Source of the DNA: Chthoniobacter flavus
GTDB taxonomy: Bacteria > Verrucomicrobiota > Verrucomicrobiia > Chthoniobacterales > Terrimicrobiaceae
NCBI GenBank assembly: GCA_945883435.1
Contig: CAMCXK010000026.1
Span: forward strand, 1 to 40,503
Reading direction: 5' to 3'
DNA length: 40,503 nucleotides
Position 1 is the first letter of the stretch; the number at the start of each line of letters is the position of its first letter. Below are positions 1-40,503 of this stretch, one piece after another. Below the pieces are notes generated by a model, which saw only the letters and a program-made list of their open reading frames with translations, had not been told where the DNA came from and did not search any database. Position numbers and translations under genes: made by a program.

Positions 1-809
1 CGAAGCACCCAGCGATATCAAGGACGACGCCCGAGTGCCGATGCCGGTTTGATCAAGGCAATGCGGCGCATTGCGCGGCGGGAGACGCGTGCGGGCTATC
101 GCAGCGTGGCGCGGCATCTGCGGCGCGAGGGTTGGCAAGTGAACATCAACGCATTCATCGGCTCTGGAAACAGGAGGGGCTCAAGGTGCCGGCCAAGGTG
201 CGCAAGAAGCGGCGGCTGGGCAACTCGGCCAACGGAGCTCAGGAGTTGCGGGCCGAGCGGATCAACCACGTCTGGAGCTACGATTTCGTGTGGGATCAGA
301 CCGAGCAGGGACGGCGGCTGAAATGGCTGCCGATTCTGGATGAACACACCCGCGAGTGCCTGGCATTGGAAGTGGAATACTCCATGACAGCCTGTGACGT
401 CATTGGCGTTCTGGAGCGGCTGGTTCAGGAGCGCGGAGCCCCGGAGTTCATCCGCTCGGACAACGGCCCCGAGTTCATTGCGCAGGCGATCAAAGACTGG
501 ATCGCTGGGAAAGGAATCAAGACCCTCTACATCGAGCCAGGATCACCGTGGGAGAACGCCTACAGCGAGAGCTTCAACAGCCGATTGCGCGACGAGTTCC
601 TCAACGTGGAACTTTTCGGCAGCAAGCTGGAGGCGAAAGTGCTGGGCCGTGAGCACCGCGACAAATACAACCATCACCGGCCGCATTCCTCGCTGGGGGA
701 TTTGACCCCCGCGGAGTTTGCCGCACGCTGTCTTGCTCCGCTTCGGCCTACGGCCTCCGCTCCGCAAGACAGCGAAACCAACCCGAAAAACCAACAAATC
801 CTCTCATAA
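1..809 (+). pseudogene. IS3-family transposase orfB, frameshifted and 5' partial
   Basis: The frame open from base 1 reads RSTQRY... then RAGYRSVARHLRREGWQVN, the helix-turn-helix region found ahead of the integrase core in IS3 orfB proteins. Around bases 141-145 the reading must move to another frame, which continues HQRIHRLWKQEGLKVP and runs to a stop at 807-809. Inserting one C after about base 143 would restore a continuous family-like protein, so a one-base deletion is the simplest explanation. The downstream frame has the rve integrase core with the DDE residues: the D of YDFVWD, the D of RSDNGPEF, and the E of AYSESFNSRLRDE, followed by the usual HHRPHSSLG tail. IS3 orfB is normally made by programmed frameshifting from orfA, but that signal lies much earlier, so this internal shift looks like decay. 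A sequencing error is possible. Confidence 0.85.
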
Positions 810-840
810 CAAGTGGATCAAATTTCGGGGGCACTCCTCA
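1..840 (+). mobile_element. IS3-family insertion sequence, right part (left end outside window)
   Basis: The left end and orfA lie before the window. The transposase orfB reading runs from base 1 to 809. The right end is proposed at 840, because the reverse complement of 814-840 begins TGAGGAGTGCCCCCGAAA, which has the TG start and C-rich run typical of IS3-family terminal repeats. The DNA after 840 has a different character. The target-site duplication cannot be checked because the left end is missing. The copy is probably inactive since its transposase is frameshifted. Confidence 0.75.
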
Positions 841-906
841 TTCCTACCGATGGCGTTGAGTTGGGGGCTTTCTGCTTGGCAAGGTCCTTTACCAGTTACA
901 ACGAAA

Positions 907-1362
907 ATGTCCTATCCTCGCACTCCCTCCGGGTGGCTTCCTGGATTGGATAATCCCGCGCTACTATCTCCAGAGGCCCAGCGCTGGAGTGAAAATTATC
1001 TCGCCCGTATGGCAGCAGCGGATTGGCGGATGGAGATTCGGCCTCAAAAGATCGCCAGCGCAAGAGGCCGCTGCGAAAGTTGTGGATGCCGGTCCGAAAT
1101 CTTGGAGGTTCACCATCTTCACTATGAAACATTGTGGCGGGAGCTTCCTGAGGATTTGGAGGCACTTTGCCCCGAGTGCCATGATCTCGCCGACGAGGAG
1201 CGGAGGTCCAATGTGGAGTGGCTGGCAGCAGAAGCGTTGGAGATCGCTCGCTTCAGAGGATTCTGTCGTCGAGTGTTTGGCGATGTCCCTCCGCCACTTG
1301 ATGCGTGGGACCGATTTGAGCGCTGGCTTGATGCAAAAAAGGAGCAGGAACGATGGAAATGA
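907..1362 (+). CDS. HNH endonuclease-like protein
   Basis: This 151-residue protein has a central CESCG...EVHHLHY...CPECHD region (about residues 55-100). This is the pattern of a zinc-ribbon HNH nuclease: two CxxC pairs bracket the HH pair, with a final H after the second CxxC. HNH proteins of this size are commonly carried by phages and integrated elements, where they cut DNA; its own target is not deducible. The frame is open further upstream into the IS end, and ATG 850 is an alternative start giving 170 residues. I prefer ATG 907 because the extra N-terminus looks unstructured, but neither start has a clear Shine-Dalgarno sequence. It overlaps the next gene by ten bases, so the two are probably co-expressed. 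It lies between an IS end and a tRNA gene, consistent with accessory DNA. Confidence 0.7.
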   Translation: MSYPRTPSGWLPGLDNPALLSPEAQRWSENYLARMAAADWRMEIRPQKIASARGRCESCGCRSEILEVHHLHYETLWRELPEDLEALCPECHDLADEERRSNVEWLAAEALEIARFRGFCRRVFGDVPPPLDAWDRFERWLDAKKEQERWK

Positions 1363-1919
1363 AAGCTCCAAGCCTCGTGGCATTGGCCAAAAAGCGCCTT
1401 TCAATTTCCGAACTTTGGTTGCGACGGGGCTGGCCGGGAAAGCCTGGCAAATCTTGCAAGTTCCCAGATGGATCGGACACACGCGCAAGCGCGAGTATCT
1501 TTGCCGAGGGGCGACTTCTCAAATGCTTCCGCAGCGGGCGGGTGTTCGATGCTCCCGCCTTGCTTGCAGAGGTGGAGGGTATGACTATCGATGCGGCTTG
1601 CCGGGAGTTCATTGCCCTCGCTCGATTGTGCGTTAATCATGCGAATCCACTGAATTCTCTTGCACCTCGCACATACTCGCTCGGCGCTTTTGAGCGAGAG
1701 CACCACAACTTTCGCGGAGTGGGATTGAGGAACAATCTAACTTCCCTGGTTCCCCTCGTCCCCAAAGCGAGAACCAATCGTTCCATTACTCCCAGCAATC
1801 AAGAGGTAAAAAAACCATTAGCGCCCGCTAAATCTCCCTCGGAGTTCAGCAAATCAAAAACTGGTTTTTTGACCTTTTCCTTTTTCTTACATTTTTCCAG
1901 GCCCGAGAAAATGTTGTAG
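1353..1919 (+). CDS. Protein with degenerate CHC2 (DNA primase type) zinc-finger-like region
   Basis: This 188-residue protein begins inside the HNH gene. Residues about 18-90 follow the layout of element-encoded primase zinc-binding domains: WLRRGWPGKPGKSCKFP, then D-x-x-x-S-x-S-I-F, then GRLLKCFRSG, then an alanine- and leucine-rich helix ending in ACREFIALA. The first cysteine and a KCF cysteine remain, but the histidine and second CxxC pattern of a true CHC2 finger are not clear. There is no TOPRIM or polymerase core after it. The second half (about residues 95-188) is serine-, lysine- and proline-rich, matches nothing I know, and comes from more AT-rich DNA. It could be a standalone zinc-finger fragment of a mobile-element primase or a decaying gene. 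The family assignment is an inference. Confidence 0.5.
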   Translation: MEMKAPSLVALAKKRLSISELWLRRGWPGKPGKSCKFPDGSDTRASASIFAEGRLLKCFRSGRVFDAPALLAEVEGMTIDAACREFIALARLCVNHANPLNSLAPRTYSLGAFEREHHNFRGVGLRNNLTSLVPLVPKARTNRSITPSNQEVKKPLAPAKSPSEFSKSKTGFLTFSFFLHFSRPEKML

Positions 1920-1934
1920 CTTTGTTGTAGCTTT
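1913..1934. repeat. Tandem 11-base direct repeat
   Basis: GTTGTAGCTTT occurs twice in immediate succession (1913-1923 and 1924-1934). The first copy contains the stop codon of the preceding gene. It lies about 40 bases from the 3' end of the tRNA-Phe gene. It may be a slippage product or part of an integration region. Confidence 0.6.
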
Positions 1935-1937
1935 TAA

Positions 1938-1973
1938 CCCCTTCAACTATCTAAAACGTTGATAAAGAAGGGG
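1938..1973. repeat. 7-bp inverted repeat next to the tRNA-Phe 3' end
   Basis: CCCCTTC (1938-1944) and GAAGGGG (1967-1973) are perfect inverted arms around a 22-base AT-rich centre. The right arm ends two bases before the tRNA gene. On the minus strand this could form a hairpin downstream of the tRNA, but no convincing T-tract follows, so its use as a terminator is uncertain. It may instead be an integrase-binding or attachment-site remnant. Confidence 0.4.
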
Positions 1974-1975
1974 AG

Positions 1976-2048
<73 letters not shown>

Positions 2049-2061
2049 GAGGGATTGAAAA

Positions 2062-2089
2062 ACTCTAGCCCAAATTCCCCGGCCGACAA
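2062..2089 (-). promoter_or_regulatory. Putative promoter of tRNA-Phe
   Basis: On the minus strand TTGTCG (2084-2089) and TAGAGT (2062-2067) are separated by 16 bases. The -10 element ends 13 bases before the mature tRNA 5' end, leaving a short 5' leader for RNase P to remove. Confidence 0.5.
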
Positions 2090-2110
2090 GTTTTTTCTGC
2101 ATTGAGAGGC

Positions 2111-2138
2111 TTGACTATCGGAAAGGGAGCGGGATAAT
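2111..2138 (+). promoter_or_regulatory. Putative promoter of rplI
   Basis: TTGACT (2111-2116) and GATAAT (2133-2138) are 16 bases apart. If real, transcription would begin near 2145. That falls after the first candidate ATG of rplI (2137) and before the second (2158), so this site bears directly on which start is used. The match is good but may be chance, since the same bases also hold a Shine-Dalgarno-like AAGGGAG. Confidence 0.35.
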
Positions 2139-2691
2139 GGCCAACTCAACTTTTTATATGGCCTTCACTCAAGTTATCCTGACCGCCAGCGTTCCAAATC
2201 TGGGAGCCGAGGCGGATATTGTCAAAGTGCGTCGGGGATTCGCCCGAAATTTCCTCCTTCCCCAAGGCAAGGCCATGGAGATCTCGGCCGGTTCGATGCG
2301 TCAAATCAATCACCTCAAGGCCAAGCGTGCGGAACGCGAGGCACGGGAGGTGACTGCTGCCGAGGAACTCGCTTCGAAGATCAACAAACTCAACCTGGAA
2401 TTCACTCTGGAAGCCGGTGGCACAGGCAAAGCCTTTGGCTCGGTCACGTCGAAAGATGTGCATGACCGCTTGGTGGCCGATCTCAAGCTGGCAGAGTTGC
2501 CCAAGCATGCTGTGCAACTCGAGAAGGCGATCAAGGAAAGCGGGGATCATCAAGTGCCGGTCAAGCTGCACGCCGACGTGACCGCCCAACTCAAAATCCA
2601 CGTCAAGGTGAATGTGCCTGCCGCGCCGGTGGACGCCGACGCGGAGCCTGCCGCCGAGCGCAAGCCCCGCCGCAGGACCAGCGTCGAGTAG
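2137..2691 (+). CDS. rplI: 50S ribosomal protein L9
   Basis: L9 binds 23S rRNA in the large ribosomal subunit. The N-terminal domain is clear: QVILTASVPNLGAEADIVKV followed by RRGFARNFLLPQGKA, the family signature. A long charged connecting helix follows (residues about 45-85), then the C-terminal domain with GKAFGSVTSKDV. The last 20 residues are an Ala/Pro/Arg-rich tail beyond the usual family end, making 184 residues against about 150. ATG 2137 is chosen because AAGGGAG sits a suitable distance upstream. ATG 2158 would give the canonical short N-terminus but has no Shine-Dalgarno. The usual partner genes (rpsF, ssb, rpsR) are not next to it; a tRNA gene precedes it. A terminator follows directly, then dnaB, a common neighbour of rplI. 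Confidence 0.95.
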   Translation: MANSTFYMAFTQVILTASVPNLGAEADIVKVRRGFARNFLLPQGKAMEISAGSMRQINHLKAKRAEREAREVTAAEELASKINKLNLEFTLEAGGTGKAFGSVTSKDVHDRLVADLKLAELPKHAVQLEKAIKESGDHQVPVKLHADVTAQLKIHVKVNVPAAPVDADAEPAAERKPRRRTSVE

Positions 2692-2715
2692 GACGGATCA
2701 ATCCGCATCCCGCGC

Positions 2716-2754
2716 ACAGGCCGCCGGACATTCCGGGCGGCCTGTTTGCTTTTC
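2716..2754 (+). terminator. Intrinsic terminator after rplI
   Basis: A perfect 10-bp stem, ACAGGCCGCC (2716-2725) with GGCGGCCTGT (2736-2745), encloses an inner GGA/TCC pairing. It is followed by the T-rich tail TTGCTTTT. It lies between the rplI stop and the dnaB start. Confidence 0.85.
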
Positions 2755-2793
2755 ATGGTGGCGGGCTTCAAGATAAGATTTCACGCTCTCCGT

Positions 2794-4260
2794 ATGTCCG
2801 ACCCAACTCCCCAACCACCCGAAACATCAGCTCCGGAGGGGGCGCGCAAGCGGTCTCCAGCCAAGCCCGACTATCAGAAAATGGGCGCCGTCTACTTGCC
2901 CGATGCGCGGCGACCGCTGCCCCAGAGCATCGATGCGGAAAAGGGTCTGCTGGGCTCGATTTTACATTCCGCCACGGTGCTCGACGACTCGATGGCGCAG
3001 ATGGAGTCGCGCCACTTCCACCTGACGGCACACCAGAAGGTTTTCGACCTGCTGGTCGAGATGAGAAACGCGGGAAAGCCGATTGACCTGATCACACTCA
3101 CGCAGGAACTCGAGGACCGGCGGATGCTCGATGTGGTGGGCGGGGCGGTGGCGGTGACGGATTTGTTCACCTTTGTTCCGACAGCGGCGAATGCCGACTA
3201 CTACCGTGAGATCATCATGGAAAAGTATCTCCTGCGTCGTGTGATCACGACCTGCACGGAATACGTCGGCCGCGCGCACGAGGAGCAGGGGGATGTCCGT
3301 ATCCTTCTCGACGAGGTGGAGGCGAAGGTGCTGGAGATCGGCCAGCAACGGTTCCAATCGGGCACCCCGCCGATCCGCCAACTGGTCCACGAAGCGGTGG
3401 AAACCATCGATCTTTTGCGGCGATCGGGAGGCGGCTTCAGCGGCCTTTCCACTGGGTTCCGCGACCTGGACGTCATGACAAACGGCATGCACGAGGGGGA
3501 GATGTTTGTGATCGCGGCGCGTCCCTCGATGGGCAAGACCGCACTGGCCATGAATATCGCCGAAAATGTCTGTGTGGACCAAGGACGGCCGGTGGCGGTT
3601 TTTTCCCTGGAGATGGGCGCCAGCCAACTGGTGCAACGCTTGATTTGCTCCCGGGCAAGGGCGAACAGCCAGGAGGTCCGCGAAGGAAAATCCCCCAAGG
3701 CTGCGCTCACAGCCATCACGCGGGCTGCCGCCGAATTGTCCAAAGCCAAGATGTTCATCGACGACACCCCGGGCCTGAGCATTCTGGAGTTGCGCGCAAA
3801 AGCCCGGCGCTTGCACAACCGGGAAAAGATCGCCCTGGTGGTAATCGACTATCTTCAATTGCTGCGCTCGAACTCGCGACGGGCGCAAGACAACCGCCAA
3901 ATCGAGATCCAGGAGATTTCCTACGGCATCAAAGCGCTGGCGAAAGAACTGAAAATTCCGGTGATCGTGTTGGCCCAGTTGAACCGGAATCCGGAGCAGC
4001 GCGGCACCACCGGGGGACGCCCCCGCTTGAGCGATCTTCGCGAATCCGGAACGATCGAGCAGGATGCCGATGTGGTCGGACTCTTGTTGCGTGAAAAATA
4101 TTATGCGGAGGATGACGAGGCGAAAAAGGAGGCCGAGGGAAAGGCGACATTGATCATCGCGAAGCAACGAAATGGCCCCACCGGTGATGTCAAACTCACT
4201 TTTCTGGAAAAGTGCACCCGGTTCGAGGATGCCGCCGACCAACCCGACCCTGCGGGCTGA
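2794..4260 (+). CDS. dnaB: Replicative DNA helicase DnaB
   Basis: The hexameric helicase unwinds DNA ahead of the replication fork. An N-terminal helical domain (residues about 40-150, beginning LPQSIDAEKGLLGSIL) is followed by the RecA-like core. Walker A is ARPSMGKT near residues 240-248, then SLEMGASQLVQRL. Walker B is VIDYLQLL near residue 350. Then come LAQLNRNPEQR and SDLRESGTIEQDADVV, including the arginine-finger region. The protein is 488 residues, normal for the family, with no intein interrupting the motifs. ATG 2794 is chosen because upstream alternatives fall inside the terminator tail; no strong Shine-Dalgarno is visible. The first 30 residues are a Pro/Ser/Lys-rich extension. 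Confidence 0.97.
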   Translation: MSDPTPQPPETSAPEGARKRSPAKPDYQKMGAVYLPDARRPLPQSIDAEKGLLGSILHSATVLDDSMAQMESRHFHLTAHQKVFDLLVEMRNAGKPIDLITLTQELEDRRMLDVVGGAVAVTDLFTFVPTAANADYYREIIMEKYLLRRVITTCTEYVGRAHEEQGDVRILLDEVEAKVLEIGQQRFQSGTPPIRQLVHEAVETIDLLRRSGGGFSGLSTGFRDLDVMTNGMHEGEMFVIAARPSMGKTALAMNIAENVCVDQGRPVAVFSLEMGASQLVQRLICSRARANSQEVREGKSPKAALTAITRAAAELSKAKMFIDDTPGLSILELRAKARRLHNREKIALVVIDYLQLLRSNSRRAQDNRQIEIQEISYGIKALAKELKIPVIVLAQLNRNPEQRGTTGGRPRLSDLRESGTIEQDADVVGLLLREKYYAEDDEAKKEAEGKATLIIAKQRNGPTGDVKLTFLEKCTRFEDAADQPDPAG

Positions 4261-4298
4261 GAGTCGAGTCCGGCGCGATTCCTGCTTTCCGGGAGGGT

Positions 4299-5759
4299 AT
4301 GATCCCGTTCCACTCCGACAATCTTCCTGCGGATGCGTCCCCCCGGCTGATCGAAGCCATGGCCCTTCTTGATCTGGGCTTGGTGGAGGAGGCCCTGCGG
4401 GCGGCATCATCCGGAGGGGGCAACGAGGTTGAGAATGCGATTTTGGGACTGTTTGTTTTCAACCGCACCGCCCGACTTCCCGAGGCGGTTCGATGTGCGG
4501 AAATTCTGACCCGTTGCGGGCAAAAGCTGCCTGCCCAGGTGCAACTCCAGATCGCCGGCGCCCTTCATGCCGCAGGACTCCTGGAATCCGCCTACCAGGC
4601 CCAGCGGGCGCTGCCCGCCCCATCGAACGACACTTCGTTGACCCGTCTGTATGGAATGGCCAGGCAGGCGGCCCGACTGGGATTGATGCCGGAGGCGATG
4701 GCCCACGTTCTGGCGGTGTTTTCCTATGAGGACCGGATGCACTTGGACGTCCACCGGCGGGTTTTTTTTGATGCGGACTTGGCTGGGTTCTGGCGTGAGG
4801 CGGCCGGTTTGCCGGCGAGTCTGCGACTGGCGATGCGCTATGCGAATCTTCCGATGGAGGAAATCGTGGAGGCGAACCGCGGGGAGTATTCACCGGTCTG
4901 GCTCGAGACGGCGGATTTGGAGTCGATGCCTTCCGAATTCCTTGGTTTGGTCACCCGCCTCGAAGGCGGTTTTTTCGGAGTTCGGCCCTTGGATGCCCAC
5001 CGGCATCCCGAAAAAACGGGGCGCTTGATCGAGTGGCAACGCGGGGTGGCGGCCGCCCGCATCGAAGCTTTTCAAGAACTGGTCAACAAGTTGCGCGGCC
5101 AGGTGCTCGGGCAGCAGTTGGCGTTCGCTCGCTTTCAAGCCTCCAAAGGCCGCATCGGCTGTGCAAGAAACCACTTGGTGGCACATCTTCTCCGCACACC
5201 GGGGGCGACGGCCGCGACCTTGCCCGCCATACAGGGTGCGGAGGGCCTGATTGCCGAGTTCCAAGCCCAGGAGGCGGAGTGCGCGGTGTCGTTCCGCGAG
5301 TTGATTTCCTGGACGCACCGCGAAACGCCCGAATTGTTTTTGCGGGACATCCTGCCCGGGATGCCGCCGGTCAACAGGAACTCCGGTTACGCGCTTTTGG
5401 CCACCGGCGTGGCCCATTACCGGATGGAGCACACGGAGGCGGCGATTGCCGCGTGGACCGAATGCGCACGGCACTGGCCATCGGACGACGCGCCGGTCAT
5501 GAACGCCGCCATGCTTCTGAGCGGCGAGGAGCGTTGGGACGAAGCTTCGCGGCTGATCCACCGTTTGCCGACCGAGTGCATGCAATCCACCCTCTGGAAG
5601 CGGGCGGACCACGCACTTCGCGAGCGGCGCACGTTCACAATCTCAAGCAAAGCGCACGCCACGCCCCGATTTCCAACGCCCACTTTCGGGGGCCTCTACT
5701 CTGGGGCCGACGAGGAGTTTTTGATGGAACACCGGGCTTTCACCCCGATGACGTTTTGA
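4299..5759 (+). CDS. Hypothetical protein, alpha-helical repeat-like (possible TPR)
   Basis: This 486-residue protein starts 38 bases after dnaB, with GGGAGGG directly before ATG 4299. I do not recognise its family. It is rich in alanine, leucine and glutamate with helix-turn-helix spacing reminiscent of TPR-type repeats: MALLDLGLVEEALRAA near the N-terminus, AEILTRCGQKLPAQVQLQIAG, and near the C-terminus GVAHYRMEHTEAAIAAWTEC followed by AAMLLSGEERWDEASRLIH. No signal peptide or membrane span is visible, so it is probably cytoplasmic. The middle (residues about 230-330) contains conserved-looking aromatic and charged residues but no catalytic motif I can name. The close spacing suggests co-transcription with dnaB; a role in replication is not implied by anything seen. 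Confidence 0.8.
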   Translation: MIPFHSDNLPADASPRLIEAMALLDLGLVEEALRAASSGGGNEVENAILGLFVFNRTARLPEAVRCAEILTRCGQKLPAQVQLQIAGALHAAGLLESAYQAQRALPAPSNDTSLTRLYGMARQAARLGLMPEAMAHVLAVFSYEDRMHLDVHRRVFFDADLAGFWREAAGLPASLRLAMRYANLPMEEIVEANRGEYSPVWLETADLESMPSEFLGLVTRLEGGFFGVRPLDAHRHPEKTGRLIEWQRGVAAARIEAFQELVNKLRGQVLGQQLAFARFQASKGRIGCARNHLVAHLLRTPGATAATLPAIQGAEGLIAEFQAQEAECAVSFRELISWTHRETPELFLRDILPGMPPVNRNSGYALLATGVAHYRMEHTEAAIAAWTECARHWPSDDAPVMNAAMLLSGEERWDEASRLIHRLPTECMQSTLWKRADHALRERRTFTISSKAHATPRFPTPTFGGLYSGADEEFLMEHRAFTPMTF

Positions 5760-6030
5760 CGGCGCGTGGCGAACTTCTATCTGCTCCCGCGGCGACGTGT
5801 TTCCGTTTTGATGAAAAATTCCAGAAAATCCCCTTGCGGAATCCGCCGGTTTGCTCTTTGAGTTGGCAATCCACATGATCGTCTTGTTGCTTCCGCGCTT
5901 TTTTTCGATGCCCTCGTTCGCATGACCTTGGTGGATTTTCGTGATTTTTTCCGGAGTGTTCCGGACCGTTTTCGCTTGGCTGCCCGGTCGGGTGGCGAGG
6001 CACCCCCCACCACCACAAAGAGGACCAGCC

Positions 6031-6630
6031 ATTAATATCAAAGACATCCGGATCAATGAACGAATCCGCGCCCGCGAAGTGCGCGTGATTCTTGCCGCCA
6101 CCAACGAACAACTCGGCGTCATGCGCCTGGACGAGGCCATTCGCCGCGCCCGGGCACTCGGGCTCGACTTGGTTGAAATCGCTCCGAACGCCCAACCTCC
6201 CGTCTGCCGTATCGTCGATTTCGGGAAGTTCCGCTATGATCTCGCCAAGCAGGAAAAGGAGAAAAAACACTCGGTGAGCAGGGTGAAGGAAATCAAGTTC
6301 CGCGTGAACATCGACGCTCACGACTACCTCACCAAAATCCGCCATGCCGAGGACTTCCTCGACAAAGGCAACAAGGTGAAAATCAACCTTCAGTTCCGTG
6401 GCCGCGAAATGGCCCACCAGGATCTGGGACTGCTGGTGGTGCAGCGCGTGCGGGAGGATCTCTCCGGAATGGCCCATGTGGACATGGAACCCAAGCTGGT
6501 GGGCCGTGCGATCGGAATGACCTTGAGTCCCCTGCCGGCCAACAAGCGGCACCGCAAGTTCACCAAACACGGTGAAATCCTTGAACCCGAGCCGGAGGAT
6601 CATTCGCACGACGACGAGGACGGCCATTGA
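6031..6630 (+). CDS. infC: Translation initiation factor IF-3, AUU start
   Basis: IF-3 binds the 30S subunit and checks the initiation codon. The protein (199 residues) has the N-domain INERIRAREVRVI...EAIRRARALGLDLVEIAP, then VCRIVDFGKFRYDLAKQEKE, and the C-domain KEIKFRVNIDAHDY...VKINLQFRGREMAHQDLG, all hallmarks. The start is ATT at 6031: AAAGAGGA lies six bases upstream and the protein then begins exactly where the family begins. Initiation at AUU is the known basis of infC autoregulation in other bacteria. The GTG at 5941 would add 30 non-conserved residues. The C-terminus carries an acidic/histidine tail. rpmI and rplT, which often follow infC, are absent; a HAD phosphatase overlaps its stop codon. 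Confidence 0.95.
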   Translation: MNIKDIRINERIRAREVRVILAATNEQLGVMRLDEAIRRARALGLDLVEIAPNAQPPVCRIVDFGKFRYDLAKQEKEKKHSVSRVKEIKFRVNIDAHDYLTKIRHAEDFLDKGNKVKINLQFRGREMAHQDLGLLVVQRVREDLSGMAHVDMEPKLVGRAIGMTLSPLPANKRHRKFTKHGEILEPEPEDHSHDDEDGH

Positions 6631-7322
6631 AAACTGACGCCGCGCGACTTTTCCTGTTCGACATCGACGGCACCCTCATCACCTCCGGCGGGGCGGGTGA
6701 GGCCTCCCTCTGCGAGGCCATGCAAAGCAAGTTCGGCCTTCAGGAGGACATGAGAGGCATCCACCTTCCGGGGAACACGGATGCCCGCATCGCCTCGGAG
6801 CTTCTTCGCAAGCACGCCTTGCCAGACACGCCCGAAAATGCCGCCGCGCTACTCGACGAGTATCTCTTCCATCTCGAACGCCGCATTTCCGCCCACGACG
6901 GCCGTGTGATGCCCGGCATCATCAACCTGCTCCACGCTCTCGAAGCCAGACCCGACGCGGTGCTGGCGCTGCTCACAGGCAACGTCGAGCGCGGGGCGCG
7001 CATCAAGCTCAGCCACTACCGCGTCTGGCACCACTTTGAATTCGGGGCGTTTGCCGATGATCATGGCGACCGCAACGAACTTGGTCATTTCGCCCGCCGC
7101 AAAGCCCTCGCGCACCACGGCATCGATTTTCCACCGGAGCGGATTGTTGTGATCGGCGACACGCCGCGGGACATCGAGTGCGGACGCGCCATCGGAGCCA
7201 AAACCGTGGCCATCGCAACAGGCCATTTCCCGCTTTCCGAGCTGGAAAGACATTCCCCGGACGCGCTGTTTGAAAATTTGGCCGACACCGAGTCGGTGGT
7301 TGAGCGTCTGTTTGCGGTTTGA
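6627..7322 (+). CDS. HAD-superfamily phosphatase, phosphoglycolate-phosphatase-like
   Basis: This 231-residue hydrolase of the haloacid dehalogenase superfamily starts at TTG 6627, overlapping the infC stop codon, so its translation is probably coupled to infC. Motif I is LFDIDGTL (residues 10-17) with nucleophile and acid/base aspartates. The Thr of LLTGN near residue 117 is motif II. A lysine in RRKAL is motif III, and GDTPRDIECG near residue 178 is the acidic motif IV. A helical cap follows motif I, as in Gph/PGMB-type enzymes. The substrate cannot be read from the sequence; phosphoglycolate is only the best-known one of the group. No signal peptide, so cytoplasmic. Confidence 0.88.
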   Translation: MKTDAARLFLFDIDGTLITSGGAGEASLCEAMQSKFGLQEDMRGIHLPGNTDARIASELLRKHALPDTPENAAALLDEYLFHLERRISAHDGRVMPGIINLLHALEARPDAVLALLTGNVERGARIKLSHYRVWHHFEFGAFADDHGDRNELGHFARRKALAHHGIDFPPERIVVIGDTPRDIECGRAIGAKTVAIATGHFPLSELERHSPDALFENLADTESVVERLFAV

Positions 7323-7339
7323 TTCCCGGGATTCCCTGC

Positions 7340-7365
7340 AAAAAGCGCCTCAGGGCGAGAGGCGC
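7340..7365 (-). terminator. Intrinsic terminator of pdxH, containing its stop codon
   Basis: Read on the minus strand, GCGCCTC, a seven-base loop and GAGGCGC form a perfect stem followed by TTTTTGC. The pdxH stop codon (7350-7352) is inside the hairpin. Confidence 0.75.
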
Positions 7366-8000
7366 CCGATCCGCCATCCGTCGCCCTCCCGCACATAAAT
7401 AATGCGGTCGTGCAAGCGATGCTCGCCACCTTGCCAGAATTCGATGGTCCGCGGCAGCACACGAAAACCGCCCCAAAACGGCGGCTTGGGAATGCGACCG
7501 TCGCCGAAGCGTTTTTCCAGATCGGCCAGGCGTTCGAGCAAGGCGTCGCGGCCGGGTATGGATTGGCTTTGATGGGAAACCCAGGCTCCCAGGCGGCTGC
7601 CGGCCGGCCGGCTTTCAAAATAAGCGGTGGACTCCTCCTCGGAAAGACGCTCCACGGAACCCGAGATCTCGACCTGCCTTTCGATCGGCACCCACGGGAA
7701 AAGCAATGCGGCCTCCGGATTGCGGGCCAACTCGCGACCCTTGCGACTGTCATAATTGGTGAAAAAAACAAAACCCCGGCTGTCGCAGCCTTTCAAAAGC
7801 ACCGTGCGGCACGAGACGCGGCCGTCGGGCGCGGAGGTGGCCAGCGACATGGCATTGGGCTCTGCCAAGCCCGCCGCCACGGCCTCTTCAAACCAGGTTT
7901 CGAAAAGTGTCAGTGGATTCACCGGCACGTCGCTTTCATCAAGCGGCGGCCGGGAGTAGCTGCGGCGAAAATCGCTGACAGAGGAAAGGGCGGTGCTCAT
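7350..8000 (-). CDS. pdxH: Pyridoxamine/pyridoxine 5'-phosphate oxidase
   Basis: This FMN-dependent enzyme oxidises pyridoxine or pyridoxamine 5'-phosphate to pyridoxal 5'-phosphate. The protein is 216 residues, almost the E. coli length. Visible family segments are RVLLKGCDSRGFVFFTNY preceded by a Ser-Cys-Arg-Thr stretch, SRKGRELARNPEAALLFPW, RQVEISGSVERL, SRLGAWVSHQSQSI, and the C-terminal PRTIEFWQGGEHRLHDRI, with arginine and histidine residues that bind phosphate and substrate. The ATG at 8000 has AAGGA about nine bases upstream; the open frame extends 31 codons further but without homology. It is transcribed alone, convergent with the HAD gene and divergent from the pilB-type gene. Confidence 0.96.
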   Translation of the reverse strand: MSTALSSVSDFRRSYSRPPLDESDVPVNPLTLFETWFEEAVAAGLAEPNAMSLATSAPDGRVSCRTVLLKGCDSRGFVFFTNYDSRKGRELARNPEAALLFPWVPIERQVEISGSVERLSEEESTAYFESRPAGSRLGAWVSHQSQSIPGRDALLERLADLEKRFGDGRIPKPPFWGGFRVLPRTIEFWQGGEHRLHDRIIYVREGDGWRIGRLSP

Positions 8001-8060
8001 GGGGCAATCCTTCAAAATCTGCCGGCGCCCGGCGATGGAAAAAGCGTTGGTTCGGACGCG

Positions 8061-8089
8061 TTGACTTGGAGGAAATGCTCGCTTACAAG
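8061..8089 (+). promoter_or_regulatory. Putative promoter of the tandem pilB-type genes
   Basis: TTGACT (8061-8066) and TACAAG (8084-8089) are separated by exactly 17 bases. Predicted transcription start is near 8096, only about eight bases before the GTG start at 8104, so the message would be almost leaderless. Confidence 0.5.
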
Positions 8090-8103
8090 GCACGGTCCAC
8101 CAC

Positions 8104-9798
8104 GTGTCCCCGAACGACGATTACACGCTTGAAGTTCTGCAAGACCTGGGCCTTCTGACCAAGGCGCAGATCGACTCGGCACGTCAAGATGCCGACGAAG
8201 GGGGCCCGCTCCGCCATCTGATCCGGAATGGAGCCCTCTCGGAAGAGGATGTCTCCCGCGCCCTGGCGGCCCAGAACAGCATGGAATTCGTGGACCTCTC
8301 CCAGGTTCATGCGGAGCGCAACGTGATCGATCTGGTGCCGGCCGACGACGCCCGCCGCTACCAGGCGGTTCCGGTCGCCCTTCGCGATGGCGTGCTGGTG
8401 ATCGCCGTCGCCGATCCCATGGACATGCAGTCGATGGACGACCTCACCTACAAGCTGGGGCGCGAACTGGAATTCGTCTGCTCCACACCCGATGCGGTCC
8501 GCAAATTGATCGTCAAGTTTTACGGCAATGCCGACGACGCCTCCGCCGAGTTGCTCAAGGCCATGGCCCCCGCGGAGTCCGGGGGCGGTCCGGTTGAGGA
8601 CGACGAATCGAACGCCGGCGAGGGGGATGCGCCCGTGATCAAGCTGGTCTCGATGCTGCTTCTCGAGGCTTATACCAACCGGGCGAGCGATATTCACATC
8701 GAACCCCTCGAGGGCAAGTTGCGTGTGCGCTTCCGCATCGACGGGGTGCTTCAGGAGATGCAGGCCCCGCCCAAGCGGCTTCACGGAGCCATGGTCAGCC
8801 GCCTCAAGATCATGTCCCGCACCATGAGCATCGCGGAGCGCCGCCTGCCGCAGGATGGCCGGATTCAAATCCGACTGGGCGACAAATCCGTCGATCTGCG
8901 GGTCTCCACCATCCCCACCGTGCACGGCGAGAGCGTGGTCATGCGGATTCTTGACAAAACGTCTCTCATGCTGGGGTTGCCCGATCTCGGATTTCTCTCG
9001 GACGACCAGGCGAAGTTCGAGCAATGCATCAATCTTCCCGATGGCATCATTCTCGTGACCGGTCCGACGGGTTCGGGCAAGACCACCACGCTTTACGGGT
9101 GCCTGAACTACATGAACAAGCCCGACCGCAAGCTGATCACGGTCGAGGATCCCGTCGAATACCAGATGAACGGGATCAACCAGGTTCCGGTGAACGCCAG
9201 CATCGGAATGACCTTCCCGGCCGCCTTGCGGTCGATTCTGCGCCAAGCCCCCAATATCATCATGATCGGCGAGATCCGGGACTACGAAACCGCCAGCATT
9301 GCCGTGAACGCCTCGCTGACGGGCCATCTGGTGCTGTCCACCTTGCACACCAACGACGCGCCGAGCGCGATTGCCAGGTTGGTCGACATCGGCGTGAAGC
9401 CGTTTCTGGTTTCCAGTTCGGTGAGGGCGGTTCTTGCCCAGCGGTTGGTGCGCCGCCTCTGCCCGAAATGCAAGCAACCGGCCGAGTTGAGCGACTACGA
9501 AATGTCCGCCCTTCAAATCGAGCCCGGGATGCTCCGGCAATCGCAGGTCATGCGTCCGGCCGGATGCGACGCTTGCCGCGGCAAGGGGTATCGCGGCCGC
9601 ATGGGTATTTTTGAGATGTTCCTGGTGGACGACGAGGTTCGAAACATGATCAACAACAATTCCTCCACCATCTCATTGCGCCAGCGCGCCCGCGAACTTG
9701 GCATGCGCACGCTGCGCGAGGACGGTGTGCGAAAGGTTCTCGCCGGCATGACCACGGCCGAGGAGGTCATTAGCACCACGATGGCGGACATGGACTGA
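8104..9798 (+). CDS. pilB: GspE/PilB-family assembly ATPase (first of tandem pair)
   Basis: Secretion/pilus ATPases of this family power assembly of pilin fibres at the inner membrane. The protein is 564 residues. The N-terminal MshEN-type domain (about 1-150) begins LEVLQDLGLLTKAQID. The N2 linker is followed by ASDIHIEPLEGKLRVRFRID. Walker A is GPTGSGKTTT near residues 320-329. The Asp box and Walker B are IIMIGEIRD, with catalytic Glu, then the His box TGHLVLSTLHTNDAPSA. CPKCK...CDACRGKGYRGR forms the zinc-binding tetracysteine. One oddity is LRQAPN where relatives usually have LRQDPD. GTG is the only reasonable start and there is no good Shine-Dalgarno. The second paralogue begins five bases downstream; no pilT, pilC or pilin is adjacent. 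Whether it serves type IV pili or another fibre is open. Confidence 0.92.
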   Translation: MSPNDDYTLEVLQDLGLLTKAQIDSARQDADEGGPLRHLIRNGALSEEDVSRALAAQNSMEFVDLSQVHAERNVIDLVPADDARRYQAVPVALRDGVLVIAVADPMDMQSMDDLTYKLGRELEFVCSTPDAVRKLIVKFYGNADDASAELLKAMAPAESGGGPVEDDESNAGEGDAPVIKLVSMLLLEAYTNRASDIHIEPLEGKLRVRFRIDGVLQEMQAPPKRLHGAMVSRLKIMSRTMSIAERRLPQDGRIQIRLGDKSVDLRVSTIPTVHGESVVMRILDKTSLMLGLPDLGFLSDDQAKFEQCINLPDGIILVTGPTGSGKTTTLYGCLNYMNKPDRKLITVEDPVEYQMNGINQVPVNASIGMTFPAALRSILRQAPNIIMIGEIRDYETASIAVNASLTGHLVLSTLHTNDAPSAIARLVDIGVKPFLVSSSVRAVLAQRLVRRLCPKCKQPAELSDYEMSALQIEPGMLRQSQVMRPAGCDACRGKGYRGRMGIFEMFLVDDEVRNMINNNSSTISLRQRARELGMRTLREDGVRKVLAGMTTAEEVISTTMADMD

Positions 9799-9803
9799 CC
9801 GAT

Positions 9804-11495
9804 ATGGACGCCCGGCACATCACAGATCTTTTTGTCGAACGCGGACTGCTGACAGCCGAGCAGGCCTCCGAGTGTGTTCAAGCCTCGCTGCTGGAAGGCC
9901 GCTCCATCGAGCAGGTGCTCATCGATGCCGGAATCGCCGACGAGTCGTCTTACGAGCAGGTCGTCGCCGATTCCCTCGGGGCAGAAGCCTACAACCTCTC
10001 GCAATTCCAGCCCGACGCGTCGACGCTCAGCTTGATTCCCTCCGGCCTGGCGCGGCTTCACGGAGCTCTTCCCATTGCGGCCTCCGGAAACACCCTCTTC
10101 GTGGCCCTCGCCGATCCCTTCAATGCGCGCGCGCTGGAGGACTTGCGCTTCGGGCTGGGCCGTGAGGTCGTGCAGGTGGTCGGATTTCCTCCGGCCGTCC
10201 GCCGCCTCATTCATGAGCACTACGGGTCGGAAGATTCGAACATCAGCGAGATCCTCTCCCAACTCGGGGGCGAGGGCATCGATGTGAGGGAGGGCCCCGA
10301 CGAGCAGTTCAACCTTCAGGCGGTCACCGCCGAAGCGAATGCCGCCCCCGTGGTGCGGTATGTCGATTTGATTTTGGACAAGGCCATCGCCGCCCGCGCG
10401 AGCGACATTCATTTCGAACCGTTCGAAACGGAATTCAAAATCCGCTACCGGGTCGACGGGGCCCTTTACGAGATGGACCCGCCGCCGTTCAAGCTCGCGC
10501 TGCCCGTCATATCGCGCGTCAAAGTGATGTCGAACCTGAACATCGCCGAACGGAGGCTGCCCCAGGACGGGCGTATTCAGCGCGTCATCAATGGCCGACA
10601 GGTGGACTTGCGCGTGTCCACCCTGCCGACGGCGTTCGGAGAAAGTGTCGTGCTCCGGGTGCTCGACCGCTCCAGTGTCAACCTGAACCTCGAGACTCTG
10701 GGGATGCCGGACGATATCATGGCCCACATTCTCGAGGTCATCGAAAAACCCAATGGCATTTTCATCGTCACGGGACCGACCGGTTCGGGAAAGACAACCA
10801 CGCTTTATTCCTGCCTGCGGAAAATCAACACCATCGATTCAAAACTGCTCACGGCCGAGGATCCGGTGGAATACGAGATCGACGGCATCATCCAGGTGCC
10901 GATCAATGATTCGATCGGGCTGACCTTTTCGAGGGTTCTGCGGGCGTTCCTCCGCCAGGATCCCGACCGCATCCTCGTTGGCGAAACGCGCGACGCCGAG
11001 ACCGCGCAAATCGCGATCCAGGCGTCCCTGACCGGGCACCTTGTTTTCACCACGCTGCACACAAACGACTCGACCGGGGCGGTGACGCGTCTCATGGACA
11101 TGGGGATCGAGCCGTTTTTGATTTCCGCGTCGCTCGAGTGCGTTCTGGCACAGCGGCTGATCCGCAAGATTTGCACCGCGTGCCGGACATCCTACGAACC
11201 GACCCCGCAGGTTCTCGCCTCGCTGGGGCTGAGCATTCACGACATCGGAGACAAGGATTTTTACTACGGCAAGGGCTGCGAAGCCTGCAATTTCACGGGC
11301 TACAAGGGCCGGAAAGGCATCTACGAGTTGTTGAAAATCTCCGATCCGATCCGCGAGATGATCAACGACCGGGCCCCCGGCGTGCTCATCCGCCAGAAGG
11401 CGATCGAGCTGGGCATGACCACGCTCCGCGAGGACGGCCTCCGCTCGATTTACGAGGGTCTCACGACGATCGAAGAGGTCGTCAAATACACCTGA
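9804..11495 (+). CDS. pilB: GspE/PilB-family assembly ATPase (second of tandem pair)
   Basis: This 563-residue paralogue of the preceding gene has the same layout: MshEN domain starting ITDLFVERGLLTAEQA, then ASDIHFEPFETEFKIRYRVD, Walker A GPTGSGKTTT near residue 324, Walker B region RILVGETRD, His box HLVFTTLHTNDSTGA, and tetracysteine CTAC...CEACNFTGYKGR. Its catalytic glutamate is present, and it keeps the LRQDPD that the first copy lacks. Divergence along the whole length (for example GEIRD versus GETRD) suggests an old duplication, not a recent one. The two genes are five bases apart and almost certainly co-transcribed, so they could form a mixed hexamer or serve two machines. Its stop codon abuts the stop codon of the convergent gene. 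Confidence 0.92.
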   Translation: MDARHITDLFVERGLLTAEQASECVQASLLEGRSIEQVLIDAGIADESSYEQVVADSLGAEAYNLSQFQPDASTLSLIPSGLARLHGALPIAASGNTLFVALADPFNARALEDLRFGLGREVVQVVGFPPAVRRLIHEHYGSEDSNISEILSQLGGEGIDVREGPDEQFNLQAVTAEANAAPVVRYVDLILDKAIAARASDIHFEPFETEFKIRYRVDGALYEMDPPPFKLALPVISRVKVMSNLNIAERRLPQDGRIQRVINGRQVDLRVSTLPTAFGESVVLRVLDRSSVNLNLETLGMPDDIMAHILEVIEKPNGIFIVTGPTGSGKTTTLYSCLRKINTIDSKLLTAEDPVEYEIDGIIQVPINDSIGLTFSRVLRAFLRQDPDRILVGETRDAETAQIAIQASLTGHLVFTTLHTNDSTGAVTRLMDMGIEPFLISASLECVLAQRLIRKICTACRTSYEPTPQVLASLGLSIHDIGDKDFYYGKGCEACNFTGYKGRKGIYELLKISDPIREMINDRAPGVLIRQKAIELGMTTLREDGLRSIYEGLTTIEEVVKYT

Positions 11496-12263
11496 TCAGC
11501 ACCAGCAAAAATCGGCCGAGACCGCATGGTGGTCGGAACATCCGGTGGGGACGACGCGCGCGTCGATCAATTCCAGACCACCCTTGAAGAAAATGTGGTC
11601 GGTCACGTAGGGCCGCCGCCGCCATGTCACGGCATGGTTTTGAGCCGTATGCAGACCGGATTCCCGGAATTCCTCCAAAAGGGATTCCCCGGGTGCGCAA
11701 TTCATGTCCCCCGCGAGGATCGCGCCTCCGTCCACCGAGCGGAGGCGTTCGGCGACGATCCTCCGCTGCTCCGGATGATCGTCGCTCGACCCCCCGATCA
11801 TGAAAAACGCCTGCAGGTGGGTGTTGAAAACCGGCAGCATGCGGCCGGCGCAGAGGGTCTGCGCCTCGATCATCAATCGCGGGGAGGCCTGGCGCAAACG
11901 GCCCGCAAACTCGAATTCCAGCGGAGCGGCAGGCAAATGAAGGGACTGGAATCCGGTCAAGGGATGCCGGGAAAAAATCGCGAGCCCCAGTCCGAAGGGA
12001 ATTTCGGTTTTATTGATGGCCGGGTAGGCGAACACGGCGTCGTAATCCGGAAGAAGTTCGCGCAACCGCCCGAAGTGCGGAGGCGGATCGATCTGAACGC
12101 CGCCGTCGTGGCCTTGTTCGACTTCTTGAAGGCAGAGGACATCGGCTTCGAGAGACTGCAAGAACGACGCCGTGCGCTCCAAATCGATCCGCCGGCCATC
12201 GGGATCGACATCGCACCACGGTTGGCCGTTTTGCATGTTGAAAGTCGAGATGCGGAACATCAT
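11496..12263 (-). CDS. Endonuclease/exonuclease/phosphatase (EEP) family hydrolase
   Basis: This 255-residue metal-dependent hydrolase of the fold shared by exonuclease III, DNase I and sphingomyelinases begins MMFRISTFNMQN with the motif asparagine. LCLQEVEQ supplies the metal-binding glutamate, LAGDMNCAPGE the Asp-x-Asn pair, and TDHIFF plus CSDHHAVSADF the C-terminal Asp-His catalytic pair. All catalytic positions are intact. No signal peptide is evident, so substrate (nucleic acid, lipid or other phosphodiester) cannot be decided. The start is uncertain: ATG 12263 fits the family, but an in-frame ATG at 12314 would add 17 residues, and neither has a strong Shine-Dalgarno. It converges with the ATPase gene, the two stops meeting in TGATCA with no gap. 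Confidence 0.85.
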   Translation of the reverse strand: MMFRISTFNMQNGQPWCDVDPDGRRIDLERTASFLQSLEADVLCLQEVEQGHDGGVQIDPPPHFGRLRELLPDYDAVFAYPAINKTEIPFGLGLAIFSRHPLTGFQSLHLPAAPLEFEFAGRLRQASPRLMIEAQTLCAGRMLPVFNTHLQAFFMIGGSSDDHPEQRRIVAERLRSVDGGAILAGDMNCAPGESLLEEFRESGLHTAQNHAVTWRRRPYVTDHIFFKGGLELIDARVVPTGCSDHHAVSADFCWC

Positions 12264-12368
12264 GAGGGAGGTGCGGAGGGATCGGAACAGCGTTTCAGTG
12301 CTTGCGCCGGGCATCAACTCTTTTTGTGCGGTTGCACCCGGCTGTTTCGGAGGTTGTAATTGGCGGGG

Positions 12369-13586
12369 ATGACCGCATTCCGCATTTCGCATCTTTGGGC
12401 CCGGCTGCCCTTGTGGTTGGAAACCCTCGGAGAATGGCGCGCCGCGCGTGCCGCCTGGATGGCATGGGGAGTTTTCGCCCTGGTGGTGTGTGTCATCGTG
12501 GCGGTCCAACCCGATCGCCGGACCGTGACTCCCGAGTATCGCAAAGCCTCTGAAAAATGGTGGGCTTCCGAGCCGGGCGTCTATCCGAAACGGAACGGAT
12601 TTCTTTATCTTCCGCAGGCGGCGATTTTTTACACCCCGTTCCGCGTCCTTCCCAAACGGGTGGGCGAGCCCTTGTGGAGGCTGGTGATGATCGGCTCTCT
12701 CGCCGGCGCGCTCTGGTGGGCTGCGAAAAGCCTCGATAAGAAAAACTGGGGCGTGATTTTTCTTCTGGCCACAATGCTGGTTCTTCCCTCCTGCCTGGCC
12801 AGTGCGCGGAATGGCCAAGTGAATATGCCCCTGGCCGCTTTTTATCTGCTGGCGGCCTTGTGTGTTTCCAGTGGCCGGTGGTGGGCGGCAGCGGCTTGCT
12901 TTGCGGTTTCGCTCGGCTTGAAACCGATTTCGCTGGCTCCCATGCTGCTCGCCGGAGCGGCCTTTCCGCGACTGCGCCTGCCGATGGCGGCGTTCACCGG
13001 CCTTCTTTTGTTGTTGCCGTTCGCACACCCCGATCCGACTTATGTTGCTGCCCAGTATCAGGACTTTGTTCGTTGCTTTTTGCAGGCAGGGCGACCGTCG
13101 GGGCACACTTGGTGCGACTTGGCGGGGATGCTCCGGACATTCGGCCTGCAGCCGGGCGATGATTTCATGTGGGCGGTTCGGATCGCGGCCGCACTTGCGA
13201 CACTGGCCATCAGCTTGAGAATTGCGAGGCATGCCGATCGTTTGCGCGCGGCGCTCGGTGTGACGCTTGCGGGTGCGATCTACCTCATGCTTTTCAACCC
13301 GCGCACCGAGACGAACTCCTACGTGATCCTCGCAGCCCTCACCGCGCTGGCTGGAGCCATGGAAATCCTGCGCCACGCGAGCGCCCGCCGGGCGGCGGCC
13401 TACGTGCTCCTCGCGATCGTTTGGGGCAGCGAGAACTACGGGTGGCCGATATTCCCGCTCACCAACTTGTGGCTCAAGGCGCTTTGCACGCTGGCGCTGG
13501 CGGCCTGGCTCGCCCCGGCCCTGTGGACCGGTCGCGACCCCGGGCCATTTTCGGGCACCGCGGCTTCCACTACCCGCATGGCATGA
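12369..13586 (+). CDS. GT87/DUF2029-like integral membrane glycosyltransferase
   Basis: This is a polytopic inner-membrane protein of 405 residues with about eight to ten hydrophobic spans, starting with one at WMAWGVFALVVCVIVAVQ. The loop between the first two spans contains GFLYLPQAAIFYTPFRVLP, and further on GQVNMPLAAFYLL and a later LGLKPISLAPMLLAG. This Pro-rich loop and GQ-N pattern are typical of GT87 (DUF2029) polyprenol-phosphate-sugar-dependent transferases, which act in the cell envelope. The sugar and acceptor are unknown. ATG 12369 is chosen; TTG 12360 is an in-frame alternative. It is divergent from the EEP gene and overlaps the next gene by four bases (ATGA). The C-terminal 20 residues are Ser/Thr-rich and soluble. 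Confidence 0.75.
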   Translation: MTAFRISHLWARLPLWLETLGEWRAARAAWMAWGVFALVVCVIVAVQPDRRTVTPEYRKASEKWWASEPGVYPKRNGFLYLPQAAIFYTPFRVLPKRVGEPLWRLVMIGSLAGALWWAAKSLDKKNWGVIFLLATMLVLPSCLASARNGQVNMPLAAFYLLAALCVSSGRWWAAAACFAVSLGLKPISLAPMLLAGAAFPRLRLPMAAFTGLLLLLPFAHPDPTYVAAQYQDFVRCFLQAGRPSGHTWCDLAGMLRTFGLQPGDDFMWAVRIAAALATLAISLRIARHADRLRAALGVTLAGAIYLMLFNPRTETNSYVILAALTALAGAMEILRHASARRAAAYVLLAIVWGSENYGWPIFPLTNLWLKALCTLALAAWLAPALWTGRDPGPFSGTAASTTRMA

Positions 13587-13978
13587 CCGGGTTTCTTTTC
13601 TTCCTGTGGCCTGCGGACGGCTCGCCCGAGGGTCTCTGGCTTCGGACAGGCGATCATTTTGATGGATGTGTCCTGCGCGTCGCTCATGTTGGGAACGAGT
13701 TGGCCGGGCGTTTGGTTGTCGTGCCCGACGCGATGCGCAAGGCTGGATGGGAGGTGAATGACCTCAAATGGCGCAACCTGGCGCGCGAACCCGGCGGGGC
13801 CTGGCGCATGCAGGATCTCCGCAAACACTTCGACACACGCTCGGGCGCAGTCACCATGGTGGATTATCGAGAGTATCGCCTGACCCTCGGCCTGCGCGGC
13901 CATTTGCGGTTGCACACAGGGGGAACCCCTTTTTTTCCCGATCAGCAATGGGTGCGCTACACGGGAACGGCTCACTGA
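13583..13978 (+). CDS. Small hypothetical protein, beta-rich
   Basis: This 131-residue protein starts in an ATGA overlap with the GT87-like gene, so it is probably translated by coupling. I do not recognise a family. It has several short hydrophobic-alternating segments (CVLRVAHVGNELAGRLVVV, YREYRLTLGLRGHLRLHTG) and Gly/Trp positions that suggest a small beta-sandwich or barrel. The spacing loosely resembles DUF2147 proteins, but this is a weak impression. The first ten residues are hydrophobic but too short for a convincing signal peptide. A terminator follows, so it ends the transcription unit. Confidence 0.7.
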   Translation: MTGFLFFLWPADGSPEGLWLRTGDHFDGCVLRVAHVGNELAGRLVVVPDAMRKAGWEVNDLKWRNLAREPGGAWRMQDLRKHFDTRSGAVTMVDYREYRLTLGLRGHLRLHTGGTPFFPDQQWVRYTGTAH

Positions 13979-13980
13979 AG

Positions 13981-14009
13981 CCCCGCTGCACGGATTGGCG
14001 GGGATTTTG
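13981..14009 (+). terminator. Putative intrinsic terminator
   Basis: CCCCGC (13981-13986) and GCGGGG (13998-14003) form a perfect 6-bp stem with an 11-base loop, followed by ATTTTG. It starts two bases after the small unknown gene's stop codon and precedes the acs gene. Confidence 0.5.
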
Positions 14010-14065
14010 AAGGGTTGAAATCGCGGGGGCGTTTCGCTTCACTCCCTGCCACACCATTTTTCCCC

Positions 14066-16015
14066 ATGAGTCGCCCACCCAAAACCCAGCCCACCGCGCA
14101 ACGTGTTTTCAAGCCGAGTGCCGCCTTTTCCAAAAGGGCGGTGGTCAAATCGTTCGCGGACTACAAGCAGCTTCATGCGGAGTCGATCCGCCAGCCCGAA
14201 AAATTCTGGGCCCGCGAGGCCGCGGCGCTTCTGTGGCGGAAAAAGTGGAGCCGGGTGCTCGATTGGAAAGCGCCTTTTGCAAAGTGGTTCGTCGGCGGCC
14301 AATTGAACGCGGCCGAAAATTGTCTCGATCGCCATCTCGACGGTCCCCGCCGCAACAAGGCGGCCCTCATTTGGGAGGGGGAACCGGGCGAGAAGCGCAC
14401 ATTGACCTATCATCAACTGCACCGCGAGGTGTGCCTCTTTGCAAACGTCCTCAAGCGGAACGGGACAAAGAAAGGCGACCGGGTCCTCATTTACATGCCG
14501 CTGGTTCCCGAGGCGGTGGTGGCCATGTTGGCCTGCGCCCGCATCGGCGCGGTGCACACGGTCGTTTTCGGTGGATTCAGCAGTGACAGCATCAAGGATC
14601 GCCTGGCCGACAGCGGGGCGGAAATCGTGGTGACCGCCGATGGTGGCTACCGGAGGGGCCAACTGGTGACGCTGAAACAAAACGTCGATCACGCCCTCGC
14701 GGAAGACACCCGGGTGCGGAAGGTGATTGTCGCCCGACGCGCCAAACTGGAAGTCACGGTCAAAGAGGGACGGGACGTTTTCTGGGACGAAGAGGTTTTG
14801 CAAGTCGATGCGAACTGTCCGCCTGTCCCCCTCGACAGCGAACACCCGCTTTTTATTCTTTACACAAGCGGCTCCACAGGAAAACCAAAGGGTATCCTCC
14901 ACACCACAGGCGGCTACCTGACCGGAACCCAAGCCACGACCAAATACATCTTCGACCTCCGCGAGGAGGACGTCTACTGGTGCACGGCCGATGTCGGCTG
15001 GATCACCGGCCACAGCTACCTGGTCTATGGCCCCCTTGCCTTGGGAGCAACCTGCGTGCTTTATGAGGGCGCTCCCAACTGGCCCGAGCCCGACCGCTTC
15101 TGGAAGATTATCGAGGAACTGGGCGTGACGATCCTCTACACCGCGCCCACCGCGATCCGGGCTTTCATGAAATGGGGCGACGACTGGCCGGCGAAGCACG
15201 ATTTGTCCTCCCTCCGCCTGCTGGGCAGCGTTGGCGAGCCCATCAATCCCGAGGCGTGGATGTGGTATCACCACCATATCGGCGGCGGGCGTTGCCCGAT
15301 CGTGGACACCTGGTGGCAAACCGAAACCGGATCGATTTTGATTTCGCCGCTCCCCGGAGCCACACCCCTGAAACCCGGAACCGCCACATTGCCGTTTTTC
15401 GGCATCGATGCGGCCATCGTTGACGACCAAGGCAACGAGGTCGGGCCCGACGAGGGCGGCAAGTTGGTCGTTCGCAAGCCGTGGCCTTCGATGCTCCGCA
15501 CGATTCACGGGGACAAGCCCCGCTACAAAAAACAATACTGGTCCGAGGTCAAAGGGTGCTACTTCACCGGAGACGGGGCCCGCCGCGACAAGGACGGGTA
15601 TTTTTGGATCACCGGCCGGATCGATGACGTCTTGAACGTGGCCGGACACCGCCTCGGCACCGCCGAGGTGGAAAGCGCGCTGGTGGGGCATGCCTCGGTC
15701 GCCGAGGCCGCGGTGGTCGGCCGCCCCGATGAAATCAAGGGCCAGGGCGTGGTGGCATTTGTCACGTTGCGCGAGGGCCACTCGGCCTCGAAGGAACTCG
15801 CCGCCGCTTTGCGCAACCATGTGGGCAAGGCGATCGGTCCCATTGCGAAGCCAGACGAAGTGCGGTTTGCCGAATCCCTGCCCAAGACGCGAAGTGGAAA
15901 AATCATGCGCCGGCTGCTGAAGCAAATTGCCGCCGGGGTTCAAGTCACCGGCGACACCACCACGCTGGAAGATCTCGGCGTGCTTGCGCGCTTGAGCAAC
16001 TCCGCCGCGGACTGA
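14066..16015 (+). CDS. acsA: Acetyl-coenzyme A synthetase
   Basis: The enzyme activates acetate with ATP to acetyl-AMP and transfers it to CoA, allowing growth on acetate and recycling of overflow acetate. The protein is 649 residues, the family length. The N-terminal ACAS_N region contains [21 protein letters not shown]. The P-loop-like motif is [11 protein letters not shown] (about residues 264-274). Substrate-pocket segments are [20 protein letters not shown] and [10 protein letters not shown], with the tryptophan that limits substrates to acetate. The hinge and C-domain are [20 protein letters not shown] and [11 protein letters not shown] near residue 610, where the lysine is the site of inactivation by acetylation in characterised enzymes. 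ATG 14066 is chosen; the frame is open 17 codons upstream. No adjacent deacetylase or acetyltransferase is seen. Confidence 0.97.
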
Positions 16016-16037
16016 ACGCCCGATCCAGCGCGCGATT

Positions 16038-16646
16038 TCACTCGGCAGCGCTTTCTTCGGCCATGCGGGCCGTGAGATGCGCCGACCAACTCACCCCTGG
16101 GGCGGGCTGGCCGTAGAGGATTTCGAGGGTCTCTGAGCTTTCGAGTTGCTGGGGATGGCCCGGCATGTCGGCCAAGCCGGCCAGAAATGGCATCAAAAAA
16201 TCATGCGGCCGGTTGAGAAGATCGTTGTAAAGCACCTCGGCCGCCGGGGGAGGCAGGGAACGGTCCCGGATGCGTGCGGCCCAGCGGCGCGCCGCATCGT
16301 CATCGGACAGATTGGCGATGTGGTGGGCGGCTTCGCTTTGCCTGTCGGCATCGAGCGCGGGCAGTGCGGCCAGCAACCGATCGACCGACTGGTCGAAATC
16401 CAGATTTTGGTTTGCGAGGATATCGGAGATGGCATCCATCGGCTCGGGGGTTGGAACGGATGGCCGCACACCGGGGGAATCCATCGGGTCCGCCGCAGGG
16501 GCAAAATCCGGCCGCGGCTTGGCGGCGGCCGATTCCTTGGCAGGAGGGGGCGGAATCTCCGCAGGTGGGTTTGTCAGGGCGATCCAGAAAATCGCTCCCA
16601 AGGCAAAGAGGATTACGAGGGCGAGGGCGGCGATGATTTTTTTCAT
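16038..16646 (-). CDS. Hypothetical exported or membrane-anchored protein
   Basis: This 202-residue protein begins MKKIIAALALVILFALGAI, a signal anchor or signal peptide without a clear cleavage motif. A proline/alanine-rich linker follows (residues about 27-70). The C-terminal part (about 70-200) is alpha-helical: RLLAALPALDADRQSEAAHHIANL, DDDAARRWAARIRD, AEVLYNDLLNRPHDFLMPFL, and an end near MAEESAAE. I know no named family; the helical part is reminiscent of HEAT-like repeats. It starts in an ATGA overlap with the trpS stop codon, so it is the second gene of a trpS operon. It is most likely periplasmic or inner-membrane attached. Confidence 0.8.
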   Translation of the reverse strand: MKKIIAALALVILFALGAIFWIALTNPPAEIPPPPAKESAAAKPRPDFAPAADPMDSPGVRPSVPTPEPMDAISDILANQNLDFDQSVDRLLAALPALDADRQSEAAHHIANLSDDDAARRWAARIRDRSLPPPAAEVLYNDLLNRPHDFLMPFLAGLADMPGHPQQLESSETLEILYGQPAPGVSWSAHLTARMAEESAAE

Positions 16647-17617
16647 TTCAAACAGCCTCCCAGGCCCACCGCACCGCGCACGCGCTCGATCACAGGCTCC
16701 GCAACCGCCGCAGCCCGCCGGGCGCCCTCTTTGAGAACCTCCTCGACATGGCCCGGTTGCGCTTCGAGTTCCGCCCTCCGGCGGCGCATCGGCTCAAAGT
16801 AATCCCAGACCGCATTCAAAAGGCGCTTTTTGAAGTCTCCGTAGCCGCAGCCTCCCGAGTCAAAATCCGCCCGCATCGCCTCGAACTCGGCTGGCCGGGC
16901 CACGAGCCGGAAAAGATCCAGAATCACCGACCCCTCCACGGGTTTGGGTGCCTCGACGGGTGTGGAGTCGGTTTTGATCCCCATGATTTTCTTTTTCAAA
17001 GCCCGCTCGTCGGCGAACAACTCGACGACGTTGTCGTAGCTTTTGCTCATTTTCGCCCCATCGAGGCCCGGAACCACCGCCGTATCCTCGCGGATCACGG
17101 GCTGGGGCAGTTTGAACACCGGGCCAAAAAGCTCGTTCACCTTGATGGCGATGTCGCGGGTCACTTCGAGGTGTTGTTTTTGGTCCCGCCCGACAGGGAC
17201 GAGGTCGCTGTCATAAAGCAAAATATCCGCCGCCATGAGCACCGGATAGGAGAACAAGGCATGCGTGGCCGCTTGACCCCGCGCGGTTTTGTCTTTGAAC
17301 GAATGGCAGCGTTCCAACAAGCCCATCGGCGTGACGGTGCTCAGGATCCAGGCCAATTCGACCACGCAGGCCACGTCGGATTGGCGGAAGAACACCGCCT
17401 TGGCGGGATCCAGTCCGCAAGCCAGAAAGTCCAAAGCCAACTCGTGCGTGTGGCGCCGCAACCGCGCGGCGTCGTGCACCGTCGTCAAGGCATGGAAGTC
17501 GGCAATGAAGTAAAACGCCTCGCCTTGATCCTGAAGTTCGATGGCCGGCTTCATCATGCCGAAATAGTTTCCCAGATGAAGCGTGCCGGAGGGTTGGATG
17601 CCGGAAAGAATGCGCAT
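16643..17617 (-). CDS. trpS: Tryptophanyl-tRNA synthetase
   Basis: This class Ic aminoacyl-tRNA synthetase charges tRNA-Trp. It is 324 residues, the normal bacterial length. The ATP-binding HIGH-type motif is PSGTLHLGNYFG at residues 9-20 and the KMSKS loop is GAKMSKSYDN near residue 195. SYPVLMAADILLYDSDLVPVG and GRDQKQHLEVTRDIA contribute to the tryptophan pocket, and the C-terminal helical domain holds the anticodon-binding end. A weak promoter candidate (TTGACC at 17646-17651, TACGGT at 17625-17630, minus strand, 15-base spacing) lies in the 89-base gap to the divergent gspG. No T-box or attenuator structure is visible. Confidence 0.97.
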   Translation of the reverse strand: MRILSGIQPSGTLHLGNYFGMMKPAIELQDQGEAFYFIADFHALTTVHDAARLRRHTHELALDFLACGLDPAKAVFFRQSDVACVVELAWILSTVTPMGLLERCHSFKDKTARGQAATHALFSYPVLMAADILLYDSDLVPVGRDQKQHLEVTRDIAIKVNELFGPVFKLPQPVIREDTAVVPGLDGAKMSKSYDNVVELFADERALKKKIMGIKTDSTPVEAPKPVEGSVILDLFRLVARPAEFEAMRADFDSGGCGYGDFKKRLLNAVWDYFEPMRRRRAELEAQPGHVEEVLKEGARRAAAVAEPVIERVRGAVGLGGCLK

Positions 17618-17678
17618 GGGCCGAACCGTAGCAATTTCCCCGTCCGGTCAAAACCCCTCTTTTTCAAACTTGCCGAGA

Positions 17679-17693
17679 CCGCCCGCAGGGCGG
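17679..17693. repeat. Short hairpin in the trpS-gspG divergent gap
   Basis: CCGCCC (17679-17684) and GGGCGG (17688-17693) form a perfect 6-bp stem with a GCA loop, 13 bases before the gspG start. It lies between two weak promoter-like hexamers on the plus strand and may be an operator or a leader hairpin of the secretion operon. Confidence 0.4.
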
Positions 17694-17706
17694 ATAGGTT
17701 GGCTTG

Positions 17707-18141
17707 ATGAAAAATCCAGCCGCCCTCCGACGGAAGCGCCTTCGCGAGTCGGGCTACACGCTTTTTGAAATCATGCTCGTTCTGGGCATCATTGCCGTGT
17801 TGGTGGGGTCCGCGATTTATATGCTGGTGGGCAATATCGATGTGGCCAAGGAACAGCGGGTGGACAGCGATATCGAAGCGATCACGATGCAACTTCGGAC
17901 CTATGAAATGCTCAACTACCGCATGCCTACGACCGAGCAGGGGTTGAAAGCGCTGGTTTCCCGACCGGGCACCGAACCGCGCCCTCGCCGCTGGAAGCAA
18001 CTGATGAAAAGCGTGCCTCTTGATCCATGGGGCAATGAATATGTTTATCGCAATCCCGGCAAGGGAGGCAGTGGATTTGACATCTACTCGCTCGGACCGG
18101 ATGGCAAGGAGAGCGATGACGACGCTGGAAAACCCCAGTAA
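17707..18141 (+). CDS. gspG: Type II secretion major pseudopilin GspG
   Basis: The major pseudopilin builds the periplasmic pseudopilus that pushes substrates through the secretin. The protein is 144 residues. The prepilin leader ends RESG, and cleavage by prepilin peptidase would leave YTLFEIMLVLGIIAVLVG with Glu at +5. The globular part contains MPTTEQGLKALVSRPG, PLDPWGNEYVYRNPG and GFDIYSLGPDGKESDDDAG, the calcium-binding C-terminus of GspG. This last segment separates GspG from type IV pilins. ATG 17707 is preceded by an in-frame TTG at 17704. It opens the secretion operon; no prepilin peptidase gene is seen in the window. gspH overlaps by 26 bases. Confidence 0.95.
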   Translation: MKNPAALRRKRLRESGYTLFEIMLVLGIIAVLVGSAIYMLVGNIDVAKEQRVDSDIEAITMQLRTYEMLNYRMPTTEQGLKALVSRPGTEPRPRRWKQLMKSVPLDPWGNEYVYRNPGKGGSGFDIYSLGPDGKESDDDAGKPQ

Positions 18142-18586
18142 CCGGCGATCGCGCGGCTACACGCTTTTTGAAATTCTTCTCGCCCTCGGCATTATCGCAA
18201 TCCTTCTCGGCGTCGCCGTTCCCTTCGCTGTGGAAGGTTTTCAAAAATCTCCCGCACAGGAAATCGAGGAGCAGATTGCGCAGGCGGTGCGTTCCGCCCG
18301 CGAGGCGGCCCTCGAGAGCGGGGAAGGCCGCCGCTTGGGCCTCGACACCCGGGGACTGGCAGGCACCGGGGGATTGCCGTCGATGGAACTTCCCGAGGGA
18401 TGGTCTCTGCAAGTGAGGCGATTCACCGAAGACCGCTTTCGCAAGCCCGCGCGGGGCGAGGCGTGGGAGTTCAATGGCGCCGGCATTCTGGAACCTCTGG
18501 TCTTGAGAATCTCCCGCGCCAAGGAATGGTTTGAAATCAGCTTCGACCCGCTGACAGGCGAGGTCCTGCGTCCCGACAATGGATAA
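18116..18586 (+). CDS. gspH: Type II secretion minor pseudopilin GspH
   Basis: This 156-residue minor pseudopilin has leader ending RSRG and then YTLFEILLALGIIAILLG with Glu at +5, followed by AVPFAVEGFQ. After the helix, EQIAQAVRSAREAALESGE and RRLGLDTRG match the GspH region where an Arg/Glu-rich helix is followed by a beta-rich domain. The assignment to GspH rather than another minor pseudopilin rests on order (directly after gspG) and on this AREAA segment. ATG 18116 is chosen because AAGGAG stands four bases before it; the open frame begins earlier, inside gspG. It overlaps both neighbours. Confidence 0.85.
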   Translation: MTTLENPSNRRSRGYTLFEILLALGIIAILLGVAVPFAVEGFQKSPAQEIEEQIAQAVRSAREAALESGEGRRLGLDTRGLAGTGGLPSMELPEGWSLQVRRFTEDRFRKPARGEAWEFNGAGILEPLVLRISRAKEWFEISFDPLTGEVLRPDNG

Positions 18587-19016
18587 AACCGTCACCGGCC
18601 TTTCCCGCACCGGCACTGGAAACCTGTGTCCTCCGGGCACGTTTCGGGATCAACAGGGCTTTACATTGTTCGAGGTCCTGATTGCGCTGGGGGTCTTTGC
18701 GATCGCGGTGACGGGACTCGTATGGGCGTTGCAATCCGCTATCGAGGCCTCGCTGAGCGCGCGGGAACGCTTGTTCGCGCGGACCGCTCTGGAAAGCCGC
18801 CTGGCCAGCGCCATGGCGAATCCCCCGCTGGACGGAAAGCGGGAGATCGATGGCCGCACGAACAACGGTCTCTCGGTGGTGGAAATCTTCGAGCCTGCGG
18901 AAATTCAAAACACCAATGGCGAGGTCCTCCCGGGCCTGTGGCGTCTCCGTGTGACCACCTCCAACGGCCGGACGAAAGCCGAGGAAAGCGCCGAAATCCT
19001 GGTCTTCCGCCCATGA
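18579..19016 (+). CDS. gspI: Type II secretion minor pseudopilin GspI
   Basis: This 145-residue minor pseudopilin has an unusually long leader of 27 residues ending DQQG, with mature start FTLFEVLIALGVFAIAVTGL and Glu at +5. The segment RTALESRLASAMANPP resembles the GspI region after the helix. The remaining domain is short (about 90 residues) and ends in VTTSNGRTKAEESAEILVF. In characterised systems GspI nucleates the I-J-K tip complex. The identification relies on position between gspH and gspJ and on the family-like length. It overlaps gspH by eight bases and gspJ by four. Confidence 0.83.
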   Translation: MDKTVTGLSRTGTGNLCPPGTFRDQQGFTLFEVLIALGVFAIAVTGLVWALQSAIEASLSARERLFARTALESRLASAMANPPLDGKREIDGRTNNGLSVVEIFEPAEIQNTNGEVLPGLWRLRVTTSNGRTKAEESAEILVFRP

Positions 19017-19708
19017 CAGCCCTGCCTTCCGCCACCTTGTTGCGCCGAGGCTTCACACTCTTCGAGGTTATCATGGCGCTCCTCATCCTGGGACTTCTCA
19101 GCGGAGCCGTTTATTCGATCAGCAGGGCCGCTCTGGAAACATCCAAGGCCGTCCAAAACGAGCAGTCCGGCGCGCGGCGTTTGGAGGCCTTCTTGCGTGT
19201 GGCCCGTGATGCATTTTTGAACCTTCCCGCCGACGGTTCGGTGACGTTGCAATTCTCCAAATCCGCACAGGGCGCCCCGGTGCCGGAACTGGTGCTGAAA
19301 AAGGCGGCCGGGGCATTTGGCGTGCCCAGTCTGGGCGGCGGTTCGCTGGTTCTGGCAGCGCGTCCGCAAGCCGATGGTTCGCGGGTGTTTGCGATTTTGA
19401 GAATCCCCGGGGGCGTCGAGGGCATGGATCTGGACCGTTTTCTTCAGCAAGCCGCCTGGATCCCCCTGTTGCCGGGCGTTGAAAAAGTGCGCTGGCAATT
19501 TTTCAACGGCAACGAGTGGGCGGAGGAATGGCTGGACGGAAACGGCCGGCCGCTTTTGGCGAGGCTGGAATTCGATTACCAGGCCATGCCCGGATCCCCG
19601 GTGGGGGTCGAATTTTGGATTCCGCCCCTGCAACCGCCGCAGCCACCCGGGACGCAGGCTCCGCCACCGGCCCCCGAACCACCCGATTCCAATGCGCCTG
19701 CATCCTGA
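19013..19708 (+). CDS. gspJ: Type II secretion minor pseudopilin GspJ
   Basis: This 231-residue pseudopilin has a short leader ending LLRRG and mature start FTLFEVIMALLILGLLSGAV with Glu at +5. It is the largest of the minor pseudopilins with Glu5, as expected for GspJ. Its globular domain contains GSLVLAARPQADGSRVFAILRIP and LLPGVEKVRWQFFNG, the latter close to the GspJ pattern of a W-x-F strand after a G-V segment. The last 25 residues are proline-rich (PPLQPPQPPG), an odd extension. It starts in an ATGA overlap with gspI and overlaps gspK by 17 bases. Confidence 0.82.
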   Translation: MTALPSATLLRRGFTLFEVIMALLILGLLSGAVYSISRAALETSKAVQNEQSGARRLEAFLRVARDAFLNLPADGSVTLQFSKSAQGAPVPELVLKKAAGAFGVPSLGGGSLVLAARPQADGSRVFAILRIPGGVEGMDLDRFLQQAAWIPLLPGVEKVRWQFFNGNEWAEEWLDGNGRPLLARLEFDYQAMPGSPVGVEFWIPPLQPPQPPGTQAPPPAPEPPDSNAPAS

Positions 19709-20603
19709 CCGCCGGGGCATCGCCCTTTCGCTTGTGCTGTGGTGTTTGGCGTTTCTGGCCGGACTGGTGATTCTCACAGGCGGCTTGGTGCGGGGTTGGC
19801 TGGACAGCGAGTCGCAAGCTGGAAAGCGTTTCGTCGCGCGTCAGATGGCGCTGAACGGGATCGCGCTGGGGCTCCATCCCTCCATGGAGCCCGGACATCC
19901 GCTGCTGCGCCACGGCGATCGCGAGTCCGAGGGATACGAGGTGGTCATCGACAGCGAGGCGGCCAAGGTGAACCCCAACTTCTGGATCGCCCAGGGAAAC
20001 CGCAAGATTTTCCACCGCCTCTTCGCCGCTTGGGGCGCGAATCTCACCGCCAGCGATGCGGCCATCGACGCCCTTCAAGATTGGATCGACGCGGACGACC
20101 TGCTTTCGCTCAACGGAGCCGAGCGGGGCGAATACGAGCGCGCGGGGCGGCCGGGATTCCCTCCCAACGAACCCCTGCGCCATGTGCGGGAGATGGAGGC
20201 GGTGCTGAGTCTCGCCCCCCTCCTTGCCGGGAAGGAAGACTGGCGGGGCCTTTTCACAATCTGGTATTCAGGTAAGGTCAGCCTTCAACACGCCGATGAA
20301 CCGCTGCTCTCCGCCCTCGCCGAACTCACGCCGCTGCAATGCCAGTCGCTGCGGGAATTGCGCGCCGGGCAAGATGGCATCGAGGACACTTCGGACGACC
20401 TTCCCCTCGAATCCGTTGCCGCCGTGGCCGATTTTCTGGGAGCGGGAACCAACCAGCGGGCGGCTCTCGAGGAGTTTTTCGACACGTCCGGCAACATCCG
20501 CCGCATCGAAAGCACCGGCTGGTGCGGCGGGGTCCGGCACACAATCATTGTTATCGCTCCGGAAGACGCTCCGGGACGCATTATGAGCTGGGAGGAAAAA
20601 TGA
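19692..20603 (+). CDS. gspK: Type II secretion minor pseudopilin GspK
   Basis: This 303-residue protein starts MRLHPDRRG followed by IALSLVLWCLAFLAGLVILT. It is prepilin-like but lacks Glu at +5, which is the defining feature of GspK, the tip subunit. The following domain has the expected elements: VIDSEAAKVNPNFW (the D-E-x-x-K-x-N-x-N motif), AIDALQDWIDADD, RHVREMEAVL near residue 160, then a low-identity insert and AAVADFLGAGTN. The C-terminus contains HTIIVIAPE. GspK caps the pseudopilus. It shares an ATGA with gspL. Confidence 0.88.
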   Translation: MRLHPDRRGIALSLVLWCLAFLAGLVILTGGLVRGWLDSESQAGKRFVARQMALNGIALGLHPSMEPGHPLLRHGDRESEGYEVVIDSEAAKVNPNFWIAQGNRKIFHRLFAAWGANLTASDAAIDALQDWIDADDLLSLNGAERGEYERAGRPGFPPNEPLRHVREMEAVLSLAPLLAGKEDWRGLFTIWYSGKVSLQHADEPLLSALAELTPLQCQSLRELRAGQDGIEDTSDDLPLESVAAVADFLGAGTNQRAALEEFFDTSGNIRRIESTGWCGGVRHTIIVIAPEDAPGRIMSWEEK

Positions 20604-21799
20604 ACCGCGCCGATGGCATCCTGCGCCCCGCAGCGGACGGATGGGAGCTTTGCCCGCTGACCGCCGGTTCCAGCCGCGTGGCCGATCCCGACACGAAACG
20701 CCTCGCGCTCCACAAGTCCCTTGTGCTCGGCCTTCCCGCCGCCAGTTGTCTGGCCATTCCCCTCTGGATTCCCGAAGGCGCGGAGGAAATGGCGGAACTC
20801 GAACTCTCCAGCCGCCACCTTCTGAAAAAGGATGCCGCGGTCGGCACGATTCCGGTTTTTGAAAAAGACGGGCGCACACTCTCGTTGGCAATTTCGGTGG
20901 TTGACGACGGCATTCCACCGGAGTTTTTCGAATTCACCCGTCGCTGCGAACCGGTGGCGATGCTGTTCCCCCGCCGCTGGGCCGATGTGATCGTGTGGCG
21001 GGAACCGGAGGCGCTGTGCTTCGCCATTCAGCGCGCCGAGGGGTGTGTGTTTTTCGCCTTCACCGGCGAGCGCTCCGTCGATGTCCACTTCACCGGCTTG
21101 ATCGATCGCACCGTGGCGCGCCTGCGCTCGGAGGGTGTTCTCGAATCCACTCCCGTGAAGGCCGTTCTGGTCGGGAGCTTCAGCGACGACGATCGCCGCC
21201 GGTTGGGCGACGCCCTGCGGGTCGAATGCGAACAGGTGGGGAATTTTCCAGACCCGGTCTTGCCGGAGCGTCCTTCCCTCTGCGATCCACCGGGGGCGAA
21301 ACGCGCGGTGGCCAAGCGGGCGCGGACAAAAAAAATCGCCCTGGGGGCGACGATCGCACTGGCCGTCTACAGTGTGCTCCTGCTGCTCGTGGCTGCCGAC
21401 CTCGGCTGGCAGCGCTACCAGTTGCACCGTCTCGGCGCCGAAATCGCCGGGCAGCAAGACGAGGCGGCGGCCGCCGAAAGACTCGTCACCGATTGGAAAG
21501 CCTTCCGCACTTCGATCGATCCCCGCCTCTTTGCGCTGGACCAACTCGCGGCCGTGGCCAGCGAAATCCCCGGCGAGCAGGTGCGCCTGACCCAATACCA
21601 ATACGACCGCGGGCGCCTCTCGATCGCCGGCGAGGCGGCCGATGTCTCCCAAGCCTACGAATTTCAAGAGCGGGTGAAAAAATCCGAACCCTTGCTCGAC
21701 TACGAATGGACCACACGCCAGCCCCAGTTGGCCGGCAAAAACAAAGTGCGGTTCGAAATGGAAGGAACCCGACCCGATGCGGCCACTGGCGAGGAATGA
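20600..21799 (+). CDS. gspL: Type II secretion inner-membrane protein GspL-like
   Basis: This 399-residue protein has a cytoplasmic N-terminal domain (about 1-235, actin-like in GspL). One span at KIALGATIALAVYSVLLLLV (about 237-256) is followed by a periplasmic ferredoxin-like domain that contains LAAVASEIPGEQVRLTQYQY and RLSIAGEAADVSQAYEFQER. The N-terminal part is divergent and the nucleotide-binding residues of PilM are not recognisable, as is usual in GspL. GspL connects the ATPase GspE to the platform. Position between gspK and gspM supports the call. Its start has the best Shine-Dalgarno of the operon, GGGAGGAAAA directly before ATG 20600. Confidence 0.82.
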   Translation: MNRADGILRPAADGWELCPLTAGSSRVADPDTKRLALHKSLVLGLPAASCLAIPLWIPEGAEEMAELELSSRHLLKKDAAVGTIPVFEKDGRTLSLAISVVDDGIPPEFFEFTRRCEPVAMLFPRRWADVIVWREPEALCFAIQRAEGCVFFAFTGERSVDVHFTGLIDRTVARLRSEGVLESTPVKAVLVGSFSDDDRRRLGDALRVECEQVGNFPDPVLPERPSLCDPPGAKRAVAKRARTKKIALGATIALAVYSVLLLLVAADLGWQRYQLHRLGAEIAGQQDEAAAAERLVTDWKAFRTSIDPRLFALDQLAAVASEIPGEQVRLTQYQYDRGRLSIAGEAADVSQAYEFQERVKKSEPLLDYEWTTRQPQLAGKNKVRFEMEGTRPDAATGEE

Positions 21800-22328
21800 A
21801 CAACGGCTCCTGGTGATTTTCGCGGCCGCGGTTTTCGTGGCGCTCAATCTCTTCGCCCTCCGCGCCTGGACCAGCCAGCGTGCGGCCCTCTCCAACCGTC
21901 TCCGCGATGCGAAATCCACGCTTTCCACCGGAAAATCCTGGATTGCGGCCGCAGAGACTCTCGAAACAGCCAAGGCATGGATCGAAGCCAACCCGCCGCC
22001 CGCCGCCCGCGCGGAGGAGGCCAGCACACGGTTGCTCAATCTCGTGCGCTCCCAAGCCGAGTCGAACGCCCTCCGCATTGCCGAGGAATCCCTCCTCCCG
22101 CCCGGGGACTCGCCGGACGCGGACTCCGTGGTGCTTCAAACCAAACTTCACGGTCCATTCGCGGCCGTCGCCCGGTTCTTGTTCGAACTTCAAAAGCCCG
22201 CCGACTGGCGCACGGTCGATAAAATCGCCATCCGCAGCGATGCCGAGCCGCCAAATGTCGTGGTGGACTTGCAAATCCGCCAATTCTACCGTGCCGGGAC
22301 GCCCCCCGCCGGGGCCGAATCCGAATGA
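21777..22328 (+). CDS. gspM: Type II secretion inner-membrane protein GspM-like
   Basis: This 183-residue bitopic protein has a short cytoplasmic start MRPLARNEQR, then a span LLVIFAAAVFVALNLFALRAW. A coiled-coil-like segment follows (about residues 32-85, LSNRLRDAKSTLSTGK onward), and a ferredoxin-like domain with VVLQTKLHGPFAAVARFLFEL and VVVDLQIRQFY. This is the layout of GspM/PilO, which pairs with GspL. Sequence conservation in this family is low, so the name depends mainly on topology and gene order. It overlaps gspL by 23 bases and the next gene by four. Confidence 0.78.
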   Translation: MRPLARNEQRLLVIFAAAVFVALNLFALRAWTSQRAALSNRLRDAKSTLSTGKSWIAAAETLETAKAWIEANPPPAARAEEASTRLLNLVRSQAESNALRIAEESLLPPGDSPDADSVVLQTKLHGPFAAVARFLFELQKPADWRTVDKIAIRSDAEPPNVVVDLQIRQFYRAGTPPAGAESE

Positions 22329-22909
22329 AACCCCACCTTGCCAGACTTGTGGCCATCGGCCTCGCAATCCAGACCGCCGCCGGTGACAGCGTGGATGCGC
22401 CTTGGCTTCTGCCGCGGTCGATGGATGCCTTTCAAAATCTGCTCGACCGCTCCCCCTTCTCGCTTCCCACCGCCGAGGAAAGCGCCCCCCTGGCCGACCG
22501 GTTTTCTCTCACCGGAGCCGCCACGATCGATGGCAAGCCGGTCGTCTTCGTCTTCGACAAAAACACCCAAAACCGCCTCATGCTCGGCCAAACCCCCGAT
22601 GGTGCAAACAACCAGCTTTTGGATTTCCAGCCGGATTCCGATCCGCAAAAAATGACCGCCCGCGTGCGTCTGGAGGGCCAAGAGTCGGTCTTGCGCTACG
22701 CGGAATCAACTCCAGCGGCCCAGGGAATGCCCCAACCGCCGGTTGCCGGAAACTTTCCTCCCCAGCCGGGGCCACCCCAAGCCGTTCCGCCCGGACAGGT
22801 CGTCGCCACAAATGCGCCCCCCGGTTCCAACCAACCGCCGCGCCGCGTGATCCGCCGCCGCGTGATCTCGGGGCAGCCACCCGCTCCCCAGCCCGTTCCA
22901 AATCAATGA
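22325..22909 (+). CDS. Proline-rich secretion protein, GspC HR-domain-like
   Basis: This 194-residue protein lies between gspM and the secretin gene with ATGA overlaps on both sides, so it belongs to the machine. It starts with a signal peptide-like MKPHLARLVAIGLAIQTAAG. After a linker (FQNLLDRSPFSLP) comes a compact beta-rich unit, residues about 58-125: DRFSLTGAATIDGKPVVFVF, RLMLGQTPDG, ARVRLEGQESVLRY. This strand order resembles the homology region of GspC, which binds the secretin N0 domain; no gspC is otherwise present. The last 60 residues are a Pro/Gln/Arg-rich tail. I infer that it replaces GspC or PilP; sequence identity is too low to be sure. Confidence 0.65.
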   Translation: MKPHLARLVAIGLAIQTAAGDSVDAPWLLPRSMDAFQNLLDRSPFSLPTAEESAPLADRFSLTGAATIDGKPVVFVFDKNTQNRLMLGQTPDGANNQLLDFQPDSDPQKMTARVRLEGQESVLRYAESTPAAQGMPQPPVAGNFPPQPGPPQAVPPGQVVATNAPPGSNQPPRRVIRRRVISGQPPAPQPVPNQ

Positions 22910-25254
22910 AACCCACTCTCTGCATCCCGCTCGCCATTCTGCTGACGCTTTGCACGGCTTTGGCCCAGACCCCGCAAGTCCTTCCACCGGGCAGCCCGGT
23001 GACACCGTCGCTCAGCCAACCCGCGCCACCCCCGCCGAACGAGATGGTCAGTATCACGTTTCCGCGCAATTCGGTTCTCGACGTCATCTCGTTCTACGAA
23101 ACCCTCACCGGCAAGCGCATCATTCGCGACTCGAACCTCGCCGGGCAGGAACTCTCGATCATCGTCGCCAAGCCGGTTCCCAAAAAGGATGCTGTCGCCA
23201 TCATCGAAAGTTCCCTGCTCATGAACAACTACAGCATTGTTCCGGTGGATGGGGAGACGATCAAGATCCTGGGACCGAGCCGCGCACCACGCACCGAGGG
23301 ACTGCCCCTTTACAACGATCTGGAGGCCCTGCCGGAGGATGGCGACAAGGTGTTCAGTTTTTACAAACCGCTTTCCTACATCACGCCGGAGGAGGCCACT
23401 GCGGTCATTCAAGGCGTGGTTCAAATCAACGCCTACGGCTCGATCGTCCCGGTGCCGAACACCAACGCCCTCATCCTCACGGACAAAACACCGGTTATCC
23501 GCAAGGCGCTCGGGATTTTGTCCCTCATCGACGTGGAGCCTGCCCGTGTGGTGACCGAATTCGTCCAACTCCAGCGGGCCAATGCCGAGCGTATTGTCGA
23601 AATGCTGGACGAAATGTTCGGCACCGAGGAGGGCGCGAAATCCCCGGGCGGTTCGCCGCCTGCAAATCCCGCCAATGGCGAGGCCCAACCGCCCCCGGCG
23701 CAAGCCGCTGCGCAGGGAGGACCTTCCCAGTATGAAAACCGCCTGATCGCCGGCAAGGCGCGTTTCCTTGCGGACAAGCGCACGAACCGCGTGCTCGTGG
23801 TAACGCGGGTGGAAAACTACCGCTACGTGCGCGAGGTGATTTCCCAACTCGACGCAGCGGGCAATTTCGAGCAACCGCTCACGCGTGTGCTGGATTACGT
23901 GCCGGTCAGCGATGTCTTCCCGGTGCTCAGCGACATGCTTTCCGATCCCGATTCGGAGACGGAGGGCGGCACCGGTCAAGGATCCCAAACCAACACCAAC
24001 CGCAATCCGTTCACCGGTGCGAATCAAAACTCCCAAAACGGACTCGGCGGGGGACTCGGAAGCAACAGCGGTGGAGGGATTGGAAAACCGGACCGCCTCA
24101 GCGATGAGTCGTCCCAAGGCACTCCCCAGTCGGTGACCATCGGCGAGATCCGCCTGATCGCGGACAGCAACGCAAACAGCATCATCATGTTCGGCCCCCC
24201 GGAGAGCAAGCTCCGCACCCAACAGATTCTCGACCTTTTGGACACCCGCCCGAAGCAGGTTTATCTCGCGGTGGTCATCGGCCAGTTGCGCCTTGGCAAA
24301 GACCTCGACTACGGCGTCAGCTATCTCATCCGCAACAAGGGATTCGAGCCGATCAACAATCTGCTCGGGAACAGCGATGCAAGCGGGGTCGCGGCCACCG
24401 CGCTCAGCCCGGGACTCTTCCCCGGCGGTTTTCCCAATCCGGCCAGCATTGTGAATCCCGGCTCGCTCACCCCGGGCCTGTCCGCACTCTCGGGCCTCAC
24501 GATTTACGGGACCATCGCCGACTCGGTGGATGTCTTCGCCCGCTTTCTGGAATCGACCAACCGCTTCCGCACCTTGTCGCGGCCGGTCGTCTACACAACC
24601 AACAACCGCAAGGCCACCATCCTCTCGGGTGAAAAAGTTCCCGTCCCCACCCAGTCGCTCACTTCGGCAACCGGTGGCGGTTTCGGAGCCAACGGCAGCG
24701 CGATCACCTCGAACATCGCCTACCAGGATGTGGTTCTGAAACTCGAGGTCATCCCGCTCATCAACTCGGACAAGGAGGTCAACCTCATCGTGGCCCAGAC
24801 CAACGACTCGATCAACGGCTTCGACAATGTCTCCGGAAACTCGGTGCCCCGCATCGCCACCCAGGAAATCACCACCAGCGTCCGCGTGCCCAACGGCTCC
24901 ACGATCGTTCTCGGCGGCCTCATCAAAGAGGAAAAGGACCGCGGAACGGACGGCATTCCCTACATTTCGGAAATTCCTGTCGTGGGTTCCCTCCTGGGTG
25001 GCCGCTCCAAAACGAAAATCACGAAAAACGAGCTTATCGTGATGATCCAACCGATCGTGGTGGATTCGAATGAGGACATGATGCGCGCCAGCGCCTACGA
25101 GGGGGACCGCACGCCGTTGGGTTCCGATGGACGCGAAATGACGGCGCCCATCGCGGAGCAGTCCCGCCCAGTGGCTCTTTGGACACCCACGCCGCAGGAG
25201 CCGAAAAAGCCGAAGAAAAAATGGTGGCCTTGGAGCAATGATCAATACGACTGA
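22906..25254 (+). CDS. gspD: Type II secretion secretin GspD
   Basis: This outer-membrane secretin of 782 residues has a signal peptide ending in LCTALAQ (no lipobox Cys). N0/N1-type ring domains start at VSITFPRNSVLDVISFYETL. Further ring domains include VIQGVVQINAYGSIVPVPN and RFLADKRTNRVLVVTRVENY. A low-complexity Asn/Gly/Gln insert (about residues 355-395) separates these from the last ring domain. The secretin domain includes VYLAVVIGQLRLGKDLDYGV, RFRTLSRPVVYTTNNRKATI, GEKVPVP, and near the end VPNGSTIVLGGLIKEEKDR and PVVGSLLGGRSKTKITKNEL. The C-terminus is a basic/aromatic tail (PKKKWWPWSNDQYD). It starts in an ATGA overlap and overlaps gspE by 17 bases. Confidence 0.95.
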   Translation: MKPTLCIPLAILLTLCTALAQTPQVLPPGSPVTPSLSQPAPPPPNEMVSITFPRNSVLDVISFYETLTGKRIIRDSNLAGQELSIIVAKPVPKKDAVAIIESSLLMNNYSIVPVDGETIKILGPSRAPRTEGLPLYNDLEALPEDGDKVFSFYKPLSYITPEEATAVIQGVVQINAYGSIVPVPNTNALILTDKTPVIRKALGILSLIDVEPARVVTEFVQLQRANAERIVEMLDEMFGTEEGAKSPGGSPPANPANGEAQPPPAQAAAQGGPSQYENRLIAGKARFLADKRTNRVLVVTRVENYRYVREVISQLDAAGNFEQPLTRVLDYVPVSDVFPVLSDMLSDPDSETEGGTGQGSQTNTNRNPFTGANQNSQNGLGGGLGSNSGGGIGKPDRLSDESSQGTPQSVTIGEIRLIADSNANSIIMFGPPESKLRTQQILDLLDTRPKQVYLAVVIGQLRLGKDLDYGVSYLIRNKGFEPINNLLGNSDASGVAATALSPGLFPGGFPNPASIVNPGSLTPGLSALSGLTIYGTIADSVDVFARFLESTNRFRTLSRPVVYTTNNRKATILSGEKVPVPTQSLTSATGGGFGANGSAITSNIAYQDVVLKLEVIPLINSDKEVNLIVAQTNDSINGFDNVSGNSVPRIATQEITTSVRVPNGSTIVLGGLIKEEKDRGTDGIPYISEIPVVGSLLGGRSKTKITKNELIVMIQPIVVDSNEDMMRASAYEGDRTPLGSDGREMTAPIAEQSRPVALWTPTPQEPKKPKKKWWPWSNDQYD

Positions 25255-26944
25255 CGAACTGGTGGCCCTTGCGACGGCGGCGGGCTATCCCGACACGGCC
25301 ACCTGCGAATCGCTGGTCCGCGAGGCGGCGTTTGCGCAGCGCTCGCCGGTCGCCGCGATCCTCGATTCCAAACAGGTCTCGGAACCGGAATTCCTGCGTG
25401 CGCTGGCACAGCGCCTCGGCCTCCCTTGGCGCGAGGAGGCCGATGTCGCAGCCATCGAGGGGGTTCGCGACCGCTTTCCCGCACGCCTGGCCCTCGGTCA
25501 AATGGTGCTTCCGGAGCGGGCCGACGACGGCGGGGAACTCCACCTTCTCACCGCCGATCCCTTGGATTACGCCGCCTGGCAGGCGGTTTCCCAATATTGG
25601 AAGGGTCCGGTGCGCCCCGTGGTGACCACGCGCCGCCGCCTCCACGACATGCTGAAAACCACCTACGGCGTGGGCGCGGACACCTTTGAGGAGCTGCTGG
25701 AGGGTCGCGAGGACGACCTCCCCGGCGGCGCCCGCGAGGAGGTGACCGTGGTGGACGAGGACGACTCCGAGGCCTCGGTGATGAAATTCGTCAACCAGAT
25801 CCTCCGCGAGGGCTTGCAACAGGGGGCGACCGACATCCACTTCGAGCCGCTGGGACAGGACCTCCGCATCCGCTACCGCATCGACGGGGTTCTTCACGAG
25901 GCTCCCGTGCCCCAGCGCATCAAGATGCTCCAGGACTCGCTCATCTCGCGGCTGAAAATCATGTCGGGCCTGGACATCGCCGAGCGCCGCCGCCCGCAGG
26001 ACGGCCGCATCGCCCTTGAAATCGCGGGCCAACCGATCGATGTCCGCGTGGCCACGATTCCAAGCGTTCATGGCGAGAGCGTGAGCCTCCGCCTGCTCGG
26101 CCAGCAGCGCTTCGACTTCTCGGGTCTGGGACTGGAGCCCGAAAACGAGCGCACGATCCGCAATCTTATCTCGATCCCGAACGGCATCATCCTCGTCACC
26201 GGCCCGACCGGTTGCGGCAAGAGCACATCGCTTTACACCTTCCTGAGCACCCTCAACGTCAAGGAACGCCGCATCGTGACCATCGAGGATCCGGTGGAAC
26301 ACAAGCTCGACGGCGTCATCCAAATCGCGGTCAGGCCGGAAATCGACCTTTCCTTCGCCACGGCCCTGCGCAGCATTCTCCGCGGCGATCCGAACGTGGT
26401 CATGGTCGGCGAAATGCGGGATCTCGAAACCACCGAGATCGCCATCCGCGCCGCGCTCACCGGCCACCTTGTTTTCAGCACGCTGCACACCAACGACGCG
26501 GTGAGCGGCATCACACGTCTTCTGGAAATGGGTGTGGAACCGTTTCTGGTCGGATCGGCCGTGCGGGCCTTCATTGCCCAGCGCCTCGTGCGGCGGCTCT
26601 GCCGCCATTGCAACCAGCCCGCCCATTACCCGCCGGGAAAACTCACCGCGCTGGGCTTCCCGGCGGAGTGGGCAGACCGCGTGCGCCGCCCTTCGGGTTG
26701 CGAAAAATGCCGCGGCACCGGCTACTCGGGGCGCACCGCCCTGTTTGAAATCTGCCTGATGAGCAACCGCCTGCAGGAACTCATCCAAAAACGCGCCTCC
26801 GGGCCGGAGCTTCGCGAACTCGCCATGCGCGAGGGCATGGAACCGCTTCGCAAGGCGGGCTGGCAGGCGGTGGCGAAGGGCATCACCTCGATCGAGGAGG
26901 TCGTGCGCGTCACTACCAGCGAACTCGGAGTTCAGGACGAATAG
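25238..26944 (+). CDS. gspE: Type II secretion ATPase GspE
   Basis: This 568-residue cytoplasmic ATPase drives the secretion machine. N-terminal MshEN-like domain, then ATDIHFEPLGQDLRIRYRID. Walker A is GPTGCGKSTS near residue 322 (Cys where the other two paralogues of the window have Ser). Walker B region NVVMVGEMRD and His box HLVFSTLHTNDAVSG follow. The zinc-binding tetracysteine is CRHC...CEKCRGTGYSGR. All catalytic residues are intact. It is encoded between the secretin and the platform protein GspF, so it is the dedicated ATPase of this system, in contrast with the two paralogues at 8104-11495. It starts inside gspD, 17 bases before that gene ends. Confidence 0.95.
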   Translation: MINTTDELVALATAAGYPDTATCESLVREAAFAQRSPVAAILDSKQVSEPEFLRALAQRLGLPWREEADVAAIEGVRDRFPARLALGQMVLPERADDGGELHLLTADPLDYAAWQAVSQYWKGPVRPVVTTRRRLHDMLKTTYGVGADTFEELLEGREDDLPGGAREEVTVVDEDDSEASVMKFVNQILREGLQQGATDIHFEPLGQDLRIRYRIDGVLHEAPVPQRIKMLQDSLISRLKIMSGLDIAERRRPQDGRIALEIAGQPIDVRVATIPSVHGESVSLRLLGQQRFDFSGLGLEPENERTIRNLISIPNGIILVTGPTGCGKSTSLYTFLSTLNVKERRIVTIEDPVEHKLDGVIQIAVRPEIDLSFATALRSILRGDPNVVMVGEMRDLETTEIAIRAALTGHLVFSTLHTNDAVSGITRLLEMGVEPFLVGSAVRAFIAQRLVRRLCRHCNQPAHYPPGKLTALGFPAEWADRVRRPSGCEKCRGTGYSGRTALFEICLMSNRLQELIQKRASGPELRELAMREGMEPLRKAGWQAVAKGITSIEEVVRVTTSELGVQDE

Positions 26945-26950
26945 CCCGCC

Positions 26951-28186
26951 ATGCCGGACTTTTCCTACAAGGCGCTGAGTGCCTCCGGAGCCGCAACCAA
27001 CGGCACGCTGGCGGCCCATTCGAAAAGCGACGCCTACCGCCAACTCCGCGCCAAAGGCCTGCAGCCGGTTCACCTGACCGAATCGGGCACTCTCCCGGGC
27101 ACAAAAAAATCGTCCTCTCCCGCCGCCTTCGATGGTCCCCTGCCCCGTCTGAACACGACCCAGCTTTTGCATTTCACCGAGGAGTTGGCGGAATTGCTCG
27201 AGGCGGGCCTCAAACTCGAAGGGGCCTTGAAGGTGATCGAACAACGGCAGGAGAAGTCGGGCGTCCAGCCGATTGCCGCGCACCTCCGGCAAAAGGTCCG
27301 TGACGGGTTCAGCTTCTCGGCCGCGCTCGAGGAGTGCGGAAAAACATTCGACCCGCTTTACTGCAACCTGGTCGCCGCCGGCGAAGCCTCCGGGGCCCTG
27401 CCGCAGATTCTCAAGCGCCAGTGCGCCTACCTCACTCTCATCGGCGATCTGCGGCGGCGCGTCGTGTCCTCGCTCCTCTACCCGGCCATCGTGTTCGCCT
27501 CGGCGATCGTGCTCATGTTTGTCTTTCTCACCTTTCTGGTGCCTCAACTTTCCGTGCTTCTGGGAAAAACCGGACAGAAGCTGCCATTGATCACACGCCT
27601 GTTGATTTCGGTGAGTGAATTCTGCGGCCAGTGGTGGTGGGCGATTTTCGCGTTGATCGGACTTTGCGTTTTGGGTGCCCGTTTTTTTGTGCGCACCCCG
27701 GCGGGTCGCGATTGGTGGCACCGCGCCGTGCTCGACTTGCCGGTGGTGGGGCCTGTTTTAAGGGCCAAATTCTACGCCGAAATGCTTCAGACCCTGTCGA
27801 CACTGGTTTCGAACGGCGTGGCCCTCTTGCAGGGACTTCAGCTCATGACGAACGCCACCATGAACGTCTTTCTCAAAAACCTTCTCATCCAAACATCCGG
27901 CCTCGTGGGCGAGGGAACGAGCCTCGCAGGAGCGTTGCGCCGTGTGGGATTTTTCCCGCCTGTCATGATGGACATCCTGGCCGTGGGTGAACAAACCGGC
28001 GATATCGCGGCGTCCCTGGAGCGCGCGGCCAAGCGCTTCGACCGCGACCTGACCACCCGCATCTCGCATCTGACCACCCTCGTTCAACCCGCCATCATCC
28101 TGCTTGTGGCGCTCTTTGTCGGCATCGTGGCCTACTCGATGATCGCCGGCATTCTCACCAGTGTCAGTTCGCTCAAGGCGCGCTGA
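26951..28186 (+). CDS. gspF: Type II secretion inner-membrane platform protein GspF
   Basis: This 411-residue platform protein has the two homologous T2SF cytoplasmic domains. The first (about residues 60-170) contains FTEELAELLEAGLKLEGALK and CNLVAAGEASGALPQIL; the second contains FYAEMLQTLSTLVSNGVALL and MMDILAVGEQTGDIAASLE. Spans are at VSSLLYPAIVFASAIVLMFV, WWWAIFALIGLCVLGARFFV and PAIILLVALFVGIVAYSMI. The N-terminal FSYKALSASGAATNGTL is typical. It is the last gene of the operon, six bases after gspE. Confidence 0.96.
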   Translation: MPDFSYKALSASGAATNGTLAAHSKSDAYRQLRAKGLQPVHLTESGTLPGTKKSSSPAAFDGPLPRLNTTQLLHFTEELAELLEAGLKLEGALKVIEQRQEKSGVQPIAAHLRQKVRDGFSFSAALEECGKTFDPLYCNLVAAGEASGALPQILKRQCAYLTLIGDLRRRVVSSLLYPAIVFASAIVLMFVFLTFLVPQLSVLLGKTGQKLPLITRLLISVSEFCGQWWWAIFALIGLCVLGARFFVRTPAGRDWWHRAVLDLPVVGPVLRAKFYAEMLQTLSTLVSNGVALLQGLQLMTNATMNVFLKNLLIQTSGLVGEGTSLAGALRRVGFFPPVMMDILAVGEQTGDIAASLERAAKRFDRDLTTRISHLTTLVQPAIILLVALFVGIVAYSMIAGILTSVSSLKAR

Positions 28187-28192
28187 CCCGCC

Positions 28193-28234
28193 CCCGCGTC
28201 CCGCGGGAATCCGGTTCGCGCTCCGGTTTTTCTT
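28193..28234 (+). terminator. Weak terminator candidate after the secretion operon
   Basis: CCCGCG/CGCGGG (28193-28207) forms a small hairpin. AATCCGG with CCGGTTT (28208-28229) forms a second stem with one mismatch, followed by TTTTTCTT. Placement after gspF is suitable but the stems are short. Confidence 0.35.
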
Positions 28235-28276
28235 GCCGCCGCCGGGGATGGAAGTTCCCATGGCGCGCGGATTCCC

Positions 28277-29290
28277 ATGAAACCGCCGGCCCACTGTCGC
28301 CTTGCCACATTTGGAGTTTTTTTTCTCTCGGTTCTTCTTTCATTCGCTGGAGCGACGAATGCCGAGCCCCTGGCATCGTGGGCTCCAGGCGGCGCGAAAG
28401 ACCGATTGGTGGCGTTTGTGGAGACGGTTGCCACGCCCGGTTCAACCGGATTCGTCACGCCGGAGGAACGTTTGGCCGTCTTTGACAATGACGGCACCCT
28501 GCTCTGCGAGCAGCCGAATTATGTGCAATTCCAATACGGGCTCGACCGGTTGCGGGAACTGGCCCCGAATCATCCGGAGTGGACGACGCTCGAGCCGTTC
28601 CGCTCCGCGCTGGAGTATCGCCTGACCGGGCTGCGCCGGGAGGATGATCACGCCGCATTTGCGGCCATCGTCGCCGCCACGATGGATGGCCTGCCGGCCG
28701 GCGAGACCGAGCAAGCCGCCCGCCGGTGGATCGCCAGCGCCCGCAATCCGGCGCTCGAAAAGCCGGTGCGCGGGACCACCTACGCGCCCATGCGCGAGCT
28801 TCTCGACTATCTGCGCGCCCATCAATTCACCGTTGCGATCGTCTCCGGGGGCACTTTCGATTTCATCCGCGCGTATGCGAAGGATTTTTACGGTGTGGAA
28901 CCAGAGCTGGTGGTCGGATCGCGTCCGAAGCCGGGATTTCAAGAAACCTCGCCCGGCATCTGGGACGTGGTGCTCCTGCCCGAGGAGGGAACCCTCTGCA
29001 ACGGGCCGGGCAAGCCGCAAGAAATCCTCACCCGTTTCGGGCGGCGGCCCATCCTTGCTTTTGGCAATTCCGACGGCGATGTCGCCATGCTGCAGTGGAC
29101 CACCTCCGGCCCGGGCCCCCGCCTGGGCCTCCTCCTCCACCACGATGATGCAGAGCGCGAGTTCGCCTATGACAGAGACTCCTCCGTCGGACGCTTGAGC
29201 GCCGGACTGGACCAGGCGCCTCAAAGGGGTTGGATCGTCGTCAGTATGAAAAAGGATTGGAAAACGGTGTTCGCGGACGACGAAAATTGA
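28277..29290 (+). CDS. Exported HAD-superfamily phosphatase
   Basis: This 337-residue protein has a signal peptide (hydrophobic FFLSVLLSFAGATNA, cleavage near residue 29). The HAD core has motif I AVFDNDGTLL (about residues 67-76), where the usual DxDGT is present. IVSGGTFDFIRAYA near residue 190 is motif II. The conserved Lys is likely in GPGKPQEI, and AFGNSDGDVAML supplies motif IV. It resembles the exported phosphoserine-phosphatase-like HAD proteins found in many Gram-negative bacteria, more than the cytoplasmic PGP type at 6627. It lies 90 bases after gspF. It could be periplasmic or a passenger of the type II system; the sequence does not decide. Confidence 0.88.
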   Translation: MKPPAHCRLATFGVFFLSVLLSFAGATNAEPLASWAPGGAKDRLVAFVETVATPGSTGFVTPEERLAVFDNDGTLLCEQPNYVQFQYGLDRLRELAPNHPEWTTLEPFRSALEYRLTGLRREDDHAAFAAIVAATMDGLPAGETEQAARRWIASARNPALEKPVRGTTYAPMRELLDYLRAHQFTVAIVSGGTFDFIRAYAKDFYGVEPELVVGSRPKPGFQETSPGIWDVVLLPEEGTLCNGPGKPQEILTRFGRRPILAFGNSDGDVAMLQWTTSGPGPRLGLLLHHDDAEREFAYDRDSSVGRLSAGLDQAPQRGWIVVSMKKDWKTVFADDEN

Positions 29291-29356
29291 GGCTGCGTTT
29301 GACTTCGCAGCGTCGCGGGATTTGATGCACTTTTCGGGAACGGGAACACGCTTCCG

Positions 29357-30142
29357 TCACTGCCCGGAGACGAATGCCAGGGGGGCACCGATCTGGAGCC
29401 GCCAGTGCTCCGGGCCATGACCGGCTGAAACGTGGCGTGTCACGGAAAAGTCGCGCCCGGCCCGCCAGCCCCCGCCGGTCAGCAAGGCCTCGAAATCACG
29501 ATGGTATCCCTCGTAGCATTCATCCAATCCGCGACCACCATACGTGAGGGCGATTCGGAGCCCGCCGGGTTGCGGGGCCGAGTCCCCCCAAGCCCGTAGA
29601 AACCAGCATGCGGCAGGAGGGGATTGCGACAGGTCCTCGAAGGAGGTTGACCAGCCCGCCACGCCGCCAAAAACCGACGGGTGGCGGCGCACGGTGTCTA
29701 TGGCATGCAAGGCTCCCAGCGCCGTTCCCGCAAGCACTCGTGCACGCCCGTGGCGTATGGTGGGAAATGCCGCATCGATGGCGGGCACGAGCACGGACAC
29801 AAAAAACTCTGTTCTCTCCCCCCCACCCTGCTCCGGGGAGAAATCGGCGAGGCCGGCCTGCGGGTCGCAGCCCGTGGCGACAAGAATCGACTCGGCCAGA
29901 CGTCCCCGTCCCGCCAATTCATCGGCCCAAGCGTCCATCGCAAGCCCGTGGCTCGCATCGCCAAACCACTCCGTGCCCCCCTCCAGGTAGATGACCGGGT
30001 AGGCGAGGCCGGCCTGCGTGGCCATGCTTGCGGGAAGGCGCACCCAAACGGGACGCTTCACTCCGGTCATCTCATGGCGCTTCCAAACCGCACCGTGGCG
30101 CCGGCGCGCGAGAAGGGCGGCAAATTCGGATTCTTCAATCAT
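29357..30142 (-). CDS. Esterase-like alpha/beta-hydrolase, nucleophile serine missing
   Basis: This 261-residue protein resembles the putative esterase (Fes/esterase D) family. MTGVKRPVWVRLPASM is followed by YPVIYLEGGTEWF, where the family has its YPVLYLLHG-type strand and oxyanion loop. FVSVLVPAIDAAFPT matches the E-L-x-P-x-I-x-x-x-Y/F segment. The nucleophile elbow, normally G-x-S-x-G-G, reads AGTALGALHA with Ala141 in the serine position. The histidine region at the end is SAGHGPEHW, so a histidine remains. No signal peptide is seen. This protein is probably not a serine hydrolase and may be a binding or structural member, unless another residue acts. Start ATG 30142 is the first in frame; a TTG two codons upstream is possible. 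It is divergent from the CorA-like gene, 75 bases away. Confidence 0.75.
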   Translation of the reverse strand: MIEESEFAALLARRRHGAVWKRHEMTGVKRPVWVRLPASMATQAGLAYPVIYLEGGTEWFGDASHGLAMDAWADELAGRGRLAESILVATGCDPQAGLADFSPEQGGGERTEFFVSVLVPAIDAAFPTIRHGRARVLAGTALGALHAIDTVRRHPSVFGGVAGWSTSFEDLSQSPPAACWFLRAWGDSAPQPGGLRIALTYGGRGLDECYEGYHRDFEALLTGGGWRAGRDFSVTRHVSAGHGPEHWRLQIGAPLAFVSGQ

Positions 30143-30217
30143 GGGCAATACGGTCTGGCGGCCGCAGGCGAGAGAATCGCATCGACGCCGGAGGGAAAAT
30201 CACGGAATTGTCACGCC

Positions 30218-31207
30218 ATGGCAACTGCGGGCCTCATCGACGAGTTGGCGCATCCGCCAGGCGAAGCGGCGGCCGGCGGTCTGCGCACCTACTACCGGAT
30301 CGCCGAGGAGGCCGGCGCCGTGGTGCGCTGCGACGCAGCGGAGGCCCAGATCATCGTCTTCAACAGTCCGACCGTGGAGGACGAGGCCGACCTGCAGGAA
30401 TTCTACAACATCGACTACCACACGCTGCAATCGTCGCTCGACCCGGACGAACTCTCCCGTCTCGAATTCGAAACCGACCACGCGGCCTTCATCTTCAAAC
30501 GCCCACGCAGCTTCTCGGCTGATGACAATTTTCTTTTGAAGCTCACCTCCACCGGCGTCTTTCTTTACGAGGACCGCCTGGTGGTGGTCATGCCGGACGA
30601 CGCCCCGCTTTTCGAGGGGCGCGCCCCGCTCCGCATTTTCTCAGTGCAGGATGTGTTCCTCCGTTTGCTCTACCAATGCATCAGCCACTTTGAAGGCCAT
30701 TTGAAAGCGATCAACATGCTCTCCGACTCGCTGGAACGCCGCATCATCACCTCGATGGAGACCCGCTACCTCCTCAACATGTTCGCGCTGGAAAAAAGCC
30801 TCGTTTACATCCTCAACGCCATCAACTCGAACGGCGCGCTGTTCGACCGCCTGAAAGCCTCCGCCACCAGGCTGGGCCTCGACCATGACCAGACGCGCAT
30901 CCTGGAGGATATCATCATTGAAAACCAGCAGTGCCTCCGCCGCTCGGAGATCTACTCGCAGGTCATCGCAGGCCTCATGGACGCACGGGCCTCGATCGTG
31001 AGCCACAACCTGAACACCCTCATCAAGCAGTTCACGATTTGGACGATCGCGATCATGCTGGCGAATCTCGTCATCGGGATTTTCTCGATGAATGTCCGTC
31101 TGCCACTTCCCGGGGAATCCGAGGTGTGGCCGTTTTTTCTCATCAATGTCCTTGCCGTGGGATCGGCCATTGCCATTTTCTGGATTTCCCGCGTGCGGAA
31201 ATGGTGA
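30218..31207 (+). CDS. CorA-like divalent cation transporter with SMN signature
   Basis: This 329-residue protein has a soluble N-terminal domain of alpha/beta type (about residues 1-150), a long helical stalk (FEGHLKAINMLSDSLERRI onward, to residue 270) and two C-terminal spans, FTIWTIAIMLANLVIGIF (272-289) and VWPFFLINVLAVGSAIAIFW. This is the CorA family layout for Mg2+/Co2+ channels. The signature at the end of the first span is FSMNV where CorA, Alr2 and Mrs2 have YGMNF, so the highly conserved Gly is Ser (residue 290); Met and Asn are kept. The change may alter selectivity. Start ATG 30218 is preferred although no Shine-Dalgarno is visible; the frame is open far upstream antisense to the esterase-like gene. 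Confidence 0.85.
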   Translation: MATAGLIDELAHPPGEAAAGGLRTYYRIAEEAGAVVRCDAAEAQIIVFNSPTVEDEADLQEFYNIDYHTLQSSLDPDELSRLEFETDHAAFIFKRPRSFSADDNFLLKLTSTGVFLYEDRLVVVMPDDAPLFEGRAPLRIFSVQDVFLRLLYQCISHFEGHLKAINMLSDSLERRIITSMETRYLLNMFALEKSLVYILNAINSNGALFDRLKASATRLGLDHDQTRILEDIIIENQQCLRRSEIYSQVIAGLMDARASIVSHNLNTLIKQFTIWTIAIMLANLVIGIFSMNVRLPLPGESEVWPFFLINVLAVGSAIAIFWISRVRKW

Positions 31208-31272
31208 GGAGCGGGAAGACGCGACCGGGTAAAAGAAGTTGAGATTCCCCTCCGGTTGGCAATCGTGGAGCC

Positions 31273-32088
31273 ATGCAACGCTGGACACGGAAAACATCGG
31301 TGGATCATGAGGAACTCTGGCATGCCCGCCTCGATGGCATCGATCCGGGCCATGTGCTCATGAGCACGAAGCCGGGCTCCCGCTGCCTGGTCATTCAGGT
31401 CTTTGGAACGGCCCGCGATTTGCAACCGCTTCAAAAACGCTTCGGGGGCACTCTTTCCGCGGCCGACTTGGAAATACCATGCGTGCCGGCGTCTCCGATC
31501 CCGATCCGGGGCCGATTGCGCATCCACTCCGTCGAACCTGAAACCCCGCTCCACCACAGGGATATTGTCATTCCCCAAGGCATGGCGTTTGGAACCGGAG
31601 ACCATGCCACCACGGCCACCTGCCTGCGCCTGCTCTGCGATCTCGCGCCGGCCTTGAGACCTGGCTGGACGGCATTGGATGCTGGCACGGGCAGCGGTTT
31701 GCTCGCCATCGCCTGCGAGCGCCTGGGGGCCTCGGATGTGGTGGCCTTTGACAATGACCCGGTGTGCATCCGCATTGTGAAGGAAAACCTGGAGCGCAAC
31801 GGATGCCGGCATGTGCGGGCCTTGGTCCACGATGTGCGCAAGGCGCTGCGGATTCCAAAAGTCGATGTGGTCCTGGCGAATCTCTTCAGCAGCCTTCTTC
31901 TCGAGTCGGCACCGGGCCTGCGGCAACGCCTGCAGGCGGGTGGCCACCTGATTTTCTCGGGCATTTTAAAGAGCCAGATTCGCGAGGTGTGTGCAGGCCT
32001 GAAAGCCGGGGGATTCGAGGAACCCCGCATTGTAACGCGCGGCAAATGGTGCGCAGGGCTGGCGCGGCTTGAGTTGGCACGGCATTGA
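31273..32088 (+). CDS. prmA: PrmA-like methyltransferase (ribosomal protein L11 family)
   Basis: This 271-residue SAM-dependent methyltransferase has the PrmA signature IPQGMAFGTGDHATTATCL just before the SAM fold. Motif I is LDAGTGSGLLAIA near residue 135, followed by VVAFDNDPVCIRI. The family's VLANxxxxLL segment is VVLANLFSSLLL near 200 and GGHLIFSGIL follows. PrmA trimethylates lysines of ribosomal protein L11. The protein is somewhat shorter than E. coli PrmA (293), with a divergent N-terminal substrate domain, so a different protein target is possible. It starts at ATG 31273, 65 bases after the CorA-like gene, and converges with the PBP gene. Confidence 0.88.
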   Translation: MQRWTRKTSVDHEELWHARLDGIDPGHVLMSTKPGSRCLVIQVFGTARDLQPLQKRFGGTLSAADLEIPCVPASPIPIRGRLRIHSVEPETPLHHRDIVIPQGMAFGTGDHATTATCLRLLCDLAPALRPGWTALDAGTGSGLLAIACERLGASDVVAFDNDPVCIRIVKENLERNGCRHVRALVHDVRKALRIPKVDVVLANLFSSLLLESAPGLRQRLQAGGHLIFSGILKSQIREVCAGLKAGGFEEPRIVTRGKWCAGLARLELARH

Positions 32089-32111
32089 TCAAACAGCCGC
32101 GGAGAAGAGGA

Positions 32112-34529
32112 TCAGAAAAAATCGATCGCTTGGGGGATCTCGGGCTGAATGGCCGGAGCTTCCAATGGAGGGGCGTCCGATCCCACAGGCTCGGCCCGTC
32201 GAACCTCCACTTCCCCGGGAGCGGCGGGTGGAAGATCCGCCGGTGGTTCATTGACAGCCACCGCCCGGGCCACAGGCACGTCCTCGGGAAGATCTGCTCC
32301 GGGGCGAACCGACCGGTAAACGTCATTCAACCCCACCAAGGCGGGAGCCGCCACCGCCACAGGCCGGACCTTCGACAAGTCCACAGCCACGGCAGCCCTC
32401 GGCCAGTCGGCATCCTCGAATTCCTTGGCATAATTGCGAATGCCCCCGCCGTGCACATCGCACGGAATCGCGGGCGCTTGCTTTGCGGAGACCCATTCCT
32501 TGCGGGTTGCAAGGCCGTCCCCGCCGGGTTTCTGGCAACGTGGCGTGGCCAGGAGCCCCGATGCGGTGCAAATCTCGACCTCCTGCAAGCCTTCGGGCCG
32601 GGCGACCTCGCGGGCCGGATAAACGGCTTGAGCGGCATTCATCACGGCACTCCACACCGGCAGGGCCAGGTCCTTGCCAAAGGCTCCCCGGAAAATCCGC
32701 GTGGGCTTGTCAAAACCGACCCAGACACCACAGGTCACCGCGTTCGTGTAACCAAAAAAATAGGTGTCGGTGAACCCATATGCCGTGCCCGATTTGCCTG
32801 CTGCCGGAAAGGCTCCCAAGCTGAACTTCTCCCGGGCCAGCGCGCCCGTGCCGCGTTTCATAAAATCCACCATCTCGGTGTGCACCTGATAGGCAGCGAC
32901 AGGATCGATCGCCTTGTAGCGCTTGCGCGCGGCGCGGAAGATCACCTCGCCGGCCGGATCGCGGATGGATTGGATAATGTAAAGGTCGGCCGGCCGCTGC
33001 CCGCTGTTGGGAAACGCCGTGTAGGCGAGGACCATCTCATCAAGACTCGCTTCGCTGCTGCCCAAAAAGGAATTCGAGTAATCGCGCAAGGGCGAAGAAA
33101 TACCCGCCGCCGCCGCCGTCTTTTTGACCGCGTCCAATCCGGTTTTCATACCCAGCCGCACAGTGGCGGCATTCTTGCCTTTGACGAACGCATCCCGGCT
33201 GGTCATCGGGCCCTCGTATTCGTTTTCTGCGACCTCGACACCCCACTCGCCGAGAATGCCGGTTTCGCCACCCACCATCACATACCGGTTGTCGATGCAG
33301 GCGTCCTGGACAATCTCACCGGGATACAGGCCCGACTCGTAGGCCGCAGCGTGAACAAACGGGGTGAAGGCCGTGCCGGCCGGCCGTTTTCCTTGAATCG
33401 CACGGTTGTATTCGCTGTGGGCGAACTCCCGGCCGCCCGTCAGCGCGAGAATACCTCCGGCGGTGTTTTCCACAGCAAGCACGGCTCCTTGCAGGTATTT
33501 CGGCTCGGGCATTTTCAGCGACATGTTGCCGCGGTGGATCGACTCCTCGGTCTGGCGGGTGGCATTTCGATACTGGGAAAAGGTCGGGTGCGGGTAGCCC
33601 GGCTTGCCCTCGATCTCCAGCAGGGTTTTTTGAAGCGCCTGGTCGGAGGCTTTTTGCAAGTCCATGTCCAGCGTGGTGTCGATTCGGTAGCCGCCATTCA
33701 TGGCCCGCTCGAAGCCGAGGGCCTTGATGACCTGCTGGCGGATGAGTTCGTTGGCATAACCGACCTTGAAGGGATTCCTCCGCTGGACGGTTTGCATCGG
33801 CGCCTCGATCTCCTCGTTGTATTGCTTCCGTGTGATGAATCCGAGTTCCCTCATGCGCCCGAGGACGAAATTCCGGGCCTCGCGCGAGTCGGTGGGATCG
33901 TTGAATGGCGACAGGGCCTGCGGGCTTTTGAGAAGACCGGCCAAGGTTGCACATTGGCCGATACCGAGGTCGGCGGCGTTTTTCCCGAAGTAGCCTTGGG
34001 CGGCGGCTTCCGCTCCATAAAAGCCACTGCCGAAATACACCCGGTTCAGATAGTGGCCCATGATTTCCTTCTTCGAAAAATTCTTCTCAATGCGCCACGC
34101 GAGATACATTTCGACCAACTTGCGCTCGTAGGTGCGCTCGCGAAGTTCAAAGGAATTCCGCGCCAGTTGCTGCGTCACCGTGCTCGCGCCCTGGGATATC
34201 CGGCCTTTCCGGTAGTTTGTCACGGCAGCCCGCAGGATGCCCATGTAATCCACGCCATCGTGGTCGTAAAACCGGTTGTCCTCGGCGGCAACCACAGCCT
34301 TGACCAGCATTTCGGGCAACCGCTCGTAGGGAACTGGTTGACGGTTTTGGATAAACAGCTTGCCGAATTCGCGGCCCTTCCGGTCGTAAAGAATCGAGGC
34401 GGCCTCCATTTGCTCGACCTCCTTCAAATCGAATTCCTCCGCCCGCGCCTCGTAGCGCTGGGTAAGCACTCCAAAGGCGATCCACGCGAATACCATGCCT
34501 CCTGCCAGAATGGCCAAGGGCACCCACAC
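32112..34529 (-). CDS. Class A penicillin-binding protein (PBP1A type) with degraded transpeptidase site
   Basis: This peptidoglycan glycosyltransferase/transpeptidase homologue is 805 residues from GTG 34529. A span at residues 1-22 precedes the GT51 domain, which is intact: EDNRFYDHDGVD with catalytic Glu83, QGASTVTQQLARN at 113-125, and RKLVEMYLAWRIEKNFSKKE with Glu140. In the transpeptidase domain (about 345-620) the SxxK motif is replaced: PAGTAFTPFV has Thr386 and Thr389. The SxN motif is GKN at 451-453, while KSGT (579-582) remains. The C-terminal 130 residues are an Ala/Pro-rich extension. It probably polymerises glycan strands without cross-linking. The start is uncertain: the frame is open to 34619 with sensible sequence and a basic pre-membrane RKR, but no ATG, GTG or TTG. 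Confidence 0.9.
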   Translation of the reverse strand: MWVPLAILAGGMVFAWIAFGVLTQRYEARAEEFDLKEVEQMEAASILYDRKGREFGKLFIQNRQPVPYERLPEMLVKAVVAAEDNRFYDHDGVDYMGILRAAVTNYRKGRISQGASTVTQQLARNSFELRERTYERKLVEMYLAWRIEKNFSKKEIMGHYLNRVYFGSGFYGAEAAAQGYFGKNAADLGIGQCATLAGLLKSPQALSPFNDPTDSREARNFVLGRMRELGFITRKQYNEEIEAPMQTVQRRNPFKVGYANELIRQQVIKALGFERAMNGGYRIDTTLDMDLQKASDQALQKTLLEIEGKPGYPHPTFSQYRNATRQTEESIHRGNMSLKMPEPKYLQGAVLAVENTAGGILALTGGREFAHSEYNRAIQGKRPAGTAFTPFVHAAAYESGLYPGEIVQDACIDNRYVMVGGETGILGEWGVEVAENEYEGPMTSRDAFVKGKNAATVRLGMKTGLDAVKKTAAAAGISSPLRDYSNSFLGSSEASLDEMVLAYTAFPNSGQRPADLYIIQSIRDPAGEVIFRAARKRYKAIDPVAAYQVHTEMVDFMKRGTGALAREKFSLGAFPAAGKSGTAYGFTDTYFFGYTNAVTCGVWVGFDKPTRIFRGAFGKDLALPVWSAVMNAAQAVYPAREVARPEGLQEVEICTASGLLATPRCQKPGGDGLATRKEWVSAKQAPAIPCDVHGGGIRNYAKEFEDADWPRAAVAVDLSKVRPVAVAAPALVGLNDVYRSVRPGADLPEDVPVARAVAVNEPPADLPPAAPGEVEVRRAEPVGSDAPPLEAPAIQPEIPQAIDFF

Positions 34530-34679
34530 GCGTTTGCGGGCGAAAAATGGCCGCTGGTCAGGTTCGTCAGGCGTTTCCCAACTGTAGTGATCCTTGCTGA
34601 TGCGGCAGAATCTTTCACTTCAACCGCCGGAGTTCAAGTGCCGGAATTCCACGAAGCCCGCCGTGCCGGCGCCTCATTC

Positions 34680-34718
34680 GGCCGGAATGTCAGGTTACGA
34701 AAATGAAACATTCCGGCC
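34680..34718. promoter_or_regulatory. Perfect 11-bp inverted repeat between divergent PBP and TPR genes
   Basis: GGCCGGAATGT (34680-34690) and ACATTCCGGCC (34708-34718) are perfect inverted arms separated by 17 bases, centre to centre 28 bases. No T-tract follows on either strand, so it is not an ordinary terminator. It may be an operator for a dimeric regulator shared by both divergent units, or an mRNA leader hairpin. A related GCCGGAATTCC lies at about 34640. Confidence 0.5.
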
Positions 34719-34763
34719 CTTTCGGCGGATTGCGGGCCGATATTTGATCATTCTCCCGACCAA

Positions 34764-37589
34764 ATGGGAATGAAGGTTCGCCCACACGCCATTGCCGCCA
34801 TCTGCTTGTCGATTGGACTCTGCGCCCAGGCCGCAGGGACCGATCTCTCGAGCCTGACGGCCAATGAGCTTTATGACCATGCCCGCCTGGCCTTCACGCA
34901 AAGGGACCATGCCGCCGCGCTGGAGGCCTACCGCAAGCTGGCCGCCGACTTCGGCCAGTCACCCGCCGTTCAGGAGGCGATTCAAAAATCCAAACATCCC
35001 GTCGCGATTTGTTGCGTCCGTCTCGGAAAATTCGATGAGGCGATCCCTGCGATCGAGGAGGCGCTGGCCCTCCAGCCCCCGCTGGATCAAGGGTCCCGCG
35101 AGGAGTTGCAATTCTGGCTGGGATGCGCGCTTTTCCAGCAGGAACGCCACCCCGAGGCACGCTCGGCCTTGGAGGTTTTTCTGGCCGGCTTTCCCGCGGG
35201 GGCCGAGGACAACGCGTTTCTTGTTCGCACCCGCCCGGCGGTCCGCCACATCGCCGACGCCCGGCTGCTTGTCGGAAATGCGTTGATCCTGGAGGGCCGG
35301 CACGCACCGGCTGCGGAGTGGTTCGGCCAAATGCGGGGTGGCTCGGGCCATCGCGGCAAGGCGGTGCTGTATCAACTGCATGCCCTTCTTCAAATCCCGG
35401 ACCACGCCGCCGCACTGGCCCTTGTTCAAGAGGAATATCCCCGCATGGCGGAAATTCCGCAGATCGCGTCGTTCCAAATGCTCACACTGGAACTGGGCAA
35501 CCGCTTTCTCGAAGCGGGCGAACTTCGCAAGGCCGCGCTGTGTTTCCAACGTGTCTGGACCCGGGACAGGCTCCTCCGCCACCAGGACGAGCGGGCTGCC
35601 ACCTTGCAAAAGCAGATCGAGGCGCTGGGCGATTCCCCCGACGTTTTCCGGAAGGGGCTGCTCGAGCGGACACTGGGAGAGATCCAGCGCGAATCGGAAA
35701 ATCTCCGCCCGATCAAAGGCTTCGATGCCGCCCTCCGATTCCGGTTGGCAATGGTCTACCTTCACATGCAGCGCTACCGCGAGGCTTCACTGGTCCTCGA
35801 AAATCTGGTCGCCTCGCTCCCCTCGGACGTCACCACCGAACTCGCGGGCATCAATGTCGTTCGCTGCCGCCGCGCCCTGGAGGACTCGCCGGGAACGGTC
35901 CGCGCCGCCGATCAATTCGCCGAAAAATTCCCGGCTTCCAAGTTCGTGCCCGAGGCGCGCTTTCTGGCCGCCGAATCCCTTCAAGCCAGCCTCCGCCCAG
36001 CCGAGGCGGCCACCGCTTTTGCCCGCATCCGCGAGGATCACCCGGCTTCGGAGTTTGGTGTGCGCGCCGCATTCAACGAGGGGTTTTGCCAGCTGCTGGC
36101 GGAGCAAAACTCCCGGGCAGGCACGGCCTTCGAGGAATTCCGGAAAAACCATCCACAACACCCTCTGGCGGAAAGCGCCCTTTACTGGCGGGGCATGGCA
36201 TTTTCGATGGACAAGGACCACGAGCGCGCCATCGAAACGATGCGTCAGCTCCTGAAAAAACACCCCGATGGCACCCACATGGGCCAGGCGGTCTTCCGTA
36301 TCGCCTACTCGAAAATGCAGCAGGAAAAATACGGTGAGGCCGCGGACGCCTTTCACGAATACCTCGAGCGGTTCCCCGGCGAGGCCGAAAACAACGAGGC
36401 CCGCATCCATTTTGCGAATGCGCTGATGAACGATGGTTACATGGAGGACGGATTGGAGGTTCTCCGCGCCGTGCCGCCGGGCGATGAACGCTATTACGCC
36501 GAGGCGACCTTCCGAAGTGCCGAGGCGCTCAAGCTCCTCGAGGATCTCGATGCCTACCGCAACCTCATGCAGGATTTTGTAAAAAGATTTCCCAAGTCGC
36601 CGCGCGTGGCGGAGGCAATTGCAAACCTCGGCTGGTATCACCGCCAGAAGGAGGAACCCGCAAAAGCCCGCGAGATCGCCTGGGAGGCCATTCGCTCATT
36701 GGGCAACGATCCCGCGATTCGTTCGGTGGAGGAATTGTTCCCGTTCCTGGCCCGCCTGTCGTCCGCTCCCGAGGATTTGGCGCGGCATCGCGAGGATCTG
36801 GAGAGCTTGGCCGAAAATCCCGCGTCGAAACGCCCGCTTCGCCTGCGCGCCCGCTGGGCCCTCGCTGCAACATGGAAAAAGTCCGATCCCGCGCGGTTCA
36901 GGGAGATTCTCAGGGAGGCGGTCCCGCTGGCCGACGTATCGGCCGACAATCCCGCCGTGCTCCTCGATCTCGCCCAAGCGGATTTGGATGGCGGCGACTC
37001 CGTCCGCGCCGAACGCCTTCTGCGCGACACCCTGCGCTGGAACCCCCGCACTCTCGTGAAAGACCGTATTCTCGCCCACCTCGCACGGATCGAAATGGAC
37101 AAAGGCAACGAACGGGCCGCTCTGGACCTTTTTGAGAGATTCGAGCGCGAGAATCTCGGCTCCGCCCTCTTCGCACCCACCATGATGGCAAAGGCCCGCT
37201 TGCTTCTCCATCGTGGCAAGGTGGCTGACGCCCGCCGCGCCTTGGAACAAGTGCTGGAGCAAAACACCACCCCGGGTGAAATGAAAGCCGAGGCCCTTTA
37301 CCTGATGGGAGAGTCTCATCTCGACAAAGGCGAGCCCGCCAAGGCGATTCCCTACTTCCAGCGGCTTTATGTCATGCACGGCCGCTGGAAGCCATGGGTT
37401 GCCAAAGCTTACCTTCGAAGCGGCGAGGCGTTTGAAAAAATGCCGGACCCCCTCAGCGCCCGCCGCACCTATGCGGAATGCGTCAACCATCCGGACCTCG
37501 CCGATTTTCCCGAAACTCTGGCCGCCCGCCAGCATCTGGACAGGCTCGGCGGTCCGCCACAAAAACCCGCATCCGCACCCGGAGGATGA
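34764..37589 (+). CDS. Large exported TPR-repeat protein
   Basis: This 941-residue protein has a signal peptide (HAIAAICLSIGLCAQAAG, cleavage near residue 24) and many tetratricopeptide repeats of the YbgF/BamD kind. Examples are ANELYDHARLAFTQRDHAAA near the start, AATAFARIREDHPASEFGVR, GTAFEEFRKNHPQHPLAESA, AADAFHEYLERFPGEAENNE and GEPAKAIPYFQRLYVMHG near the end. TPRs of this type bind other envelope proteins. It heads an operon with a second exported protein, ExbB, two ExbD and a TonB-like protein, so it is likely the periplasmic partner of a proton-driven energising complex, as YbgF/CpoB is for Tol-Pal. ATG 34770 is an alternative start. It overlaps the next gene by four bases. Confidence 0.85.
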   Translation: MGMKVRPHAIAAICLSIGLCAQAAGTDLSSLTANELYDHARLAFTQRDHAAALEAYRKLAADFGQSPAVQEAIQKSKHPVAICCVRLGKFDEAIPAIEEALALQPPLDQGSREELQFWLGCALFQQERHPEARSALEVFLAGFPAGAEDNAFLVRTRPAVRHIADARLLVGNALILEGRHAPAAEWFGQMRGGSGHRGKAVLYQLHALLQIPDHAAALALVQEEYPRMAEIPQIASFQMLTLELGNRFLEAGELRKAALCFQRVWTRDRLLRHQDERAATLQKQIEALGDSPDVFRKGLLERTLGEIQRESENLRPIKGFDAALRFRLAMVYLHMQRYREASLVLENLVASLPSDVTTELAGINVVRCRRALEDSPGTVRAADQFAEKFPASKFVPEARFLAAESLQASLRPAEAATAFARIREDHPASEFGVRAAFNEGFCQLLAEQNSRAGTAFEEFRKNHPQHPLAESALYWRGMAFSMDKDHERAIETMRQLLKKHPDGTHMGQAVFRIAYSKMQQEKYGEAADAFHEYLERFPGEAENNEARIHFANALMNDGYMEDGLEVLRAVPPGDERYYAEATFRSAEALKLLEDLDAYRNLMQDFVKRFPKSPRVAEAIANLGWYHRQKEEPAKAREIAWEAIRSLGNDPAIRSVEELFPFLARLSSAPEDLARHREDLESLAENPASKRPLRLRARWALAATWKKSDPARFREILREAVPLADVSADNPAVLLDLAQADLDGGDSVRAERLLRDTLRWNPRTLVKDRILAHLARIEMDKGNERAALDLFERFERENLGSALFAPTMMAKARLLLHRGKVADARRALEQVLEQNTTPGEMKAEALYLMGESHLDKGEPAKAIPYFQRLYVMHGRWKPWVAKAYLRSGEAFEKMPDPLSARRTYAECVNHPDLADFPETLAARQHLDRLGGPPQKPASAPGG

Positions 37590-38593
37590 AAAGCTTTCTT
37601 TCGATCCTCCTGCTATCCACGGCCCCTCTTGGAGCAACCGAGATTCTCACCCTTAAAAATGGTGAGCAACGCACCGGCGACATCGTGTCGGTGGACGACC
37701 GCACTGTCCGACTGCGCGTGATTCTCACCTCAAGCGGCGCCGCCCAGGCCACAGCCACCGTCTCGCTCAACCGCGCCGATCTCGCGAACATCCGCTTCGC
37801 CCCCGACGCGGCCCTCGAGGACCGCCTTCAACGAGCCTCGCCAAACGATGCCCCCGCCCTCGAGCAGGATTGGGAAAAAGCCCGCCTTTGGCTGGAAATG
37901 CCGGAGTCGCCGGCCGGGAGCATCGCTCTCGCACTGGGTAATGCCTGGCTTCGCACGGGCAAAAAAGCCGATGCCCGGCGCGCCCTGGATCTGGTTTCCC
38001 TCGTTGAAAAATCCTCCTGGCGTCCGGGGGACCGCACCCGCGCCCGCGAGGTCCGCCTCCGTGCCATGGTCGCCAGCGGACGCGCCGCGGATGCCGTGGA
38101 CGAAGCCACCAAACTGGCAGAGGAAACCGAAGACCCCGAAATCCTCATCGAGGCGAACCTCATCCGCGCACAGGCGTCCGAACGCCAACTTCGCACATTC
38201 CTTCAGGAAAACCCGCGCTGGATGGAGGACGAATTTGTCATCGACGAACGCCACCGCCTGCATGCCCGGACACTCGATTTGTATCTTTACCCGGCGCTTT
38301 TCCACGGCACCGATCTGGCCCGCGCCGCCCGCGGCCTCTGGGGGGCGATCGAAGTCCACCGCCTCGCCGGCGATTGGCCCAATGCCGTCGAAACCGCCCG
38401 CGACCTGGCCCAGTTCTATCCCTCCACCCCCGAGGCGGCTCTCGCAAATGACTTTCTCGCCTCGCTCCCTCCAGACATGCGGGCTCTCGACGCCGAGGCG
38501 GCCGCCCGCCAGGAACTCGCTTCCTCCTCCCCCCAACCGACCCCGACTCCCGAATCACCGACGGAAAAACCCAAAAAGAAAAAGAAACCATGA
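37586..38593 (+). CDS. Exported hypothetical protein with SH3-like N-terminus and helical repeats
   Basis: This 335-residue protein has a signal peptide MKSFLSILLLSTAPLGA, then a short beta-rich unit EILTLKNGEQRTGDIVSVDD, RTVRLRV and AQATATVSLNRADLANIRF, a pattern of small barrel domains found ahead of TPRs in planctomycetal and verrucomicrobial proteins. Residues about 80-300 are TPR-like helices: GSIALALGNAWLRTGKKADA, AVDEATKLAEETEDPEILIE and DWPNAVETARDLAQFYPSTP. The C-terminus is a Pro/Lys tail (EKPKKKKKP). No enzyme motif is seen. It begins in an ATGA overlap with the large TPR gene and ends in an ATGA overlap with exbB, indicating one translation-coupled operon. Confidence 0.8.
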   Translation: MKSFLSILLLSTAPLGATEILTLKNGEQRTGDIVSVDDRTVRLRVILTSSGAAQATATVSLNRADLANIRFAPDAALEDRLQRASPNDAPALEQDWEKARLWLEMPESPAGSIALALGNAWLRTGKKADARRALDLVSLVEKSSWRPGDRTRAREVRLRAMVASGRAADAVDEATKLAEETEDPEILIEANLIRAQASERQLRTFLQENPRWMEDEFVIDERHRLHARTLDLYLYPALFHGTDLARAARGLWGAIEVHRLAGDWPNAVETARDLAQFYPSTPEAALANDFLASLPPDMRALDAEAAARQELASSSPQPTPTPESPTEKPKKKKKP

Positions 38594-39348
38594 AAACCCG
38601 ACTCCCGCTCCTCGTTGCCCTTCTCGCCACCTGCTGGCTCATGACCACCGCCCATGCGGAGGAACCGGCGGCCAAACCTCCCAAGGATAAAACCCTCATG
38701 GACCTGTTTCTCGCCGGAGGTCCCCTCATGTGGCCGCTGCTGGCCTGCTCGATCGGCACCGCCGCCGTGGGTGTGTATTGCTTCTTGCAAATCCAGGGAA
38801 AGAAAATGATGCCGCCCGCGCAGGTCGAGGCCCTCGGCCAGTTTCTGCAAGTGCGCGATGCCGGCTCGGCCTACTCGCTTTGCCACAGCCAGCCGAATGT
38901 TTTCGCCAACACCATGGCCGCCGCGCTCCTCAAAGTGAATTTCGAACGCGACCTCTCGAACAAGGCCTCGATGGAGCAGGCCGCCGGAGAAACCCTCGCC
39001 AACGAGGAGACCAAGCTCAACCTCTGGGTCAACTACCTCAATGTTTTCGCCACCATCGGTCCGATGCTCGGGCTCCTCGGAACTGTCACCGGTATGATCG
39101 CAAGCTTCGACATGCTCGCCGCCGGAAAATCCGAACCCGCCGACCTCGCGGGCGGCATCGGCGAAGCGATGATCACCACCGCCGGCGGACTCTTCGTGGG
39201 CATCCCGGCGATGTTTCTGTATTTTTACTTCCGCAACCTCCTTCAAATCAACGTCGCCAATATCCAAAAACGCGCCACCTTCCTCCTCGATCTCCTGAGC
39301 GGCGAAATCAAAATCGAAGGCGCGTCCGCCGAGTTCCATCAATCCTGA
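38590..39348 (+). CDS. exbB: ExbB/TolQ/MotA-family proton channel protein
   Basis: This 252-residue protein is the channel subunit of a Ton/Tol-type energising complex. It has an N-terminal signal peptide (LLVALLATCWLMTTAHA), as in the extended ExbB of several phyla. A first span is at GGPLMWPLLACSIGTAAVGVY. After a cytoplasmic domain with MEQAAGETLANEETKLNLWV come the spans VFATIGPMLGLLGTVTGMIASF, containing the family's GLLGTVTGM signature, and IGEAMITTAGGLFVGIPAMF. The Thr/Glu positions around GTVTGM and GEAMITTAGGL line the proton path in ExbB. It is followed six bases later by exbD. Confidence 0.94.
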   Translation: MKTRLPLLVALLATCWLMTTAHAEEPAAKPPKDKTLMDLFLAGGPLMWPLLACSIGTAAVGVYCFLQIQGKKMMPPAQVEALGQFLQVRDAGSAYSLCHSQPNVFANTMAAALLKVNFERDLSNKASMEQAAGETLANEETKLNLWVNYLNVFATIGPMLGLLGTVTGMIASFDMLAAGKSEPADLAGGIGEAMITTAGGLFVGIPAMFLYFYFRNLLQINVANIQKRATFLLDLLSGEIKIEGASAEFHQS

Positions 39349-39354
39349 GCCGCC

Positions 39355-39762
39355 ATGCGACTCCCGAAACGCCAAGAGGACGAAATCGGATTCCAACTCG
39401 CTCCGATGATCGACATGACATTCCTCCTGCTCATCTTTTTCATGGTCACCACCAAGATTTCCAAGGAGCAGGTCAAAGTGGACATCAAACTCCCCACCGC
39501 CTCGAACGCCACCATTCCGTCCGACCTTTCGAATCGCGATATCATCAGCATCGACGGCGAGGGGCGCTATTACATCGGCCAGGATCCCGCGGACAAAAAG
39601 TCCCTCACCGCCCACCTCAAGGAACGCTTCAAAGTCACCCCGCCCCTCCGTCTTTACGTCCGCGCCGACAAAAACACCCCCGGCCGTCAAATCAAGGAAC
39701 TCATGCGCATCGCCAGCGAAGCCGGCGCCGTCAACGTCATTTTCGGCACCTATCAAGACTGA
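39355..39762 (+). CDS. exbD: ExbD/TolR-family protein (first)
   Basis: This 135-residue protein has a short cytoplasmic start, MRLPKRQEDEIGFQL, a span APMIDMTFLLLIFFMVTTK with the proton-carrying Asp of the ExbD family (about residue 20), and a periplasmic domain including RDIISIDGEGRYYIGQ, PLRLYVRADKNTPGRQIKEL and ASEAGAVNVIFGT, the usual ExbD fold. The protein partners ExbB in the channel. The next gene, 26 bases downstream, is a second ExbD. Confidence 0.94.
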   Translation: MRLPKRQEDEIGFQLAPMIDMTFLLLIFFMVTTKISKEQVKVDIKLPTASNATIPSDLSNRDIISIDGEGRYYIGQDPADKKSLTAHLKERFKVTPPLRLYVRADKNTPGRQIKELMRIASEAGAVNVIFGTYQD

Positions 39763-39788
39763 CCGCAAACCCGCACCATCCTGCCTCC

Positions 39789-40232
39789 ATGCGCCTCCGC
39801 CGCCGAGATACCCAAACCGTGGAAATGCAAATGGGCCCCATGATCGACATGGTGTTTCTCCTGCTGGTGTTTTTCATGGTCTCGGCAAAACCGATCAAGC
39901 AGGAGAGCGACATCAATATCGGACTTCCCGGCACCGTCGCCCAGGAGGAAACCCTCGACATCCCCGACGAGCAGCGCATCCGCATCGAATCCGACGGACG
40001 CGTCCTCCTCAACGAACAGCCGATGGACACCCCGGCCAATGCCGATCTCCCTGCTCTTGTCGCCACGCTCAAACGCTTCAAGGAATCCGCCGATGCCAAC
40101 AAAAGCGAGGCCCTTGTCACGATCGATTCCGATGATGCCGCCCACCACCAGCGCATCGTTGCCGTTCTCAACGCCTGCGCCCAAGCCGGCATCACCGGCG
40201 TGACCTTTGCCGACTCCGGAACCGAGGAATAA
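39789..40232 (+). CDS. exbD: ExbD/TolR-family protein (second)
   Basis: This 147-residue paralogue of the preceding ExbD has the span MGPMIDMVFLLLVFFMVSAK with the conserved Asp, then a periplasmic domain with DEQRIRIESDGRVLLNEQPM, EALVTIDSDDAAHHQRIVAV and ACAQAGITGVTFA. Two ExbD genes in tandem suggest a mixed ExbD dimer inside the ExbB pentamer. ATG 39789 is chosen by homology; the frame is open upstream through exbB and the first exbD in other phases. Confidence 0.93.
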   Translation: MRLRRRDTQTVEMQMGPMIDMVFLLLVFFMVSAKPIKQESDINIGLPGTVAQEETLDIPDEQRIRIESDGRVLLNEQPMDTPANADLPALVATLKRFKESADANKSEALVTIDSDDAAHHQRIVAVLNACAQAGITGVTFADSGTEE

Positions 40233-40238
40233 ACCGCC

Positions 40239-40503
40239 ATGACCAACGTCGAACACATCCTCTCCGAGAATGATGCCGCCCGAAAACGCCGACGCCGCCT
40301 TGTCGTTTCGATTTTGCTCGGAGTGCTCGCCCTGCACATCGGCGCGGGCGTCATCGCAGGCGTGTTCGTCGTGGCCAAATACATTTTCCCTCCCCCTGCC
40401 AACTTCGAGGTCAAGAAGGACATCCGCCTGCCCGCGAAAAAACGCGAACACCGCATGAACATGGCCGCCATGGACGCCCTCGCGCCGAAGCCCACATTCA
40501 GCG
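40239..40503 (+). CDS. TonB-like single-span membrane protein, 3' end outside window
   Basis: This coding region starts seven bases after the second exbD and is cut by the window end after 88 codons. It is not in a complete open frame within the window. It begins MTNVEHILSENDAARKRRRR, followed by a span LVVSILLGVLALHIGAGVIA and then a periplasmic stretch YIFPPPANFEVKKDIRLPAK. The N-in single-span layout and position directly after two exbD genes are those of TonB/TolA, the periplasm-spanning arm moved by the ExbBD motor. The Pro-rich region of classic TonB is only slightly indicated (FPPPAN). The decisive C-terminal domain lies outside the window. Confidence 0.65.
   Translation, partial: MTNVEHILSENDAARKRRRRLVVSILLGVLALHIGAGVIAGVFVVAKYIFPPPANFEVKKDIRLPAKKREHRMNMAAMDALAPKPTFS

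Follow-up and report, generated by a model that had tools for sequence, protein, structure and literature searches.

A gene on the minus strand of the stretch of Chthoniobacter flavus DNA analysed here (40,503 nucleotides of contig CAMCXK010000026.1; the window) is best read as encoding a class A PBP (aPBP) with a conserved pseudo-transpeptidase, a natural equivalent of the E. coli mutant PBP1B(S510A). The protein, in which threonine stands in the place of the SxxK serine (the Thr-type PBP), is probably a membrane-anchored polymerase of lipid II whose transpeptidase-fold domain forms no acyl-enzyme and has been repurposed. In window coordinates, the features of the gene are:

32112 to 34601, minus strand: Thr-type class A PBP, full gene, 829 amino acids from ATC 34601-34599
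34599 to 34601, minus strand: likely start of the gene at a non-canonical ATC, 24 codons before GTG 34529
34440 to 34526, minus strand: N-terminal transmembrane helix, approximately residues 2-30 (AlphaFold2 helix 2-31 and hydrophobic sequence)
33852 to 34352, minus strand: GT51 glycosyltransferase domain with E83 and E140 (PF00912)
32712 to 33488, minus strand: predicted pseudo-transpeptidase domain (PF00905; PBP1A fold)
33363 to 33374, minus strand: degenerate SxxK motif, T386-A-F-T389
33234 to 33290, minus strand: Thr-family loop, N414-R-x-V-M-x-G-G-x-x-G-x-L-G-E-W-G-x-E432, at the site of the canonical W-x-P-x-N
33171 to 33179, minus strand: degenerate SxN motif, G451-K-N453
32784 to 32795, minus strand: retained KTG motif, K579-S-G-T582
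32112 to 32114, minus strand: stop codon

Translation from GTG 34529 (32112-34529, minus strand) yields 805 amino acids without a stop, and residues are numbered accordingly. The protein has the architecture of a class A PBP: a transmembrane helix, a Transgly domain (PF00912, 210-213.5 bits) with both glutamates, and then a Transpeptidase domain (PF00905, 55.9-58.4 bits; cut-off 22.1). It is a divergent PBP1A-like protein that scores 478 bits against the PBP1A subfamily model (TIGR02074; NCBIfam PBP_1a), short of the cut-off of 508.75. Monofunctional glycosyltransferases of the MtgA type consist of a GT51 domain alone, of approximately 250 amino acids; the Thr-type PBP, with 805-829 amino acids including a full transpeptidase fold, is not GT51 alone, and its score against TIGR02070 is 146 bits (cut-off 182.65).

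Both catalytic glutamates of GT51 that the sequence-only reading had described are present in the translation, E83 within AAEDNRFYDH and E140 within RKLVEMYLAWRIE, and the domain is predicted to be active as a polymerase. Its description of the transpeptidase motifs also holds. The SxxK position reads T386-A-F-T389 within RPAGTAFTPF, and phmmer aligns 'krpagtaftpf' without gaps to 'krqpgssfkpf' of Pseudomonas aeruginosa PBP1a (4oon), which carries the G-S-S-F-K-P-F of the family; TAFT takes the same position in a MAFFT alignment with more than 100 other aPBPs, and as a sequence alignment the match is secure. Of the residues that mark an acyl-serine transferase, the serine and the lysine of SxxK are therefore both threonine (T386, T389) and the serine of SxN is glycine (G451-K-N453, within VKGKNAATVRL), and KTG(T/S) is present as K579-S-G-T582. 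By these substitutions, transpeptidase catalysis has presumably been lost.

In a larger tree (FastTree, clade support 0.99), the Thr clade has 72 distinct members. Thr386 is found in 72 of 72 and serine in none, and because the threonine is shared by all of these distinct proteins it is due neither to chance nor to sequencing error; a local mutation, for which the sequence-only reading had proposed to look in close relatives with Ser and Lys, and an assembly error are ruled out in the same way. The lysine of SxxK is kept in five of the 72, position 389 being T (40), L (15), V (6), K (5), A (2), I (1), Q (1) or H (1). Position 451 is G in 41, S in 29 and A in one (n=71), and N453 is present in 58 of 71 and replaced by Ile in the other 13, which are Verrucomicrobiales such as Akkermansia. 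The GT51 glutamates are both present in 71 of the 71 members that cover the site; at KTG, K579 and the glycine are found in 70 of 70 and T582 in 67 of 70. In one genome (G010:C10:137576-139994) the gene is split across two overlapping reading frames by a frameshift or an assembly error.

Trees built with the three motif regions masked place 31 Thr rows in one clade (SH-aLRT 98 in a 78-row LG+C20 tree), which is monophyletic also in a 26-row LG tree (SH-aLRT 98) and which branches, in the 78-row tree, beside the canonical aPBPs of Verrucomicrobia. An aPBP match was obtained in 56 of 58 genomes comprising the window's own and relatives in its order. The long Thr form is present in families f1-f13 of Chthoniobacterales and in approximately 42 of the 46 genomes of the order that are at least 90% complete; because approximately four of these 46, two of 0.9 Mb plus G024 and G036, are without it, the gene is not universally needed. 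(The open frame of 24,349 codons at approximately 128000-200000 of G057:C1 is an artefact of a masked N run.) Beyond the order, at the levels of class and phylum, the Thr form occurs in f15, an Akkermansia-like family, and in f33; an orthologue (L172) lies at G134:2584545-2586674 of an Akkermansia-like genome. Among the matches listed, the closest relatives of the window gene are Verrucomicrobiota, records named Akkermansia, Akkermansiaceae and Haloferula carry the Thr form, the Thr clade is found only in genomes of Chthoniobacterales and Verrucomicrobiales type, and the loci of other phyla have the canonical serine. The clade spans two orders and probably includes the gut bacterium Akkermansia. 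One record (L076) bears the title Akkermansia muciniphila MAG MiH-14oct19-163; since it clusters with f33 and not with the Akkermansia-like family, its label is probably wrong. The simplest history suggested by the tree would be duplication of a Verrucomicrobia aPBP, a change of Ser to Thr in one paralogue before Chthoniobacterales and Verrucomicrobiales split, and subsequent drift of the lysine. The loss of the serine and, in this protein, of the lysine, the age and conservation of the Thr form, selection on the domain, its predicted fold and coexistence with catalytic paralogues can all be read from the sequences.

The Thr group also has residues of its own. A five-residue insertion is present, the canonical W-x-P-x-N segment is replaced by a GGxxGxLGEWGxE loop, and N414, G420, G421, G424, L426, G427, E428, W429, G430 and E432 are invariant (71/71). 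The AlphaFold2 model of the Thr-type PBP (pLDDT 82, with most of the transpeptidase domain above 90) has the fold of PBP1A (Z 48.3 to 3ue1; Z 46.5 to 4oon, rmsd 1.9 over 381 residues), and its pLDDT is 65-78 across the stretch of the invariant loop. In such a model, a loop that is conserved yet poorly placed can resemble a ligand- or partner-binding element. Together with Thr386 and the KTG face, it could form a rebuilt site, shared by two orders including Akkermansia, that serves either Thr-based, beta-lactam-insensitive cross-linking or reception of stem peptides for gating of the glycosyltransferase, which we consider unlikely. A receptor that takes up D-Ala-D-Ala stem peptides or beta-lactams but does not turn them over, gating the glycosyltransferase by substrate supply, is a sub-case of the repurposed-domain explanation and in this specific form is very unlikely: the acylation residues are gone and the KTG face is kept throughout (70/70), and the invariant loop of low pLDDT at the W-x-P-x-N site could be the binding element, but N453, whose equivalent Asn normally contacts the peptide, is gone in the Akkermansia branch. 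If T386 itself were a slow or specialised nucleophile, the protein would be a beta-lactam-insensitive cross-linker; this would agree with the strict invariance of Thr386 without any drift, with the presence of KTG in nearly all members, and with the retention of TxxK, SKN and KTG together in L034, L038 and L048-L050. However, the general-base site is T, L, V, A, Q, I or H in most members, the window protein included, N453 is Ile in 13 of 71 members, and PBPs and beta-lactamases in which the serine is mutated to threonine are as a rule essentially inactive, and we assign a very low probability to transpeptidation through Thr386. Since threonine has a hydroxyl, and the protein family keeps K579, T582 and in many members N453, Thr386 may still be weakly acylated, above all in the lineages with TxxK, SKN and KTG.

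Decay of the domain was evaluated by comparing the two paralogues in 21 genomes that hold both a Thr-type and a canonical aPBP, the latter with Ser, Lys389, SRN and KTGT in 21 of 21. The Thr and the canonical group have the same mean identity of the transpeptidase domain (0.531), and the median ratio of transpeptidase to glycosyltransferase distance is 1.14 for the Thr group versus 1.26 for the canonical group. Pairwise dN/dS of the Thr-type genes, with dS saturated in the most divergent pairs, lies at 0.02-0.07 in the transpeptidase domain and at 0.015-0.05 in the glycosyltransferase domain; the C-terminal tail has 0.05-0.20. It is highly improbable, then, that the domain is the leftover of a decaying transpeptidase, kept only through fusion to a needed glycosyltransferase: the catalytic lysine and the SxN serine are gone in many Thr-clade members and unrelated aPBPs of the class have lost theirs too, but the dN/dS values of the domain resemble those of the glycosyltransferase and lie well under those of the tail, its divergence ratio is below that of the catalytic paralogue, and new invariant residues arose. 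The evolutionary comparison suggests that a dead transpeptidase domain has been kept under strong selection and has acquired a new, non-catalytic job. Of the overall picture drawn by the sequence-only reading, the loss of nucleophile and lysine, the intact glycosyltransferase motifs and the assignment of cross-linking to other enzymes stand; its description of the domain as a relic is not supported, given purifying selection that matches that on the glycosyltransferase, identity equal to that of the catalytic paralogue, the fully retained KTG lysine and the invariant Thr-family loop.

In the repurposed-domain explanation, the GT51 domain would polymerise lipid II into glycan strands, and the transpeptidase-fold domain would form no acyl-enzyme because the serine and the general-base lysine are both threonine. 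The domain would be retained for a non-catalytic task, such as positioning or regulating the glycosyltransferase, docking a partner, or binding a stem peptide by means of the KTG face, which is retained, and the newly invariant loop; both points, no acylation and a non-catalytic task, are inferred. Nascent strands would be cross-linked by the canonical aPBP, class B PBPs or LD-transpeptidases. The genome of the window has candidates for each, as the assignment of cross-linking to other enzymes supposes: one other aPBP (on C110) with canonical motifs, three class B PBPs with SxxK and KTGT intact, two SEDS proteins and five YkuD proteins. Between 4 and 17 YkuD proteins are present in 38 of the 39 genomes searched, the exception to at least four being one 0.9-Mb genome with a single YkuD. 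Chthoniobacterales genomes are in general rich in proteins of this LD-transpeptidase type, with up to 17 each. E. coli PBP1B(S510A), of which the transpeptidase is dead, prevents lysis on LptC depletion like the wild type, and in vitro LdtD, together with PBP6a, cross-links the strands that it makes (PMC6428754). Given this precedent, coupling of the Thr-type PBP to LD-transpeptidases is plausible.

The neighbourhood gives no clue to partner or function, the gene order around the Thr-type PBP not being conserved among the genomes compared. Among these, CorA-PrmA and TPR-hyp-ExbB-ExbD flank the gene in the genome of the window only, and a divergent Methyltransf_28 gene lies beside it in distant members only. 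On the plus strand of the window (34764-40232), divergent from the PBP, are genes for a TPR protein of 941 aa and a protein of 371 aa that has no Pfam match, and then MotA/TolQ/ExbB and ExbD/TolR.

The Thr-type PBP has the same transmembrane helix, GT51 domain, linker and transpeptidase-fold domain as P. aeruginosa PBP1a (4oon), Acinetobacter baumannii PBP1a (3ue1) and E. coli PBP1B, with a fold Z of 46-48 to the two PBP1a structures. It resembles PBP1A and PBP1B in its intact glycosyltransferase motifs and retained KTG, but differs in that the serine and lysine of SxxK and the serine of SxN are replaced, and in that the invariant GGxxGxLGEWGxE loop takes the place of the W-x-P-x-N segment. 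PBP1B(S510A), like the Thr-type PBP by sequence, is a class A PBP with a functional glycosyltransferase and a dead transpeptidase, but it is an engineered point mutant, whereas the loss here is natural, old and followed by further change that was conserved. MtgA and SgtB are likewise GT51 polymerases without cross-linking activity, as predicted for the Thr-type PBP, but have no transpeptidase domain, whereas the Thr-type PBP keeps the full domain under selection. The nearest catalytic relative is the canonical Verrucomicrobia aPBP (G000:C110 in the genome of the window), a paralogue usually found in the same genomes, which has GSVVK, SRN and KTGT intact and has neither the NRxVM insertion nor the GEWG loop.

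No description of the Thr-type family was found in searches of open-access literature; PMC8406291 assigns a classic aPBP to Akkermansia, in passages that do not touch on its active sites. If the proposed explanation is true, it implies an old, selected split of glycan synthesis from cross-linking inside one class A PBP, a natural counterpart to the S510A mutants used for dissecting PBP1B, and it makes testable what the transpeptidase domain of a class A PBP does for the polymerase when it is non-catalytic. Annotation pipelines will label the protein as bifunctional or as a penicillin target, so that the number of beta-lactam targets counted in Verrucomicrobiota would be misleading.

The nucleophile is missing from other aPBPs of the class as well. 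Proteins of approximately 1300 amino acids from orders outside that of the window (L197-L202) have RENGALLQPF, with SxxK mostly A-x-x-Q, a degenerate SxN, and M-x-G in place of KTG; L197 and L200 keep the serine and not the lysine. By its motifs, this clade is a second family of aPBPs with a pseudo-transpeptidase. In Akkermansia-like genomes, the third aPBP (L184, L185) has MPG[DE]LFTP and no SxN or KTG, and altogether L184, L185, L180 (second ORF) and L196, from Akkermansia-like genomes and f33, have D, E, A or T at the nucleophile position, with SxN and KTG lost or altered. These aPBPs probably lost the nucleophile independently. A single loss shared by the Thr clade and the 1300-aa proteins is disfavoured (AU p 0.03, 26-row LG tree).

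The start of the Thr-type gene, which the sequence-only reading had placed at GTG 34529, is better placed at ATC 34601-34599, to which conserved sequence upstream points: the N-terminal ISKxYYSWE reaches 24 codons upstream of the GTG. An in-frame TGA (34622-34620) is followed by no ATG, GTG or TTG up to the conserved SWE; several genomes, including that of the window, have none of these codons between the upstream stop and the start site, and in L020 they are absent all the way from the upstream stop through the 40 codons that follow WE. Seven codons before WE there is an ATH codon in 29 of the 34 Thr-family genes listed. Most relatives in f1, f9 and f13 have ATC, ATA or ATT at the start site, and ATG is found there in f12 and at the homologous site in L032 and L052. 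The best reading of the aligned upstream sequences is a conserved AUH start, AUC in this gene. A conserved AUH start with control of initiation is known for infC, and the AUC, AUA and AUU codons at homologous sites in L004-L030 suggest infC-like initiation control.
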